In this document: positions 1-64,000 of the stretch, piece after piece
Position numbering within the stretch: position 1 is the first letter of the stretch
How the letters are laid out: each line of letters begins with the position of its first letter
NCBI RefSeq assembly: GCF_000374045.1
Contig: NZ_KB893330.1
Span: 9,394-73,393 of the forward strand
Direction of reading: 5' to 3'
Length of the DNA: 64,000 nucleotides
Source of the DNA: Segetibacter koreensis DSM 18137
GTDB lineage: Bacteria > Bacteroidota > Bacteroidia > Chitinophagales > Chitinophagaceae
Program-made: the position numbers and the translations under genes
Notes under the pieces: generated by a model
What the model saw: the letters and a program-made list of their open reading frames with translations, nothing else
Databases searched by the model: none
Told to the model about the DNA's origin: nothing

Positions 1-1
1 C

Positions 2-1507
2 CAGCCAATAGAAACACCTTCAGAAGATTTCACACTCATCAATTATGATCTGGTGGTGTATTATAAAACCAGCAAGTGGATGGAAGAACTGGAAGATGTT
101 TTGGGAAAAGATGTATTTGAAAACTGCATGCGAAATTATTACCGCACCTGGAAATTTAAGCATCCTTATCCTGAAGATTTTAAACAAAGTATAGAACAAA
201 CCAGCAGAAGAAATCTTGACAGTATTTTTAATTTACTTCATACAACCGGGCCAATTTCTTCTGTCAAAAAAAAAACCATTAAACCTTCTTTGCTTTTTAA
301 TTTTAATGATTCCCCAAAGTATAATTATATAAATATTGCTCCTGCTATTGGTTATAATAGTTATGATAATATAATGGCAGGCGCGCTTATTCATAACTAT
401 ACCTTACCCTTTACAAAAGTTCAGTATGTTGGCGGTGCAATGTATGCTACCAGCTCAAAAAAGATAAATGGATTTGCCCACGTCTCCTATAATATTTATC
501 ACAAGGCTTATCATCTCAATACATCTTTAGGTTATATTTCCTATTCACAAAATGATTTTACAACGAGTGATAATAATAAATTAATTCTTCCTGTGAAGCG
601 TTGGACACCTTCGGTAAAAATCACCTTTTTTGATAAAGACGTCCATTCTTCCCGCCATTTTACTGCTCAATGGAAAACATTTTTATTAAATGAAGGCACA
701 CTAAATTTTAAAACAGTGTTCTCTCCTACTGATACAACAGACGTAGCAAGTGTCACTGACAATCATTCATACATCAATCGCTTGTCTTTCGTTATCAGTG
801 ATGACCGCATCTTATTTCCTTATAGTCTCAACGTATCTGCCGACCAGGGAAGAGATTTTGTAAGGGCTGGCCTGACTGCTAAATATTTTTTCAACTACCC
901 CGATGGAAAATCAGGAATGACTGCACGTTTTTTTGCAGGAAAATTTATGTACCTAAACCCAAAAAAAAATATTACAAGCTTTAATAATGAACGATATTTT
1001 TTAAATATAAGCGCACCCTCTGGCAACGAAGATTATACTTATAGCGATTATTTTATTGGAAGAAATGAATTTGATGGATGGAAAAGCCAGCAGGTAATGG
1101 AACGGGATGGTTTTTTTAAAGTCAATACCAACCTTTTAAGCAATAAGATTGGCAAATCTGATAATTGGATCATGAGTGTTAACCTTGCTTCAGACCTGCC
1201 TGACAATGTTAATCCATTGCGCATTTTGCCTATAACAATTCCAATAAAAATTTTTGCTGATGTAGGAACTTATGCTGAAGCATGGCGAGATAACCCTGCT
1301 TCGGGCCGTTTTATTTATGATGCCGGCATTCAGTTACCCCTCTTTAACTCATTTATAAATATCTATGTTCCTTTAATTTACTCAAAAGTTTTCCGGGACT
1401 ATTATAAAACTACCGTAACAGAAAAAAGGTTCCTAAAAACGATCTCATTTAATATTGATTTGCAAAAATTACAGTTGAAAAGCTTTGTAAAAGAAATTCC
1501 ATTATAA
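2..1507 (+). CDS. M1-family metallopeptidase, C-terminal part, with barrel-like C-terminal domain (5' partial)
   Basis: The frame is open from the window edge, so only the C-terminal 501 residues are seen; a GTG at 53 is an internal codon rather than a start. The first ~95 residues match the end of a gluzincin (M1) aminopeptidase: the helical YYKTSKWMEELEDVLG and NYYRTWKFKHPYPEDF stretches are typical of the region after the zinc site. The HExxH motif lies outside the window. From about residue 110 to the end the protein changes to short amphipathic strands rich in Tyr, Phe and Asn with polar turns, resembling an outer-membrane beta-barrel or a large beta-rich domain. Such long C-terminal regions occur in some Bacteroidota M1 proteins; the barrel reading is inference. 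The gene ends in a bidirectional hairpin shared with the convergent mutase gene. Confidence 0.75.
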   Translation, partial: QPIETPSEDFTLINYDLVVYYKTSKWMEELEDVLGKDVFENCMRNYYRTWKFKHPYPEDFKQSIEQTSRRNLDSIFNLLHTTGPISSVKKKTIKPSLLFNFNDSPKYNYINIAPAIGYNSYDNIMAGALIHNYTLPFTKVQYVGGAMYATSSKKINGFAHVSYNIYHKAYHLNTSLGYISYSQNDFTTSDNNKLILPVKRWTPSVKITFFDKDVHSSRHFTAQWKTFLLNEGTLNFKTVFSPTDTTDVASVTDNHSYINRLSFVISDDRILFPYSLNVSADQGRDFVRAGLTAKYFFNYPDGKSGMTARFFAGKFMYLNPKKNITSFNNERYFLNISAPSGNEDYTYSDYFIGRNEFDGWKSQQVMERDGFFKVNTNLLSNKIGKSDNWIMSVNLASDLPDNVNPLRILPITIPIKIFADVGTYAEAWRDNPASGRFIYDAGIQLPLFNSFINIYVPLIYSKVFRDYYKTTVTEKRFLKTISFNIDLQKLQLKSFVKEIPL

Positions 1508-1512
1508 ACCAA

Positions 1513-1547
1513 GGGAGGCTGTCTCACAACTAATGAGACAACCTCTC
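1513..1547. terminator. bidirectional hairpin terminator
   Basis: A 14-bp stem (1513-1526 with 1534-1547, twelve Watson-Crick pairs plus a G-T pair and one mismatch) closes a 7-base loop between two convergent genes. Confidence 0.7.
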
Positions 1548-1565
1548 TATGGATAAATAATTTGC

Positions 1566-3293
1566 TTATTTAAGTTTCAAATCTTTAATTATTGCCTGTA
1601 TTTTATCATCCATTTTCTTTTGAGTTTCTTCAAATTTTTCAACACTTTCAAGGTGGGTCTTCACGCTGAAATAAAATTTAATTTTTGGTTCTGTTCCGCT
1701 TGGTCTTGCAGATATTTTTGAACCATCTTCGAGTATGAACTGCAGCACATTGCTTTTTGGTAATTCTATATCCCAGACGTTTCCTGATTGAAGGTTTTTA
1801 CCAACCTTTGTCTGGTAGTCTAGTAATTGAACGACAGGAGTACCGGCAATAGTGGCTGGCGGATTTGCACGATATTCTTGCATCATCTCTGCAATTTCTT
1901 CTGCGCCACGCATACCTTTTTTTGTTATCGATATCAATGACTCTTTATAATAGCCGTATTGCACATATAAGTCCAGCAGTTTCTCAAACAAGCTGCGCCC
2001 CTTGTTTTTTTCATAAGCTGCCATTTCACAAAGTAGTGCAACTGCAGAAATTGCATCTTTGTCACGCAGTTGATCACCTATCATCAGTCCGTAACTTTCC
2101 TCACCGCCTATTATAAAATTTTCTTTGCCCAATTTTTCGGTTATCAATTCAGCTATCCATTTAAACCCTGTAAGAACATTATAACAGGTAACACCGTTTG
2201 CCGCAGCTATATCATCGATCAGGTTTGTAGTAACTATGGTTTTCACTACCATATCGTTCGGTTGAGCAATTCCTTTTGCCTTGCGTGCTTCGATCATGTA
2301 ATTAAAAGCAAGAACAGCAGTCTGGTTGCCATTCATTAGAACCCACTCTCCCTTAGGATTTTTTATGGCGATACCTACCCTATCACTATCTGGGTCAGTT
2401 CCCAATAAAATATCTGCATCCAGTTCCTTTGCTTTTTTGAGCCCTATGCTCATCGCTTCACTTTCTTCAGGATTTGGATAAACAACGGTAGGAAAATTAC
2501 CATCCGGGGTTGCCTGCTCTTCCACTATATGCACGTTGGTAAAACCAAAGCGTTCTAATACCTGAGGTACCAGGGTAATACCTGTACCATGTATGGGTGT
2601 ATAAACAATTTTAAGGTCTTTTTGTTTTTCTATTACTTCAGGGTAAATGCTTAAACTTTTTACCATATCAACAAAAGCCTCATCCATGCCCTTGCCCAGT
2701 ATGGAGATATTGGCTTCACCCCCACTCCATTGCACTTCATCTACGCTGGTAATAGCATCTACTTCTTCAATCACGTTTTTATCGTGTGGCGGTACCAGTT
2801 GTCCTCCATCGTTCCAATACGCTTTGTACCCGTTGTATTCTTTAGGATTGTGCGAAGCGGTAAGTACAAGGCCCGCATGGCAATTCAAATGGCGAATGGT
2901 AAAAGACAATTCAGGCGTCGGTCTCAGATCTTCAAACAAATAGACTTTAATGCCGTTTGCAGCAAAAACATTTGCTGCAGTCTCGGCAAAATACCGGCTG
3001 TTGTTTCTGCAATCATGTGCAATTGCTACTTTTATTTCAGCATTTCCATACACTTTTTTCAGGTAGTTGGCAAAGCCCTGTGTCGCCATTCCTACTGTAA
3101 ATTTATTCATCCGGTTTGTGCCTACGCCCATAATTCCCCGAAGGCCACCAGTACCAAATTCAAGATTACGATAAAATGATTCTGCAAGTTCATCAGGAGA
3201 AGAGGATTGCATACGTTTTATTTCCTCTTTAGTCTCCTGGTCATAATTACCATTCAACCATACATTTACTTTTTCTAAGATAGCAGCGTCCAT
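1566..3293 (-). CDS. phospho-sugar mutase (phosphoglucomutase/phosphomannomutase)
   Basis: This is a cytoplasmic alpha-D-phosphohexomutase that interconverts hexose 1- and 6-phosphates through a phosphoserine enzyme. All four hallmark motifs are present: the catalytic serine loop TASHNP (Ser147), the metal loop GTDPDSDR, the sugar-binding loop GGEESYG and the phosphate-binding loop RPSGTEPK near the C-terminus. The length of 575 residues fits the long phosphoglucomutase subgroup common in Bacteroidota and Firmicutes rather than the ~460-residue AlgC/GlmM types. It is transcribed alone, convergent with the M1 peptidase gene. Whether glucose, mannose or both are preferred cannot be told from sequence. 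Confidence 0.93.
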   Translation of the reverse strand: MDAAILEKVNVWLNGNYDQETKEEIKRMQSSSPDELAESFYRNLEFGTGGLRGIMGVGTNRMNKFTVGMATQGFANYLKKVYGNAEIKVAIAHDCRNNSRYFAETAANVFAANGIKVYLFEDLRPTPELSFTIRHLNCHAGLVLTASHNPKEYNGYKAYWNDGGQLVPPHDKNVIEEVDAITSVDEVQWSGGEANISILGKGMDEAFVDMVKSLSIYPEVIEKQKDLKIVYTPIHGTGITLVPQVLERFGFTNVHIVEEQATPDGNFPTVVYPNPEESEAMSIGLKKAKELDADILLGTDPDSDRVGIAIKNPKGEWVLMNGNQTAVLAFNYMIEARKAKGIAQPNDMVVKTIVTTNLIDDIAAANGVTCYNVLTGFKWIAELITEKLGKENFIIGGEESYGLMIGDQLRDKDAISAVALLCEMAAYEKNKGRSLFEKLLDLYVQYGYYKESLISITKKGMRGAEEIAEMMQEYRANPPATIAGTPVVQLLDYQTKVGKNLQSGNVWDIELPKSNVLQFILEDGSKISARPSGTEPKIKFYFSVKTHLESVEKFEETQKKMDDKIQAIIKDLKLK

Positions 3294-3453
3294 ATGTTTT
3301 AGCTTTTATTGAAAATACATAATTATAGTACCAGCTTTTGTAACTCCGGTTAATCATCCTTGCGACGCTCCGTTTATCACAACAACAACATCAACCGTTT
3401 TTTAAGCAAGTTTAAGAATTTTTAACGATTAAAACCTTCAAAAATAAACTCTA

Positions 3454-4521
3454 ATGTATTTAAACCCGTACGTTTGGCAAATGAAGAATGCCCTTATGCT
3501 CAAAAAATACGCTTTAAGTATATATGTGTTCATTATTTCATTTTCCCCATTATGCATAGCGGCGCAAAATATAGAGAAATTAGAATCTCCTCTTTCCTTT
3601 CACCAAAAAGATTCGGTTACTTATTTAACTCCCCACCCATCAACTGAAAATTTTCAAAATTCAACATACCATTCAACACAAAACAGGATCAAGATAATTG
3701 CGGCTACTAATATTATTGGTTACGGCGCGGCCATGGCTGGTTTGTATAGCGACTGGTACAGCAACTACCCACAGACTCATTTTCATTTTTTCAATGATAA
3801 CCACGAGTGGAAACAGGTAGATAAAGTTGGTCATGCCTATAGTGCTTACGTTGAAAGTAATGGCAGTATGGAACTGTGGCGTTGGGCAGGAATGAAACGG
3901 AAACAACGTATTTGGATAGGAGGATTAAGTGGTATCGCTTACCAGACAGTAATTGAAACGCTTGATGGATTTAGTTCACAATGGGGCTGGAGCTGGGGAG
4001 ACTTTGGGGCAAATGTTTTCGGGAGTGGATTGGTAATAAGCCAGGAGCTTGCGTGGAATGATCAACGAATTCATATGAAATTTTCAACGCATAAAAAAAA
4101 TTATGGCTCTCCTGACTTCAATCAACGGGCAGATCAATTGTATGGAAAAACGTTTGGCGAACGCCTCATAAAAGATTACAATGCACAAACGTATTGGCTA
4201 AGTGCCAACCTAAAATCTTTTATGCCTGCAAGCAATCTGCCTTCGTGGTTAAATATAGCGGTGGGATATGGTGCTGATGGAATGTTTGGTGCAGTATCTA
4301 ATGTAGGAAAAGATGAACGTGGCGATATAAATTTTGACCGCAGAGACGTTACCCGATATAGGCAATACTATATTTCGCCTGATATTGATCTTACTAAAAT
4401 TAAAACGCGTCACACTTTGGTAAGGCTAGCATTGGTTGCACTTAACTGTTTTAAGTTTCCTGCACCGTCGTTAGAATATAACTCTAAAGGACAACTTGCC
4501 TTTCATTTTATTCATTTTTAG
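3454..4521 (+). CDS. DUF2279 family putative exported protein
   Basis: The protein resembles the DUF2279 (YfiM-like) family, whose function is unknown. An N-terminal hydrophobic segment (about residues 16-37, ending ...CIAAQN) looks like a signal peptide. The core has the family features: a WKQVDKVGHAYSAY stretch, aromatic helices around GIAYQTVIETLDGF, and a SSQWGWSWGDFGANVFGSG motif. The C-terminal third (NIAVGYGADGMFG onward) suggests a beta-rich or membrane-facing end. Three in-frame ATGs (3454, 3481, 3496) are possible; the one at 3481 or 3496 would give a more usual signal peptide, so the true start may be up to 42 bases downstream. It stands alone. Confidence 0.75.
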   Translation: MYLNPYVWQMKNALMLKKYALSIYVFIISFSPLCIAAQNIEKLESPLSFHQKDSVTYLTPHPSTENFQNSTYHSTQNRIKIIAATNIIGYGAAMAGLYSDWYSNYPQTHFHFFNDNHEWKQVDKVGHAYSAYVESNGSMELWRWAGMKRKQRIWIGGLSGIAYQTVIETLDGFSSQWGWSWGDFGANVFGSGLVISQELAWNDQRIHMKFSTHKKNYGSPDFNQRADQLYGKTFGERLIKDYNAQTYWLSANLKSFMPASNLPSWLNIAVGYGADGMFGAVSNVGKDERGDINFDRRDVTRYRQYYISPDIDLTKIKTRHTLVRLALVALNCFKFPAPSLEYNSKGQLAFHFIHF

Positions 4522-4699
4522 TGTTTTATTAAATAAAAACATTTGTGCCGGCATCAATTTTCAACATTTTATGTTTATTTGTACAAGATATTAAAGTATG
4601 CAAAACATAGTTATGGTGAGACTACTATATTAGTAGCTTCATAATCACTTTATTTAAAAATATTACTATAGCCAGTAGCTTTTACAAGACTTTTCATAC

Positions 4700-6100
4700 A
4701 TGATAGAACTGATAGGCCACTTTCATCCTTTACTTGTGCATTTACCCCTTGGTATTTTAATGGTTGCTTTACTGCTTCAATGGCTAGCAGGCAAAGAAAA
4801 ATATGCATCGGTTAAGGAGGCAGTGCCTGTAGTTTTATTGTGGGGCTCGATAACCGCACTTCTTTCCTGCATAACAGGCTATTTTTTAAGTATAAGTGAC
4901 GATTATGACAAATCATTAGTAAACTGGCACATGTGGATGGCCATAGCAGTTGTACTTACCTCTGCAATATTATATGCAAAAGAAAAAAATCCTGCATTTG
5001 AGGTTCCTAAAAGATTACTGTCATTGGGGCTTTTAGGGTTGCTCCTGGTAACGGGCCACCTGGGAGGCTCATTAACACATGGCTCTGATTATCTTACCAA
5101 ACCATTTTTGAGAATTCTGGGTGATGACACTACTGCAAACACAGCTATCAAACCACTTCCAAACGTGCAGGAAGCACTGGCTTACAATGATGTAGTAAAA
5201 CCAATTTTGCAAACCAAATGTTACTCGTGCCACAACTCCAACAAACAAAAGGGCCGTCTTAGAATGGATGATATTAAGCTACTGATGAAAGGAGGTAAAA
5301 ATGGTAAAATAATTGATTTGAACAATGCTGATTCAAGCGAAATGATAAAACGCATGCTATTGCCTGTGGATGACGAGCACCATATGCCGCCAAAAGAAAA
5401 ACCGCAGCCAACAGAAAACCAGGTTGCGCTGCTTCACTGGTGGATAAGCAATCAGGCAGACTTTACTAAAAAAGTAAAGGAGCTTAATCAAACTGTAAAA
5501 ATAAAGCCAATACTGCTTGCACTGGAAAGTCCCGTGATCATTAAAAAAGAATCAACCGATATACCTGTAGCAGCCGTTGAAAAAGCAGATAATAAAGTAA
5601 TTGAACAGCTGACACAAAAAGGCTTTTTGGTTTTACCAGTGACTCAAAACAGCAATTATCTTATGGCGTCTTTCGAAGAAGATACTGTGGTGAGTAAAGA
5701 AGATATGCAGTTATTACAAAAATTAAAAAAGCAATTGATTTGGCTAAAAATTAATACTACTATTCAAAAAGAGGCGCTTCTGCAACTTCCTCAGTTGACT
5801 AACATTATAAAACTAAATCTCTCAAAAACAAATATTACCGATAAAGAAGCAGCCGCTTTACAGTCTCTGGATAGCCTTCATTATTTAAACATGGTAGGCA
5901 CAAAAGTTACTGCTGAGGGTATAATGCCACTAAAGAAATTGAAGTCTCTTCATTCTTTATTTTTATATGAAACTAATATTTCGAGGGACGATTTTAAAAA
6001 ACTAAAGCTCTCTTTTGTTAAAACACAAATCGATTCGGGCAATTATTTTGTTCCTACCCTTGTGACGGATACAACAATTGTAAAGGAGAAAAAGAAATAA
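4700..6100 (+). CDS. DUF2231 membrane domain fused to planctomycete-type cytochrome c and LRR-like tail
   Basis: This is a membrane-anchored heme protein of unknown role. Residues 1-~130 form a DUF2231-type region with about four hydrophobic segments and a histidine-rich start (GHFHPLLVHLP, H8, H10, H14) that could ligate heme. A heme c attachment motif CYSCH follows at residues 174-178 within a planctomycete cytochrome c-like domain that ends around HHMPPKEKPQP. A charged linker (about 270-310) leads to a C-terminal leucine-rich-repeat-like domain with LNLSKTNITDKEAAAL and similar repeats. The protein is probably in the inner membrane with heme and repeats in the periplasm. It has no electron-transfer partner beside it. 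The domain order is seen directly; the function is not known. Confidence 0.82.
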   Translation: MIELIGHFHPLLVHLPLGILMVALLLQWLAGKEKYASVKEAVPVVLLWGSITALLSCITGYFLSISDDYDKSLVNWHMWMAIAVVLTSAILYAKEKNPAFEVPKRLLSLGLLGLLLVTGHLGGSLTHGSDYLTKPFLRILGDDTTANTAIKPLPNVQEALAYNDVVKPILQTKCYSCHNSNKQKGRLRMDDIKLLMKGGKNGKIIDLNNADSSEMIKRMLLPVDDEHHMPPKEKPQPTENQVALLHWWISNQADFTKKVKELNQTVKIKPILLALESPVIIKKESTDIPVAAVEKADNKVIEQLTQKGFLVLPVTQNSNYLMASFEEDTVVSKEDMQLLQKLKKQLIWLKINTTIQKEALLQLPQLTNIIKLNLSKTNITDKEAAALQSLDSLHYLNMVGTKVTAEGIMPLKKLKSLHSLFLYETNISRDDFKKLKLSFVKTQIDSGNYFVPTLVTDTTIVKEKKK

Positions 6101-6173
6101 CCGGAGAGGAAATACTACGCTAGATTATTCTGCAGAGAGATGAGTATGAATAATAGAGTTGTTGTATGCTATG

Positions 6174-7196
6174 TCAGTTTTTATTTGCAGATGTCGACTT
6201 GCGTATTATGAATTCAGGCTCAAGATTTACTTCACTTATCGGCAAGCGCTTTTCAATATGTTCTAATAAAATTTTTGTTGCTAATTGTCCCATTTGTTCT
6301 AATGGTTGTTTTATATGAGTGACAGGGGAATAAAACAGATCAGCGGCATCTGATTCATCAAATGATATCAGGGCTAAATCATCGGGAACTTTAAGGGGAA
6401 GATTGACGATGTATTTTAGCCCATAAATGGACAGGTAGTTTGAAGCAAATAAGATGACTTCCACAGGCTCCTGCAATCCTGTTAATTCATCAATCGCCTT
6501 TTCTACTGCTTCCTTTGAGCTGTTTATGCCTACTTCTTTTATCCATGTTTGCATAACTGTTACATTGTTTTCCTCAATAGCCGCTGCATAGCCCCGTTTG
6601 CGTTCCTGGAAATGAAAAAGGGAACTTTTAAAAGTGATAAGACCGATTCGTTTATAACCTTTGTCAATAACATGTTTTACTAAAGTATATGCAGCTTTAT
6701 AATTATCTATTGCTACATAATTTGCTTTTATTTCAGGAAAATAACGGTCAATAAGTACAAAAGGAATTTCGTTTTCCTGTAGAAAAATTAATTGAGATAA
6801 TGAGTCTTCTGCAGGTGCCAGAATGAAACCGTCAACCTGGTGATTAAGCAGGATATTCGTTAATTTCAATGATTTTTCTGCATTTTCGTCTGAACTGCCA
6901 AAGATGACAGTATAATTATATTTTTCTGCTTCGTCTTCTATAATTCGTGCCAGGCTTGACCAAAAAGTATTTGAAATATCTGCTACTATCAGTCCAATTA
7001 TAAAAGTCCTATTCGTCTTCAGGCTTCTAGCAATCTGGTTTGTTCTGTAGTTTAATTCTTTTGCAGCATCTTTTATTTTTTCAGTAACTTCTTTGCCTAT
7101 TCTGCCTATATTTTTATTATTTAAAACATAAGAAACAAGGGCGGTTGAAACTCCCACTTTTTGAGCAATATCTTTCAGAGAAACTTTTTTCTTCAT
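6174..7196 (-). CDS. LacI family transcriptional regulator
   Basis: A DNA-binding LacI/PurR-type regulator. The start at 7196 is chosen because MKKKVSLKDIAQKVGVSTAL begins the canonical LacI helix-turn-helix immediately; a longer frame upstream adds only 14 unlikely residues. The hinge region (NYRTNQIARSLKT) follows, then a periplasmic-binding-protein-like effector domain from about residue 60 (FIIGLIVADISNTFWSSLA) to the end. The effector is presumably a sugar, but no sugar operon adjoins it: its neighbours are a cytochrome fusion and an ABC permease. Its target may be remote. Palindromes with the central CG typical of LacI-family operators occur at 10241 and 50927, but a link is only speculative. 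Confidence 0.93.
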   Translation of the reverse strand: MKKKVSLKDIAQKVGVSTALVSYVLNNKNIGRIGKEVTEKIKDAAKELNYRTNQIARSLKTNRTFIIGLIVADISNTFWSSLARIIEDEAEKYNYTVIFGSSDENAEKSLKLTNILLNHQVDGFILAPAEDSLSQLIFLQENEIPFVLIDRYFPEIKANYVAIDNYKAAYTLVKHVIDKGYKRIGLITFKSSLFHFQERKRGYAAAIEENNVTVMQTWIKEVGINSSKEAVEKAIDELTGLQEPVEVILFASNYLSIYGLKYIVNLPLKVPDDLALISFDESDAADLFYSPVTHIKQPLEQMGQLATKILLEHIEKRLPISEVNLEPEFIIRKSTSANKN

Positions 7197-7302
7197 AATA
7201 CAACAACCAGGTTTAAATGGGAAGAATAGAAAAAGCAAATGTAACTCCAGTATCTTATGTCACACCTATTAAATACCGCTTCTGCAAGAGGAGTATTTTG
7301 GG

Positions 7303-8583
7303 TCATTCATATCGCAGAGCGACGATGGGATCTAGTTTAGACGCTTTGATAGCGGGCCACAAACCGGCGGTAAGTCCAACGATACTACAAATAATTATTC
7401 CGGTAAAAACCCAGCCCCATGGCACGACGAAGCCAGTCCCTAATACCATTGAGAAGACATTCCCCACCAAGACACCGAGCACAATTCCAAAAATGGCTCC
7501 TAACAAGCTTATTATGATAGATTCAAATAAAAACTGATTGCGTATACTACTCCTGGTGCCTCCCAGTGCCTTGATTAAACCAACCTCTTTTGTTCTTTCA
7601 GTTACTGCTACCAGCATTATATTCATCAATCCGATTGCGGCACCTATAAGTGTTATTAAGCCAATAGCGCCTGCAGAACCCGATATGCTTCCCAACAGGC
7701 CAATCATTGTTTCGGCCACTGCATCACTTTTGTCAATATAAAAATTATCATTATCTTTTATATCCATTCTGCGTATTGCTCTGAAAGTACCGGTAGCCTC
7801 ACCAATTGCCGGGTCAAGTTGCGTAACATCATTTACCATAACATTAATTGTATAAGAAACAGCGGCATTTGGCAAACGACGAACATTGTTATAACTGGTT
7901 ATCGCCACTTTATCCATTCGCATAAATACACTTGTGCCTTTTGGATTAAGCAAGCCAATTACCCGGTAAGGGATATTGGCAATTCTTATTATTTTGTCTA
8001 CCGAGCTTTCAGGATTTTTAGGGAACAGCTTTTTTGCAATATCGCTTCCTAGCAGGCAAACATTTCGGCCAGTTTCTACATCGAGTTTACTGAAGTTTCT
8101 TCCTGAGTGCAAAGAATAGCCGTTGATTAATAAAAAGTTTTCGTCACCTCCATTAACCTGCACTTCAGGATTTGTTTCCTTGTTTCCGTACTTAGCAATC
8201 AAAGACCTCGGGCCACCCAACTGGATGCCGACATAGGATGGAAACCGGTAATTTTGCTTAAATAATTTTGCCTGGGTATAAGTTATCGGTTGACCTGCGT
8301 TAGAATTTTTATCCCTCCTTGCACCTCTTTTAACCTGCGATACCCGACTGCTTCCCGGTCCTATACGTATATTTCTTTCTTTATATCGAATGGTAAATGC
8401 ATTCGCACCTAAAGTTGAAAAGCTTTCTTTCAGGCTCTGATTCATAGCCTGTATTGCAGTGATAATACCAATCAATGCCATTATGCCAAAAGCAATAATT
8501 GCAACAGTAATACCGGTGCGCAATTTATTACTGCGAACAGTACGGGAGGCCAGCGCGAAAATATCAGCGTATTTCATGCGCAT
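7303..8583 (-). CDS. MacB/FtsX-type ABC transporter permease
   Basis: An inner-membrane permease of the MacB/LolC type. There is one N-terminal transmembrane helix (about residues 20-45, KLRTGITVAIIAFGIMALIG), a large periplasmic core domain (about 46-285) and an FtsX domain with three C-terminal helices (about 295-420). The loop VTERTKEVGLIKALG between the first and second C-terminal helices is the conserved coupling sequence. The 426-residue length is normal for the 4-TM subclass. No matching LolD/MacB-type ATPase lies next to it, so the partner must be elsewhere; the ATPase at 41404 belongs to a different subtype. Substrate unknown: lipoproteins, peptides or antibiotics are possible. Confidence 0.88.
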   Translation of the reverse strand: MRMKYADIFALASRTVRSNKLRTGITVAIIAFGIMALIGIITAIQAMNQSLKESFSTLGANAFTIRYKERNIRIGPGSSRVSQVKRGARRDKNSNAGQPITYTQAKLFKQNYRFPSYVGIQLGGPRSLIAKYGNKETNPEVQVNGGDENFLLINGYSLHSGRNFSKLDVETGRNVCLLGSDIAKKLFPKNPESSVDKIIRIANIPYRVIGLLNPKGTSVFMRMDKVAITSYNNVRRLPNAAVSYTINVMVNDVTQLDPAIGEATGTFRAIRRMDIKDNDNFYIDKSDAVAETMIGLLGSISGSAGAIGLITLIGAAIGLMNIMLVAVTERTKEVGLIKALGGTRSSIRNQFLFESIIISLLGAIFGIVLGVLVGNVFSMVLGTGFVVPWGWVFTGIIICSIVGLTAGLWPAIKASKLDPIVALRYE

Positions 8584-8762
8584 TGTAACAAAAATTGGAA
8601 GTAAGCAATTTGAAAGATTTGAAAATGACGCCTTTTAAAATTATTAAATGCCAGGGTTGACTGCAGGATTTGCAATCAAAAAAGGAACTTTATGATCAAT
8701 ACAAAAGATCTTTCACCTCATTTCCCTTAGTTCAAATAATCATATGCATTTTATAAAGCCAA

Positions 8763-9971
8763 TTATAATATATCATTCAAAATCTCGTGACCCATTTTAT
8801 CGCGTTTGGTTTGGAGGTACTTCTCATTGTGCGGGTTTGACTTGACTTCAATAGGGATAATATCAACTATTTCTAAACCATATCCTTTCAACCCTGCTCG
8901 TTTTTTCGGATTGTTGCTCATCAATCTTAACCTGGTAACTTCAAGGTGTCTCAAAATCTGGGCACCCACTCCATAATCTCTTTCATCTGTTCCAAACCCA
9001 AGATGTATGTTGGCCTGCACAGTGTCCATCCCTTGTTCCTGCAGTTTATATGCTTTCAATTTATTTACAAGGCCTATTCCCCTTCCTTCCTGGTTCATAT
9101 ATAAAATGATCCCCTTACCCTCCTGCTCTACCATTTGCATCGCTTTGTGCAATTGTTCCCCACAATCACATCTCAGGCTTCCTAAAATATCGCCGGTGAA
9201 GCAACTGCTATGTACGCGTGTGAGTACTGGCTCACCTTTTTGCCATTCTCCTTTTATTAATGCAAGATGTTCTCTTCCCGTACTTTTTTCTTTAAAAGCC
9301 ACCAGTTTAAAATTTCCATATTTCGTGGGCATTTCAACCCTGACGATCTCTTCAATCAAAGAATCCCTTTTAAGCCTGTACTCAATTAAATCTTTTATTG
9401 AAATAATTTTTAAATTAAACTTTTGCGCTATCTCCTGCAACTGCGGCAGTCTTGCCATGGTTCCGTCCTCACTCATAATTTCTACCAATACTCCTGCAGG
9501 CTCAAACCCGGCCAGCCGTGCTAAATCAATAGCAGCCTCGGTGTGGCCTGTCCTCCTTAGTACGCCACCTTTTTTTGCCCGTAACGGAAAAATATGTCCT
9601 GGCCGTCCTAAATCTGCCGGCATTGTATTACGATCTATTAATGCGAGTATTGTTTTCGCCCTGTCATGGGCAGATATACCGGTAGTACAACCATGACCTA
9701 ATAAGTCAACAGAAACAGTAAAAGGGGTTTCGTGTAAAGAAGTGTTGCTATTAACCATAAGATCGAGTGCCAGTTCATCGCAACGGTCTTCTACAAGAGG
9801 AGCACAAATTAATCCACGACCCTCTTTGCTCATAAAATTTATAACTTCGGGCGTCACCATTCTTGCTGCGATTATAAAATCACCTTCATTCTCCCTATCC
9901 TCATCATCAACTACAATGACCATTTTTCCTGCCTGTATATCTTCAATAGCACTTTCAATAGAATCTAACAT
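8763..9971 (-). CDS. ribBA: bifunctional 3,4-dihydroxy-2-butanone 4-phosphate synthase / GTP cyclohydrolase II
   Basis: Catalyses the two entry reactions of riboflavin synthesis: ribulose 5-phosphate to dihydroxybutanone phosphate, and GTP to the pyrimidine precursor. The N-terminal half is RibB, with the acidic loop [11 protein letters not shown] and the [13 protein letters not shown] motif; the C-terminal half (from about residue 205) is RibA with zinc ligands in [17 protein letters not shown] and the [10 protein letters not shown] loop. I place the start at 9971 ([12 protein letters not shown]) because the family normally begins there; an ATG at 9980 adds three residues. No FMN riboswitch is visible upstream and no other rib genes adjoin, so it is scattered from the rest of the pathway. 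Confidence 0.96.
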
Positions 9972-10275
9972 AAATCGCATTTTTACAAAATTACAATCAA
10001 AGAGTGTAAACCTTTCAAATATAACAAAATCAATCGTAAAGTTTAAATGTCAACGATTAAACATAACGGCGGTGTATACTACAATATAACGGTCTATCAT
10101 ACAAAGTACAGTTTACTAGGTGCAGTAATAATTTTAAATAAATACGTATTAAAATAATACAGCATAATATTTAATGAAACAAATTTTGTGCATCGTTGTT
10201 AATATTTAATTAATATCGGCAAATCGGTGATAAAAGAATAAAACGTTTCTTTGCCTTTCAAACAAAAATGCACTT
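9972..10275. other. divergent intergenic region with AT-rich palindromes
   Basis: No gene is seen in these 304 bases. They lie between the divergent ribBA and TonB-receptor genes, so both promoters should be here. A palindrome AATACGTATT sits at 10141-10150. AAACGTTT at 10241-10248, about 27 bases before the receptor start, has the shape of a LacI-family half-site pair. Both are short enough to be chance in such AT-rich DNA. Confidence 0.4.
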
Positions 10276-13200
10276 ATGTTTAAAAATTACATTTATTTTT
10301 TATTAATATTTTTTATACCCTTCGTCGTAATGGCACAGGAAACTACATCTGAAATTGTAGGAACAGTTTCAGATGGAAAAACGCCATTGGTAGGAGCTAC
10401 AGTAAGTGTGCTTAATATTCCGACGGGCACCCAATCTACAACTACGACACGTAAAGAAGGCCGTTATAATTTGCCTAATCTACGGGTAGGCGGACCTTAT
10501 TCTATTACAGTTAGTTATGTGGGGTATGAGCAATCAAAACGGGATAGTGTTTTCTTGCTATTGGGACAGGAATATAAAGCAGATTTTAATCTCACCGCTT
10601 CATCGGCAGCACTGCAAAATGTAATAGTTACATCTGTGAGGCAAGACAGAGTTTTTAATACAAGTCATACAGGTAGCCAGGAAATAATTGGACGCAACCA
10701 AATTGAAAGGTTGCCGACCATTAACCGTAGTTTACAGGATTTTACAAGACTTACTCCTTCCGCAAATGGCTTAAGTATCGGTGGACGCAGCAATTTGTAT
10801 AATAATGTAACCGTTGATGGTGCAAACTTTAATAACGCCTTTGGACTTTCTTCTACATTAGGCGGCCAAACCAGTTCGCAACCTATTAGTCTTGACGCGA
10901 TAGAGCAGATACAGGTAAACGTCTCTCCTTACGATGTGAGGCAAGGAGGATTTTCAGGAGCAGGTATTAATTCTGTTACAAGAAGCGGCTCTAATACTTT
11001 TAAAGGCTCTGTTTATACTTATATAAGAACACCGGACCTGCAGGGTTATAACGTAAGAGAAAACAAAATACCTAAGCCAAGCTTTGATTATAACTTACGC
11101 GGAGCTTCTGTTGGAGGACCTATTATTGCAAATAAGTTATTTTTCTTTATAAGCGGTGAACAGGAAAGAATAAGCCAGCCGGCTACTACCCTTGTTGCAG
11201 CTAAGCCTGGTCAAACCGGAGTGCCGGGAGTTGTTTCACAAGCTGTTGCTGACACTTTAGATGCGCTAAAGAATTTTTTGATGTCAAAATATAATTACAA
11301 TCCCGGAGAGTACCAGGGTTATAATTACAGAACGCACAGTGATAAATTAACGGTACGGCTAGATTGGAATATAGACAAAGCCAATACACTTACATTGAAA
11401 TACAATTACCTGAAATCATTCAGAGACATCGCTGCAAGTAATAGTGGTGCTCCTAACGGAAACAGGCAACCAGGTAATAATGGATTGCCTTTCAGCGGAA
11501 GTGGTTACACCATTAATAATAATTTCAACATTTTTATTGCAGAATTAAATACCAGGATCAGTAATAAGTTATCTAATAAGTTACAGGCAGGATACTCTGC
11601 ATTACGTGACTTCAGAGCTTCTCTAGCAGGCTCAGATTTTCCTTTGGTAGATATTTTAAATCCAGTAGGGCAAACTTATACTTCCTTTGGTTATGAGCCG
11701 TTCACTTACAACAACTTGTTATATTCTGATATTTACCAGGTATCAGACATATTAACGTACTATGCAGGCCGGCATGAAATAACAGCAGGCACTCAGAATT
11801 ATATTAAGAAATTTGAAAACGGTTTTGCACCTAATTACGAAGGCGCCTATATATTTAATAGTCTTTCAGACTTTTACAACAGCGCAACCAACGGTGCTCA
11901 CACTGCCAAAAATTACGCTTTGCAATATTCATTGACTAAAGATGGCTCTTTTCCTTATGCTAATATAGGCTCTACCGAGATAGGATTTTTTCTGCAGGAC
12001 AAATGGAGGGTTAAGAATAATCTTACTATTACTTATGGGCTTCGCACAGATGCTCCGATATTCAAGAATCAGTTTACGTCGAATCCGTTTGTTCCATCCT
12101 TAACCTTTAGAGACGGCCAGCATTATGATGTAGGTCAAAAGCCTTCTACAAATCCACTGATATCGCCAAGAGTGGGATTTAACTGGGACGTATTTAATAA
12201 TCAGAAAACGCAAATACGCGGAGGAATAGGTTCATTCTCAGGCCCACCACCATTTGTATATATCAGCAACCAGGCAAGTAACAATGGAGTGCAATTCGGC
12301 TCATTTTCAAGAACTGTAAATCCTGCTGACAGTTTGCCTTATGTTTTCAGTCCTGATATAAACACTTACAGGCAAGGCACAACAGGAAAAGCAAATACTT
12401 CTTACAACCTTGTATTCACGGATAAAAATTTTAAGTATCCCCAGGTTTTAAAAACAAGTATAGGTGTAGATCAAAAACTTCCCGGTGGCGTTATTGCAAC
12501 TGTTGAATTTACTTACAACAAAGACCTTTATGCTATCAATTTTGAAAATGTAAACCTGCCTTCAACAGGTACCCCTTTAGCAGGGCTTGATAACAGGATT
12601 CGGTATTCATCAACAAAAATTTATTCCGGTACGCCTGTCGCAACAGAAACTAATCCTAATATCACCAATGCAATATTGATGAAAAATTATTCTAAAGGAT
12701 ATTCTACTGTTGCAACAATTCAATTACAGAAAAACTTCCGCAACTTGTATGCTAGTGTATCTTATACATATAGTAAAAGCAAGAGTATAAACGATGGAGG
12801 CTCTATTGCTGCCAGCACATGGAGAGACAGGCCTGTTTCGAATGATCCAAATGCCCCTGAGCTGGGTTATTCAAATTTTTACCAGCCTCATCGTGTTATT
12901 GCCCAGGCTTATTATCGCAAAGAATATGGAGATCACTATGCAACATCAGTGGGTTTGGTTTTTGAGGCTGCGCCAAGCGGTGTCGGTTCATATACCTATG
13001 CAGGTGATGTAAATAATGATGGTACAGGTGGAAATAATGATCTTATCTACATTCCCAGAACACAGGCTGATATAGTTCTTGTACCTGTTAATACAGGTGG
13101 AGGCACTGTAACCGATACCCGGACACCCAATGAAATGTGGAACGAGTTAAATAGCTTCATTGACCAGGATCGTTACATGAAGTCTCATAGAGGACAGGTA

Positions 13201-13560
13201 GCCGAACGGAATGCTGCAGTTTTGCCTTTCTTTAAACACCTTGATGCTAACATAACACAAGATTTTTATTTAAAAACAGGCAAAAGCAAGCATACGTTAC
13301 GATTGACCTTTGACATGATTAATATTGGGAACTTCGTAAATAAAAATTGGGGGATTGCTAAAAATTTCAGTTCTACTTCATTTCTTAAATATGAAGGTTT
13401 AGTAACCGACCCAGCTGACGCAAACTTTGGAAAGCCCCGTTATTCATTTCTTTACCAGGATGCTGCGAACAAAATTCCTTTTACAAACAGTTACCAGGAT
13501 AATACAAGTATTTTTTCTCGCTGGCAGGGCCAGTTTGGAATAAGATATTTGTTTAACTAA
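10276..13560 (+). CDS. TonB-dependent receptor, Oar-like, with carboxypeptidase regulatory-like N-terminus
   Basis: An outer-membrane TonB-dependent transporter-like protein. A signal peptide ends at ...FVVMAQ. Residues ~28-110 form a carboxypeptidase regulatory-like domain (GTVSDGKTPLVGATVSVL). A plug domain follows (about 115-250), recognisable from GRNQIERLPTINRSLQDFTR and GGRSNLYNNVTVDG, then a long barrel ending ...QGQFGIRYLFN. The large size and plug style match the Oar-like group rather than SusC: there is no SusD lipoprotein next to it, so it is probably not part of a polysaccharide locus. Substrate unknown. It is a single-gene unit ending in a strong hairpin at 13578. Confidence 0.92.
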   Translation: MFKNYIYFLLIFFIPFVVMAQETTSEIVGTVSDGKTPLVGATVSVLNIPTGTQSTTTTRKEGRYNLPNLRVGGPYSITVSYVGYEQSKRDSVFLLLGQEYKADFNLTASSAALQNVIVTSVRQDRVFNTSHTGSQEIIGRNQIERLPTINRSLQDFTRLTPSANGLSIGGRSNLYNNVTVDGANFNNAFGLSSTLGGQTSSQPISLDAIEQIQVNVSPYDVRQGGFSGAGINSVTRSGSNTFKGSVYTYIRTPDLQGYNVRENKIPKPSFDYNLRGASVGGPIIANKLFFFISGEQERISQPATTLVAAKPGQTGVPGVVSQAVADTLDALKNFLMSKYNYNPGEYQGYNYRTHSDKLTVRLDWNIDKANTLTLKYNYLKSFRDIAASNSGAPNGNRQPGNNGLPFSGSGYTINNNFNIFIAELNTRISNKLSNKLQAGYSALRDFRASLAGSDFPLVDILNPVGQTYTSFGYEPFTYNNLLYSDIYQVSDILTYYAGRHEITAGTQNYIKKFENGFAPNYEGAYIFNSLSDFYNSATNGAHTAKNYALQYSLTKDGSFPYANIGSTEIGFFLQDKWRVKNNLTITYGLRTDAPIFKNQFTSNPFVPSLTFRDGQHYDVGQKPSTNPLISPRVGFNWDVFNNQKTQIRGGIGSFSGPPPFVYISNQASNNGVQFGSFSRTVNPADSLPYVFSPDINTYRQGTTGKANTSYNLVFTDKNFKYPQVLKTSIGVDQKLPGGVIATVEFTYNKDLYAINFENVNLPSTGTPLAGLDNRIRYSSTKIYSGTPVATETNPNITNAILMKNYSKGYSTVATIQLQKNFRNLYASVSYTYSKSKSINDGGSIAASTWRDRPVSNDPNAPELGYSNFYQPHRVIAQAYYRKEYGDHYATSVGLVFEAAPSGVGSYTYAGDVNNDGTGGNNDLIYIPRTQADIVLVPVNTGGGTVTDTRTPNEMWNELNSFIDQDRYMKSHRGQVAERNAAVLPFFKHLDANITQDFYLKTGKSKHTLRLTFDMINIGNFVNKNWGIAKNFSSTSFLKYEGLVTDPADANFGKPRYSFLYQDAANKIPFTNSYQDNTSIFSRWQGQFGIRYLFN

Positions 13561-13577
13561 ATACTATTACTACACAG

Positions 13578-13612
13578 AAAAGCTGCGTTTTTAAAATAAT
13601 AACGCAGCTTTT
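13578..13612. terminator. bidirectional hairpin terminator
   Basis: A perfect 12-bp stem (13578-13589 with 13601-13612), GC-rich at the centre of the arms and flanked by A and T runs, lies between the convergent receptor and esterase genes. Confidence 0.88.
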
Positions 13613-13646
13613 TTGTATTTGTATTTTTGCAAAATCAAAAGTTGAA

Positions 13647-14486
13647 TTATTCCGTATTTCCCCATCCCCACTGTAAAAAAGCAGGGAAAGCTCTTTTCCA
13701 TGTTTCTACGTTATGTCTACCATCTTCTAGCTCCAAATAAAAAATCTGTTCATCAGTATAGCCTAAATCTTTTAAGGCACTAATAAGGTCGGTTGTGTCT
13801 TCTATTGAGTCAATAATTCCATTATTGTTGCGATCAGCAGTTTCATCCAGTCTTCCACATTCAAAAAAGAATCGTAAGCCGGGTTTAAAAATTCCTTTCT
13901 TAACCTGCAAATGCATGAGCCGATCCTTTTCATCATTATAACCTTCATCTTCGTACCCTTTTCTTCTCCACCATAATGAACCACTAAAAACACCTGCTTT
14001 TACAAATTCGGCAGCATGATTCCAAACAAGATCAAGTGCACTTAAGCCCCCAAGAGAAAAACCGGCAAATGATTTCTCTTTGAACGAGGAAATAACGAAT
14101 TCTGATTTTATAGAGGGCAACAATTCATCAAAGATAAACTTACCATAAAGGCCGGCCTTTACACCCCTGCCTTTGTAATCAACACTGCAGATCGTTCCGT
14201 ATTCATTCATTCTGTCAATACCACAATGTATCCCCACACATAAAACCGGTCTAATACTTTTAGACATGAGCAACGAGTCTATAAGTGAAGTAAAGTTCAT
14301 AGTACGCAGATCTTGCCCATCATTAATAAGCAATAATTCGATTTCTTCTGCAGTGCCAAGTAAACTTATGGGCAGATATATATCGACAATAACATCTCTC
14401 TCTAAATAATCAGAATAAATTCTTCTTTGTTCAACACATCGGATGCCACCAGTTTTTTCGTTTAAAACAACCTCATCTTCCAACAT
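13647..14486 (-). CDS. esterase D-like alpha/beta hydrolase with an EF-hand-type loop
   Basis: An alpha/beta hydrolase of the putative-esterase (Fes/esterase D-like) family, apparently cytoplasmic as no signal peptide is seen. The nucleophile is Ser144 in GFSLGG; Asp214 (CGRLD) and His258 (DGRHNVETW) fit the rest of the triad. Directly after Asp214, residues 218-229 read D-R-N-N-N-G-I-I-D-S-I-E, a complete EF-hand/dockerin-type calcium loop, unusual in this fold. The gene is divergent from the ATP-grasp and carboxylate-amine ligase genes, 257 bases away. It may release or trim their product, or act independently; that link is inference. The exact substrate is unknown. Confidence 0.85.
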   Translation of the reverse strand: MLEDEVVLNEKTGGIRCVEQRRIYSDYLERDVIVDIYLPISLLGTAEEIELLLINDGQDLRTMNFTSLIDSLLMSKSIRPVLCVGIHCGIDRMNEYGTICSVDYKGRGVKAGLYGKFIFDELLPSIKSEFVISSFKEKSFAGFSLGGLSALDLVWNHAAEFVKAGVFSGSLWWRRKGYEDEGYNDEKDRLMHLQVKKGIFKPGLRFFFECGRLDETADRNNNGIIDSIEDTTDLISALKDLGYTDEQIFYLELEDGRHNVETWKRAFPAFLQWGWGNTE

Positions 14487-14743
14487 AAATCTTTAATATA
14501 ATATTCCTAAATCTACATTTTTGCAATAAATGAGCCCCTTTTATAATTCTTTAAGTATATTCGAGAAATACAAAGATGAGGAACGAATGTATCACTTTAC
14601 ATACTCATTTTTACAGTCCGCTATCCTAATTAACTAAAAACGAATTAGCTGGCAATACTTTTGTTCTTGAGTGTCACTTGTATATGGCAGTGCTACCGGA
14701 AGCCCTATAAAAAAGGCTTTTAACATGAAAACAGTTAATTGTT

Positions 14744-15697
14744 ATGAAAAAAATTGGAATTCTTTTTGGAAAAGAGAGAAGCTTCCCCATGGCTTTTATT
14801 GATAGAGTTAACAGCAAAAAATTTGACGGAATATCTGCTGAACCAGTCTATATAGATAAAGTAATGCAGGGAGAACCAGCAGGTTATGCAGTTATCATCG
14901 ATCGCATCAGCCAGGATGTACCTTTTTACAGAGCCTATCTTAAAAATGCGGCTTTAAGTGGAACTGCTGTTATCAATAATCCTTTTTGGTGGAGTGCAGA
15001 TGAAAAGTTTTTTAATAACTGTCTTGCGACCAAAATAGGAGTTCCTGTGCCTAAAACAGTTATTTTACCTTCATATAAATTGCCGTTAGACACTTCAAAT
15101 GAATCTTTCAGCAACCTTGCCTACCCCTTAGACTGGGAAGGAATTTTTGACTATATCGGTTTTCCTGCTTATATGAAACCATTTGCTGGTGGAGGTTGGA
15201 AAAGCGTGTATAAGGTTGAGAATGTAGACGATTTTCTGGTAAAACATCATCAGACTGAAGAACTGGTTATGATGCTGCAGGAAGAAATTATATTTGAAGA
15301 ATATTACCGGTGCTACTGTATTGGCGGAAAATACGTGCGCATTATGCCTTACGAACCCCGCAATCCTTTTCACTCACGGTATGTCGCCAATTTTTATCCT
15401 ACTGAAGAAAAGCTTAAAGAAATGGAAGATATTGTTCTTCTCTTAAATAAATATCTTGGATATGATTTTAATACGGTAGAATTAGCGGTAAGAAATGGAA
15501 TTCCATACGCAATTGACTTTTGTAATCCTGCACCAGACGCTGATATAAATAGTGTAGGCCAGGAAAATTTCGATTGGGTAGTAGAAACAGCCGCAACCTA
15601 TGCAATAGAAAAAGCACTTTCCTATCAACCTGGAAAAGATAATCTTACATGGGGAGAATATGTAAAAAGAAGCAGTTCAAATGTAAATTTGGTTTAA
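14744..15697 (+). CDS. ATP-grasp ligase (RimK-like)
   Basis: A cytoplasmic ATP-grasp enzyme, expected to activate a carboxylate as an acyl phosphate and join it to an amine. Seen directly: a pre-ATP-grasp domain (1-~130), Lys145 and the glycine-rich loop in MKPFAGGGWKSVYKV, the strand with Q179-E181, and the metal-binding residues Glu246 and Asp258/Asn261 (AIDFCNPAPD). At 317 residues it is close to RimK/DdlA size, but the pre-domain is not one I can name. It is followed after 174 bases by a GCS2-type ligase on the same strand, a pairing that suggests two successive peptide-bond-forming steps. Product unknown. Confidence 0.85.
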   Translation: MKKIGILFGKERSFPMAFIDRVNSKKFDGISAEPVYIDKVMQGEPAGYAVIIDRISQDVPFYRAYLKNAALSGTAVINNPFWWSADEKFFNNCLATKIGVPVPKTVILPSYKLPLDTSNESFSNLAYPLDWEGIFDYIGFPAYMKPFAGGGWKSVYKVENVDDFLVKHHQTEELVMMLQEEIIFEEYYRCYCIGGKYVRIMPYEPRNPFHSRYVANFYPTEEKLKEMEDIVLLLNKYLGYDFNTVELAVRNGIPYAIDFCNPAPDADINSVGQENFDWVVETAATYAIEKALSYQPGKDNLTWGEYVKRSSSNVNLV

Positions 15698-15871
15698 CAA
15701 CAAAATTCTAATGTTTTCTATTGGTAATTATTTTATTCAAAGTTTTAATATTTCTGCAAAAAAAGTAATAAGAGTCAGCCGTGGTAATACCGATGCAATA
15801 TTTCAATTTAAAGAATTTCTCACACACAATATCAGCGGGCTGAACAAATTTCTAAAATATAATCTACTTGT

Positions 15872-16981
15872 ATGGGGCCTGCGAATTATAAACATTTTAC
15901 GCTTGGGATAGAGGAAGAATATATGGTAATGGACCCGCAAACGCGCGAATTAAAAAGCCACGAACAAAGAATTGTAATTGAAGGTCAGAAAGTAATCAGA
16001 GATAAAGTAAAGGCCGAAATGCACCAGGCGGTAGTAGAAGTAGGAACGGACATTTGCCCCGATATTGATACTGCATACAGGGATGTTGCAACGCTTAGAA
16101 ATACAATTGCAAAAATAGCAGGAGATATGGGGTTGTGGTTGGGAGCTGCCGGTACACATCCTTTTAGCCATTGGGAAAGACAGTTGATAACCGATCATGC
16201 CCGCTACAATGATATTGTTAACGAACTTCAGGAAGCTGCAAGAAGTAACCTTATATTTGGTCTTCATGTACATGTAGGAATGGAAAGCAGGGAGATGGCC
16301 ATACATATTGCGAACTCTGCCCGTTATTTTTTGCCACATGTATACGCCCTCAGTACTAATTCACCGTTTTGGGAAGGCAGGTTTACGGGTTATAAATCTT
16401 ACCGTACCAAAGTATTCGATAAATTTCCCCGTACCGGAATTCCCGATTTTTTTGAAAGTATCGAAGCATATGACAATTATATTAAGCTACTCGTAAAAAC
16501 CAACTGCATAGACAATGCTAAAAAAATCTGGTGGGATCTGCGCGTTCATCCATTTTTTAACACTGTTGAATTTAGAATCTGTGATGTGCCAATGACGATT
16601 GACGAAACAATTGCAATAGCAGCTCTGTTCCAGGCTATTTGTGCAAAATTGTATAAACTTCGAACAAAAAATCTGAACTTTATTATGTACCAGCGCCTGC
16701 TGATAAACGAAAATAAATGGCGCGCAGGCAGGTACGGAATTGACGGAACAATGATTGACTTTGGTAAAGAGTCAGAAGTAAATACAAGAGTTTTAATTTA
16801 TGAATTACTGGAATTTGTAGACGATGTTGTAGATATTCTTGGTAGCCGACATGCCATTTCTTTTGTACACAAAATACTTGAAAACGGAACTGGCGCTGAC
16901 AGGCAGCTAGCAGTATTTAAAGAGACAAATAGCTTGGTATCAGTTGCAGACTACATACACGATAGCTTTTTACAAACGTGA
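15872..16981 (+). CDS. carboxylate-amine ligase, GCS2/YbdK family
   Basis: A member of the glutamate-cysteine ligase 2 (YbdK) family, which forms gamma-glutamyl or related amide bonds with ATP. The family signatures are all present: GIEEEYMV at 12-19, HQAVVEVGTD at 51-60, GTHPFSHW at 94-101, GLHVHVG at 130-136 and the sequence EFRICDVP in the C-terminal half. The 369-residue length is normal. It follows the ATP-grasp gene and probably shares its transcript. E. coli YbdK has weak glutamate-cysteine ligase activity, but most family members are uncharacterised, so glutathione-type synthesis should not be assumed. Confidence 0.92.
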   Translation: MGPANYKHFTLGIEEEYMVMDPQTRELKSHEQRIVIEGQKVIRDKVKAEMHQAVVEVGTDICPDIDTAYRDVATLRNTIAKIAGDMGLWLGAAGTHPFSHWERQLITDHARYNDIVNELQEAARSNLIFGLHVHVGMESREMAIHIANSARYFLPHVYALSTNSPFWEGRFTGYKSYRTKVFDKFPRTGIPDFFESIEAYDNYIKLLVKTNCIDNAKKIWWDLRVHPFFNTVEFRICDVPMTIDETIAIAALFQAICAKLYKLRTKNLNFIMYQRLLINENKWRAGRYGIDGTMIDFGKESEVNTRVLIYELLEFVDDVVDILGSRHAISFVHKILENGTGADRQLAVFKETNSLVSVADYIHDSFLQT

Positions 16982-17147
16982 AATATTGAAATAACTATTT
17001 GAAAATAAAAAAGAGCGAGTATCATAACTGCGATAAAAGGCAAAAAATGTTAAGGTTTATGCATATATAACATTCTGTATACGAATTGCTTTTTATATAC
17101 TTTTCAAAACAAATTCATTTGCAATAGCTTTGCAGCAAGAAAGTAAG

Positions 17148-18449
17148 ATGACTGAAATATTAATAATTTTTGGATTAATTGTAATAAACGGGCTTTTTGC
17201 AATGGCAGAGATAGCTTTAGTATCTGCCCGTAAGACAAGGCTTGAGCTACAAGCGAACAAGGGAGATGAGCAGGCAAAAAGAGCCTTAGAACTTGCAAAC
17301 CATCCTGACACTTTTCTATCAACCGTACAGATAGGAATAACTCTTATAGGAATCCTGACCGGTATTTTCTCAGGTGAAAACCTCAAAGGATCTGTTAATG
17401 ATTTTTTTAAACAGTATCCTTTACTGGCTCCGTACAGCGGGCCTATTGCTACTGCAGTGGTAGTAATATTGCTAACCTATTTTTCTTTGGTAATTGGTGA
17501 ACTGGTACCGAAAAAAATCGGGCTTTCAAAACCTGAATCGATAGCCAAACTGGTAGCAGCGCCAATGAGAGTTATTACTTTTATTACCTATCCTTTTATT
17601 TGGCTGTTGACAAGAAGCGCAAACGCGCTGGTAAAAATTTTCAAAATTAAACCACATGAAAGTTCAGTGACAGAAGAGGAAATAAAAGCCATTATAAACG
17701 AAGGAACGGAAACCGGTGCAATAGAAGAAAAGGAACAGGAAATTATCGAAAGAGTGTTCCATCTCGGTGATCGGAATATTACTTCACTTATGACACACAG
17801 GAGCGACATTGTATGGATGGAAGTAAATGCCAAGGTTGCAGATATTAAACAAAAAATGAATGAGGTGGTTCATACCAGTTATCCGCTTTGTGAAGGAGTT
17901 ATCGACAACATAAAGGGGATAGTTTCAATAAAAGATATTTTGCTCGCAAGTGATGATACCTTATTAAGAAATCTTATGAAACCCGGCCTATATGTTCCCG
18001 AAAACAATTCGGTGTACCAGGTATTGGAAAAATTTAAACAGTACAGTGCCAATAGCTGTTTTATAGTAGATGAGTATGGAAGCCTCGAAGGTATGATGAC
18101 TCTTAACGACATTCTCGAAGCAATTGTAGGGGACATTGGTCCTGTGGATGAGGACGATTATGAAATATTGGAAAGAGAAGACGGAACATATCTTATTGAT
18201 GGACAAATTCCTTTTTATGATTTTTTAAGCAGGTTTGAAAAAACGGAATTTATGAATGAAGGTGAACAGGAGTTTAATACTCTTGCTGGTTTTATTCTGC
18301 ACCAGTTAAAGACCATTCCTAAAACAGGCGATACACTGAACTGGAAGGGTTTCGACTTTGAAATAATTGATATGGATGGAAACCGCATCGATAAAGTTTT
18401 AATAACTCTTTCGGAAGAAATAAAGACAGAACTGCAGGAAAACAGTTAA
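17148..18449 (+). CDS. HlyC/CorC (CNNM) family membrane protein with CBS pair
   Basis: An inner-membrane protein of the CNNM/CorC family, linked to Mg or Co transport or efflux in characterised members. Residues 1-~185 are the DUF21 (CNNM) transmembrane domain with at least three hydrophobic segments; GELVPKKIGL is the conserved motif at its end. A tandem CBS pair follows (about 200-335, MTHRSDIVWM and GMMTLNDILEAIVG), then a CorC_HlyC C-terminal domain (about 345-430). The start is placed at the ATG at 17148; the longer frame would begin with TTG. Its true substrate here is not shown by context. Confidence 0.9.
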   Translation: MTEILIIFGLIVINGLFAMAEIALVSARKTRLELQANKGDEQAKRALELANHPDTFLSTVQIGITLIGILTGIFSGENLKGSVNDFFKQYPLLAPYSGPIATAVVVILLTYFSLVIGELVPKKIGLSKPESIAKLVAAPMRVITFITYPFIWLLTRSANALVKIFKIKPHESSVTEEEIKAIINEGTETGAIEEKEQEIIERVFHLGDRNITSLMTHRSDIVWMEVNAKVADIKQKMNEVVHTSYPLCEGVIDNIKGIVSIKDILLASDDTLLRNLMKPGLYVPENNSVYQVLEKFKQYSANSCFIVDEYGSLEGMMTLNDILEAIVGDIGPVDEDDYEILEREDGTYLIDGQIPFYDFLSRFEKTEFMNEGEQEFNTLAGFILHQLKTIPKTGDTLNWKGFDFEIIDMDGNRIDKVLITLSEEIKTELQENS

Positions 18450-18960
18450 AATAGTTCCTTCTGCGTTTAAATTATTAAAACCGGTATAATAATTTCAGAG
18501 ACATCGCTCCAAAATGTTAACGCAATAAAGAGTCCTTAATGAACGAATTTTACAAACTGTTCAATTTCCGGCAATGTGAGAATAACCTTCACCAGCCTTT
18601 TCTTAAGTAACATTACAGGCTTTTTGACGGAAGAATTTAAAAAAAGCTTTCAAAACCTTGCCCGTGTCTTCAACAAACCCAAAAAAATGTAATAGATTGT
18701 CACAAGGTGAATTACTTGTTTAAAAAAGAACACAGGATTTTAATTCAGACTCAAAGTTACTCCACATCTTTTTTTGGAAAGTACTCAACTAAAGCTAAAT
18801 AAATGATCGTCAATCATTCTTAATGATAAGCTTAAATACTGAAAATAGAGATTTCATAACAGCAGGTTATTAAAAGATTTTCATAAAAAAACCCATCCAA
18901 AACCTTCTTATTTTATTACCTCTGATTGCGGGCATGCGATTTGCAAAATAGAGATCAATT
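18450..18960. other. gene-free region upstream of the L,D-transpeptidase, with interleaved repeats
   Basis: No coding sequence or RNA gene is recognised in these 511 bases. The one patterned stretch is at 18802-18827, where AATGAT, ATCATT and AATGAT alternate with 5- and 3-base spacers, giving two overlapping inverted repeats about 135 bases before the next start. A short operator is possible, chance is also possible. Confidence 0.4.
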
Positions 18961-20616
18961 ATGAAAAGATTTATAGCCTACCTCACATTGATTTTAATTT
19001 TCGCCGCCTGTAAAAACAATAAAAATGATAAAGAAACAACAAACGGAACTGATAATGAAAAAACTGAGAACACAAAGAAAATAACAAAAAGAGATTATAG
19101 CATAAATTCCTCAAATTCTTATTCTGATCTTTTTCTTGACAGCACTGACGTAGAAAATTTTATTGCTGAAAAAAAATTAAACGACACCTTAACGAGGCGG
19201 ATAAGAAGTTTTTATAACGCACGTAATTACCAGTATGCCTGGTTTGCAAGCGATGGAGTAACAGAGCAGGGCCGAAGCTTCTGGAATTTGCATCAATACT
19301 ATACGACTTATAATAGCGACACCACTTTAGATGATAAAGCGCTAAAGAAAAAAATGAATGCATTGGTAAGTGTGGACACATTATCGGTAAAAGCTTCTGA
19401 TAAATCAATCGCCAATACTGAAATAACACTTACTGAGCACTTTATTCAATATATATTGGATAATTATAAATCAGGGGAAATAAAGCGCAAAGAACTGGAA
19501 AGGTTTGTTCCTTTTAAAAAAGAAGAAGCGATGTCCCTGGCCGATTCTTTGCTCACAAAAAAGCATAAGGATAACAAATATTATTCTGATGTAAATCCTG
19601 CGTATAAGTTCCTCAAAGACCAGCTACAAAAGTATTTTGACATAGCAAAAAAGGGAGGCTGGCAATCTGTAGACGCGGCTCAAAAGAAGATAAAAAAAGG
19701 CGATTCATCGCTTGCTATTTCAGCAATTAAGAAAAGACTGCAAATGACAGGCGAAATGCCCGCAGGTGATACTACACAAACTTTTGATGATCAGCTCGCA
19801 CGTGCTGTTAAAACGTTTCAGATCAGTCACGGCCTGACGCCTGACGCCATTATAACTCCTTCCCTTATAAAGGAAATGAACGTTCCTGCTCTTAAAAGAG
19901 TTGAGCAGTTATTAATAAATATGGGAAGAATGCGCTGGATGCTTAACCATACAGAAGGAAACTTAATAACGGTCAATCTTCCTGAATTTGTATTGCATGT
20001 TTATGAAGGGAAAAATAAAGTATTTGATATGAATGTAGTGGTAGGAAAAGAAGGACACAATACGACCATCTTTACCGGGAACCTTAACCAGATAGTTTTT
20101 AGTCCCTATTGGAATATACCTTCTAACATAGTTGAAAAGGAAATACTTCCTGCCATGGAAAATGATCCGGACTATTTGTCAAAAAACGAGATGGAAGAAG
20201 TTGGAGAACCGGTTGATGGTATACCTGTTATAAGACAATTGCCTGGGCCAAAAAATTCCCTGGGCAAGGTTAAATTCCTGTTTCCAAACAGCTACGATAT
20301 ATACTTTCATGATACCCCTGCTAAGAGCCTTTTTAATAAAGATAAGAGAGCTTACAGCCATGGTTGCATACGCCTAAGCGATCCGGTAAAAATGGCAAAT
20401 TATCTTCTGCGAAATCAAAAGGAATGGACCCCGGAGAAAATAGAAGAGGCAATGAACAGTGGGGAAGAACAATTTGTAAAGCTTAAAAATCCTATTCCTG
20501 TGCTTATCACTTATTACACTGCATGGGTAGATGAAAAAGGAATGTTGAACTTCAGGGATGACATTTATGGCCATGATGCTAATCTTATTCAAAAAATGTT
20601 TACTAACCCGTTATAA
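18961..20616 (+). CDS. L,D-transpeptidase lipoprotein, YcbB/LdtD-like
   Basis: A peptidoglycan-remodelling enzyme forming 3-3 crosslinks or attaching proteins to the wall. A lipoprotein signal peptide ends at the lipobox IFAAC (Cys17), followed by a low-complexity Lys/Asn/Thr linker. Residues ~255-320 are a peptidoglycan-binding-1-like domain (AVKTFQISHGLTPDAIITP) and ~335-500 the YkuD catalytic domain. The active-site motif SHGCIRLSDP places the nucleophile at Cys469. The domain order (helical N-terminal region, PG-binding, YkuD with an insertion) matches YcbB rather than the small ErfK type. It is expected on the periplasmic face of a membrane. Confidence 0.93.
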   Translation: MKRFIAYLTLILIFAACKNNKNDKETTNGTDNEKTENTKKITKRDYSINSSNSYSDLFLDSTDVENFIAEKKLNDTLTRRIRSFYNARNYQYAWFASDGVTEQGRSFWNLHQYYTTYNSDTTLDDKALKKKMNALVSVDTLSVKASDKSIANTEITLTEHFIQYILDNYKSGEIKRKELERFVPFKKEEAMSLADSLLTKKHKDNKYYSDVNPAYKFLKDQLQKYFDIAKKGGWQSVDAAQKKIKKGDSSLAISAIKKRLQMTGEMPAGDTTQTFDDQLARAVKTFQISHGLTPDAIITPSLIKEMNVPALKRVEQLLINMGRMRWMLNHTEGNLITVNLPEFVLHVYEGKNKVFDMNVVVGKEGHNTTIFTGNLNQIVFSPYWNIPSNIVEKEILPAMENDPDYLSKNEMEEVGEPVDGIPVIRQLPGPKNSLGKVKFLFPNSYDIYFHDTPAKSLFNKDKRAYSHGCIRLSDPVKMANYLLRNQKEWTPEKIEEAMNSGEEQFVKLKNPIPVLITYYTAWVDEKGMLNFRDDIYGHDANLIQKMFTNPL

Positions 20617-20746
20617 TAAATAAAGAAATAATATGGAAAGTAACCATAACGTCAGTAAAATAGCCAGGCATAGAAATAACAAGAAAAAATTTATTTTAAA
20701 ATTGGATGTATACCAACATTAATAGCAATACAAAAGTTTTGTACAA

Positions 20747-20781
20747 AAAAAAGATCCTGCCATTACGGTAGGATCTTTTTT
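20747..20781. terminator. bidirectional hairpin terminator
   Basis: Arms 20747-20761 and 20767-20781 pair with one G-T; A and T runs flank the GC core on both strands. It serves the L,D-transpeptidase and the convergent sucC gene. Confidence 0.88.
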
Positions 20782-20800
20782 ACATCATTCAAGTATATGT

Positions 20801-22012
20801 TTAGGCAACAGCTCTTCTTACTAATTCGGCTGCTTCGCTAAGTTGAATAGCGCTCTGCACTTTCAAGCCACTTTCGTCTATCAGTTTCTTCGCTTCTTCC
20901 GCATTAGTTCCCTGCAAACGGACAATAATAGGAATTTGAATATTTCCTAACTTATTGTATGCTTCTATAACGCCCGCAGCAACACGATCGCAACGAACAA
21001 TTCCTCCAAAAATATTTATAAGAATTGCTTTTACGTTAGGATCTTTCATTATTATTTTAAAACCAGCTTCTACAGTTTGTGCATTTGCTGTGCCACCAAC
21101 ATCAAGAAAGTTAGCAGGTTCTCCCCCACTTAATTTAATCATGTCCATGGTAGCCATTGCAAGGCCGGCGCCATTTACCATACAACCTACATTACCATCT
21201 AATTTTACAAAATTCAAATTATATTGGCCTGCTTCAACTTCTGTAGGATCTTCTTCAAAAACGTCTCTCATTGCAGCCACATCCGGATGACGCATTAAAG
21301 CATTTTCATCAATGTTCATCTTACAATCAACTGCAATAATTTTTTCATCTGCTGTTTTAAACATTGGGTTAATTTCAACCATACTACAATCTAAGCCTAC
21401 ATATGCATTGTACAAATTTGTCACGAACTTCACACAGTTTTTAAAAGCCTCTCCATGCAACCCAAAGTTGAAAGCAATTTTTCTTGCCTGGAAACCAGGA
21501 AGACCGCCTCCAGGAAATACCCATTCTTTAAATATTTTCTCAGGTGTTTTATGCGCCACTTCCTCTATATCCATACCCCCTTCGGTACTGTACATGATAA
21601 CATTCTGACCTTTTGTACGGTCAAGTAAAATACTTAAATAAAACTCCTTTACAGGGTTAGGGCCGGGATAATAAACATCCTGCGCTATCAGCACTTTATT
21701 TACTTTCTTACCTGCAGCACCTGTTTGAATAGTAACGAGTGTACCACCCAAAATATTTTTAGTAATATTAGAAATGTCTTCAAGACTTTTTCCTACAGCA
21801 ACACCCCTTTGTTCTTTACCTTGTATTTTACCTTTACCACGCCCGCCGGCATGTATCTGGGCTTTTACTACAGCAAAGTTATTGCCGGTGTCATTCTTAA
21901 TTTGCCTGTAAGCTTCTTCAGCAGCCATTACGGTATCTACTGCAATGCCTTCCTGTACAGGAACATTATATTTCTTCAGTAATTCCTTAGCCTGGTATTC
22001 ATGCAAATTCAT
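20801..22012 (-). CDS. sucC: succinyl-CoA ligase (ADP-forming) subunit beta
   Basis: Beta subunit of the TCA-cycle succinyl-CoA synthetase, which makes ATP from succinyl-CoA. The N-terminal ATP-grasp domain opens with MNLHEYQAKELLKKYNVP and contains VVKAQIHAGGRGKGK; the CoA-ligase domain carries the subunit-interface sequence LDVGGTANAQTVEAGF and INIFGGIVRCD. The 403-residue length is normal. The alpha-subunit gene sucD is not adjacent, so the two subunits are encoded at separate loci, as happens in various Bacteroidota. Confidence 0.97.
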   Translation of the reverse strand: MNLHEYQAKELLKKYNVPVQEGIAVDTVMAAEEAYRQIKNDTGNNFAVVKAQIHAGGRGKGKIQGKEQRGVAVGKSLEDISNITKNILGGTLVTIQTGAAGKKVNKVLIAQDVYYPGPNPVKEFYLSILLDRTKGQNVIMYSTEGGMDIEEVAHKTPEKIFKEWVFPGGGLPGFQARKIAFNFGLHGEAFKNCVKFVTNLYNAYVGLDCSMVEINPMFKTADEKIIAVDCKMNIDENALMRHPDVAAMRDVFEEDPTEVEAGQYNLNFVKLDGNVGCMVNGAGLAMATMDMIKLSGGEPANFLDVGGTANAQTVEAGFKIIMKDPNVKAILINIFGGIVRCDRVAAGVIEAYNKLGNIQIPIIVRLQGTNAEEAKKLIDESGLKVQSAIQLSEAAELVRRAVA

Positions 22013-22338
22013 AGCTACATTATTTTGAGGCGAAGATAATTGAATTACAAATTGAAGGATGTATTAAAGTGAAATTTTGTTGCAGTCATTTGTTCTTCTA
22101 ATAGCCTTAATCTTGTCTATGTACTATCTTCTACTTTATTAAGTATATGTGGGAAGAACCAAAGATGTTCCGTTAATCGTGATCCACTCGGCAAGTAAAA
22201 TACTATCACTCCTATTTTTTGCCACTCATCCAATTATATAACCGCTCATAACAATACAAGCTACTATATTATACATAGTACCAATCTTTGTGATGTAATC
22301 TTGTATAACTAGTACTGTCAGAAATAAAAAAAACAATC
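22013..22338. other. divergent promoter region between sucC and a TonB receptor
   Basis: These 326 bases hold no gene that I can support. A small inverted repeat, TACTAT (22262-22267) and ATAGTA (22275-22280), lies about 60 bases before the receptor start. No clear Bacteroidota promoter pair (TTTG and TAnnTTTG) was found. Confidence 0.35.
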
Positions 22339-24792
22339 ATGAAAAAAATAATTACACTGTTAAGCGTGGTCTTTACAACAGTGTCATTGCTTGGTTTCTC
22401 GCAACCACATAATGGCAAAATAAATGGAAGCGTTACGGATGGAAATACCAAAATAATTGAATCTGCCACTATTACCTTATTAAGGGTTAAAGACTCTTCA
22501 ATAGCGAAAATCAGTGCATCAGATAAAGTTGGCAATTTTCGTTTTGATAACATAGCAAGCGGAAAATATTTTGTTTCTATTTCGGCTGTCGGGCATGAAA
22601 CAGCTTATTCTGAAGTTGCTGAAATAAATGAAAAAATTAGCTCTGTAACTTTAAAAACAATCCGCCTGGTACCGCAATCAAAATCACTGGGTACAGTTAC
22701 CGTAACAGCTAAAAGACCTCTAATAGAACAAAGGCCCGGGATGACAGTACTAAACGTAGACGCATCGCCAACAAATACAGGTGCAAATGCTTTGGAACTT
22801 TTAGAAAAATCACCGGGAGTGTCTGTTGATAATGATGGAAACATTAGCCTTAAAGGTAAGCAGGGGGTGTTGATACTGATTGATGGTAAGCCTACTTATA
22901 TGAGTCCGACAGACCTTGCTGCATTTCTAAAAAACATGCAAAGCAGTAACCTCGACCAGATTGAAATAATGACAAATCCTCCGGCAAAATATGACGCTTC
23001 GGGCAATTCAGGTATCATTAATATAAAAACAAAAAAAGGGAATATAAAAGGTATGAATGGCACTGCTAACATCGGTTATTCACAATCCGTTTACAGCCGG
23101 TTTAATGGCAGTACCAACATCAACTACCGTAATAATAAGCTTAACTTATTTGGCGGTTATAATGGAGGCACCTATGAAGGTTATAACAATATGACGATAG
23201 ATCGCAAATTTTATAATGATGATAAAACTTTAGCAGGAAGCGGAGACCAATTTTCATACAGGCATTTTAAAGGGAACTATCAAAGTGTAAAAGCGGGAAT
23301 GGACTACTATTTCTCTAAAAAAGACGTTGCAGGTTTTGTAGTCAACGGATATTTTGGTGATAATAAGCAACCTAATAATTCAACAAGTTCGACTGTACGC
23401 GATGCATCAGAAAATATTCTTTACAGGCTTAGATCTACTGCAGCCAATCCTTCTTCATACAACAACGTCTCTGCAAATGGAAATTACAAGCATACTTTCG
23501 ACTCTACCGGCCGTGAAGTAAGCGTAGATGTGGATTATGCATTTTATAACAACAAAACGAATAACATTTTAAATACACAAAGTTTTGACGAAAACGATAT
23601 AAAAGATGGCAATACTATAAGTCTGCTGGGCTCCATTCCCTCAAAAATAAATATTTACAGCGGAAAGCTTGATTATGTACATCCATTTAAAAGTGGAATA
23701 AAACTTGAAACCGGCCTTAAAACAAGTTATGTAGAAACAGACAACCAGGTTACATATCTGAGGAACAATGGTAGCGACTGGAGCCAGGATGACAGAAGTA
23801 ATCATTTTGTATACAAAGAAAATATAAACGCTGCCTATGCAATTTTTTCTAAAAAAATGAAGAAATGGGATTTGACAGCAGGCTTGCGTTTGGAGAATAC
23901 AATTTCCAAAGGACACCAGGTTAAAAATGACTCAACCTTTAATCGCAACTACACTAACCTGTTTCCTAATATAGGTCTTGCCTATAGCGCAAACGATAAA
24001 AACCAGATAAATTTCAGTTACAGTCGTAGGGTTAACAGGCCTGATTATGAAGATCTTAACCCATTTATCTACTTTATAGACTCGCTCACCTATGGCCAGG
24101 GAAATCCGTACCTGCAGCCGCAGTTTACGCACAACTTCGAACTCAGCCACACCTATAATAAATTCCTCACAACCACTATTAACTACACGCAGACCAACGG
24201 TATTATGACGCAGATATTAAAGCAGGATGCACAAAAGAAAACGACTTATCAAACTACGGAAAATCTAAGCAGCATGAAGCAATTTGGTATCGCGGTAACA
24301 GTAAATATGCCTGTAACAAAATGGTGGAATATAAACCTTTACACCAATGTTTTTAATAATCACTACAAAGGTATTTATGGCACTGATCCAATAGATATAC
24401 AATTGACAAGTTTAATGGGCAATATGACAAACAGTTTTACGATGGGCAAAGGCTGGAATGCAGAAGTAAGCGGCTGGTTTCGCAGCAATGGAGCAGAAGG
24501 ACTTTTGATAGCTGAAAAAATGGGTGCATTAAATTCAGCAATATCAAAACAAGTACTGAAGAAAAAAGGCACAATTAAAATGGGCGTAAGCGATATCTTC
24601 AATACCCAGCAGTTTCACGGTTATGCAAAATATAGTGTTGTAGATGTAAAAGTAGCTGGATACAGAACCAGCCGTCAGTTGAACATTAACTTCATATATC
24701 GATTTGGTAAGACAAATATTCCATCAGAGCGCAGGAAAACCGGCGGTGCTAATGATGAGCAAAACAGGGTTAAAAGTGGTGGAGGAAATTAA
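22339..24792 (+). CDS. TonB-dependent receptor family protein (OMP beta-barrel family)
   Basis: An outer-membrane receptor-like barrel. The signal peptide ends near ...SLLGFSQ. A carboxypeptidase regulatory-like domain occupies about residues 28-110 (GSVTDGNTKIIESATITLL), the plug about 115-230 (LLEKSPGVSVDNDGNISLKG, IEIMTNPPAKYDASGNSGII), and the remainder is a barrel of the OMP_b-brl_3 type. The C-terminus is charged and Gly/Asn-rich rather than ending in an aromatic residue. No TonB-box periplasmic partner or substrate enzyme adjoins; substrate unknown. The single-gene unit ends in a 15-bp perfect hairpin. Confidence 0.9.
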   Translation: MKKIITLLSVVFTTVSLLGFSQPHNGKINGSVTDGNTKIIESATITLLRVKDSSIAKISASDKVGNFRFDNIASGKYFVSISAVGHETAYSEVAEINEKISSVTLKTIRLVPQSKSLGTVTVTAKRPLIEQRPGMTVLNVDASPTNTGANALELLEKSPGVSVDNDGNISLKGKQGVLILIDGKPTYMSPTDLAAFLKNMQSSNLDQIEIMTNPPAKYDASGNSGIINIKTKKGNIKGMNGTANIGYSQSVYSRFNGSTNINYRNNKLNLFGGYNGGTYEGYNNMTIDRKFYNDDKTLAGSGDQFSYRHFKGNYQSVKAGMDYYFSKKDVAGFVVNGYFGDNKQPNNSTSSTVRDASENILYRLRSTAANPSSYNNVSANGNYKHTFDSTGREVSVDVDYAFYNNKTNNILNTQSFDENDIKDGNTISLLGSIPSKINIYSGKLDYVHPFKSGIKLETGLKTSYVETDNQVTYLRNNGSDWSQDDRSNHFVYKENINAAYAIFSKKMKKWDLTAGLRLENTISKGHQVKNDSTFNRNYTNLFPNIGLAYSANDKNQINFSYSRRVNRPDYEDLNPFIYFIDSLTYGQGNPYLQPQFTHNFELSHTYNKFLTTTINYTQTNGIMTQILKQDAQKKTTYQTTENLSSMKQFGIAVTVNMPVTKWWNINLYTNVFNNHYKGIYGTDPIDIQLTSLMGNMTNSFTMGKGWNAEVSGWFRSNGAEGLLIAEKMGALNSAISKQVLKKKGTIKMGVSDIFNTQQFHGYAKYSVVDVKVAGYRTSRQLNINFIYRFGKTNIPSERRKTGGANDEQNRVKSGGGN

Positions 24793-24829
24793 TTGTACCA
24801 AGGTTAACTTTTTCAGAGATAAGACCTCA

Positions 24830-24865
24830 AATAATTAAGTCCCAATGACGTGGGACTTAATTATT
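24830..24865. terminator. bidirectional hairpin terminator
   Basis: A perfect 15-bp inverted repeat (24830-24844 with 24851-24865) around a 6-base loop separates the convergent receptor and GH95 genes. Confidence 0.9.
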
Positions 24866-24904
24866 AATGAAAAATACAACCAGTATTAAATTTTATAACT
24901 CATA

Positions 24905-27376
24905 TCATAATGGAACAAGTGTATAAGCTTTTCCTTTTTGAGCTATAAAAGATAATACGTAACCAATATTCATTTTTTGTGTCTTTGCAATTACTCCTTC
25001 TATTTTTACTGGTTGCGAAGTTCTTAGTTTACAAGGCCCACCAACACCTGCTTTGATAGTCGCTGTAGTCAACTGCTTACTTTTCCAATCTATGTCTATT
25101 TCAAAACCACCTCTTGCTTTTAAACCCTTTACCTGTCCTTCCTCCCATGCGTCAGGAAGCGCAGGAAGCAAGTGCAGTTCACCTAAATGACTTTGAAGTA
25201 GCATTTCACTCATGCCAGCCGTTCCACCAAAATTTCCATCTATTTGAAAAGGCGGATGAGCGTCAAAAAAATTAGGATAAGTTCCCCCGCCCCCGGAGTA
25301 ATTGGTTCCTTCCTGACCTGTAGCGTGTAGTAAGTCCCTCACCAATAAATAAGCGTGATTACCATCAAGCAGCCTTGCCCAAAAATTAATTTTCCAGGCC
25401 TTACTCCAGCCTGTTCCCTCATCGCCTCTTATTTCCAATGTTTTTTTCGCTGCTGCAGCAAACTCAGGCGTAGCAATTGGTGAAATCTGCCTACCTGGAT
25501 GCAGCCCAAACAAATGCGAGACGTGTCTATGGTGCACCTCCACGTCTTCCCAGTCTTTATCCCATTCCTGCAGGTTGCCCTTGTGACCAATATGCATGGG
25601 ATATAATTTCTTTTTCTTTGCAATCAACAGGGTACGAAAATCACTATCAAAACCCAATTCTTTTGAAGCGTCAATCAGGTTTGTAAATAAATCCCAAACA
25701 ATAGACATGTCCATGGTGGTGGCAACAGACACTTCAGAAACTTTACCTTTGGCATAACTGAAAACATTTTCAGGAGAAACAGATGGGGCTACTACAAGGT
25801 ACCCATCTTTATCTTCTACAAGCCAGCTTAAACAAAAGGTCGCTGCTCCTTTCATTAATGGATAAGCAGTGTCTTTTAGAAATTTTTTATCACCTGTAAA
25901 GCGGTAATGTTCCCATAAATGCTGGCATAACCAGTTGCCACCCTGCGCCCAGTTAGCCCACTTAGGGTCTCCGGTTTTTTGTCCCACAGGATTTGACAGA
26001 GCCCATATATCTGTATTATGATGTGCTACCCACCCCGGCAAATTATAAAATTGTTTTGCTGTTACTTTGCCCGTAATCGAAAGTTCTTTTATCAAATCAA
26101 AAAGCGGCATATGCATTTCTGACAAATTCGTTACTTCTGCAGGCCAGTAATTCATCTGGGTATTGATATTAATAGTAAAATTGGAACTCCATGGCGGCCT
26201 TAATTCCTTATTCCATATTCCCTGCAGATTTGCAGCTGTGCCACCCGGTCTTGAACATGAAATAAGCAGGTACCGGCCATACTGAAAATACATCGTTTCT
26301 ATGCCCGGATCATAAGCTCCTTTTGTGTATGACTGAAGGCGTTCATCAGATGGTAAGGAGGCATTTTTATTCTCTGTAGTATCTTTTAAAGTAAAAGAGA
26401 ACCGTTTAAAATATTTGTGATAATCAGATAAGTGGTTTTTTAATAATTGCTGATATGATTTATGCACTGCTTTTTCCAGGTATTGCTGAGCCAGCTTATT
26501 CTCATCTTTTCCGTCTTTATCAGGGCATTTATCAAACCCGTTGAAACTGGTAGCTGCTGATAAAAATAAAATAGCTTCAGATGCGTTGCCGATGTGTATG
26601 CCTGCAGTATCAGCCTTAACAGTCCCATCTTTTGTAACAGCTTTTATTCGTAATTGAAACCGCATTCCATTACATCCCGTTGTATCTTCATATGCAACAG
26701 GATCTTTGTCAGTGTTATGATAACTCGGATCTACATGAACAGGGGCTTTTCCCTTCATTATCAGTTCATCGTTACCTGATGCAACAAGTTGATAAAGCAA
26801 CAGGCTTTTTGTACTTACTGAGAAATTTAATTGATTAGGCTTGCCGGAGGTTAAACGAATAACAATTACCTGGTCAGGTGCGGAGGAAAATATTTCACGT
26901 GTAAACTCAGTTCCGTCAATGGTAAACTTGGTTGTAGAAATTGCATCCTCTATGTTTAAATCGCGATAGTAAGATGAAGGAGTCGTGTCTTTAAAATTTT
27001 GTTTAATTAAAAGATCTCCCAACGGCATATAGGACTCAGTAAAAACACCTTGCATTTTTTTTGCTAATGCAATGGCGGTTTCGTAATCTTCGTCTTTCAT
27101 TAATGCCTTTCTAATTAGTGGCAAGTATTTAGGTGCATCAGGATTTACATTTGTTTTTACCGGCCCACCAGACCATAAAGTACTTTCATTTAACTGTATT
27201 AATTCTTCGCTTACTTTACCAAATACCATAGCACCTAACCTTCCATTTCCAATAGGCAAGGCTTCCGTCCATACAGCGGCCGGCTTTTTATACCAAAGCT
27301 TAAGATTTTGCTGGGCCAGTAGTTGAGAAAAAATTAGCATGATGCTAAAAAAGACAAATAATAATTTTTTAGTCAT
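24905..27376 (-). CDS. glycoside hydrolase family 95 (alpha-L-fucosidase/galactosidase type)
   Basis: A secreted or periplasmic inverting glycosidase acting on terminal alpha-1,2-fucose or alpha-L-galactose. A signal peptide ends at ...SQLLAQQ. The N-terminal beta-sandwich begins [20 protein letters not shown] and includes [10 protein letters not shown], which are GH95 hallmarks. In the (alpha/alpha)6 domain, the catalytic asparagines lie in [13 protein letters not shown], the general-acid Glu in SVSPENVF and the Asp in [12 protein letters not shown]; all are intact. The length of 823 residues is typical. It is divergent from an SGNH esterase gene, which could act on the same acetylated glycans (inference). 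Confidence 0.94.
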
Positions 27377-27512
27377 AATCGTTAGTGCACTTTGGTTAAC
27401 CGTTGTTATTAGAAATTATTTGAAAACATATGGATTGCAAATAGAAATCATTTAAGGCAAAAATGCTGAATTTTTCTTACAGCCAACTTCACTTTTCCTT
27501 CTTGTCAAGTCG

Positions 27513-27533
27513 AACTTTTCATAATTAAAAGTT
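27513..27533. promoter_or_regulatory. inverted repeat in the divergent GH95/SGNH promoter region
   Basis: AACTTTT (27513-27519) and AAAAGTT (27527-27533) form a perfect 7-bp inverted repeat with a 7-base spacer, 18 bases before the SGNH start. It could be an operator for either gene; no cognate regulator is adjacent. Confidence 0.3.
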
Positions 27534-27550
27534 TTCGTTTATTTTCAATT

Positions 27551-28498
27551 ATGAATACGTTTACCCGTACTGCTTTCTTCCTTATCTTACTTTGTTTTCA
27601 ATGGGCCAATGCATGTTACTCCCAAGCTCTTTCTGCGAAAGTGAAACGAATAGTTTTTCTTGGCAACAGTATAACCTACGCCGGTAATTATATTAATGAC
27701 ATTGAAGCTTATTTTATTTCACATTTTCCCGAAAAGCATTTAGAATTTATTAATGTAGGCTTACCTAGCGAAACGGTTTCGGGCTTATCAGAGGTGGGGC
27801 ATGCCGGGGGTAAATTTCCAAGACCTGATCTTCATGAACGATTGGAGCGGGTTCTTGCTCAGACAAAGCCAGATCTTGTATTTACCTGTTATGGAATGAA
27901 TGACGGAATTTATATGCCTTTTGATAATAGCCGTTTTACGAAATTTAAAGAAGGAATCAACTGGATGCATACTATGATTGTGAAGAGCGGCGCGAGGTGT
28001 ATACATCTTACCCCACCTGTATACGACGAGTTTAAAGGTAAGAGTATTGGTTACGCTGAAGTTTTAGACCAGTATTCAAATTGGTTATTAAGCTTACGCT
28101 CCGAAAAAAAATGGGAAGTAATAGATATTCATTACCCTATGAAAAAATATCTTGAAGCACATAGAAAAGTTGATTCAATATTTAATCTAAAAGGTTTTGC
28201 GTTGGCAGATGATGGCGTACATCCAGGCGAAACAGGACACTGGATCATGGCACGGAAAATTCTGGCATATCTAGGCTGTAAAGGTGCTGTTGCTTCTCCC
28301 GGTATATCTGAAAGTCTTGCCGCAGATGCTAACGGCATACAAATTTTAAAGCTGGTTGAACAGAGACAGTTGATGATGAAACATGCATGGCTTACAGCTA
28401 CTAAATATATACGTCCCGACATTCCTGAGGGATTGCCACTTAAGGAGGCACTGGAAAAATACGTTGAAATAGAGCATGAAATACTTGCTTTACAATAA
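27551..28498 (+). CDS. SGNH/GDSL-family hydrolase (exported)
   Basis: A probable exported esterase or lipase-like deacylase. A signal peptide covers about residues 1-25 (ends ANACYSQA). Block I is FLGNSIT with Ser40 as nucleophile, block III is CYGMNDG, and block V is DDGVHPGETGH with the Asp-His pair, so the SGNH catalytic set appears complete. The first block reads GNS rather than GDS, which is common in carbohydrate-esterase-like members. It is divergent from GH95, which makes deacetylation of a fucosylated glycan a reasonable guess but not established. Confidence 0.87.
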   Translation: MNTFTRTAFFLILLCFQWANACYSQALSAKVKRIVFLGNSITYAGNYINDIEAYFISHFPEKHLEFINVGLPSETVSGLSEVGHAGGKFPRPDLHERLERVLAQTKPDLVFTCYGMNDGIYMPFDNSRFTKFKEGINWMHTMIVKSGARCIHLTPPVYDEFKGKSIGYAEVLDQYSNWLLSLRSEKKWEVIDIHYPMKKYLEAHRKVDSIFNLKGFALADDGVHPGETGHWIMARKILAYLGCKGAVASPGISESLAADANGIQILKLVEQRQLMMKHAWLTATKYIRPDIPEGLPLKEALEKYVEIEHEILALQ

Positions 28499-28655
28499 AC
28501 AGAGAACTTATAAAGATAAGATATTAATTAAGTAACCGACAGGTAAATAATTGATTGCCACAGCAAGAAACTAATAGAATAAAATTTGTATCTATTGTTT
28601 GTGAAGCAAAACCTATTTTCCTTATTTTTATAAATAATTTATAATCAATCAAGTT

Positions 28656-29114
28656 ATGGCGATTTATAAGCTTCATATTAACGGCAAAGAGCAGGAAGCA
28701 GATGTAGCTCCGGATACTCCTTTGTTGTGGGTCCTGCGGGATCACCTGGGTTTGGTAGGAACCAAGTTTGGATGCGGAATAGCGCAATGCGGAGCATGTA
28801 CTGTTCACTTTGATGGTGTTGCTGTAAGGTCTTGCATGTTACCTGTATCTTCTGTAGGTTCTTCCAAAATTACGACTATAGAGGGGTTGTCTGAAAATGG
28901 AGATCATCCTTTACAAGTAGCATGGAATGAAGTAGATGTACCTCAATGTGGTTATTGCCAGGCTGGGCAGATTATGACAGCTGCTGCACTTTTGAAGCAG
29001 AATCCGAACCCTACCTATGAACAAATAGATGGAACAATGCATGGTAATATATGCCGTTGCGGAGCATATCACCGTATTCGTGAAGCAATAAAATTAGCCA
29101 GTACTAAAATTTGA
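28656..29114 (+). CDS. (2Fe-2S)-binding subunit of a molybdenum hydroxylase (IorA-like)
   Basis: The small electron-transfer subunit of a xanthine-dehydrogenase-family enzyme, like isoquinoline 1-oxidoreductase alpha. It holds the plant-type ferredoxin cluster cysteines in [15 protein letters not shown] plus RSC, and the second cluster in [11 protein letters not shown] and [12 protein letters not shown]. The 152-residue length is typical. Its stop lies two bases before the start of the large subunit gene, so the two are surely co-transcribed. It should pass electrons from the Mo cofactor to an unknown acceptor, probably a cytochrome. Confidence 0.95.
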
Positions 29115-29116
29115 TT

Positions 29117-31327
29117 ATGTCTACCAACAATAAAAATAACAGGCGGGAATTTTTAAAAATGTCAGCTCTCACCGGAGGTGGATTGCTGCTGGGTTTTAGC
29201 TGGTTTGGTGCTGATGCAAAAGCGCCGGCAGTTGTTGATAAAGCAGGTGTAGCAGGAACGGGCGCTTTTAATAGTTATTTATCTATTTCTACTGATGGAA
29301 CCATAACCATTCTTTCTCCAAACCCCGAGTTGGGACAGAACATTATGACTTCTTTTCCTATGATTGTAGCAGAGGAACTCGATGCAGATTGGACAAAAGT
29401 AAAAGTGATCCAAGCTCCTCTGGACACCAAGAATTTTGACAGGCAGGTAACCGGCGGTAGCGGCGCTGTTCCACATTCCTGGAAATTATTAAGGAATGCA
29501 GGAGCTACTGCAAGACACATGTTAATACAGGCGGCTGCACAACGGTGGAATGTTTTACCTGAAGAATGTACAGCAAATAATGGTTTTGTACTTCATTCAA
29601 AATCTTCAAGAAAATTAAGCTTTGGTGATCTTGCAGAAGAAGCTTCTAAAATTCCAGCTCCAACTGAAATAAAGCTGAAGGACAGAAAAGATTTCAAACT
29701 TATTGGAAAAGAAATAAAAAATGTTGCAAACAAGGATATTGTGACAGGTAAAGGGCTTTTCGGGTTGGATTTTTACAGGGAGGGAATGTTGTTTGCGGTA
29801 CTGCAGCGTCCACCTGCTTTTGGCACTAAAATTAAGTCAGTAGATGCTGACGCCGCAAAAGCTTTGCCGGGAATTGTTGATGTGGTTACTTTTAAAAACA
29901 ATGTGGCCGTAGTAGGTAAATCAACGTGGGAAGTGATGAAGGCAAGAAAGGTTTTAAAGATTGATTATGAAAAAGACGGCAATATTGAAAGCTCAAGTGA
30001 TCATGACCAATTATTTAAATCATTATTAGAAACAGGAACTGCTACTGTGCGAAGAAAGGATGGAGACACCGAAGCTGCGTTTAAAAATGCTGATAAAACT
30101 ATAAAAAGTGAATACCAGTGCCCTTTTTTATCGCATAGCCCTATGGAACCAATGAACTTTTTTGCCCATGTACGTGCAGATGGAGTAGAATTAGTTGGAC
30201 CGACGCAAACGCCTGCAAGTGCGCGTGAAGCGACTTCAAAATTATTAGGCATACCGGAAGATAAAATCACTTTAAATATAACCCGCTTAGGTGGCGGTTT
30301 CGGAAGACGCTTAAAAACAGATTACGTAACCGAAGCTGCTGAATTATCTAATCTTATAAAAGCGCCGGTGAAAGTAATATGGTCACGGGAGGACGATATG
30401 ACGGGAGGAAGCTACCGGCCTGCGGTTCGTTACCGGTTTGAGGCTGCTTTAGATACCAGCGGAAATATGATAGGATATAAATTAAGAGGCGTCGGAATAA
30501 ATTCTGGAAATTGTACACGTGAAGATAATTTCCCATCAGGGGCAGTAGATAATTTATTGATAGATACTGTTGAACACGTATCACCTATCACAACAGGTGC
30601 ATGGCGAGCTCCAATTACTAACTTTCTGGCTTTTGCAGAACAAGCCTTCCTTGATGAGGTTGCACATGCTGCCGGTAAAGATCCGGTTCAGTTTAGATTG
30701 GAGCTTTTACAAAAAGCAAAAAAGGCGCCGGTGGGTGAAATAAAATATGATATTGATAGAATGGAAGGCGTGATAAAATTGGCTGTTGAAAAATCGGGTT
30801 GGGGATCGAAAAAAGGAATCTCGCAAGGTTTTAGCGTTTACTTTTCTCATCGTTCATATGTTGCCCAGGTTTGTGAAGTTGCGATGAAAAGCGGAAAACC
30901 TGTTGTCAAAAAGATTTATGCTGCTGCAGATTGCGGACAGGTTGTTAATTTAAGTGGAGCACGTCAACAGGTAAGAGGGGGTATCGTAGATGGATTAGGA
31001 CATGCCATGTTTGGCAAATTATCGTTTAAAGACGGAGCTACAGAACAGAAGAATTTCGATACGTATCGTCTGATACGTATGAAGGAAATACCGGAAATTG
31101 AACCATATTTTGTTGATAATGGTATTGACCCAACTGGTTTAGGGGAGCCGGCCCTTCCGCCTACCGGCGGAGCGGTCGCAAACGCTATTTTTGCTGCGAC
31201 CGGCAAGCGTGTCAAAAATCAACCATTTATGGAAGAACCCGTTTTTAAAAGCAGTAATAAGGCCATTAATAAAACTAAGCATAGCAAGCTTCCAACCAGC
31301 AGCCTGGAAAGAGAAAAGAGGTCGTAG
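29117..31327 (+). CDS. molybdopterin-binding subunit of a molybdenum hydroxylase (IorB-like), Tat-exported
   Basis: The large catalytic subunit, which would hydroxylate an aldehyde or N-heterocycle at a Mo-molybdopterin cytosine dinucleotide site. The start is the ATG at 29117; the frame could be extended only to a TTG. The N-terminus has a Tat motif, NRREFLKMSALTGG, so the folded complex, including the small subunit, is probably carried to the periplasm. Motifs seen include GQNIMTSFPMIVAEEL, RLGGGFGRR, GAWRAP and the C-terminal GLGEPALPPTGGAVANAIF with the conserved active-site Glu. No cytochrome subunit or cofactor-maturation gene is adjacent. Substrate unknown. Confidence 0.93.
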   Translation: MSTNNKNNRREFLKMSALTGGGLLLGFSWFGADAKAPAVVDKAGVAGTGAFNSYLSISTDGTITILSPNPELGQNIMTSFPMIVAEELDADWTKVKVIQAPLDTKNFDRQVTGGSGAVPHSWKLLRNAGATARHMLIQAAAQRWNVLPEECTANNGFVLHSKSSRKLSFGDLAEEASKIPAPTEIKLKDRKDFKLIGKEIKNVANKDIVTGKGLFGLDFYREGMLFAVLQRPPAFGTKIKSVDADAAKALPGIVDVVTFKNNVAVVGKSTWEVMKARKVLKIDYEKDGNIESSSDHDQLFKSLLETGTATVRRKDGDTEAAFKNADKTIKSEYQCPFLSHSPMEPMNFFAHVRADGVELVGPTQTPASAREATSKLLGIPEDKITLNITRLGGGFGRRLKTDYVTEAAELSNLIKAPVKVIWSREDDMTGGSYRPAVRYRFEAALDTSGNMIGYKLRGVGINSGNCTREDNFPSGAVDNLLIDTVEHVSPITTGAWRAPITNFLAFAEQAFLDEVAHAAGKDPVQFRLELLQKAKKAPVGEIKYDIDRMEGVIKLAVEKSGWGSKKGISQGFSVYFSHRSYVAQVCEVAMKSGKPVVKKIYAAADCGQVVNLSGARQQVRGGIVDGLGHAMFGKLSFKDGATEQKNFDTYRLIRMKEIPEIEPYFVDNGIDPTGLGEPALPPTGGAVANAIFAATGKRVKNQPFMEEPVFKSSNKAINKTKHSKLPTSSLEREKRS

Positions 31328-31374
31328 GAAAAGTTGCAGAATTTAAATAAGGCAGATAAAAGAAAAATATCTAT

Positions 31375-31406
31375 AAAAGAGGGTGTCCAAAAAGGCATCC
31401 TCTTTT
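31375..31406. terminator. hairpin terminator after the Mo-hydroxylase genes
   Basis: Arms from 31375 (AAAAGAGG) and 31399 (CCTCTTTT) pair, with further pairs in a slightly bulged upper stem and a T-rich 3' side. Confidence 0.75.
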
Positions 31407-31451
31407 ATTATTGAGTGGTTTTAGAGTTCCCGCTATAGCTTGCCGTATAAA

Positions 31452-31486
31452 AAAGGCTGCTTAAAGTAAAAGTTTGAGCAGCCTTT
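31452..31486. terminator. second hairpin terminator, serving the convergent YqaE gene
   Basis: AAAGGCTGCT (31452-31461) pairs perfectly with AGCAGCCTTT (31477-31486). On the minus strand it follows the YqaE-like gene by 25 bases, so the two converging transcripts each have a hairpin. Confidence 0.75.
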
Positions 31487-31511
31487 CAATTTTAATAAAC
31501 AGTGTCTTTTA

Positions 31512-31976
31512 TTACGTACCGCTTAAAATAACATACAAAGCATAAATAATGCCTGGTAATGACCCTAAAAAGAAAATTCCTGCAAAGCCAAAAAGAAGAT
31601 AGCCTAAGAGTGTAAGTAACACTGAAATCCAAAACCTGTTGTTTATTTCGCCTTCATGCAAATAAACGGCTAAAGGCGGTATAAGAATACCAATTATTAC
31701 AAGTAATAAGGTATTTGTACTAACATCGCTCCCTTGTTTTTTCTGAGCCTTGTATTCTTTAATAGCTTTCTTCATTTCCTTGATCCTGCTCTTTTTTTCA
31801 TGCTTTGAAAGACTATTAAATTCTTTCATAGCTTCCTCTATGGTTGCAGTAGCTGGCTCCTTAGCTAGCGAAGTATCAGGCTTTTTTACTTCTCCCTTAC
31901 TAAAGGCAGCAAAGGAAACACAGGGAGAAAAATACATTAAGAATAAAAAAATAAAAAGAGTAAATTTTGTTTTCAT
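31512..31976 (-). CDS. YqaE/Pmp3 family membrane protein with N-terminal extension
   Basis: The C-terminal ~60 residues are a YqaE/Pmp3 module: IIGILIPPLAVYLHEG, a short polar turn, then WISVLLTLLGYLLFGFAGIF and a third hydrophobic end. Typical Pmp3 proteins are only ~50-60 residues. Here ~95 residues precede it: a signal peptide (ends SFA) and a charged Lys/Glu-rich helix (about 45-85) that could be a coiled coil. Pmp3 proteins are linked to membrane potential and salt or cold stress in yeast and plants; the bacterial role is unclear. It is a single-gene unit. Confidence 0.85.
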   Translation of the reverse strand: MKTKFTLFIFLFLMYFSPCVSFAAFSKGEVKKPDTSLAKEPATATIEEAMKEFNSLSKHEKKSRIKEMKKAIKEYKAQKKQGSDVSTNTLLLVIIGILIPPLAVYLHEGEINNRFWISVLLTLLGYLLFGFAGIFFLGSLPGIIYALYVILSGT

Positions 31977-32254
31977 ATCTTTTTTCTGATTTGGCAGATT
32001 AAAGCAATTTTTTAATAAAATTGTTTAACCTACTATACATTTTTGAAAATAGTAAATAATTTTTCAAATGTAGTATAAGTTTTTGTGGCAAAATATGGCA
32101 GCTGCGGTACGTGAATAACTTTATTAAGTGAAGGAACAACACACACAGTACGAATAAATGGCGTTTAGTAACAGAACAAGTAGTGTTAGATTTCTTTAAT
32201 TAATTCTTTTACTTATAGCATTAAAGATGTTAACAAAGAAGGGACCGTTTTATT

Positions 32255-32683
32255 TTACCTGTTTACGGCATTCCAAACAGAATTAGGAACATCTAACAAA
32301 TATTTAAAATCTCCCCTGATTGCTTTCAGAGCGTATTTTTCCTTTTCGATTTCTACCCTTGTTCTAAAACCAAGTTTTCGTAAAATAGGTAAGGCAGTTG
32401 TTCCGTTTTTTGCTATTGTATTTAATGCTACAATAGAGGCTGCCAATGATAATGCAAACCACTTTTTATTAACAGTTAGACCTAAGATCACACCAGCGAT
32501 GTTTATTGCAGTGCTTTCCAATTGCAACACCCTTTCAATATCCCACTCATCATCCAATGCTACCAGTCTGGCTGTTATATCTTCCTGATCGTGATAATAA
32601 CGATTCAACTTTTCCTGAATTTCTTTTTCTGCTTCAGTAGAATGTTCTAACGTTATGTCTGTTTCTTGTTCTAAATTTTCCAT
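32255..32683 (-). CDS. DUF2892-like small membrane protein
   Basis: A 142-residue protein of unknown function. The acidic N-terminal ~60 residues (EHSTEAEKEIQEKLNRYY) look helical; residues ~57-95 hold two hydrophobic segments, WDIERVLQLESTAINIAGVI and KKWFALSLAASIVALNTIA, in a style resembling the DUF2892 inner-membrane domain found beside rhodanese genes. The C-terminal ~45 residues are charged. The family assignment is by appearance only. Confidence 0.6.
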   Translation of the reverse strand: MENLEQETDITLEHSTEAEKEIQEKLNRYYHDQEDITARLVALDDEWDIERVLQLESTAINIAGVILGLTVNKKWFALSLAASIVALNTIAKNGTTALPILRKLGFRTRVEIEKEKYALKAIRGDFKYLLDVPNSVWNAVNR

Positions 32684-32898
32684 ACTTTATTTTTAAAAAG
32701 AGAATTCATTTTTCGTACCAACTTTATTTGTTACCATGAAGATGACGGGAAAAAATTAAACTATGCAGTGTTGCGAAAATCATTCAACAAAAGACTCAAA
32801 GAATACACTTTCTAAAATAAGGTGCTTCGAACATATAAAACTTGTGCTAACTTTTTAATAGAATTTCCTTATCAGCTATATTATGTATAAAACAAAAA

Positions 32899-32920
32899 TC
32901 CCCGCCAAAAGATGCGGGGA
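32899..32920 (-). terminator. hairpin terminator after dnaK
   Basis: TCCCCGC (32899-32905) pairs with GCGGGGA (32914-32920) around an 8-base loop; on the minus strand a T-rich tract follows, about 30 bases past the dnaK stop. Confidence 0.85.
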
Positions 32921-32949
32921 CTTTTATATTCAGATTTACCGAACTAAAT

Positions 32950-34860
32950 TTATTTTACTTCTTCAAACTCAGCATCAGTTACGGTTTCACCTGCATTAGT
33001 GTCAGCACCACCTGTGCCTGCACCTTGTCCGTTGCTACCTGGCTGTTCTCCTGCTCCTTGAGTTGCTTTATACATATCTTCACTAGCTGCAGTCCAGGCA
33101 GTATTCATTTCATTTAATGCTGTATCTATACTTGCCACATCCTGCGATTTGTGAGCGTCCCTTAATTTATTTAAAGCAGCTTCGATAGGTGCCTTTTTAT
33201 CTGCCGGAATTTTATCGCCATACTCTTTCAGTTGCTTTTCAGTTTGGAAGATTAAACTATCAGCCTGGTTGATTTTTTCAACTTTTTCACGAGCTTCTTT
33301 ATCCGCAGCTTCGTTGGCTTTAGCTTCATTCTTCATTTTTTCTATCTCATCCTTGCTTAATCCGCTACCTGCTTCTATGCGTATGTTATGAGATTTTCCG
33401 GTTCCTTTATCTTTAGCGGTAACATGTAAAATACCATTAGCATCAATGTCAAAAGTCACTTCAATCTGAGGAACACCTCTGGGTGCAGGTGGAATACCAT
33501 CAAGGTTAAACATACCTAAGCTCTTATTTTGATTAGCCATAGGTCTTTCACCTTGCAATACGTGTATTTGTACGCCAGGCTGGTTATCGCTTGCTGTAGA
33601 AAACACTTCAGTTTTCTTTGTAGGAATAGTAGTGTTGCTTTCTATCAAACGAGTCATGACACCTCCCATTGTTTCAATACCAAGACTTAGCGGAGTAACA
33701 TCAAGTAACAATACATCTTTCACCTCACCGGTTAATACACCACCTTGTATCGCTGCTCCAATTGCTACAACTTCATCAGGATTTACTCCCTTACTTGGTT
33801 TTTTGCCAAAGAATTTTTCAACTATTTCCTGTACTTTAGGTATACGTGTACTACCACCTACTAAAATAACTTCATTGATATCATTGGTAGAATAACCGGC
33901 ATCTTTTAAAGCCTGCTCACAAGGTTTAATACATCTGGCAAATAAATTATCGCTTAGTTGCTCAAACTTAGCGCGACTTAGCTTTTTTACCAGGTGTTTA
34001 GGAACTCCATCAATCGCGGTAATATAGGGTAAATTAATTTCTGTTTCAGAAGAAGAGCTCAATTCAACCTTAGCTTTTTCAGACGCTTCTTTTAAACGCT
34101 GCCAACTCATTGGATCTTTGCGGAGGTCAACATTTTCATCTTTTTTAAACTCGTCTGCCAACCAGTCCATAATTACTTTATCGAAATCATCTCCACCGAG
34201 GTGTGTATCACCATTTGTTGATTTAACTTCAAATACACCTTCACCTAATTCAAGTATAGATATATCGAAAGTACCTCCACCCAAGTCAAATACTGCAATT
34301 TTCTGGTCTGCATGTTTTTTATCCAATCCGTAAGCCAAAGCGGCAGCAGTTGGCTCGTTTATAATACGACGTACATTTAAGCCTGCAATTTCGCCGGCTT
34401 CTTTGGTAGCTTGCCTTTGTGCATCATTAAAGTAAGCAGGTACCGTGATAACTGCTTCAGTTACTTCTTGTCCCAGGTAATCTTCTGCAGTTTTTTTCAT
34501 TTTCTGCAAAATCATGGCGCTTATTTCCTGCGGAGAATATTGACGGCCATCTATATCAATACGAACAGTACTATTGTCACCTCTTACGACTTTATAGCTC
34601 CAGTGTCCTGCTTCAGATGTCACTTCATCAAATTTGTGACCCATAAAACGCTTAACACTCATGATAGTTTTAGCAGGGTTAGTAATAGCCTGACGCTTTG
34701 CAGGGTCACCTACTTTACGTTCGCCGTCTTTTATAAAAGCGACAATACTTGGGGTTGTTCTTCTGCCCTCGTCGTTAGCTATAACCACTGGCTCATTACC
34801 TTCCATTACGGCTACGCAACTGTTGGTAGTTCCCAGGTCAATTCCTATAATCTTTCCCAT
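32950..34860 (-). CDS. dnaK: molecular chaperone DnaK (Hsp70)
   Basis: The ATP-dependent Hsp70 chaperone. The ATPase domain starts [20 protein letters not shown] and contains the signatures [10 protein letters not shown]-like ([18 protein letters not shown]) and [13 protein letters not shown]; the substrate-binding domain begins around [19 protein letters not shown]. The C-terminal tail is Gly/Ala-rich and ends in EEVK, the usual terminal motif. The 636-residue length is normal. No dnaJ, grpE or hrcA gene adjoins, and no CIRCE element is visible upstream; two copies of an 8-base repeat at 34888 and 34902 are the only pattern there. Confidence 0.98.
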
Positions 34861-34949
34861 ATTTTATCCTTTTGTATTAATATTTAATTGTCAATTAACA
34901 TTTGTCAATCATTATGCCAAGGGGCAGAAGATGAAAAAATGGCAGAACA

Positions 34950-35441
34950 CTACAGGCTATGCTGTTTAATCTTCTTTATTTTAAAAGTAAAATGTTTTTG
35001 GCTGAGATAACTGAATGTAATAACAACAACCGAGGTAAAAATTTTTGAAAGGGTCGGCTCTATATGCAATTGCTCAATAAAAAATTTAAGAAACATATAG
35101 TTAAGAGCCATACACGCTAGTACAAGAGAAAAATATCTGACTAATTGAATTCTGCCACGAACATTGCTTTCGGTAAAAACAACATACCTGCTCAGGTAAA
35201 AACCAATAGGAAAAGTGAAGCAAAAAGCTGCAACCAGAGCAGCGATGTGAGGGCTCATTGCCAGGGAATAAATTCTTATGATACCTCTTTGTGCAAAAGA
35301 AGATTCAAACTCATGAAAAAGAAAAATATCGAGTAAAGTATTAGCACCCCCGCAGGCAGCGTACCTGAAAGTCTGTAAAGGCATAAACTTTCTAAATAAC
35401 GGATGAAAAAAGTCAATAACCTTAAGAATCAAATCCTTCAT
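34950..35441 (-). CDS. GtrA-like membrane protein
   Basis: A small integral membrane protein of the GtrA family, thought to help move polyprenyl-linked sugars across the membrane for cell-surface glycan synthesis. Four hydrophobic segments are visible: around FRYAACGGANTLLDIFLF, IAALVAAFCFTFPIGFYLS, YFSLVLACMALNYMFLKFF and the C-terminal VVVITFSYLSQKHFTF; the last with its aromatic/basic end is characteristic. The 163-residue length is slightly longer than usual because of an N-terminal amphipathic stretch. No glycosyltransferase is adjacent. It is divergent from argS. Confidence 0.85.
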   Translation of the reverse strand: MKDLILKVIDFFHPLFRKFMPLQTFRYAACGGANTLLDIFLFHEFESSFAQRGIIRIYSLAMSPHIAALVAAFCFTFPIGFYLSRYVVFTESNVRGRIQLVRYFSLVLACMALNYMFLKFFIEQLHIEPTLSKIFTSVVVITFSYLSQKHFTFKIKKIKQHSL

Positions 35442-35515
35442 TAATGGTGTCTTTTCAAAAAGCGACGAAGATAAGAGTCTTAAATTGTACTTTTGCCGCC
35501 CAAATCGTTAAAAGA

Positions 35516-37408
35516 ATGAGTGTCGTTTCAAACATAAAATCTGCTGCTTCTAAGGCCATTAATGAATTATATCAATTTTCAATAAATGAAAACGAAATAA
35601 CAGTTAATGCCACCAAACCTGAATTTGAAGGTGAATATACAATTGTATTGTTCGCTTTTATTAAGCAATTGAAGAAATCGCCAGAATTACTGGGACAGGA
35701 GTTGGGAAGATATCTGGTTGAAAATAACAAAGGGTTATTTTCAGGATTTAACGTAATAAAGGGCTTTTTAAATTTATCAGTCTCCCCCGTCTATTGGACA
35801 GGCTTTCTTAAAAATGAATATCAAAATACTTCATTTGGAACATCTGCCAGCACGGGAAGAAAAGTGATGGTTGAATATTCTTCACCCAATACTAATAAGC
35901 CGTTGCATCTGGGGCATTTACGCAATAACTTTTTGGGGTGGAGCATTGCAGAAATTTTAGAAGCCTCCGGAAACCAGGTGATTAAGACATGTATTGTGAA
36001 TGACCGGGGAATACATATATGCAAGAGTATGCTGGCATGGCAGAGACATGGTAATGGGGCAACTCCTGAAAGCACAGGTGAAAAAGGAGACCATTTGGTT
36101 GGCGAATACTACGTTCGGTTTGAAGAAGATCTGAAGGCTGAGGCTGCAATTGTTCTCGATCAGTTTTTAAGCAGGGAGTTCGAACATTTATCTGAAGAAG
36201 AAGAAAGTGCAGTAATGACGTTGCTCGATGCAATGGATCATGCAGTATTGGCACAAAACAAAGAAAAATACAATGCATTAAAAAGTGAATTGAATGAGAT
36301 AGCACGCAGCAACACTCCTATTATGAAAGAAGCAAAGCAAATGTTGCTTAAATGGGAACAGGGCGATGCCGAAGTGCTTGAGTTATGGAATAGAATGAAT
36401 GCCTGGGTTTATGCAGGCTTTGATGAAACCTATAAAAGAATCGGGAGCGATTTTGATAAAATTTACTATGAAAGTAAAACATACTTATTAGGAAAAGATA
36501 TAGTAGAAGAAGGCTTACAAAAAGGTATTTTATTTAAAAAAGAAGATGGAAGTGTGTGGATTGACCTGACAGCAGAAGGATTGGACCAAAAACTTGTTTT
36601 ACGGAAAGATGGAACTTCAGTTTACATTACCCAGGACCTGGGTCTTGCCCAATTGAAATACCAGGAGTATGGTATAAATGAAAGCATTTATGTAGTGGGC
36701 GATGAGCAAAATTATCACTTAAAAGTGCTGGAGCTGATTTTGCAAAAGTTGCAGTTCCCTTATGCAAATGGCATCACTCACTTAAGCTACGGAATGGTAG
36801 AGCTGCCTACGGGTAAAATGAAAAGCCGTGAAGGAACAGTCGTAGATGCGGATGATCTGGTAGATGAGATGATCTCCATTGCTAAAGAGAAAACGGAAGA
36901 ACTTGGTAAAGTCAAAGATTTTGAAGAAGACGAATTAAAGCAACTACACGATACCATTGGATTAGGAGCTTTAAAGTTTTTTCTGTTAAGAGTTGACCCT
37001 AAAAAACGAATGGTGTTCAATCCGGAAGAAAGTATAGATTTTCACGGTTTTACCGGACCTTTTGTTCAATACACGTATGCGCGTATAAAAAGCATTTTAC
37101 GGAAACAGCAACCAAAAGCAGTTTCTTATGCGGCTAGTCTGCTTCCTATGGAAAAAAATATTTTAGTTAGCCTCGAGCAATTTCCGACAATTATACAGGA
37201 AGCAGGGAATGATCACGATCCATCAAAAATTGCCATTTTTGTTTTTAATCTTGCAAAATCTTTTAATTCATTTTACACAGAACATTCGGTTACCAATGCA
37301 GAAACAGAAGAGAAAAAGGAACTTCGTTTGCAGTTAGCGCAACTAACTTCCCAGGTAATTGAGACATCTATGAGATTGTTAGGAATCAATGTTCCGCAAA
37401 GAATGTAA
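35516..37408 (+). CDS. argS: arginine--tRNA ligase
   Basis: Class I aminoacyl-tRNA synthetase that charges tRNA-Arg. The start is placed at the ATG at 35516 (MSVVSNIKSAASKAINEL), where the ArgS N-terminal tRNA-recognition domain begins; the 24 extra residues upstream look non-coding. The HIGH-type motif is PLHLGHLRNN, and the KMSKS-equivalent is GKMKSREGTVV, a variant usual for ArgS. The C-terminal anticodon-binding domain ends with SMRLLGINVPQRM-like sequence. It is 630 residues long, slightly longer than average because of an acidic insertion near residues 190-280. Confidence 0.96.
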   Translation: MSVVSNIKSAASKAINELYQFSINENEITVNATKPEFEGEYTIVLFAFIKQLKKSPELLGQELGRYLVENNKGLFSGFNVIKGFLNLSVSPVYWTGFLKNEYQNTSFGTSASTGRKVMVEYSSPNTNKPLHLGHLRNNFLGWSIAEILEASGNQVIKTCIVNDRGIHICKSMLAWQRHGNGATPESTGEKGDHLVGEYYVRFEEDLKAEAAIVLDQFLSREFEHLSEEEESAVMTLLDAMDHAVLAQNKEKYNALKSELNEIARSNTPIMKEAKQMLLKWEQGDAEVLELWNRMNAWVYAGFDETYKRIGSDFDKIYYESKTYLLGKDIVEEGLQKGILFKKEDGSVWIDLTAEGLDQKLVLRKDGTSVYITQDLGLAQLKYQEYGINESIYVVGDEQNYHLKVLELILQKLQFPYANGITHLSYGMVELPTGKMKSREGTVVDADDLVDEMISIAKEKTEELGKVKDFEEDELKQLHDTIGLGALKFFLLRVDPKKRMVFNPEESIDFHGFTGPFVQYTYARIKSILRKQQPKAVSYAASLLPMEKNILVSLEQFPTIIQEAGNDHDPSKIAIFVFNLAKSFNSFYTEHSVTNAETEEKKELRLQLAQLTSQVIETSMRLLGINVPQRM

Positions 37409-37718
37409 AACTTTGGCGATTTCTGACCTTTAAACCATCATAACCAAGCTGCTTTATGTATAGAAAATAAATAACTTTACAGAAAGAAAAAATACCGGTT
37501 TTAATTAAAACAGATAGTAAAAAACTTTTGAGCAGATACTAAATAATCACTTGTTTAAGTAAAAAAGTAAACACTTGCTGACAAGGCGAAGAAGTTTTAA
37601 TGGTATTTTTTTTGAAACACAATCTTTCCGGCAATTGTTTCTTTAACTTACAAAATTTGAAAAACAATTTTTTAAAAAATTTGTAATAACAACAGTTTCA
37701 CCTTTTAAATTTTTACAA
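37409..37718. other. gene-free region upstream of catalase
   Basis: No gene is visible in these 310 bases. Two perfect palindromes are present, GTTTTAATTAAAAC at 37498-37511 and a 16-base A/T-only palindrome at 37666-37681. The second sits about 40 bases before the catalase start. Either could bind a redox regulator, but A/T palindromes are frequent in this DNA. Confidence 0.35.
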
Positions 37719-39371
37719 ATGATACCTGAAGAAAACGGTAAACAAAACCAAAACAACGGTGGTCCATCAACAGGCCAGTCAACGCCGTCTGATATTCTAA
37801 CAACCCGGCAGGGTCATCCTGTCAGCGATAATCAAAATCTTCGCAGCGTAGGTAATCGCGGTCCAGCCACTCTAGAGAATTACCAGTTCCTCGAAAAAAT
37901 GTCTCATTTCGACAGGGAGCGTATTCCTGAGCGGGTGGTACATGCACGCGGTACCGGTGCACATGGGTATTTTGAAGCATATGGAACCGTAGGAAATGAA
38001 CCTATATCAAAATATACCAGAGCTAAATTGTTCCAGGAAAAAGGAAAAAGGACTCCAACATTCGTTCGATTTTCAACAGTAGGACATGGAATTCATTCTC
38101 CCGAGACGCTGAGAGACCCAAGAGGTTTTGCAGTTAAATTTTACACAGAGGATGGCAACTGGGATCTTGTCGGTAATAACCTTAAAGTATTTTTTATCCG
38201 CGATGCCATTAAGTTTCCTGATCTTATACATTCACAGAAACCTGATCCTGTTACCAACATTCAGAACGCAGAACGCATCTTCGACTTCTTCAGTAACACA
38301 CCTGAAGCAATGCACATGATCACCTTTTTATATTCACCCTGGGGCATACCTGCCAATTATCGGCAAATGCAGGGATCAGGCGTAAATACATATAAATGGG
38401 TGAATGCAGATGGCGTTGGTGTTTTAGTAAAATATCACTGGGAACCATTGCAAGGCATTAAAAATCTTACCCAGGCACAGGCACAGGAAATACAGGGTAA
38501 AAACTTTAACCATGCAACACAAGACCTTTACCAAGCGATTGAAAGAGGCGATTATCCTCAGTGGGAGTTAAATGTGCAGATCATGGAAGATGGTGAACAT
38601 CCTGAATTGGATTTTGATCCTTTAGACGACACGAAGATCTGGCCGCAGGACTTGTTCCCATGGATGCCGGTCGGTAAAATGACACTGAACAGAAATCCGG
38701 TAAACTTCTTTGCAGAAGTAGAACAATCAGCCTTTGGTACGGGCGTGTTGGTTGACGGTTTAGATTTTTCTGATGACAAAATGTTGCAGGGGCGTACCTT
38801 CTCTTATTCAGATACACAACGTTACAGAGTAGGTGCAAATTACCTTCAATTACCCATCAATGCGCCAGTAAAAAAGGCTGCAACAAACCAAAGAGATGGT
38901 CAAATGGCTTATTACCAGGATATTGTCCCTGGCTTAAATCCGCATGTAAACTACGAACCATCGAACTTAGGCGGGTTAAAAGAATCTCCTAAGACCGGTA
39001 AAGATCATACACCTTTTTATTCAGCTAATCTTGTTCGTCAAAAAATTGACAGAGTTAACCCTTTTAAACAAGCTGGAGAAAGATACAGAGCATTTGAGAA
39101 TTGGGAAAGAGAAGAGCTTATTTCAAATCTTGGAAGCGCTCTTGCAACTTGTGCACAGGTGATCCAGGATAAAATGATCGACATGTTGACACAGTGCGAT
39201 GCCGAATATGGGCAAAGAGTAGCTGATGGTATAAAGAAAGCCAAAGAATTGATAATGAAAGAAAAAGAGATGATGAAGGAAAACGGCCACGCCGCGGCAG
39301 GAAGCAATGCACAGAAAGAAGAAGCAGTTAAACAAGCTGAAGAAATATCTACCGAAGCAAGGCCCTATTAG
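37719..39371 (+). CDS. catalase (monofunctional heme type)
   Basis: A monofunctional heme catalase that breaks down hydrogen peroxide. The distal site is [16 protein letters not shown] with His75, the conserved Asn lies in the [15 protein letters not shown] region, and the proximal heme ligand is the Tyr in [15 protein letters not shown]. The 550-residue length places it in the small-to-medium subunit class with a Lys/Glu-rich C-terminal extension of ~50 residues rather than the ~700-residue HPII class. The N-terminal ~40 residues are polar and Asn/Gln-rich. No signal peptide is seen, so it is likely cytoplasmic. Confidence 0.97.
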
Positions 39372-39401
39372 TGGAGCAAACCTTTCTTGATCAATAAAAA
39401 T

Positions 39402-39435
39402 AAAACAGCCTGGAAAATGATTTCCGGGCTGTTTT
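39402..39435. terminator. bidirectional hairpin terminator
   Basis: A 15-bp stem (39402-39416 with 39421-39435, one G-T pair) with a 4-base loop sits between the convergent catalase and NUDIX genes. Confidence 0.9.
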
Positions 39436-39523
39436 ATTAAAATCGTTTTTAATAGTTTTTATATTGCTTTTACAAATCTTGTTCTTCCAATTTACAAAAG
39501 CAAGAAAAAATTTTCTTTGACCT

Positions 39524-40096
39524 TTAGCTAAGCTGAAGTTTCTTCAATCTTGCTAATGCATAAAAAATATTGGTTACATGCATAGACTGAATGAACTTGT
39601 TTTCAGAAAGCATCTGCTTAAATTCTTCGAAGCTTACAATTAAAATGTCAATTTCCTCATTAGCATCTAACTGCTGGCTTTGAACCTTTTCACCGCCTAA
39701 CAATAAAAACATGTGTAAGGTATTGCTGTTGGTAGATGGATTTGCAGATGATCGTCCAAGGTATTCTGCAGTTTCAAAGCTGTAGCCCGTTTCTTCCAAA
39801 AATTCTCTCCTGATAGCTTCTTCAAAATTTTTATCAGTTTTATCTACACATCCTCCGGGTAATTCAAGGCACACCTCTCCTAATGCATGCCTGTATTGCC
39901 TCACTAGTATCACTTTCTCGTCTTTTGTCAGTGCTAAACCGGTTACCCAATCAGGGTATTCCATTACATAGTATGGATCAACAATTTTCCCGTCGGGTCT
40001 TATGCACCTGTCTTTTCTTGCATACAACCACGTATCTCTAAAAATATATTCCGAAGAAATTGTTTCCCACTTCATCCCTGTATTTTCTTTTTTCAT
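39524..40096 (-). CDS. NUDIX hydrolase (ADP-ribose pyrophosphatase-like)
   Basis: A NUDIX pyrophosphohydrolase, probably acting on ADP-ribose or another nucleotide-sugar. The NUDIX helix is ELPGGCVDKTDKNFEEAIRR followed by EFLEETGY; compared with the usual G-x5-E-x7-REUxEExGU it has one extra residue and Asp instead of the first Glu, while the metal-binding REFLEE core is intact. The start is the ATG at 40096, two bases past the stop of the DinB-like gene; the longer frame would need a TTG. It is the last gene of a four-gene operon with an ABC ATPase, an FKBP isomerase and the DinB-like protein. Confidence 0.9.
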   Translation of the reverse strand: MKKENTGMKWETISSEYIFRDTWLYARKDRCIRPDGKIVDPYYVMEYPDWVTGLALTKDEKVILVRQYRHALGEVCLELPGGCVDKTDKNFEEAIRREFLEETGYSFETAEYLGRSSANPSTNSNTLHMFLLLGGEKVQSQQLDANEEIDILIVSFEEFKQMLSENKFIQSMHVTNIFYALARLKKLQLS

Positions 40097-40098
40097 TA

Positions 40099-40638
40099 CT
40101 ACCAACCTTCCTGTTCTTTAAGCCGCGTAATGTGTGCGACATGATGTCTCCCATGCCATGCATACATGCCCAACAAATCCCATAGTGACAATTGCTTCTG
40201 CTGCCCCGGATGATAAACAGTTCTATCAAAAAATTTCTGTTCGGTAATATTTTCGATAGCAGCATACCAACGACGGTGCAAAGCATGCAACAGGGTCGTT
40301 GACACGTTTACAGGAACGGAAAACACGTCTGTACAATTTGCCCACTCCTTTTCTTCGTACGTTTTAATAGTGGGATTATCTTCGGTGAGCGCAAGTTTAA
40401 AACGAATGTATGCATTCATGTGGCTGTCAGCAATGTGATGCGTCAATTGCTTCACTGTCCATCCACCTTCACGGTAAGGAGTATCCAATTGATGTTCATC
40501 CAGATTTTGAATAGCAAACTCAAGATCAGTGGGAAGAAACTTAATATCTGTTAACCATTTTTCTTTTAAGTTACCAGAAAAAGGTTGAGGCTCAAATTTT
40601 CCAATTGGATAACGAACGTTGTCATTAGCTTCAGACAT
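40099..40638 (-). CDS. YfiT/DinB-family putative metal-dependent thiol transferase
   Basis: A DinB-fold protein of the YfiT (BstA-like) family, whose characterised members are bacillithiol S-transferases or metal-dependent hydrolases. The metal-binding histidines are visible in QLTHHIADSHMNAYIR and YAWHGRHHVAHI, the signature that separates YfiT from other DinB proteins. It is 179 residues long, as expected. The stop is two bases before the NUDIX start and the start two bases after the FKBP stop, so translation is tightly linked. Bacillithiol use in this organism is plausible for Bacteroidota but not shown in this window. Confidence 0.9.
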   Translation of the reverse strand: MSEANDNVRYPIGKFEPQPFSGNLKEKWLTDIKFLPTDLEFAIQNLDEHQLDTPYREGGWTVKQLTHHIADSHMNAYIRFKLALTEDNPTIKTYEEKEWANCTDVFSVPVNVSTTLLHALHRRWYAAIENITEQKFFDRTVYHPGQQKQLSLWDLLGMYAWHGRHHVAHITRLKEQEGW

Positions 40639-40640
40639 AA

Positions 40641-41369
40641 TTACTGTTTCGGTTTATTACTGCCAATTCCAAGCAACTCTACTTCAAACACGAGCGTAGA
40701 TCCCCCGGGTATTTCCTGTCCTGCACCGTAGTCGCCGTAGCCAATAGACGATGGAATATACAATTTCCATTTACTGCCTACAGGCATCATAGTCAATGCT
40801 TCTGTCCAACCAGGAATTACACCTGAAACGGGAATACTAAGAGGCTCACCGCGTTTGTAAGAGTTATCAAATTCTTTTCCGCTAAGCAATGATCCTATGT
40901 AGTGAGCAGTAACAGTATCTTCTTTTTTAGGAACCGGACCGGTACCCTTCACCAAAATTTCGTACTGAAGTCCACTCGGAGTTTCAACAACTTCTTTGCG
41001 TGCTTTATTTTTCACCAAAAACTCCCTGCCCTTTTCTTTTTCTACTTCAGCAACCTTTTTCGCTTTGGTTTCAGCTAATTTGCCCATTATCTGGTTAGCC
41101 TGGTCCATATTCATCAATGTTGGCTGATCTTTTATTGTCTGGTCTATTGCCTTATTCAACATAGAATAGTTCAGCGTTTTTATCCCCTGGCTTTTCATAT
41201 ACTGACCGAGGGATATGCCAAAAGCATAACTTACACTGTCTGTATTACTTTTAAGTGCAGCTCCGGTAGTCGCAGTTTTGGTTTTTGTTACCGTTTTGCC
41301 TGTTTTTGTTTGTGCATGCAACGTTACAGTCAGCATCAGAACTGATGGCATTAAAAAAAGTCTTTTCAT
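40641..41369 (-). CDS. FKBP-type peptidyl-prolyl isomerase (exported)
   Basis: A periplasmic or secreted proline isomerase and folding helper of the Mip/FkpA type. The start is placed at 41369, giving a clean signal peptide (MKRLFLMPSVLML...LHAQ); the longer frame adds 28 residues that overlap the upstream ABC gene. An N-terminal dimerisation-type domain (VSYAFGISLGQYMKSQGI, about 40-115) is followed by the FKBP domain with YEILVKGTGPVPKKEDTVTA, GVIPGWTEALTMMPVGSKWK and the end GSTLVFEVELLGI. It has 242 residues. It lies in an operon after the ABC ATPase and before the YfiT-like gene. Confidence 0.93.
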   Translation of the reverse strand: MKRLFLMPSVLMLTVTLHAQTKTGKTVTKTKTATTGAALKSNTDSVSYAFGISLGQYMKSQGIKTLNYSMLNKAIDQTIKDQPTLMNMDQANQIMGKLAETKAKKVAEVEKEKGREFLVKNKARKEVVETPSGLQYEILVKGTGPVPKKEDTVTAHYIGSLLSGKEFDNSYKRGEPLSIPVSGVIPGWTEALTMMPVGSKWKLYIPSSIGYGDYGAGQEIPGGSTLVFEVELLGIGSNKPKQ

Positions 41370-41403
41370 AAATCGTATAAATGGTAATTTGTTTGCAATG
41401 TAG

Positions 41404-42162
41404 TTATTCTTCGCGAAGGGATTTACCTGTAAGATGAATGAAAACATCTTCAAGTGTTGCCGCCTTTACTTCTTTTTTTCTTTCAAAACCGGTAGAAACA
41501 AGGTCATCAATAAGTTTATCAGGATTGTCAATGGCAATAATTTTACCACTATCAATCACCGCTACCCTGTCACAAAGCACTTCAGCCTCATCCATGTAGT
41601 GCGTGGTTATTATAACAGTTGTGCCTTTTTTCCTTATATCAGTTATCAAATCCCACAAATTTCTTCTTGCCTGTGGATCAAGACCTGTGGTAGGCTCGTC
41701 TAAAAAGATAATTTTAGGCTGATTGATAAGCGTGGTTGCAATGGAAAAGCGTTGTTTTTGTCCACCGCTAAGCTCTTTATATTTTGCCTTTGCCTTATCT
41801 TTTAAATTTACAAGATTCAAAAATTCCGTTACATCAACTTTTTGGTTGTACAAGCCGCTAAACAGCTTAATCAGTTCGGTAAGATTTAGCCCGGGATAAT
41901 ACCCCGAAGTTTGTAATTGTACTCCTATTATCTTTTTTATTTCATTTGGCTCCAAATCAAGGTCCATTCCATCTACAAATACTTTTCCGTCGGTTTTCTC
42001 TCTAAGGGTTTCAATAATTTCAAGTGTTGTACTTTTTCCTGCTCCATTAGGTCCAAGCAAGCCAAAAATCTCACCTTCATTTACACTAAAGCTAATGCCT
42101 TTTACCGCCGTAAAATCTCCATATTTTTTTACCAGGTTTTGAACCTCAATTATTTTTTTCAT
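41404..42162 (-). CDS. ABC transporter ATP-binding protein (ABC-2/CcmA type)
   Basis: A cytoplasmic ABC ATPase of the multidrug/ABC-2 exporter type. Walker A is GPNGAGKST, the Q-loop is near VQLQTSGYYPGL, the signature is LSGGQKQRF, Walker B with the catalytic Glu is IIFLDEPTTGLD, and the switch His is in ITTHYMDEAE. The C-terminus (LEDVFIHLTGKSLREE) is the standard end of the subfamily. No ABC-2 permease is adjacent, which is unusual as such pairs are normally next to each other; the first gene of this four-gene operon instead leads into an exported FKBP. Confidence 0.95.
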   Translation of the reverse strand: MKKIIEVQNLVKKYGDFTAVKGISFSVNEGEIFGLLGPNGAGKSTTLEIIETLREKTDGKVFVDGMDLDLEPNEIKKIIGVQLQTSGYYPGLNLTELIKLFSGLYNQKVDVTEFLNLVNLKDKAKAKYKELSGGQKQRFSIATTLINQPKIIFLDEPTTGLDPQARRNLWDLITDIRKKGTTVIITTHYMDEAEVLCDRVAVIDSGKIIAIDNPDKLIDDLVSTGFERKKEVKAATLEDVFIHLTGKSLREE

Positions 42163-42381
42163 TTGATTTTGTACCTCACTTTATTAATAGCGAGATTTAA
42201 CCTTCAGCCTTTTTTCACTACAATGATATTTTTTTCCAGAAAACCAGGAATGCAAATATCACTAAGTATTACTTATTAAAGATTTAAAGTTATAGTTCCA
42301 TCTCTTTTTAAGAAAAAGTTTTTTTATTTGACTAGTAAGTTGCAGGTTCAATAAGTATCTTTCGTTACAATCTGTAACATT

Positions 42382-43887
42382 ATGAAACACATTTTGCTTT
42401 TTGGTGCAGGCAAATCTGCTACTTATCTGATAGAATATTTAAAAGAGTTTTCTACGACTTTTCAATATAATGTTACTGTCGCCGATGAAAATTTTGAAAG
42501 TGTACGGTCAAAAGTTGGTGAACATCCTTTTGTAAAAGCCGCAGAGGCCAATGCAGAAAATGAAACTGAAAGAAAAAATCTAATTCAAGAGGCGGATGTA
42601 GTTATATCGTTACTTCCTCCTTCGCTGCATTATCTTGTAGCGATTGACTGTATAAACTATCGTAAACATCTTTTAACTGCTTCCTATACAGACGAAAAAA
42701 TACTTGCGCTAAAGCCTCAGATCGAATCAGCAAAATTGTTGTTTTTATGCGAAATGGGTTTAGATCCTGGTATCGACCATATGAGTGCAATGAAGCTGAT
42801 AAATACAATAAAAGCGCTGGGTGGGAAAATAATATCTTTTAAATCGCATTGCGGTGGATTAGTAGCGCCGGAGAGTGATGATAATCCCTGGCATTATAAA
42901 ATCAGCTGGAACCCGAGGAATATAATTCTTGCTGGAAAAGCAGGTGCCGTATTTAAAGAAAACGGTGAAATAAAACATGTTCCATACGAAGAACTATTTA
43001 CAAATAAAAACACGGTAGTTGTAGATAAAGAAATAGTTCTTTCATATTATCCTAACCGCGACTCTCTTGCTTATGTTCCTATATATAATTTAGAAAATAC
43101 CAATACATTTATCAGAACTACTTTACGACATCCCGATTTCTGTTTCGGATGGAAAAATCTGATTGACCTCAAGCTGACAGATGATACAATTGAGTACAAT
43201 ACAAACAACATGTCGATAGCTGATTTTTTTAAAGCGCACTTTGACAAATTTGGATTTAACGAATGGTTAAATGAAATGCTGACAACAAGGCTTTCTAATG
43301 CAAAAGATATAATGGAAAATCTTGTTCAGCTGATAGAAACAGAAAAAGAATCGCAAAAAGCCCCGGAAAATGAAGAAGATGAGACGATTATGCTGGTAAA
43401 TGAAAATGGTGAATTAAATACTTTTGAAGTAGAAGATGTAAAAGAACAGGCAGCAGCAAGTCTTGCAGTTAAAATGCATGAGGCAAGTCTTATTCTTAAA
43501 CAACTTTTCTTTTTAGGTCTTGACAGCAACGAGATGATAAACCAGGGAAATTGTACTGCCGCAGAAGTTCTTCAGTTTATTGTTGAAAAAAAACTTGCAT
43601 TAAAAGAAAAAGATAAGGATATGATAGTAATGGTGCACGAGATAGAATATGAAAGAAACGGGAGTCGTAACAAAGTAAGGAGTAGCCTGATAGTTAAGGG
43701 AGAAGATGGTATGCATACTGCTATGGCTAAAACTGTTGGTCTTCCTCTTGGTATTGCCGCAAAACTTGTTCTTGACGGCAGTTTAACTGAAACCGGTCTT
43801 CATATTCCTGTTCTCCCCTCTATTTACATTCCTGTTTTAGACGAACTTGCAAAACACGGCATTGAGTTTACAATTAAATTTGAATGA
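42382..43887 (+). CDS. saccharopine dehydrogenase-like oxidoreductase
   Basis: An NAD(P)-dependent enzyme of the saccharopine dehydrogenase family (lysine metabolism or related reductive amination). The Rossmann motif is LLFGAGKSATYLIEYL at the start; conserved LCEMGLDPGIDHMSAM and SHCGGLVAPESDDNPWHYK stretches match the saccharopine reductase group. The 501 residues exceed the usual ~440 because of an acidic stretch at about 321-360 (EKESQKAPENEEDETIMLVN and following). The C-terminus carries a conserved IPVLPSIYIPVLDELAKHGI end. It is a single-gene unit, so the pathway direction cannot be inferred from neighbours. Confidence 0.88.
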   Translation: MKHILLFGAGKSATYLIEYLKEFSTTFQYNVTVADENFESVRSKVGEHPFVKAAEANAENETERKNLIQEADVVISLLPPSLHYLVAIDCINYRKHLLTASYTDEKILALKPQIESAKLLFLCEMGLDPGIDHMSAMKLINTIKALGGKIISFKSHCGGLVAPESDDNPWHYKISWNPRNIILAGKAGAVFKENGEIKHVPYEELFTNKNTVVVDKEIVLSYYPNRDSLAYVPIYNLENTNTFIRTTLRHPDFCFGWKNLIDLKLTDDTIEYNTNNMSIADFFKAHFDKFGFNEWLNEMLTTRLSNAKDIMENLVQLIETEKESQKAPENEEDETIMLVNENGELNTFEVEDVKEQAAASLAVKMHEASLILKQLFFLGLDSNEMINQGNCTAAEVLQFIVEKKLALKEKDKDMIVMVHEIEYERNGSRNKVRSSLIVKGEDGMHTAMAKTVGLPLGIAAKLVLDGSLTETGLHIPVLPSIYIPVLDELAKHGIEFTIKFE

Positions 43888-43976
43888 AAGAAATGCTTTT
43901 CATTACACTTTTATATTGCGTTATAAGACTCTCCTACCCTTTTTTCATTCATCTAAAATAAAACTGAAAAAACTGT

Positions 43977-44669
43977 TTAGGTAAATTCACTTAATATTCT
44001 TTTCAACTCCTTCACTCCTTCTGTGGCGGGTTTTTCAATAACAGTTACATTGCTTATCGAACGTGTGTAAGGAATATTTTTATCGATTATAAATTTAGGA
44101 ATATTCGCAGGAGCGTAATTTACCAGGCCGGCAGCAGGATAAACTAACAATGAAGTGCCGATAACTACAAATATTTCCGCTGTACTCATTACCTCTAACG
44201 CATCTTCTATTTTAGGTACCAGCTCATCAAACCAAACTATATGAGGCCGTAACTGGCCTGCATCTTCAGCAAGGTCTCCTATATTGATGTCGCCCCTTAT
44301 GTCGTAAATAAGGTTTGAATTTGTTACACTACGCATTTTAAAGATTTCGCCATGCAGGTGTATTATATTGCTGCTTCCGCCTCTTTCGTGAAGGTCATCT
44401 ATGTTTTGAGTGATTACGGTAACATCAAAATCTTTTTCAAGCTCTGCAAGACCAGTATGTGCTTCATTTGGCTTAGCCGCAGCTACATCTTTTCGACGCA
44501 TATTATAGAAATCGAGCACCAGCTCAGGATTTTTTTCAAATCCCGTTGGGGTAGCCACTTCATATACATTGTATCCTTCCCACAATCCGTCTGTATCTCT
44601 AAAAGTTTTAAGGCCGCTTTCTGCGCTTATTCCCGCGCCGGTCAACACTACTAACTTCTTTTTCCTCAT
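43977..44669 (-). CDS. NAD-dependent protein deacylase (sirtuin, class III-like)
   Basis: A Sir2-family enzyme that removes acyl groups from lysines using NAD. NAD-binding and catalytic motifs are intact: GAGISAESGLKTFR, TQNIDDLHERGG and the catalytic His106 in HLHGEIF. Tyr55 and Arg58 (FYNMRRK) match the pair that selects succinyl/malonyl groups in SIRT5 and E. coli CobB. The protein contains no cysteine at all, so the zinc-binding Cys4 of most sirtuins is absent; the small domain is shortened (MRSVTNSNLIYDIRGD). Such zinc-free forms occur in some bacteria. Desuccinylase activity is inference. Confidence 0.92.
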   Translation of the reverse strand: MRKKKLVVLTGAGISAESGLKTFRDTDGLWEGYNVYEVATPTGFEKNPELVLDFYNMRRKDVAAAKPNEAHTGLAELEKDFDVTVITQNIDDLHERGGSSNIIHLHGEIFKMRSVTNSNLIYDIRGDINIGDLAEDAGQLRPHIVWFDELVPKIEDALEVMSTAEIFVVIGTSLLVYPAAGLVNYAPANIPKFIIDKNIPYTRSISNVTVIEKPATEGVKELKRILSEFT

Positions 44670-44907
44670 TGTTCATTATTTTCAGATCTTCAAAATTCGT
44701 ATTTTTTTATTGATAGCTGCAGGAACAGAACGTATATTATCACTAATCATTAAGATAGTGGTAAGATTTTTATGAACCAAAGTGTAGGAATACTATGAGA
44801 CATTGTTGCGACGCAGTACATTCATCTTTTAGTTCCCTGATTTAACTTTTTCAAATAATACGTGGAGATCATTGTAAAGTAGGTTAACACAAAATAGAAA
44901 CAGTACT

Positions 44908-45963
44908 ATGAAGTTTTCTCCCATCGCTCAAAATCCCTTGGAGTGGGTTGCGTTAAAGGCTGGCCTTGTACCAACGCCATTAGCTTATTCGCACTTCGGG
45001 TTTATGCTAAGCAAGTTTTTGCTCGAGGCAGTTGACAAAGGAGTCTTTGAAGCGATTGGCCGTAACAACGTTTCGCTAGCCCACATTGCGGGAGCATGTA
45101 GTTTAAATGAAAAAGCGCTTAAAAGTTTATTAGGAGTTCTCGCAACAATGGGTTTGATAAATTATAAAAACGATTCTTTTTTTCTCACAAAAAAATCAAA
45201 AAAATGGATACTGAAAGATAGCCCCGAATCCTTGTACTGGTTAATGATGTTTGACAACCGCGTTTGCCTAAAGTGGATGGATAACGTAGGGAATTTTCTG
45301 GAAACAGGCCAGGGGCTTCAATACCACAACACTTTCAACGAAGAAGAATGGTTTTATTATCAAAAAGCAATGGAAGCAGCAGCCTCTGCGACATCTAAAG
45401 AAGCAGTAAGAAAAATCCCTGTTCCTGCAAATGCCTCTCAAATGCTTGATATTGGCGGCGCTCACGGATTATATTCTGTTGCCTTATGTAAAAAAAATCC
45501 TGGTCTTTCATCAGTAATTCTTGACCTTCCTGCTGCTGTAGAAAAAGCAAAACCTATTTTAGAAAAGTATACAATGGGAGACCGAATAAAGCACCGGGCA
45601 GGCAATGTACTTACCGACGATTTGGGAAATGAAATGTATGACCTTATTTTAATGGCAAGCGTTTCTCATCACTTTACAAACGAAGAAAATATACTTGTGG
45701 CAAAAAAGGCTTTCACAGCACTGAAACCAGGGGGCGTTTTTACAATTATGGAAGTGTTAAGAACTGATACTATTCAATACAACGGGGATATGTTGAGCGC
45801 GTTAGGAGATTTCTTTTTCGCCCTAAGCAGCACATCGGGCATATGGAGTTTGCAGGAAATTAAATTATGGCAAAAAGAAGCCGGCTTTGCTCCTTACAAA
45901 AAAAGTACTTTCTTAACTATTCCGGGCTATACAGCTATTTCTGCCCGCAAAGAATCAAAATAG
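44908..45963 (+). CDS. SAM-dependent O-methyltransferase-like protein
   Basis: A class I methyltransferase with the two-domain layout of O-methyltransferase family 2. Residues ~20-100 form a winged-helix dimerisation domain (LSKFLLEAVDKGVFEAIG, LKSLLGVLATMGLI). The SAM-binding domain starts at MLDIGGAHGLYSVALC, with ILDLPAAVEKAKPIL, LILMASVSHHF and LKPGGVFTIMEVL as later motifs. Such enzymes methylate small hydroxylated aromatics, polyketides or quinones. No biosynthetic cluster surrounds it, so the substrate cannot be guessed. An aromatic amino acid hydroxylase operon lies just downstream on the other strand. Confidence 0.88.
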   Translation: MKFSPIAQNPLEWVALKAGLVPTPLAYSHFGFMLSKFLLEAVDKGVFEAIGRNNVSLAHIAGACSLNEKALKSLLGVLATMGLINYKNDSFFLTKKSKKWILKDSPESLYWLMMFDNRVCLKWMDNVGNFLETGQGLQYHNTFNEEEWFYYQKAMEAAASATSKEAVRKIPVPANASQMLDIGGAHGLYSVALCKKNPGLSSVILDLPAAVEKAKPILEKYTMGDRIKHRAGNVLTDDLGNEMYDLILMASVSHHFTNEENILVAKKAFTALKPGGVFTIMEVLRTDTIQYNGDMLSALGDFFFALSSTSGIWSLQEIKLWQKEAGFAPYKKSTFLTIPGYTAISARKESK

Positions 45964-46168
45964 CAAATGTTGCGTTTATGTTTACAGCACACTAAAAAGC
46001 ATAAAAAAACCTGCTATTAAACGCTTATTAACCTATTGAATATTTGCAGCCCGTTTCAATTAACTTCATAATTTATTTTTTGCATCAGTTTTTTTAAAAC
46101 AAGTGCCGCTACAAACAGATTTAATATAATTATTGAACATTTGAATATAGAAAAATAAACTTGTGTGC

Positions 46169-46873
46169 TTAAGGAGTCGTAATAGAAACGGGCAAAATTT
46201 TACCATTAAAAATTTTATGACCTGAAAGCGCAAAATCTGCAACAAACTTTCCCATTTCTGCAGCTTTAACTGGTGAAAGATAACCCGGAAAAGCTTTTGC
46301 AAGCATTTCGGTTTGGGCAGAGCCTAAAGCGAGACAATTTATTTTAATACCTCTATCAGCAAGTTCCAATGCAAGACATTCGGTTAATGTATGCAAGGCG
46401 GCTTTGCTTGCAGAATATGCTGACAAACCCGCAAACTTGACGCTTCCCTGGAAACCGCCCATACTGCCAATGTTAACAATATGAGCACCCTTTCTCATAA
46501 GGGGAAGCAAAAACTGAATCATTTTTACATGCCCGAGTAAATTTGTTTGAAGCATTTCAGCAAAATCCAATTGCGTTATTTGTTCAAAAGGTTTATTGAT
46601 AAGTGTGCCTGCATTATTAATAAGAACGTCTATACTTCCAATCCTCTCCTTCACAAAAGGAATTAAGTCGGCAGTGTAATCTCCATGTACAATATCAAAC
46701 CTTGATGTTATTAAATTACAATCAGGATTAAGAGTTAAGGCAAGTTCAGATAGAGTTTCCAACTTATCTTCGGAACGCGCCAGCGCGATAACTGCATTAT
46801 CAGTATTAAGAATAAGTTCGAGAACCGCTTCATATCCTACCCCGCTGCTTGCACCTGTTATTACAATATTCAT
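46169..46873 (-). CDS. short-chain dehydrogenase/reductase, partner of the aromatic hydroxylase
   Basis: A classical SDR: the cofactor motif TGASSGVGYE opens the protein at residue 7, NNAGTL follows, and the catalytic pair is in YSASKAAL. It is 234 residues long. The gene starts nine bases after the stop of the aromatic amino acid hydroxylase gene, so the two are surely co-transcribed. Pterin-dependent hydroxylases need reduced pterin, and both sepiapterin reductase and dihydropteridine reductase are SDRs; a pterin-reducing role is therefore attractive but is inference, as the sequence alone reads only as a generic SDR. Confidence 0.88.
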   Translation of the reverse strand: MNIVITGASSGVGYEAVLELILNTDNAVIALARSEDKLETLSELALTLNPDCNLITSRFDIVHGDYTADLIPFVKERIGSIDVLINNAGTLINKPFEQITQLDFAEMLQTNLLGHVKMIQFLLPLMRKGAHIVNIGSMGGFQGSVKFAGLSAYSASKAALHTLTECLALELADRGIKINCLALGSAQTEMLAKAFPGYLSPVKAAEMGKFVADFALSGHKIFNGKILPVSITTP

Positions 46874-46882
46874 ATAAATAGT

Positions 46883-48676
46883 TTATGTAGTTGCCAACTC
46901 GACGACGGGATGATCAATAAGATAAAGCCCATCTGTTATTAGTTTTTCATATTCTGCCGATGTGGAAGCTTTGCGCTCTAAATATTCTTTTATTTCTTTT
47001 GCGATTTCTGTATAAATGTTCTCCTGGGTCATTATCTCGAGAATTTCAAGAGAACATAACCAATCATCAGGAAAAACATATTTTAACCTGTTCCAAACTT
47101 CGGGCAACTGAAGACAATCATTGTGTTGCTCCCGGCAATTTCTTACCGCCTGAAACAATTGCTGGTATTCCTTTTCCCTTACAGTATAATTATGGTGATG
47201 GGTTTTGGTTTTAGGAATTAATGCAACTTCTTCAAAAGCGTTTTTATCTGCTGCCCCACAAAAAACAGACCTAATTCTTTCTCCAACTGCCATATCATAA
47301 TTACCCCATGCAGGCTCAAAATAATTTTCCCCGTCAACACCTTTAACCGTACAGTTTGCAAAAGTAATAATTAATAATTTTTCATTTTTAAATGTCAGTT
47401 GTGCAACCACTCCACCTACAGTAATGCCTGATTCAAATTTGAGGGAACCAGGTTTATCTTTTTCAATGCCTATATTTTGCAAGTCTTCTTCTGAAAAATT
47501 TTCAAGTGGCAAGTTGTTTCCTTTTAGTTTTCCCGCAGGGGATGTAAAACCATTTTTATGATAACTCTTGTCGTGACCGCTTAGTTGCTTATTTTCTTCA
47601 GCGAGAGCAGTAGGTCCGCCGGTTTTAATAAAAATTACATTGTTTTTGTCATCTACCTTCACATCTGTAAATATTCCTGAGACCTGCAAACCCGAATTGT
47701 AAACAACCGTGCAAACATTTTTGCATTCTATAGCTTTAAGCACACCTTCGGCACCCCCTTTTCTAAAAGCCATCGTATTTGCAAATTCTTCAAGTACATT
47801 TATCAAATTTTGAAAAGTTGGTGTTACAAATAACTGCGGCTGTGGTTTAGTTATGTCAAACGGATAATTAACTGCGTCAATAGTGTACCAGAGTTTTTTT
47901 ACTTCCGGCTTCATACAGTTAGCGCTTTCGCCGATAGACGATAACAAACCTGCTCCGTAGATTTTCGGATTTTCCAATGTTCCTATTAAACCATATTCTA
48001 CTGTCCACCAATGCAAGCGGCTTAATAAAGCCATTTCTGAAGGTTCACCAAGATTTTGCTGGCAGAACGCTACCTTTTTTTCTGCCTGGGTTAACTCATC
48101 AGCGTCAGCATCTGGCAACTCTTTTAAAATTGACAGTTCGCGTATTGCTTCATACAGCTCAAAATCTTTAAAGGAAAACATTGCTTTTGCACCAATAGAA
48201 CCAAAATAACTTAAGTATTGATTATAATCACTATCTGCAATTATAGGAGCATGGCCGGCAGATTCGTGAATGATGTCAGGAGCAGGAGTATATTCTATAT
48301 GATGTAGCTGGCGTATGTCAGCGGCAATGACCAAAACGTGGTATGCCTGGTATTCCATAAAGGCGGCCGGAGGAATGAAACCATCGACAGTAACAGCTCC
48401 CCATCCAATTTTTGCGAGTGCGTCATTCATTTCCTGCAAATCAGGAATTTTTTCTATAGTAAGGCCGGCTTTACGCAAACCAGGTATATAAGGGTAATAA
48501 GCCACATCTTTTAAATAGCTATAATTTTGACGCATCACGTATCGCCATACAGCATGATCAACAGGTGTGTATTTTTCATAATGCTGTTCTACTATAAATT
48601 GCCTTAAATGTTTTGGCAACAGGGCAACATGTGGATTATTAAAGTCATTAAATTCATTCATATAGTTTGCATTCAA
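46883..48676 (-). CDS. pterin-dependent aromatic amino acid hydroxylase with large C-terminal extension
   Basis: A non-heme iron monooxygenase, related to phenylalanine 4-hydroxylase, that would hydroxylate phenylalanine (or Trp/Tyr) using tetrahydropterin. The iron ligands are visible as His137 and His142 in IIHESAGHAPIIAD and Glu227 in WTVEYGLIG; VDGFIPPAAFMEYQA is the conserved pterin-side region. The catalytic domain takes about residues 1-310. The remaining ~285 residues (from about VLKAIECKNVCTVVYNSG) form a beta-rich domain I cannot name, absent from the ~260-residue bacterial PhhA. Start could be 48676 or the ATG at 48661. It heads a two-gene operon with an SDR. Confidence 0.92.
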   Translation of the reverse strand: MNANYMNEFNDFNNPHVALLPKHLRQFIVEQHYEKYTPVDHAVWRYVMRQNYSYLKDVAYYPYIPGLRKAGLTIEKIPDLQEMNDALAKIGWGAVTVDGFIPPAAFMEYQAYHVLVIAADIRQLHHIEYTPAPDIIHESAGHAPIIADSDYNQYLSYFGSIGAKAMFSFKDFELYEAIRELSILKELPDADADELTQAEKKVAFCQQNLGEPSEMALLSRLHWWTVEYGLIGTLENPKIYGAGLLSSIGESANCMKPEVKKLWYTIDAVNYPFDITKPQPQLFVTPTFQNLINVLEEFANTMAFRKGGAEGVLKAIECKNVCTVVYNSGLQVSGIFTDVKVDDKNNVIFIKTGGPTALAEENKQLSGHDKSYHKNGFTSPAGKLKGNNLPLENFSEEDLQNIGIEKDKPGSLKFESGITVGGVVAQLTFKNEKLLIITFANCTVKGVDGENYFEPAWGNYDMAVGERIRSVFCGAADKNAFEEVALIPKTKTHHHNYTVREKEYQQLFQAVRNCREQHNDCLQLPEVWNRLKYVFPDDWLCSLEILEIMTQENIYTEIAKEIKEYLERKASTSAEYEKLITDGLYLIDHPVVELATT

Positions 48677-48941
48677 ACACCTATGTAAAGTTAGCTAATT
48701 GTCTCGACCTGAGTTAGGCTGAACTGCGGATTGGCAGAACCAGATTTGATGGAATTATTTGGAAAATTGGAAGGATTTTTTTTTGAAATTCAGGTTACAA
48801 ACTGATCAAGGTTAAGGTGATTTAAAACCTTTACTCACTGAAGTTGATACTAGTTGAACTATTGCAGCAGGCTATAGAAATACATTACAATTAAGACCGA
48901 TCAAAAGCAGATAAAACCTGTTAATTTTGTACCTCAGAATA

Positions 48942-50567
48942 TTACAGACCCGTAATTATTATATTTCCCAAGCTCATTCTTTTAATTGTAACTGCATAAT
49001 CACCATTAGCAAGGCTTTTCAAAACATAGCCCTGGTCTCTTAGATCGGAACGTAATGAAATAGTCTTCCCATTTAAAGTTATTTTTACTGGTTTAAATGC
49101 AAGCCGTAGATATTCTGTTCCATTATCGCTTGTAGCCCTATATTCAATTCTTTTAGGCTTGTAAAATACTTTTTTTAATATTCCTTCAGAATACAAAATG
49201 TGGTTTTCATGGAGGGGCGCCCATTCCGGAATTGCCCCTAAAGCTGGATAAAACATGCGAGGGCCTTCACCATAACAGTCAGACCACCAATTGGAGATCC
49301 CGTTACTGACCGGGCTCTCAAAAGCACGCCCGGTCGAATCATTACAATAGGTAACCCAGTTGAATGAACGGTACGCCTTATCTTTATATTTTTCATCGCC
49401 CGATATTGCATACCAACGTGCGCATTCTGCTGCATATCGCGCTGTCTGATAATCCATTTTAATCAAAAATCCATCCTGTTCCCCTACTATATTTGCCCCC
49501 CACATATTAGCAGGTTCGTTTCCTGCGCAACGGGTAACAAAATTGTCCTCGGTCCATTTTATCAGTTTCGGTATATCAGTTTTCCACGCGGTATCAAACT
49601 CTGGATGATCAAACATATACAGTTTTGCATTGCTCGCGCTCATGTTACTTTTATATGTGTTGCTGTTAACATTATTATCAGTGTGGCCATCAGTCCAGTA
49701 ACCTGTTTTCATAGGAAATTGAAGTATAAAATTCCGTGTTTTGTCCATCGCCAGTTGATAATCGCATATATTACCAATTTTTGCTTTCACAAGATTGTCC
49801 AACAGCGAGTAACATCCTATCCAGTTGGCTCCATATTCCGCTTTAATTTCACCTGTACTCATCACTACCCTGTAAGGCCAGACAGACTTGGTTGCAGAAC
49901 CCGTTCTTGCTTTGAGAGCAAGCGTATTTGCAACATTAACTGCCGCTGTTTTATATTTTTCTTCACCTGTATACAGGTACAGCCGGTAGTAGGTCAATCC
50001 CATATCACCTGCATGGTCTACCTGTATTTCATGCAAAACAAATCTTCCAGCTGATGTAAAACCACGAAAGATTGTGTCGCCTGCATTGGTGGTAGTGTAT
50101 GGAAAATTTGGCCAAGCAAATGTTGAAGGACTGGTCCCATGAGCTATAGTATAATCAATCAGTTTTTTTACAATAGTCATTACGGTTGTATCGCCCGTAT
50201 ACGCATAATATAAACGAGCAGATTCAAACCAGTTTGGTATTTTTTCACCAACATCATTCATCCATGTATCAGGTTCAAGATTCCAGAGGTACGCACAGTA
50301 AAAATAATATTGCGGATAAGAGGATCGGGGTTTAGGGCCCGGACTATTTGGAACCCTGGTTTTAATGAAGTTCCACCGCTGGTGGAGAAATTTACTATAA
50401 GCACTTGATTGAGGTGTGATCCAGGAAACAATTTTTGACTGCTTATCTAAAATTACTTTGTGCCCAATAAATGAATCAGCTTTTGCATTTGCGGTAAATA
50501 AAGTCGATTGAGCAGAAAGAGAAGATGTAATTGAAGTTGCAAGTATAAATACCAAAATATTTTTCAT
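48942..50567 (-). CDS. secreted protein of unknown function, likely alpha/alpha-barrel (six-hairpin) fold
   Basis: I do not recognise the family. A signal peptide ends at ...SLSAQS. The ~440-residue core is helical with repeated patterns such as WFESARLYYAYTGDTT, GLTYYRLYLYTGEEKYKTAA and YAAECARWYAISGDEKYKDK, each a helix, aromatic pair and YTGD/SGDEKY turn; this spacing is typical of six-hairpin glycosidases, lyases and C5-epimerases. Conserved-looking acidic and aromatic positions (YWTDGHTDNN, WWSDCYGEG) could form an active site. The last ~80 residues look like a small beta domain. A role in glycan processing is a guess from fold alone. Confidence 0.7.
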   Translation of the reverse strand: MKNILVFILATSITSSLSAQSTLFTANAKADSFIGHKVILDKQSKIVSWITPQSSAYSKFLHQRWNFIKTRVPNSPGPKPRSSYPQYYFYCAYLWNLEPDTWMNDVGEKIPNWFESARLYYAYTGDTTVMTIVKKLIDYTIAHGTSPSTFAWPNFPYTTTNAGDTIFRGFTSAGRFVLHEIQVDHAGDMGLTYYRLYLYTGEEKYKTAAVNVANTLALKARTGSATKSVWPYRVVMSTGEIKAEYGANWIGCYSLLDNLVKAKIGNICDYQLAMDKTRNFILQFPMKTGYWTDGHTDNNVNSNTYKSNMSASNAKLYMFDHPEFDTAWKTDIPKLIKWTEDNFVTRCAGNEPANMWGANIVGEQDGFLIKMDYQTARYAAECARWYAISGDEKYKDKAYRSFNWVTYCNDSTGRAFESPVSNGISNWWSDCYGEGPRMFYPALGAIPEWAPLHENHILYSEGILKKVFYKPKRIEYRATSDNGTEYLRLAFKPVKITLNGKTISLRSDLRDQGYVLKSLANGDYAVTIKRMSLGNIIITGL

Positions 50568-51287
50568 GACTTGGGGGTTGAGGTTTGCACGTGTAGAGTC
50601 TGTATCTAACCATTCTGATAATAAGAACTTATTTGCGGCAGTTTTGCCTCAGATAAATAAAATTAATTGCTGTTATCAGCTTTTTATTCACTTAATCTTT
50701 AGGGCTCGGTGTAGTTATTTTCTTTATGTAGTAGGTGAGCAGGTTATCACAACTCAAATATAAATAATTTAAATAGGTATTCAAATTTTGTTGAAACACT
50801 CTCTTATAGATTTATTTTGCCGCTGAGTTAGTCGAAGAAATGAATACACTTTTGAAAGCCGTAAGTATCGCATTAGTTCAAATTAAAATAGAGAAAGTAC
50901 ATAGTTTATTTTTATTAGTGGGAGAACAAAACGTTTTGACGTAACTTTTTATATTGATCATTCGGCCAATTGTTTTATGAAAACAGTGAGTTTGTCAAGT
51001 ATGTAGTCGTATATACTATCCAATTGCTATCAATATCACATTCACACCTCTTCCACGACATTTTGTAGAAATCAAGATGTTATTTATAGAATACAGAAAT
51101 TGTTACAACTTTAAATAAGTATTTTGCAATTAAGGCTAAAGCCGAACAATGCAGTGCGAAAAAACGGGTTGCTGCCAGGATGGTGTAATAACTGGCATTG
51201 CGATCTTGAATTATCGAGGTGTAGTGAACATTCTGCATGAACGCGACCAACAGAGTTTCTAAAATTTATTAGCATAAAGCCAGGTAA
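50568..51287. other. gene-free divergent region
   Basis: These 720 bases separate two divergent genes and show no ORF that I accept. A 12-base perfect palindrome CAAAACGTTTTG lies at 50927-50938; its AAACGTTT core with central CG resembles LacI-family operators, about 350 bases before the FAD-enzyme gene. No RNA gene or repeat array was recognised. Confidence 0.4.
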
Positions 51288-52793
51288 ATGAAAAATGTAA
51301 AAAGAAGAGATTTTATTAAAAACACAATGATAGCCGGAATAGGTACTTCTCTTATTGCTCCTGTTAGTCTAGAAGCTATGGAAGATGTTGTAAAAGTAGA
51401 AGTCGGCAATATTGGTGTTTCTGTTCCTGGTAAAAGTAAGAAAGTTATTGTTGCCGGTGGTGGCATTACCGGTTTATGCTGTGCCTATGAATTAATGAAA
51501 AACGGTCATGATGTAGTTGTATTGGAGGCTAACGGGAGGCATGGAGGACACGTCTTTACCGGTCGCGACGGCTTGTCTGAAGGGTTATATGCAGATTACG
51601 GAGCCGACCACATAACAAAGCCGGGTTATGAAAGATTTTTTGAGTATGTGAAGGAGTTCGATCTTACTGCACTTCCTTACCCCAATGCAGAAGGCTCTGA
51701 GGCCGCCCCTGATAAAAATGCCCTTAAAATGATTGATGGTAAATTTTATTCACGCGAAATGCTTGCTGATCCCGCGGTTTTAAGAAAACTGGGTTTTAAT
51801 GAAAGGGAAGTTACATTCCTATCCAAGAACCCCTGGTACAATTTAAGCTCGCTGTTTTTGAAATCCTATCGCAATAAGTTTGCTGCCCCTGACGAGCCCT
51901 TTGGGATAGGTTACGATGATCTGGATAAAATTTCCATTGTTGATATTTTTAAAAAAGAAAATGCGTCACCAACTGCACTTCGTTTTCTTGGAGGACAGAA
52001 TACGTCTGCGCTCTACTACTTGTGGCGGCTGGCAATTATGGGTTTTCGCGGAATACCAATGTCGGAGGGCGAAACTTTTCATTTGAAAGGTGGCAACCAG
52101 GAACTTCCTACTGCTTTTGCCAAACGGCTGGGATCACGTGTCTTGTTAAATCATCCTGTTCTTGCTATTAAACGTGGCGAAACCGGAATCACGGTTATTT
52201 ACAAGGCCTACGGCTATGATGAAGAAAAAGAAATGACCGCAGATTTTCTCGTGAACTGCATTCCACTTCCCATATTTAAAAACATTCCGGTAACTCCTGC
52301 GTTATCACCGGAAAAGCAATATGTAGTAGACAACATCTCTTACAGTTCTCATCCCTTTTATGTATTTGAAGCAAGTTCAAGATTTTGGTTAGATGATGGA
52401 ATAAAAAGCATTAATATGGAATTTGAACATCCTGATATTTCATCTGTCTGGCAGGAAACAAACCAGGTAGATACGACTCGCATTATCTTAAAGGCATATG
52501 GGCCTGGCGGACTTTCTCCCCAACGGGTTTTAGCTGCTTTTAGAAAACTCTATCCAGGTAAAAAAGACACAATTGTACAGGCATTAACGGTAGACTGGAC
52601 AAAAGATAAGTTTGCACCAACCTGTGAGATGGAACCATTTCCTATTGGAGAAATGCATAAGTTTTGGCCACAAATAATGAAACCTGATGGAAGAATATAT
52701 TTTGCCGGCACTTATGCAGACAATCTCAGCCGCGGAATGGAATCGTGTATTCGTTCGGCTCAACGGGTAGCCAGGGAGATTAATAATATTTGA
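51288..52793 (+). CDS. Tat-exported FAD-dependent oxidoreductase (amine oxidase family)
   Basis: A flavoprotein of the flavin-containing amine oxidase/phytoene-desaturase-like superfamily. The N-terminus reads KRRDFIKNTMIAGIGTSLI, a twin-arginine signal. The FAD-binding site is IVAGGGITGLCCAYELMKNG followed by VVLEANGRHGGHVFTGRDG, the usual GG doublet. The C-terminal GRIYFAGTYADNLSRGMESC segment is the second FAD motif. Substrate unknown. A c-type cytochrome gene starts 31 bases downstream, so electrons are probably passed to heme rather than to oxygen, making it a dehydrogenase; this is inference from context. Confidence 0.87.
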   Translation: MKNVKRRDFIKNTMIAGIGTSLIAPVSLEAMEDVVKVEVGNIGVSVPGKSKKVIVAGGGITGLCCAYELMKNGHDVVVLEANGRHGGHVFTGRDGLSEGLYADYGADHITKPGYERFFEYVKEFDLTALPYPNAEGSEAAPDKNALKMIDGKFYSREMLADPAVLRKLGFNEREVTFLSKNPWYNLSSLFLKSYRNKFAAPDEPFGIGYDDLDKISIVDIFKKENASPTALRFLGGQNTSALYYLWRLAIMGFRGIPMSEGETFHLKGGNQELPTAFAKRLGSRVLLNHPVLAIKRGETGITVIYKAYGYDEEKEMTADFLVNCIPLPIFKNIPVTPALSPEKQYVVDNISYSSHPFYVFEASSRFWLDDGIKSINMEFEHPDISSVWQETNQVDTTRIILKAYGPGGLSPQRVLAAFRKLYPGKKDTIVQALTVDWTKDKFAPTCEMEPFPIGEMHKFWPQIMKPDGRIYFAGTYADNLSRGMESCIRSAQRVAREINNI

Positions 52794-52824
52794 TTTTTCA
52801 GAACAATTTATCTGAAGTTAACTT

Positions 52825-53574
52825 ATGCTAAAGAAACTAACATTCTTTCTAATGTATGTATTTGTTGTTGTTGTTTTATATTCTTTTGTTACGGTCAGCA
52901 GCAATTTCGAAAAGAATATAAAAGGGCAAGAAAACCATCCACCTGTTGTAAAAATCATTACTCCTGCAAACAACAATTCTTATGCATGGAACACTCCAAT
53001 TCCTTATAAGATCAAAGTGTCTGACCCGGAGGATGGAGAATCTGAATTCCAGGAAATTTCATCAAATGATGTGTTTCTACAGGTAAAGTACCTGGCTGAC
53101 GCAACAAAAGCATCTGCTGAATTAAAGCAGGGAGACAAAAGCGAACCGACAGGGTTAACAGCCATTAAAAGTTCAAATTGTCTTAACTGTCACGCTTTTA
53201 CCGGTAAATTAATTGGTCCTTCATTTTACGATATTAGCAAACGCTATCCCAATACAAAATTGAATCTTGATATTCTCGAAAAACATATCCGGGAAGGTTC
53301 ATCAGGTGTATGGGGCAACGTAACCATGCCTACGCATACTGAATTAACGAAAGAAGAAACCCGGGAAATGGTTACCTGGATCTTAGAAAACGCAGCTGAT
53401 CCTAATGTGAGTTACTTCCGGGGCACAGAAGGTTACTTTACCATTAAACCTCCTGTTGAAACTCAGCAACAAGCCGCCTTTGTTGTCACCGCCAGTTACA
53501 CTGATCATGGAGTGAAAGATAAACCTAAACAAAATCAAAGAGGCCAGGATGTAATTATTATCCACGGCAAGTAA
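52825..53574 (+). CDS. membrane-anchored c-type cytochrome
   Basis: A mono-heme cytochrome c facing the periplasm. An uncleaved signal or anchor covers residues ~5-24. Residues ~38-100 form a beta-sandwich-like region (PPVVKIITPANNNSYAW) often seen in proteins that accompany sugar or alcohol dehydrogenases. The heme site is CLNCH at 119-123, with FTGKLIGPSFYDISKRYP following, and a likely distal Met in NVTMPTHTELT. A final ~50 residues form another beta region. It most likely accepts electrons from the upstream FAD enzyme, with which it shares an operon. Confidence 0.9.
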   Translation: MLKKLTFFLMYVFVVVVLYSFVTVSSNFEKNIKGQENHPPVVKIITPANNNSYAWNTPIPYKIKVSDPEDGESEFQEISSNDVFLQVKYLADATKASAELKQGDKSEPTGLTAIKSSNCLNCHAFTGKLIGPSFYDISKRYPNTKLNLDILEKHIREGSSGVWGNVTMPTHTELTKEETREMVTWILENAADPNVSYFRGTEGYFTIKPPVETQQQAAFVVTASYTDHGVKDKPKQNQRGQDVIIIHGK

Positions 53575-53646
53575 AGTGAATACAAGTTATTGCAGTAGAC
53601 GGGTTTCGAAAATTTTTTAACCCTTTTCGAAGCACCTAATACCTGT

Positions 53647-54363
53647 TTATGGATTTGTAGAAAAAATACTGGCTTCTTTTACAAATATTCTTCGGTTTAA
53701 TTTTAGTTGGGCAATAATCAGTTCAGCAAAGTCTTCCGGATGCATGACTCTTTCAGGATCACCAGTAATTAAATTGGCGCTATGTGCTAAATCTGTAACT
53801 ACAGTACTTGGTGCTAATGCCATTACACGGATGTTGTGCTTACGTACCTCCTGCATTAAGCTTTCCGTTAAACCAAACACGGCAAACTTAGATGCACTAT
53901 ACGCACTCGTTACAGCACTACCCGTTTTACCTGCTGTAGAAGAAATATTAATTATATCACCGGTTTTTCTTTCTATCATTTGCGGCAATACAGCCCGCGT
54001 TGCATAATACACACCAAATACGTTTATTCTAATCATATTTTCCCATACTTCAGGTTCAAGTTCCAGAAACTTTCCAAACGTTCCGGTCCCTGCATTATTA
54101 ATAAGTATGTCCACAGGTGCTAATTCACTTTGCACTTTTGCAACGGCTGCTTCTACCTCAGTTCTGTTACTTATATCAGCAGTAGCAACAGATGCTTTTA
54201 CGCCTAAAAGAGTAATTTCATCTGCCACGGCCTTTAAGTCTTTTTCTGTGCGCGCAAGCAGGCCTACGTTTACACCTTCCTTAGCCAGTGCTACAGCTAT
54301 CGCCTTTCCAATTCCTTTGCCAGCGCCTGTTACCAACGCTGTTTTACCTCGCAATGATTCCAT
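53647..54363 (-). CDS. short-chain dehydrogenase/reductase (3-ketoacyl reductase-like)
   Basis: A classical SDR of the FabG-like kind: [19 protein letters not shown] and [10 protein letters not shown] are intact. At 238 residues it is of normal length. It lies at the 3' end of a run of same-strand redox genes (gap of 106 bases from the next SDR), so it may be read through with them or have its own promoter. The substrate is unknown; related proteins reduce ketones or quinones. Confidence 0.9.
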
Positions 54364-54469
54364 ATATTTAATTTTAGTCTATAAAAATATCTAATACGTC
54401 AGGACCCCTTTACTTCTAATGCTTTTTTATTACATAAACTTTCGCCGATTGTTTTATTTGCCCAATAAT

Positions 54470-55321
54470 TTATCGTTCTGATTCAGGAAAATCTGCACTA
54501 AGGGTAAGCTCTTTCCATGCTGTAAAATTTTCTTTAAGTGCGTCTACTTTTTGTAGCGCCATGTCAAAAGCCGGCCTGCCTAATAATAAACGCAGGTGGG
54601 GACTTTGAGATTCGACTGCTTCAATAATGGCTTCACATCCCCTCACAGGATCTCCTTGCTGCTTACCACTACCCTTTTGACTTGCTGCCATGCGTATTCC
54701 TACCGTACTTTCATAATCTGCCAGTTGAACAGGTGTACGGGAGGTTGACCGTCCTGCCCAATCTGTCCGGAAAGGTCCTGGTTCAACCAATAATACCTTA
54801 ATTCCCAGCGGTTCTACTTCTTTAGACAACGATTCAGATAATCCTTCCACTGCGAACTTGGTTGCATGGTAAAAACCAGTTGCGGTAAAGCCTACAAGTC
54901 CTCCAATAGAAGAAAAATTAATAATGTGGCCGTGTCGTTGTTTTCGCATTCCAGGTAATACTGCCTGAATTACATTAACTAATCCAAAAAAGTTTGTTTC
55001 AAATTGCGCCCTGATTTTCTCTTCTTCACCTTCTTCAATGCTGCTGAAGTAACCATATCCTGCATTATTTACTAAAACGTCAATTTTCCCAAACGTTTCT
55101 TCTGCTTTAGCTATCGCAGTTAAAACCTGAGATTTATTGGTCACATCAAGTGATAGTACCAGTGCGTTTTCATATCCTTCTGCAATATCTTTGATTTGGT
55201 CTACGTTTCGGGCAGTAACAACTGCATTCCAGCCTCTGCCTAATATCAATTTGGCAAGCTCTCTTCCAAAACCCGTAGAGCAACCAGTTATAAACCAAAC
55301 AGGACTACTTGTTTTTTCCAT
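54470..55321 (-). CDS. short-chain dehydrogenase/reductase (extended, oxidoreductase type)
   Basis: A second SDR with variant cofactor motif TGCSTGFGRE, then NNAGYGYFSS and catalytic YHATKFAVEG. Its 283 residues include a C-terminal extension with the EPGPFRTDWAGRS motif often found in this widely annotated oxidoreductase subgroup. It sits 229 bases after the ene-reductase gene on the same strand. It is not a duplicate of the neighbouring SDR, since the two share only the general fold motifs. Substrate unknown. Confidence 0.9.
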   Translation of the reverse strand: MEKTSSPVWFITGCSTGFGRELAKLILGRGWNAVVTARNVDQIKDIAEGYENALVLSLDVTNKSQVLTAIAKAEETFGKIDVLVNNAGYGYFSSIEEGEEEKIRAQFETNFFGLVNVIQAVLPGMRKQRHGHIINFSSIGGLVGFTATGFYHATKFAVEGLSESLSKEVEPLGIKVLLVEPGPFRTDWAGRSTSRTPVQLADYESTVGIRMAASQKGSGKQQGDPVRGCEAIIEAVESQSPHLRLLLGRPAFDMALQKVDALKENFTAWKELTLSADFPESER

Positions 55322-55550
55322 GATATTATGTTTAAGATTATTTTTTATACCGTTACATTTCTTCCATATCTCTTTTCTAGCCCTCGTCTGTTAAAACGGT
55401 ACCTCAATAAAAGGGATTAAGTATTTCATCATAAGTCCAATATTAATTAGATAGAGTACTGCTACAACAACCAGACCTGATGGTTTTGTTGCAGCAGCAA
55501 ATCCTAAGAACCGGTAAAATTTTTAAATTTGAAAAAATATAGTCAGTTAA

Positions 55551-56645
55551 TTAAGCAGTTAATGCGGGATAATCCAAATAGCCCTTTATTCCTGTTGTAT
55601 AGAAAGTTTGCTGATCGGGTTTATTTAAAGGGGCACTAATTTCAAACCTCTTCACAAGATCGGGATTGGCAAGAAAAGGAACACCAAAAGCAACCAGGTC
55701 AGCATAACCCTCTTCAATTATTTGTGTGCCTGTTTCTTTGTTAAAACCTTTATTGATAATGAGTGTACCATTATACAAGGGTCTGAAGTGTTTCGCTACC
55801 TTGCTTACCGCAAACGGCACATCATCAACATTGGTAAAGGGTTCAGTTAAATGAATGTAAGCAAGACTATAATCATTCAAGCGTTTTATAATATATTCAA
55901 ATGTTGGAATTGTTTGCTCATCCACCATCATACCCATTGCATTGTGCATAGAAGGATTGAAACGAATACCTACGCGATCATAATCAATAACTCCTTTTAA
56001 AGCATCTAATGTTTCAAATAAAATGCGCGCACGATTTTCTATACTGCCACCATATTCATCAGTACGACGATTGGAAACACCATTAAAAAATTGGTGAAAT
56101 AAATAGCCGTTGGCCGCATGTAATTCCACTCCATCGAAACCTGCTTTTACTGCATTAGCGGCGGCATTTTTGAAGTCTTGAACAGTCTGTTTTATTTCTT
56201 CAATGCTCATTTCTTTAGGCGTTACGGTGTCAACAAAACCAGCGGTGGTATATGCCTTTGAGTTTGGATTGATAGCTGAAGGCGCGTGCGGCAGCTCCCC
56301 GTTGTGTAAGTCAGGGTGTGATAAGCGGCCAGTATGCCACAACTGAGCAAATATTTTTCCTCCATTATCATGAACCGCTTTTGTTACCAGTTTCCATCCT
56401 TCAGTTTGAGCCTCACTATAAATACCTGGAACATTGATAAAACCTACTGCTTTTGTGCTTACGAAAGTTCCTTCTGTAATAATTAATCCGGCTGTCGCGC
56501 GTTGCGCGTAATATTTCGCCGTTAATGATGTGGCTACATTGCCCTCGTTATTAGAACGGCTGCGGGTCATAGGTGCCATTACCATTCGGTTATTCAACTC
56601 TAATCCTGCCAAATTATATGGCGTTAATAAAACTTGCTTTTTCAT
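55551..56645 (-). CDS. Old Yellow Enzyme family alkene reductase
   Basis: An FMN-dependent ene-reductase (NemA/OYE-like) that reduces activated double bonds, nitro-esters and quinone-like electrophiles with NAD(P)H. The start at 56645 (MKKQVLLTPYNLAGLEL) fits the family; 11 extra upstream residues are unlikely. Motifs: RMVMAPMTRSRSN near the N-terminus, HAANGYLFHQFFNGVSN with the His-x-x-Asn active-site pair, NRRTDEYGGSIENRAR, and YADLVAFGVPFLANPDL at the end. Its place in a cluster with a nitroreductase, DsbA-like proteins and an HxlR regulator supports a detoxification role. Confidence 0.95.
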   Translation of the reverse strand: MKKQVLLTPYNLAGLELNNRMVMAPMTRSRSNNEGNVATSLTAKYYAQRATAGLIITEGTFVSTKAVGFINVPGIYSEAQTEGWKLVTKAVHDNGGKIFAQLWHTGRLSHPDLHNGELPHAPSAINPNSKAYTTAGFVDTVTPKEMSIEEIKQTVQDFKNAAANAVKAGFDGVELHAANGYLFHQFFNGVSNRRTDEYGGSIENRARILFETLDALKGVIDYDRVGIRFNPSMHNAMGMMVDEQTIPTFEYIIKRLNDYSLAYIHLTEPFTNVDDVPFAVSKVAKHFRPLYNGTLIINKGFNKETGTQIIEEGYADLVAFGVPFLANPDLVKRFEISAPLNKPDQQTFYTTGIKGYLDYPALTA

Positions 56646-56864
56646 ATTGTTATTTGTCAGGCATATCTGCCTGTTCACATTTATGGTGAATGAATGCTAT
56701 CAAACTTTTAGTTAGTAAATTTTAATACAGCTTTCAAGGGAACAGAAATTTTTTTTACCCAGAAGGCTGCGACTTTTGGGTTACAATATAGAAGTTGTAA
56801 TAATGTAATAAGTTTTAAAGCCAGCATTAGTATAGGGCCTAATAACACCGCTGTAAGGATAGGG

Positions 56865-57557
56865 TTAACAAACGCCATCAATAGTGCAGAAACCCTCACC
56901 TTCCTGGCTAGTTAAAGCGGGCTTTTCTTCTTCCCACACCTTATGAAGCACCTCGGAAAACAGTTCGGTTGGTTGTGCTCCCGATACTGCATATTTATCA
57001 TTAAATACAAAAAATGGTACACCCCGGGCTCCAATCTTTTGTGCTTCATACTGATCTAATTGCACTTCCTTCACAAAAGCCTCACTTTCTAATGTTTGCT
57101 TTACTTCTGCTCCATCAAGCCCTATTTCTTCTCCTAGCTGCACAAGTGTATCTATGTCACCTACATTTTTGCCTTCGGTATAATAAGCAGCAAACAGACG
57201 TTCTTTGGTTTCGTTCTGCAAGCCCTTTTCCTTAGCCAAATGCAGTAACCGATGTGCATTCAATGTATTATTAATTACAGCCTTATCAAAATTGTATTCA
57301 AGTCCTACTTCTTTGGCTATGCCTGCCATTGTATCGTTCATTTTTTTCCCTTCCGCAGCAGAGGTGCCTTTTCTTTTCCCCAGGTATTCATGCACAGACT
57401 GCCCGGGTACATATTCCATTTCAGGGTCTAACTGAAAGCTGCGCCATACAATTTCTGACTTATCTCTTCCTTCAAAACCTTCTACTGCTTTTTCAAACTT
57501 GCGTTTGCCAATATAACAAAACGGGCAAACGATGTCTGACCATATTTCTACTTTCAT
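56865..57557 (-). CDS. DsbA family oxidoreductase, FrnE-like
   Basis: A cytoplasmic thioredoxin-fold protein of the FrnE/2-hydroxychromene carboxylate isomerase group. The dithiol site is CPFC at residues 11-14 in WSDIVCPFCYIGKRKFE, and the cis-Pro loop is GARGVPFFVFNDKYAVSGA. Two further cysteines are near the C-terminus (GFCTIDGVC); a comparable C-terminal cysteine pair has been described in FrnE of Deinococcus. No signal peptide is seen. The gene lies 30 bases downstream of a second DsbA-like gene and is probably in the same operon as the nitroreductase. Links to oxidative stress are known for the family. Confidence 0.92.
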   Translation of the reverse strand: MKVEIWSDIVCPFCYIGKRKFEKAVEGFEGRDKSEIVWRSFQLDPEMEYVPGQSVHEYLGKRKGTSAAEGKKMNDTMAGIAKEVGLEYNFDKAVINNTLNAHRLLHLAKEKGLQNETKERLFAAYYTEGKNVGDIDTLVQLGEEIGLDGAEVKQTLESEAFVKEVQLDQYEAQKIGARGVPFFVFNDKYAVSGAQPTELFSEVLHKVWEEEKPALTSQEGEGFCTIDGVC

Positions 57558-57587
57558 TTGTAAATTTTAAAGGCTTGATTTTTTTAT

Positions 57588-58151
57588 TCAAGCAGCACTT
57601 TTTACTGCTTTTTGTTTTGTTTTTTCCAGCAGGTTTTGAATATAACTGCTTAAATTTTCAAAACTAGGTTCCTGTTCAAACTTTTTACCATTGATAAAAA
57701 AAGCAGGAATATCCGTTACTCCTAATGTAATACCCTCTCTCAAATCATCCTGCACATACATACCATAGTAACCGTTAATTATTTCTTCAAGGAATTTTTT
57801 TGATTTCACGCCAACGTCGCGTGCATGCCCTTTCAGGCTAATGACTCCAAGACTATGACGGTTAGCAAAGAGTTCATTATGCATCTCCCAAAATTTACCT
57901 TCCTGCCCAGCAGCCAGTGAAGCCTCTGCTGCCTTATGCGCCTTTTGATGAAATTTCAGTATTGGAAAATGACGGAAGATAAATTTCACCTGTTGCGGAA
58001 ATGCTTCCAATATAGCATTTACTACCACATTTGCTTTAGCACACGCTTCACTTTCATAATCCCCAAACTCCATTAACGTAACAGGTGCATCTTTAACACC
58101 TACCACTATTTTGCCGGAAGGAATAACCTCCACTATTTCAGCTTTCTTCAT
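57588..58151 (-). CDS. DsbA-like thioredoxin-fold protein with altered active site (SEAC)
   Basis: A 187-residue DsbA-fold protein resembling the domain attached to some NhaA antiporters and stand-alone DSBA-like proteins. The place where CxxC should be reads GDYESEAC, so the first cysteine is Ser34 and only Cys37 remains. The cis-Pro loop (GVTDIPAFFINGKKF) and the helical insertion are intact, so the fold should be complete. Without the N-terminal attacking cysteine, ordinary disulfide exchange is unlikely; a binding, monothiol or glutathione-like role is possible. No signal peptide. It lies 18 bases after the nitroreductase gene and 30 before the FrnE gene. Confidence 0.85.
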   Translation of the reverse strand: MKKAEIVEVIPSGKIVVGVKDAPVTLMEFGDYESEACAKANVVVNAILEAFPQQVKFIFRHFPILKFHQKAHKAAEASLAAGQEGKFWEMHNELFANRHSLGVISLKGHARDVGVKSKKFLEEIINGYYGMYVQDDLREGITLGVTDIPAFFINGKKFEQEPSFENLSSYIQNLLEKTKQKAVKSAA

Positions 58152-58169
58152 AATTTTTCATCGTAATAT

Positions 58170-58799
58170 TTACTGCACGATGAACAGTTTTTCTTTTTGT
58201 CTTCTCACTTTAGGAAGATTTGCGAGCCAATCGTTTTCTGTATCACGATAACCTAAAGGCAATAAAGTAACACTTCGCAATCCTTTTTCGTTCAATCCAA
58301 GTAATTTATCCAGAGCTGCTGCATCAAAACCTTCCATTGGAGTAGCATCTACCCGTTCTTCAGCAGCGGCGGCTATAGCTGTACCAAAGGCAATATAAGT
58401 TTGCCTTGCTGCCCACTGGTAGTTCTGTTCGGTGTCATTTTTAAGTATAATACCTAGCAAAGAGTTTTTAAAATCATTTAATCCTTCAACAGGCGTCTTG
58501 CGTGCTTCTGCTGTGTGCTGTATGTACTCTTCAACCTGGCCCGGAGTAATATCTGCCCAGGCTGCAAATACGAGTAAATGCGAGCTATCTACAATTTGTG
58601 ATTGATTGTAAGCAACCGGTTGGATCCGTTTTTTAAGATCAGGATCATTAATAACCAAAACAGTATAAGGTTGCAAACCCATAGATGACGGAGTAAGTTG
58701 TATAGCCGTTAATATATTATCTATCTTTTGCTGAGGCACTTTTTGACCATTCATTTTCTTTGAAGCATAACGCCATTCGAGCGACTTTATTAATTCCAT
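58170..58799 (-). CDS. nitroreductase family NAD(P)H-dependent FMN oxidoreductase
   Basis: An FMN-dependent nitroreductase-fold enzyme (NfsB/YodC-like) that reduces nitro, quinone or similar electrophilic compounds. Recognisable parts are EWRYASKKMNGQKVPQQKID and LTPSSMGLQPYTVLVI at the N-terminus (FMN phosphate and dimer contacts) and ERVDATPMEGFDAAALDKLL with LPLGYRD toward the C-terminus. Its length of 209 residues is typical. It is the first gene of the run on this strand, separated by 114 bases from the divergent HxlR gene, and its promoter overlaps the predicted HxlR operator. Confidence 0.93.
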   Translation of the reverse strand: MELIKSLEWRYASKKMNGQKVPQQKIDNILTAIQLTPSSMGLQPYTVLVINDPDLKKRIQPVAYNQSQIVDSSHLLVFAAWADITPGQVEEYIQHTAEARKTPVEGLNDFKNSLLGIILKNDTEQNYQWAARQTYIAFGTAIAAAAEERVDATPMEGFDAAALDKLLGLNEKGLRSVTLLPLGYRDTENDWLANLPKVRRQKEKLFIVQ

Positions 58800-58831
58800 A
58801 ACTTTAATTGTATTTCGCAGTATCAGTAATT

Positions 58832-58877
58832 TAACTTTACTAAGTTACTTTTAGTAACCAAAGGTAAGTAACTTTAC
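58832..58877. promoter_or_regulatory. candidate HxlR operator in the divergent promoter region
   Basis: Within 46 bases there are two overlapping perfect inverted repeats: TAACTT-TACT-AAGTTA (58832-58847) and GTTACT-TTT-AGTAAC (58844-58858). In addition TAACTTTAC is directly repeated at 58832-58840 and 58869-58877. HxlR-family regulators bind such short palindromes in the promoter they share with a divergent target gene, and this site lies exactly between the HxlR gene and the nitroreductase operon. Binding is inferred. Confidence 0.65.
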
Positions 58878-58913
58878 ATTATTGAAAAAAGAATTAATGT
58901 TAAAACAACGAAA

Positions 58914-59321
58914 ATGTCTGTAAACAATAAAGATTGTGAACGAATAGGTAACATTTTATCTGGTCGTTGCAGCCAAAAGAATATTTGCCCGGTTAAAGAC
59001 ATCATGGCTACTTATGGAGATAAATGGTCAATGTACACTATTCTATTATTGGGTCAGCACAAGCGAATGCGTTTTAATGAACTTCGCGCAGGTATTACTG
59101 GTATTTCACAACGGATGCTAACCGTAACCCTCCGGTCGCTGGAGGAGGATGGAATTGTTTCCCGCACGCTTTATCCGGAAATACCGCCCCGGGTAGAATA
59201 TTGCTTAACAGATTTGGGAGAAAGCCTGCTAAAGCAACTATTATCATTAGCCTCCTGGGCTGAAGAAAACTTTGAAGCTATTATGAAGGCAAGAAAAAAA
59301 TATGAGAAGAAGAACGCTTAA
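58914..59321 (+). CDS. HxlR-family redox-type transcriptional regulator
   Basis: A 135-residue winged-helix regulator of the HxlR/MarR-like family. The family signature runs from Cys25 (CPVKDIMATYGDKWSMYTIL) through RFNELRAGITGISQRMLT (recognition helix) to the wing VSRTLYPEIPPRVEYCLTDLG. Cys25 is at the position conserved in the thiol sensors HypR, YodB and QorR; Cys8 and Cys19 are additional. It is divergent from the nitroreductase/DsbA operon with palindromic repeats between them, so it most likely senses electrophiles or oxidants and controls that operon and its own gene. Whether as activator or repressor cannot be told. Confidence 0.93.
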   Translation: MSVNNKDCERIGNILSGRCSQKNICPVKDIMATYGDKWSMYTILLLGQHKRMRFNELRAGITGISQRMLTVTLRSLEEDGIVSRTLYPEIPPRVEYCLTDLGESLLKQLLSLASWAEENFEAIMKARKKYEKKNA

Positions 59322-59419
59322 CCCTTGCTTGTTTTACTTTTGCTTGAAATGAGGTCAGGCTTTCACCTTTGCTGGTACCCATGGTAAAAAAAATTCCATA
59401 ATCTTATTTCGCTATAAAT

Positions 59420-60076
59420 TCACTCAATAGCATTTCCTATCCATTTACCTGTTGATTTAGCCAATAACTCCACAGTATTTTGCTTTCCAGCTTTAAATGC
59501 GTGGTCGGCTCCTTCTATTTTTATCAATGTAGCGTTAGAAAGTGATGAACACACTGATGTTATCAAGCCTAAAGTAGCCAGTGCATCACGTGTACCTTGT
59601 AGAAATAGCATGGGAACTTTTACATTTTTTAAATGATCGGCTCTTTCCACGGAGGGTTTGCCTAGAGGATGCAACGGAAAGCCGTAAAAAATTATTCCTC
59701 TAACTAAAGAGTGAGGATGAATTGATAAATACTGTGACGTCATCCTGCCACCAAAGGATTTGCCTGATACGAAAAGGGGCAGTAATGGAAACAATTCACG
59801 GGCATGAAAGATAGCTGCTTCTATTGTTTTGTGAGCGACCGCAGGCACGTCAGGTCTTCTTTTTTTGTGTTCAATAAATGGAAAATTAAAACGAAGTGTA
59901 GCGATGCCAATTTCTGCAAGTGTTTTTGCCAGCGATACCATGAAAGGATGATTCATGCCTGCTCCTGCCCCATGTGCTAAAGTCATTATGCAATTACTCT
60001 TTTCGGGAATGATATACTCAGCTGAGACCGACCCGACATCGGGTGAAACGATAAGGGATAGAGATTCGGTTTTCAT
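59420..60076 (-). CDS. alpha/beta hydrolase family protein (dienelactone-hydrolase/KANL3-Tex30-like)
   Basis: A cytoplasmic alpha/beta hydrolase of a family annotated as alpha/beta hydrolase superfamily dienelactone-like protein. The oxyanion region is MTLAHGAGAGMNHPF, the nucleophile Ser is in VSGKSFGGRM, the acid in LQGTRDAL and the His in EGADHAFK, so the triad is complete. The start is the ATG at 60076; the longer frame adds 20 cysteine- and tyrosine-rich residues that are unlikely. Substrate unknown. It stands alone on the minus strand beyond the HxlR gene with which it converges. Confidence 0.85.
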   Translation of the reverse strand: MKTESLSLIVSPDVGSVSAEYIIPEKSNCIMTLAHGAGAGMNHPFMVSLAKTLAEIGIATLRFNFPFIEHKKRRPDVPAVAHKTIEAAIFHARELFPLLPLFVSGKSFGGRMTSQYLSIHPHSLVRGIIFYGFPLHPLGKPSVERADHLKNVKVPMLFLQGTRDALATLGLITSVCSSLSNATLIKIEGADHAFKAGKQNTVELLAKSTGKWIGNAIE

Positions 60077-60732
60077 TCTGCACTTTGTTTTATAAAAGAT
60101 GTGAAAATAGAACTTGTAGCTATTACTTTCACACAAGTCACTCTTCCTACTACTCTTCTAAACTTACTAAAAAATAATACGTCTATAACACCTCCGTTTA
60201 TCACCTATACTTACCTTTTTCTTCTTGTTCCCTGTACCCGAACTGGTATTTTATTTTGTTGTATCGCGTATCTCTAAAGCGTTTGTGAATTACTAGCATT
60301 TGAAGAAGTTAATCTTCGCGACTTATGTACTATTTTCCTCTAAATGTGTGAATGACTGGTCACTCTTTGTTACCTATTACGTTATGCTTATTTTCACGTT
60401 TGAACAGCAACTTGACTTTTTTCCAATGGAAAAAAGACGTCATAAAAAAGGCATTCAAAGTCGCATTAAAAATATGATATGTCAACGATCGTGATCGTAA
60501 AAAGAATATGCTGTCGCCGACCAGCGAGCCTATAAACCAAACAATCCAGGTTATTAGAAATGAAACACAAGGTGCTGTGTAGGTGTTAAATTTTTATACC
60601 AAATCTTAAGGCGCATAAGCATTTAATAATTTTTTTTTTGATTGACTGGAGATTTTGTGCTTAATATAATCTCATCATATAACATTTACCTTTGATTTTT
60701 GCACAAAATGGATTTATATTTTTATTAGCCTT
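60077..60732. other. gene-free region with a perfect hairpin and a GC-rich palindrome
   Basis: No gene is accepted in these 656 bases. A perfect 9-bp stem with a 3-base loop, CTTTTTTCC-AAT-GGAAAAAAG, lies at 60416-60436, and ACGATC-GT-GATCGT at 60485-60498. A T10 run occurs near 60630. A small RNA or a decayed gene could be here, but nothing more specific can be supported. Confidence 0.35.
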
Positions 60733-61182
60733 TTAGCTGCCATATTTTAGAATAATCCCTATTTGTCCCGCATGCCATGCTGTATGAGTAACAATTCTAC
60801 CTAATGATTCCGCGAGCGTTTTTGTGCCAAATTCTTTTGTAGTAATGTTTTGTATCCATGCTTCTTCTTTCATTTTCACGATAGCCTGCTGCAATATTGT
60901 TGCAGACCCTTTTACATAATCTTTCAATTCATTCAGGTTTGTCCATTCCCCCGTATCTTTTTGAGCAATTACCGTTTTTGCATGAACGGAAACTTCATTT
61001 AAATGAAACACATTTTTCGCAAACAACAATTCCACATCACCGATATGCCGGATAAGAAACCCTATGCTGTTAGGCGAAGGCAAAAGTTTTTTTGGCAAAT
61101 CATTTTCCGTTACCACATCCAAAAGTTTGGTAAAACGGGTTCGGCCTTCTGCCCAAAGAGCCAATAAATTATTTGTGGTCAT
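60733..61182 (-). CDS. DinB family protein
   Basis: A 149-residue four-helix DinB-fold protein. The metal-binding histidines are visible in LIRHIGDVE and RIVTHTAWHAGQIGI, the arrangement expected for DinB/YfiT-like metal-dependent enzymes. It is shorter than the YfiT-like protein at 40099 and lacks its HHIADSH motif, so it belongs to a different DinB subgroup. Many such proteins are stress-related, some with thiol transferase activity; its substrate is unknown. It lies 87 bases after the GH13 gene and may share its transcript. Confidence 0.88.
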   Translation of the reverse strand: MTTNNLLALWAEGRTRFTKLLDVVTENDLPKKLLPSPNSIGFLIRHIGDVELLFAKNVFHLNEVSVHAKTVIAQKDTGEWTNLNELKDYVKGSATILQQAIVKMKEEAWIQNITTKEFGTKTLAESLGRIVTHTAWHAGQIGIILKYGS

Positions 61183-61269
61183 ATATTTAAAATTAGTAAC
61201 TACTACTTGCTGAGCTCAAGCATAGCTCGCGTACTTACTTTACCATATTGGTAGCACGCACTTTTTTCT

Positions 61270-63018
61270 TTATGGTAATTGATAAATTACGGCCTCAAAA
61301 GGTCGTAATTTAATCATTGCTTTTTCTCCTTTTTGCACAGGTGCCTCTTGATAATTAGATAAAAGAATCTTTGCCTTTTCAGTATTCAGTCCAACTTTTG
61401 CGATGGCATTTGCACCTGTAAAGTTTAAAGCTATCAGCATCTTTTTCCCTTCCCCTTCTCTTGTATAAGCATACACTTTTGGATTGTCCTTATCTAAGAG
61501 TGTGTACTTCCCGTAAATCAATGTCGGGTTTTGCTTTCGTAACCGGACCACCTTTTTAAAATAGTTTAATACAGAATTAGAATCTTTTTCCTGTGCTTCT
61601 GCATTTATAGTTTTATAATTTGCATTTACTTTTATCCAAGGTGTGCCGCTTGTAAAACCTGCATTGGTTGTATTATCCCATTGGAAGGGAGTTCTGCCAT
61701 TATCCCTGCATTCAAATTTTATCCGCTCCAGAAATTGATGTATGTCTCCACCAATATCTTTTTGATGCTGGTATTCATTAAGTGTTGGCATATCCCTGTA
61801 GTCTTCAATTTTTTCAAATCCAGCATTGGTCATGCCCAATTCATCTCCATTGTAATAATACGGCGTACCACGCATAGTCATAATAAAGGTTGTAAGCATT
61901 TTCGAAGACAAATCTCTGAAGGCAGGACTGTCATTTCCAAACCTGCTAACTAATCTTGCCTGGTCATGATTGGCAAGAAAAATTGACAACCATCCTTTCT
62001 CTGCAAAAGCGCTGTCCCATCGGCTGAATACTTCTTTAAAATGCAAAAGGCTGTATCCTTCTGGCTTTGCAACATCAACACCTTCAAAGGCATACGCCAT
62101 ATTTAATTCTTTACGTTCCGCATCTACCAGGTTGTGCGCATCTTCAAATGTATTTCCTGCACCTTCCGCCACGCTCATTACATCATATTTACTAAACACT
62201 TGCTGGTTCATTTCCTTCAGGTAATCGTGTAAGTGTGGGCCCATGGCATAATACTTTACGAAGTTTTTTTCGTAACCTGCTGGAAAAGCTGGAAAAGTGG
62301 TGTCTTTTGCTGCAAATTGAAAAGCATCGAGCCTAAAACCATCAATACCTTTATCTGCCCAGAACTTCATAATATCATACACTTCTTTGCGCACCTGTGG
62401 ATTTTCCCAGTTTAAGTCTGGCTGCTTTCGCGAAAAATAATGCAGGTAATAGGCCCTGGTCATAGAATCGTACTTCCAGGCATCGTGATTTACATCGAAT
62501 AAACTATATCTCGGAGCTGGCTTTCCCCTTTCCGCGTTCCACCAGTGGTAATAATTCCGGTAAGGACTGGTTCTTGAACTCCTTGAATGCTTAAACCATT
62601 CATGCTCATCGCTACTATGGTTAACCACCAAATCCATAACCAGCTTTATGTTACGTTGATGCATGCCCTTCAGCATTGAATCAAAATCTTCCATAGTTCC
62701 AAATTCCTTCATAATATTTCGATAATCGCTGATGTCATAACCGTTATCATCATTAGGGGAAGAATAAATTGGATTAAGCCAGACAGCATCGATACCGAGA
62801 CTTTTTATATAATCTAATTTGGAGATAATGCCTTTTAAGTCTCCAACACCATCACCGTCGCTGTCCTTAAAACTTCTGGGATATATTTGATATACAACAG
62901 CTTCTTTCCACCATTTTTTGTCTCGCTCGTTATTCTGGGCCGGTACATCAAGAGATATTAATAAAGTTGCCAACATAAAGAAAAACCATTTTACCAGGTT
63001 TCTATTTACAGCTTCCAT
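61270..63018 (-). CDS. GH13 alpha-glucosidase (oligo-1,6-glucosidase type), exported
   Basis: A retaining alpha-glucosidase of family GH13 acting on malto- or isomalto-oligosaccharides. A signal peptide (about residues 9-27, ends DVPAQ) indicates export. The domain begins WWKEAVVYQIYPRSF, then a calcium loop DSDGDGVGDLKG. The three catalytic residues are in GFRLDAF (nucleophile Asp), VAEGAG (acid/base Glu) and ANHDQARL (Asp). The C-terminal beta domain ends LRPFEAVIYQLP. GVGDLKGI plus the NGRTPFQWD sequence is typical of the alpha-1,4/1,6-glucosidase subgroup. No transporter or other sugar gene is adjacent. Confidence 0.95.
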   Translation of the reverse strand: MEAVNRNLVKWFFFMLATLLISLDVPAQNNERDKKWWKEAVVYQIYPRSFKDSDGDGVGDLKGIISKLDYIKSLGIDAVWLNPIYSSPNDDNGYDISDYRNIMKEFGTMEDFDSMLKGMHQRNIKLVMDLVVNHSSDEHEWFKHSRSSRTSPYRNYYHWWNAERGKPAPRYSLFDVNHDAWKYDSMTRAYYLHYFSRKQPDLNWENPQVRKEVYDIMKFWADKGIDGFRLDAFQFAAKDTTFPAFPAGYEKNFVKYYAMGPHLHDYLKEMNQQVFSKYDVMSVAEGAGNTFEDAHNLVDAERKELNMAYAFEGVDVAKPEGYSLLHFKEVFSRWDSAFAEKGWLSIFLANHDQARLVSRFGNDSPAFRDLSSKMLTTFIMTMRGTPYYYNGDELGMTNAGFEKIEDYRDMPTLNEYQHQKDIGGDIHQFLERIKFECRDNGRTPFQWDNTTNAGFTSGTPWIKVNANYKTINAEAQEKDSNSVLNYFKKVVRLRKQNPTLIYGKYTLLDKDNPKVYAYTREGEGKKMLIALNFTGANAIAKVGLNTEKAKILLSNYQEAPVQKGEKAMIKLRPFEAVIYQLP

Positions 63019-63194
63019 ATAACTTTATTTATGTTGAAAATCAGCGCGATTATTAAACATTATTATAGCAAATAATCCTTTTGCTATATTGTTTGAAGAT
63101 AATACTTTTTAAGAGAGTTATATGTTGAATATAAAACTAATTGTACAAGGGAGTGACACAACGATGTCTAATAAAGGTACAGAAGTTGGTTACA

Positions 63195-63815
63195 CTAAAA
63201 AAAGACCCTTAATTCTTTAAAATCTACAATCTTCTTAACCGAAGTAGTGGCTGGTTGATAATTATTTTTATCATAAAGTACCGCTTCAATTCCCAATTCC
63301 TTTGCAGCTTTTATTTCTGAATGTGGGTCATCTCCTACCACTAACACTTCTGAAAAATTATATTTATTTCTTTTCAAGACGTCTGCAAATACATCCTTTT
63401 TTGTTTTACCTGATGTTGCGGGGTCAACAATATGAATTTCTTTAAAGTCTTTTTCTATTCCCATTCGCTCTATCTTGCTTTGTTGCAATTTTAAAAAACC
63501 TGTAGTAACTAAAAACTTTTCTGCAGGCAAATGCTTTACTTCCTGGTAATCGCTAAATGGCTTGATTGGTCCCCGGTATGTCAGGTTCTTCAGCAAATCA
63601 ATACCTTTTTGTGTTAGCTCGTCACTGAAGCTGTAATGGGCCGCGACAACCTGGAAAGGCTTTCTCATAATATCATCTTTAATAGCGTCAATATCGTTGT
63701 CATGCTTGCCACTTTCTATTATAAGTTGAAATAAAGTTGCAAACAACTTATCTCCTATTGAATGGACGGAATAAATGGTGTTATCTAAATCAAAAATGAT
63801 TGCCTTCTTTGACAT
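63195..63815 (-). CDS. HAD family hydrolase
   Basis: A small phosphatase of the haloacid dehalogenase superfamily, similar to YjjG-type nucleotide or sugar-phosphate phosphatases. Motif I is IIFDLDNTIYSV with the catalytic Asp pair, motif II the Thr in FLVTTGF, motif III the Lys in ATSGKTKKDVF and motif IV VVGDDPHSEIKAAKELG. The alpha-helical cap is inserted after motif I, as in subclass I. It has 206 residues. The substrate cannot be determined from sequence. Upstream, another frame overlaps its start by 23 bases. Confidence 0.92.
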   Translation of the reverse strand: MSKKAIIFDLDNTIYSVHSIGDKLFATLFQLIIESGKHDNDIDAIKDDIMRKPFQVVAAHYSFSDELTQKGIDLLKNLTYRGPIKPFSDYQEVKHLPAEKFLVTTGFLKLQQSKIERMGIEKDFKEIHIVDPATSGKTKKDVFADVLKRNKYNFSEVLVVGDDPHSEIKAAKELGIEAVLYDKNNYQPATTSVKKIVDFKELRVFF

Positions 63816-63932
63816 TTTTTAGTTTATAATTCTTTCCCTGGTTGTTATTATTTTGTAAGGTCAATTTTTCATCTGCAAATTGTTTATTATCGTTGCTAAG
63901 GTGAAAGCTCACTTCGTCTTTTAATAAAGCAG

Positions 63933-64000
63933 TCATTTTGTTTTTACAAGTGAGACACCGATTACTGCAATCAATGCCGGATTTACTCCTAATAACGTTT
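63933..64000 (-). CDS. possible C-terminal tail of a membrane protein, cut by the window edge
   Basis: On the minus strand the frame ending in TGA at 63935-63933 encodes a hydrophobic tail (TLLGVNPALIAVIGVSLVKTK is the visible part, 21 residues, its first 20 forming one membrane-like segment). It could be the end of an inner-membrane protein. A second open frame overlaps it in ATGA fashion and cannot be ruled out as the real one. Confidence 0.3.
   Translation of the reverse strand, partial: TLLGVNPALIAVIGVSLVKTK

Follow-up and report, generated by a model that had tools for sequence, protein, structure and literature searches.

What do two neighbouring amide-forming ligases make in a bacterium, and do they make it by themselves? 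The question arises from the window, a stretch of 64,000 nucleotides of Segetibacter koreensis DSM 18137 that was analysed as a whole (assembly GCF_000374045.1, contig NZ_KB893330.1, positions 9,394-73,393, forward strand), in which the following features lie:

13647..14486, minus strand: esterase (alpha/beta hydrolase, PF00756) of 279 aa, divergent partner of ligase A
14487..14743, no strand: divergent intergenic region of 257 bases, from the ORF coordinates; no Rfam match
14744..15697, plus strand: ligase A, an ATP-grasp protein of 317 aa with a predicted RimK/LysX-like fold (ORF, motif, model)
15872..16981, plus strand: GCS2/YbdK carboxylate-amine ligase of 369 aa (Pfam and NCBIfam profiles)

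The original prediction of consecutive ATP-grasp and GCS2 ligases, with an esterase starting divergently 257 bases away, agrees with all three ORFs and with the length of the gap. The second ligase is a clear member of the GCS2/YbdK carboxylate-amine ligase family, with a predicted ligase activity: it scores 205.6 bits with PF04107 (cut-off 21), 521.5 with NF010039, "carboxylate-amine ligase" (cut-off 371), and 290.1 with TIGR02050 (cut-off 176.4), and it is the single match to the GCS2 profile in this genome. It shares the PF04107 and NF010039 families with E. coli YbdK and matches 1r8g at E 1.1e-49; unlike YbdK, it falls below the YbdK-specific PRK13516 (242 vs 425 bits) and is co-inherited with two ATP-grasp ligases. 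As for the esterase, it has no evident signal peptide by eye and matches PF00756 (75.4 bits, cut-off 22), while reaching only 38.6 bits against the cut-off of 222 for enterochelin esterase NF007758.

The first ligase is less easily named. Pfam gives no match to ligase A, and the RimK, LysX and MptN models match it below threshold only; with the RimK family alpha-L-glutamate ligase model, TIGR00768, it reaches 27.6 bits where 143.4 are required, and no characterised enzyme is clearly its orthologue. Its AlphaFold2 model (pLDDT 79.5) finds its best structural match in RimK (Z 17.8, rmsd 4.3, 260 residues aligned), and this predicted fold places it in the ATP-grasp superfamily. In the model, the N-terminal domain, at first thought impossible to assign, lines up with the usual N-terminal portion of RimK. 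The modelled fold is shared with RimK, LysX and ArgX over almost the full chain (Z 15.9-17.8), whereas identity is about 15%, Pfam and the NCBIfam cut-offs are missed, and the sequence has D-x-x-N at the putative metal site. In RimK, the metal site is E-x-N. The motif residues are K145, GGG149-151, K153, R189, E246, D258 and N261, and the pattern K-GGG-[KR]-R-E-D-N is kept in 88 of the 95 copies read, including that of the window; the other 7 have lost the glycine-rich loop, in a reading that covers the fetched loci rather than each of the 138 genomes with ligase A.

Do the ligases stay together elsewhere? Forty same-family loci were fetched, out of 103 genomes with ligase A; GCS2 lies within 1.5 kb of ligase A in 38 of them and the divergent esterase is present in 34. 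Among the best 80 named loci, GCS2 occurs in 78 and the esterase likewise in 78, though not the same 78, a linkage that exceeds chance. The sequence stops 177 and 693 bases past the ligase A gene in L190 and L200, which lack GCS2; in L162, which lacks the esterase, it starts 41 bases ahead of ligase A, and L202 has no esterase within 3.2 kb. The adjacency of the two ligases and the recurrence of the esterase, both named as checks in the original prediction, are found in other genomes. GCS2 is the next same-strand gene after ligase A in 60/94 loci. Six of 100 loci (L090, L100, L106, L119, L123 and L125), all with an intact ligase A motif, are missing from the 94-locus neighbour table and the 95-copy motif table through ORF picking.

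The pair is, however, not the whole system. Other Bacteroidota loci add c3, a GATase-like gene, and c4, a second ATP-grasp gene, and in 17 of the 100 loci fetched, ligase A, GCS2, c3 and c4 are consecutive genes of one strand. A second esterase gene, c5, often precedes ligase A, and in Pedobacter (L209-L212) esterase, c5, ligase A, GCS2, c3 and c4 stand in a single stretch. In the genome of the window, c3 and c4 are on a different contig from ligase A and GCS2; the window thus probably carries half of a split biosynthetic module. The only match to c5 in that genome is at 35% and located elsewhere, and at this level we do not claim orthology.

Modelling suggests what c4 is. The model of c4 from L135 (pLDDT 88.5) has the circularly permuted ATP-grasp fold of YgiC/YjfC, GspS and eukaryotic glutathione synthetase (GSS), with Z 25.9 to YgiC (rmsd 3.3, 342 aligned), 24.6 to GspS and 24.2 to human glutathione synthetase; the best 18 entries span Z 23.0-25.9 over 328-374 residues. 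Unlike these modelled folds, the sequence of c4 shows no significant match: similarity to YgiC is weak (E 0.21; hhalign probability 12%), and where YgiC and c11 have R-x-D / E-x-N, c4 has, by eye, a D and then E-x-Q. The c4 of L060 falls in no Pfam family, hence not in PF03738, the glutathionylspermidine synthase family, which also finds no match in the genome of the window. YgiC itself is annotated as a peptide--spermidine ligase, for which a 2023 paper on YgiC/YjfC is cited by its title in the reference list of PMC12568646.

In some genomes the place of c4 is taken by c11, a further circularly permuted ligase that directly adjoins ligase A in 16 genomes. It is strong in those 16 and found in 0/20 c4-positive and 0/19 ligase-A-negative genomes tested (weak matches of 22-32 bits in G300, G260 and G413 were not counted). 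The two families have no clear sequence similarity to each other, and they occupy the same slot.

The nature of c3 is less settled. The L060 copy matches the class I glutamine amidotransferase profile (PF00117, 32.0 bits, cut-off 22.8) and has the Cys and His-x-Glu residues, C111, H214 and E216, invariant in 15 aligned rows; ammonia donation is a candidate function. The gene is absent from 43 of 109 genomes with ligase A, c4 and GCS2, and a PDB search by sequence matches it to homoserine O-succinyltransferase alone (E 7.2e-4), so that the amidotransferase label is insecure. Near ligase A, c3 occurs in 34/94 loci and an M29 peptidase (c21) in 5/94, never together.

Linkage is only part of the story, and co-inheritance is the other. 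Ligase A is carried by 138 of 392 genomes, about a third of the sampled Bacteroidota. It occurs with c4 in 114 and with GCS2 in 117, c4 and GCS2 share 113, and all three are found in 109, counts for which Fisher tests ignore relatedness and from which G182 (for ligase A), G190 (for c4), 13 GCS2 genomes below 400 bits and 20 weak c3 genomes were left out. The 138 genomes divide into 114 with c4, 16 with c11, 7 with a degenerate ligase A and one, G499, that this partner rule leaves unexplained. The 7 have neither c4 nor c11, and in them ligase A has lost its glycine-rich, ATP-binding loop.

The genes are kept together even where they lie far apart. On one contig of G186, ligase A is at 0.48 Mb, GCS2 at 0.74 Mb and c4 at 1.23 Mb; on one contig of G202, c4 is at 0.17 Mb and ligase A at 1.84 Mb. 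Within the patchy genus g108, G283 and G358 carry ligase A, c4 and GCS2, and G165, G169, G200, G211, G227 and G310 are without all three. The bond is looser for GCS2, which is common and not obligatory (117/138): it is missing or weakly matched in 21 of the 138, namely the 7 degenerate cases and 14 others. Among the 14 are G180, G207, G298 and G318, which have ligase A, c3 and c4, so that a first step made by GCS2 cannot apply everywhere. Four genomes (G285, G294, G360 and G452) have c4 and GCS2 and lack ligase A.

What might such a module make? From the enzyme families and folds, we infer substrates, reaction order, product and roles as follows. On balance, the genes probably form a module of amide ligases that builds a small intracellular peptide of gamma-glutamyl type, non-ribosomally and perhaps with an amine cap. 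Ligase A (RimK/LysX-like) and ligase B (c4, glutathione-synthetase/YgiC-like) would act together as the core; GCS2 would be the usual extra, often accompanied by the class I GATase-like c3 and by an esterase or two with no signal peptide evident. The carboxylate that GCS2 activates would probably be the gamma-carboxyl group of glutamate, and GCS2 would couple it to an amino compound; at a carboxylate of the peptide, ligase B would then add an amino acid to extend it or an amine to cap it, as glutathione synthetase and YgiC do; ligase A may append a further amino acid, possibly glutamate, in the manner of RimK and ArgX. The protein c3 could supply ammonia, hydrolyse, or transfer an acyl group, and the esterase may trim an ester or thioester.

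The co-retention of distant genes points to a common, unnamed metabolite. The module also yields a short list of candidate genes and enzymes in cultivable bacteria such as Pedobacter, and it predicts that mutants of all three ligases lose one same compound. A bolder version, which we regard as possible and rather doubtful, is that much of Bacteroidota makes an undescribed, glutathionylspermidine-like conjugate of a gamma-glutamyl peptide and an amine inside the cell, through a RimK-like ligase that depends on c4 or c11 as its partner and is usually joined by GCS2; the cell would have bacillithiol as well and lack a classical GspS.

Is there a precedent? Iyer and co-workers reportedly predicted, in 2009, amidoligase operons in which ATP-grasp and glutamine-synthetase-like ligases stand with peptidases, and the module would be of the same general kind. 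Amidoligase operons as such are thus said to have been predicted earlier; a description of this gene set was not found among the titles and opening lines of abstracts in the literature searched, mainly open-licence papers. Stand-alone ligases also build small amides stepwise and NRPS-free in E-64 (Cp1B) and pseudouridimycin (PumK/PumM), according to excerpts of PMC12568646 and PMC6586884, and Cp1B shares its fold family with the c4 model (Z 23.2). Those are, however, secondary-metabolite clusters with other partners, whereas the module here is broadly inherited in one phylum. An excerpt of PMC11237479 describes operons with an ATP-grasp protein related to glutathionylspermidine synthetase beside PspA, in a different setting, and the excerpts of PMC8417944 and PMC2922099 hold nothing decisive on the module.

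Other readings deserve weighing against the small-peptide module. The substrate could be a protein: ligase A, whose best structural match is after all RimK, would attach glutamates, or amino acids of another kind, at the end of a protein or on a side chain, ligase B would cap the tag, and c3 or c21, two unrelated hydrolase-like kinds that alternate near ligase A, would remove it. No conserved substrate protein was seen by eye among the 40 most widespread neighbour clusters, however, and enzymes of the GCS2/YbdK and YgiC-like kinds are known for small-molecule substrates; we hold this reading unlikely.

Could the product be a thiol of low molecular weight, akin to glutathione? GCS2 would then make gamma-glutamylcysteine for ligase B to extend, which would suit the glutathione-synthetase-like fold of c4 and the weak similarity, in a profile comparison, between GCS2 and plant glutamate-cysteine ligase (E 7.8e-5). 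This is improbable in a genome with the bacillithiol gene bshC (360.7 bits, cut-off 27); an excerpt of PMC6282198 reports bacillithiol genes across Bacteroidetes and N-methyl-bacillithiol in one member, Polaribacter. GCS2 is, moreover, below the cut-off for cyanobacterial GshA, TIGR02048 (62.3 vs 249.05 bits), and some genomes have ligase A and c4 without it.

Ligases of the CofF/MptN type add glutamates to a cofactor, and ligase A, perhaps with ligase B, might build such a tail, as its sub-threshold matches to the LysX and MptN models would allow. We give this little chance: looked over by eye, the neighbour clusters listed show no conspicuous cofactor gene apart from ribBA, which occurs in 13 of 101 loci and is on that count a mere local neighbour. 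Weakest is salvage, as in the Puu route, where an amine is gamma-glutamylated for breakdown and a gamma-glutamyl hydrolase (here c3) acts in turn; the GATase fold of c3, the M29 peptidase near some ligase A copies and, in three loci, a further gene, c45, that looks aminopeptidase-like by eye would fit, and it is very unlikely all the same, since three ligases exceed its needs and the listed neighbour clusters show, by eye, no oxidase, dehydrogenase or amine importer.

A few smaller points concern the locus itself. A riboswitch or other RNA found no support in a scan of the window at Rfam gathering scores, with 0 matches, and tblastn against 72,556 plasmid records returned no plasmid-borne copy. 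The next gene (17130-18449) was considered as a polyamine exporter, a reading dropped because it misses the PaeA cut-off (328 vs 500 bits) and because none of its cluster is among the neighbours shown for the family loci. Of 61 gaps between ligase A and GCS2, 43 are shorter than 60 bases, which makes a graspetide (RiPP) system of the marinostatin or microviridin type, with its precursor gene in cis, somewhat less probable, though the gap in the window measures 174 bases and holds mechanical ORFs of 20-66 aa.

The ORF coordinates agree with the original prediction of two consecutive ligases and a divergent esterase, with a gap of 257 bases between the esterase and the ATP-grasp gene (A):

13647-14486, minus strand: esterase (Pfam PF00756)
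14744-15697, plus strand: A, ATP-grasp ligase (NCBIfam RimK, LysX and MptN matches, weak and below cut-off)
15872-16981, plus strand: GCS2, carboxylate-amine ligase of the GCS2/YbdK type (Pfam PF04107; NCBIfam "carboxylate-amine ligase" model above cut-off)

A Pfam search of the A protein assigned no family. Its AlphaFold2 model (12 sequences, pLDDT 79.5) was closest, among solved structures, to RimK (Z 17.8, rmsd 4.3, 260 aligned), followed by PsnB (Z 17.0) and LysX/ArgX (Z 16.8-15.9), where rows within 1 Z count as tied. The N-terminal domain, earlier regarded as unassignable, is covered in this predicted fold by the alignments to RimK-type structures.

Do the three genes stay together elsewhere, as the original prediction asked? 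A was found in 103 of the 147 genomes of the same family, and 40 of these loci were fetched, picked for long contigs and spread. GCS2 lies at most 1.5 kb downstream of A in 38 of them, and the divergent esterase is present in 34; the A copies of the two loci lacking GCS2 (L046, L047) are 36-37% identical to that of the window. Among the matches listed, the best 80 named loci have GCS2 in 78 and the esterase in 78, both loci without GCS2 stop shortly past the A gene, and the nearest named relatives are Segetibacter MAGs (85% identity), which suggests a genome of Chitinophagaceae type. The upstream region at 8763-13560 holds ribBA and then a large outer membrane protein of the TonB type; several same-family loci repeat this order, probably as plain synteny.

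A larger module emerged from ORF clustering over all 100 fetched loci plus the window. Of these loci, 60 were drawn from the 139 phylum matches to A so as to sample many families, and 59 of the 60 come from families other than that of the window. The fullest gene order is the esterase on the minus strand, then a second esterase (c5), A, GCS2, c3 and c4, close-packed on one strand. A-GCS2-c3-c4 are consecutive on the same strand in 17 of the 100 loci, and many others hold only a partial module. The c3 protein is class I GATase-like (PF00117, 32.0 bits vs a cut-off of 22.8), with Cys and His-x-Glu invariant in the alignment. In the 6.1 Mb genome containing the window, c3 and c4 adjoin each other on another contig (C46). 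Of the two nearest Segetibacter MAGs, one (L135) keeps all five genes (esterase, A, GCS2, c3, c4) together, and in the 14.5 kb of the other (L134) c3 and c4 were not found; the split may therefore be recent.

Pfam and NCBIfam searches gave no match for c4. Its model from L135 (pLDDT 88.5) resembles YgiC (Z 25.9, rmsd 3.3, 342 aligned), YjfC (25.5), GspS (24.6), human glutathione synthetase (24.2) and Cp1B (23.2), so that c4 would be a second ATP-grasp enzyme. YgiC is annotated in E. coli K-12 as a peptide--spermidine ligase, and PMC12568646 cites a 2023 paper on YgiC and YjfC. The c4-YgiC link is weak at the sequence level. By eye, c4 has an invariant Asp and E-x-Q where YgiC and c11, an alternative ATP-grasp-like protein beside A, have R-x-D and E-x-N, so the metal site of c4 may differ from theirs.

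The four genes were searched for in the same 392 genomes (completeness at least 90%), giving raw matches in 139 (A), 119 (c4), 134 (GCS2) and 108 (c3), or 138, 118, 121 and 88 once weak matches were removed. A co-occurs with c4 in 114, with GCS2 in 117 and with c3 in 86; c4 and GCS2 share 113, A, c4 and GCS2 109, and all four genes 66. Four genomes (G285, G294, G360, G452) have c4 and GCS2 without A. Fisher values for the overlaps are tiny, and they ignore relatedness among genomes. Independent of these values are co-occurrence at a distance, as on one contig of G186 (A at ~0.48, GCS2 at ~0.74 and c4 at ~1.23 Mb), and joint variation within one genus (g108), where all three of A, c4 and GCS2 occur in G283 and G358 and none of them in G165, G169, G200, G211, G227 and G310; G294 is the exception.

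A occurs without c4 in 24 genomes: 16, 7 and 1. In the 16, c11, with weak, below-cut-off matches to circularly permuted ATP-grasp models, directly adjoins A. No strong c11 was detected in the 20 c4-positive or 19 A-negative genomes tested; weak matches (22-32 bits) occur in G300, G260 and G413. At the locus level, c11 takes the place after A in L089, L090, L091, L106, L108, L109, L110, L116, L122 and L123. The seven (G014, G230, G300, G425, G481, G490, G505) lack c4, strong c11 and GCS2, and in all of them A has lost its glycine-rich loop. The last, G499 (~220 contigs), has intact A and GCS2, and neither c4 nor c11 was found in it. The A motif is kept in 88 of 95 copies read; the seven that lost it come from six of the seven partnerless genomes and from G113, which shares its genus with G014. 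A further 15 reads gave 14 intact copies, the exception being G490. Loop-loss homologues that are still open reading frames occur at L046, L047, L098, L104, L115, L118, L120 and L217, some also without the metal site. Seven of these eight loci are in genomes without c4, strong c11 and GCS2, that of L046 falling outside this set. Such homologues are possible pseudoenzymes with a new role.

What might the module make? GCS2, A and c4 are, by family or fold, of amide-bond-forming kinds, and such enzymes act via an acyl phosphate. The module can be likened to glutathione synthesis, in which case a gamma-glutamyl ligase would act first and a glutathione-synthetase-like ligase next, and c4 to the YgiC/GspS-like ligases of peptide-polyamine conjugates. 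By these analogies a small gamma-glutamyl-type peptide, possibly amine-capped, is the favoured product. Of the 138 A-positive genomes, 21 have no GCS2 or a weak match, and 14 of these 21 are not among the degenerate cases, which counts against a strictly GCS2-made start. A glutathione-like low-molecular-weight thiol as the product is opposed by bshC in the window's genome and by the bacillithiol genes that PMC6282198 reports across Bacteroidetes.

Amidoligase operons in general were reportedly predicted in a 2009 study. Stand-alone ligase pairs for small amides are known, as described for E-64 (PMC12568646) and pseudouridimycin (PMC6586884); searches of open-licence papers turned up no description of the A-GCS2-c3-c4 set.

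Other genes accompany A in places. Across 94 loci, c3 is near A in 34 and an M29 peptidase (c21) in 5, never in the same neighbourhood. The M29-type aminopeptidase is near A in L095, L099, L111, L112 and L117, with no strong c3 match genome-wide. A further ATP-grasp-like c20 and an aminopeptidase-like c45 (named by eye) adjoin the module in L074, L083 and L085. In L092 and L096, A is followed by c51, by eye an apparent member of the histidine ammonia-lyase family, and GCS2 is more than 10 kb off on the same contig. Elsewhere in the window, 24905-27376 encodes a glycoside hydrolase of family GH95 (PF22124, 615 bits), a fucosidase-type family, and 46883-48676 a 597-aa protein, an unusual length for its family, with two distinct regions that match PF00351 (biopterin-dependent aromatic amino acid hydroxylase, 94.6 bits).
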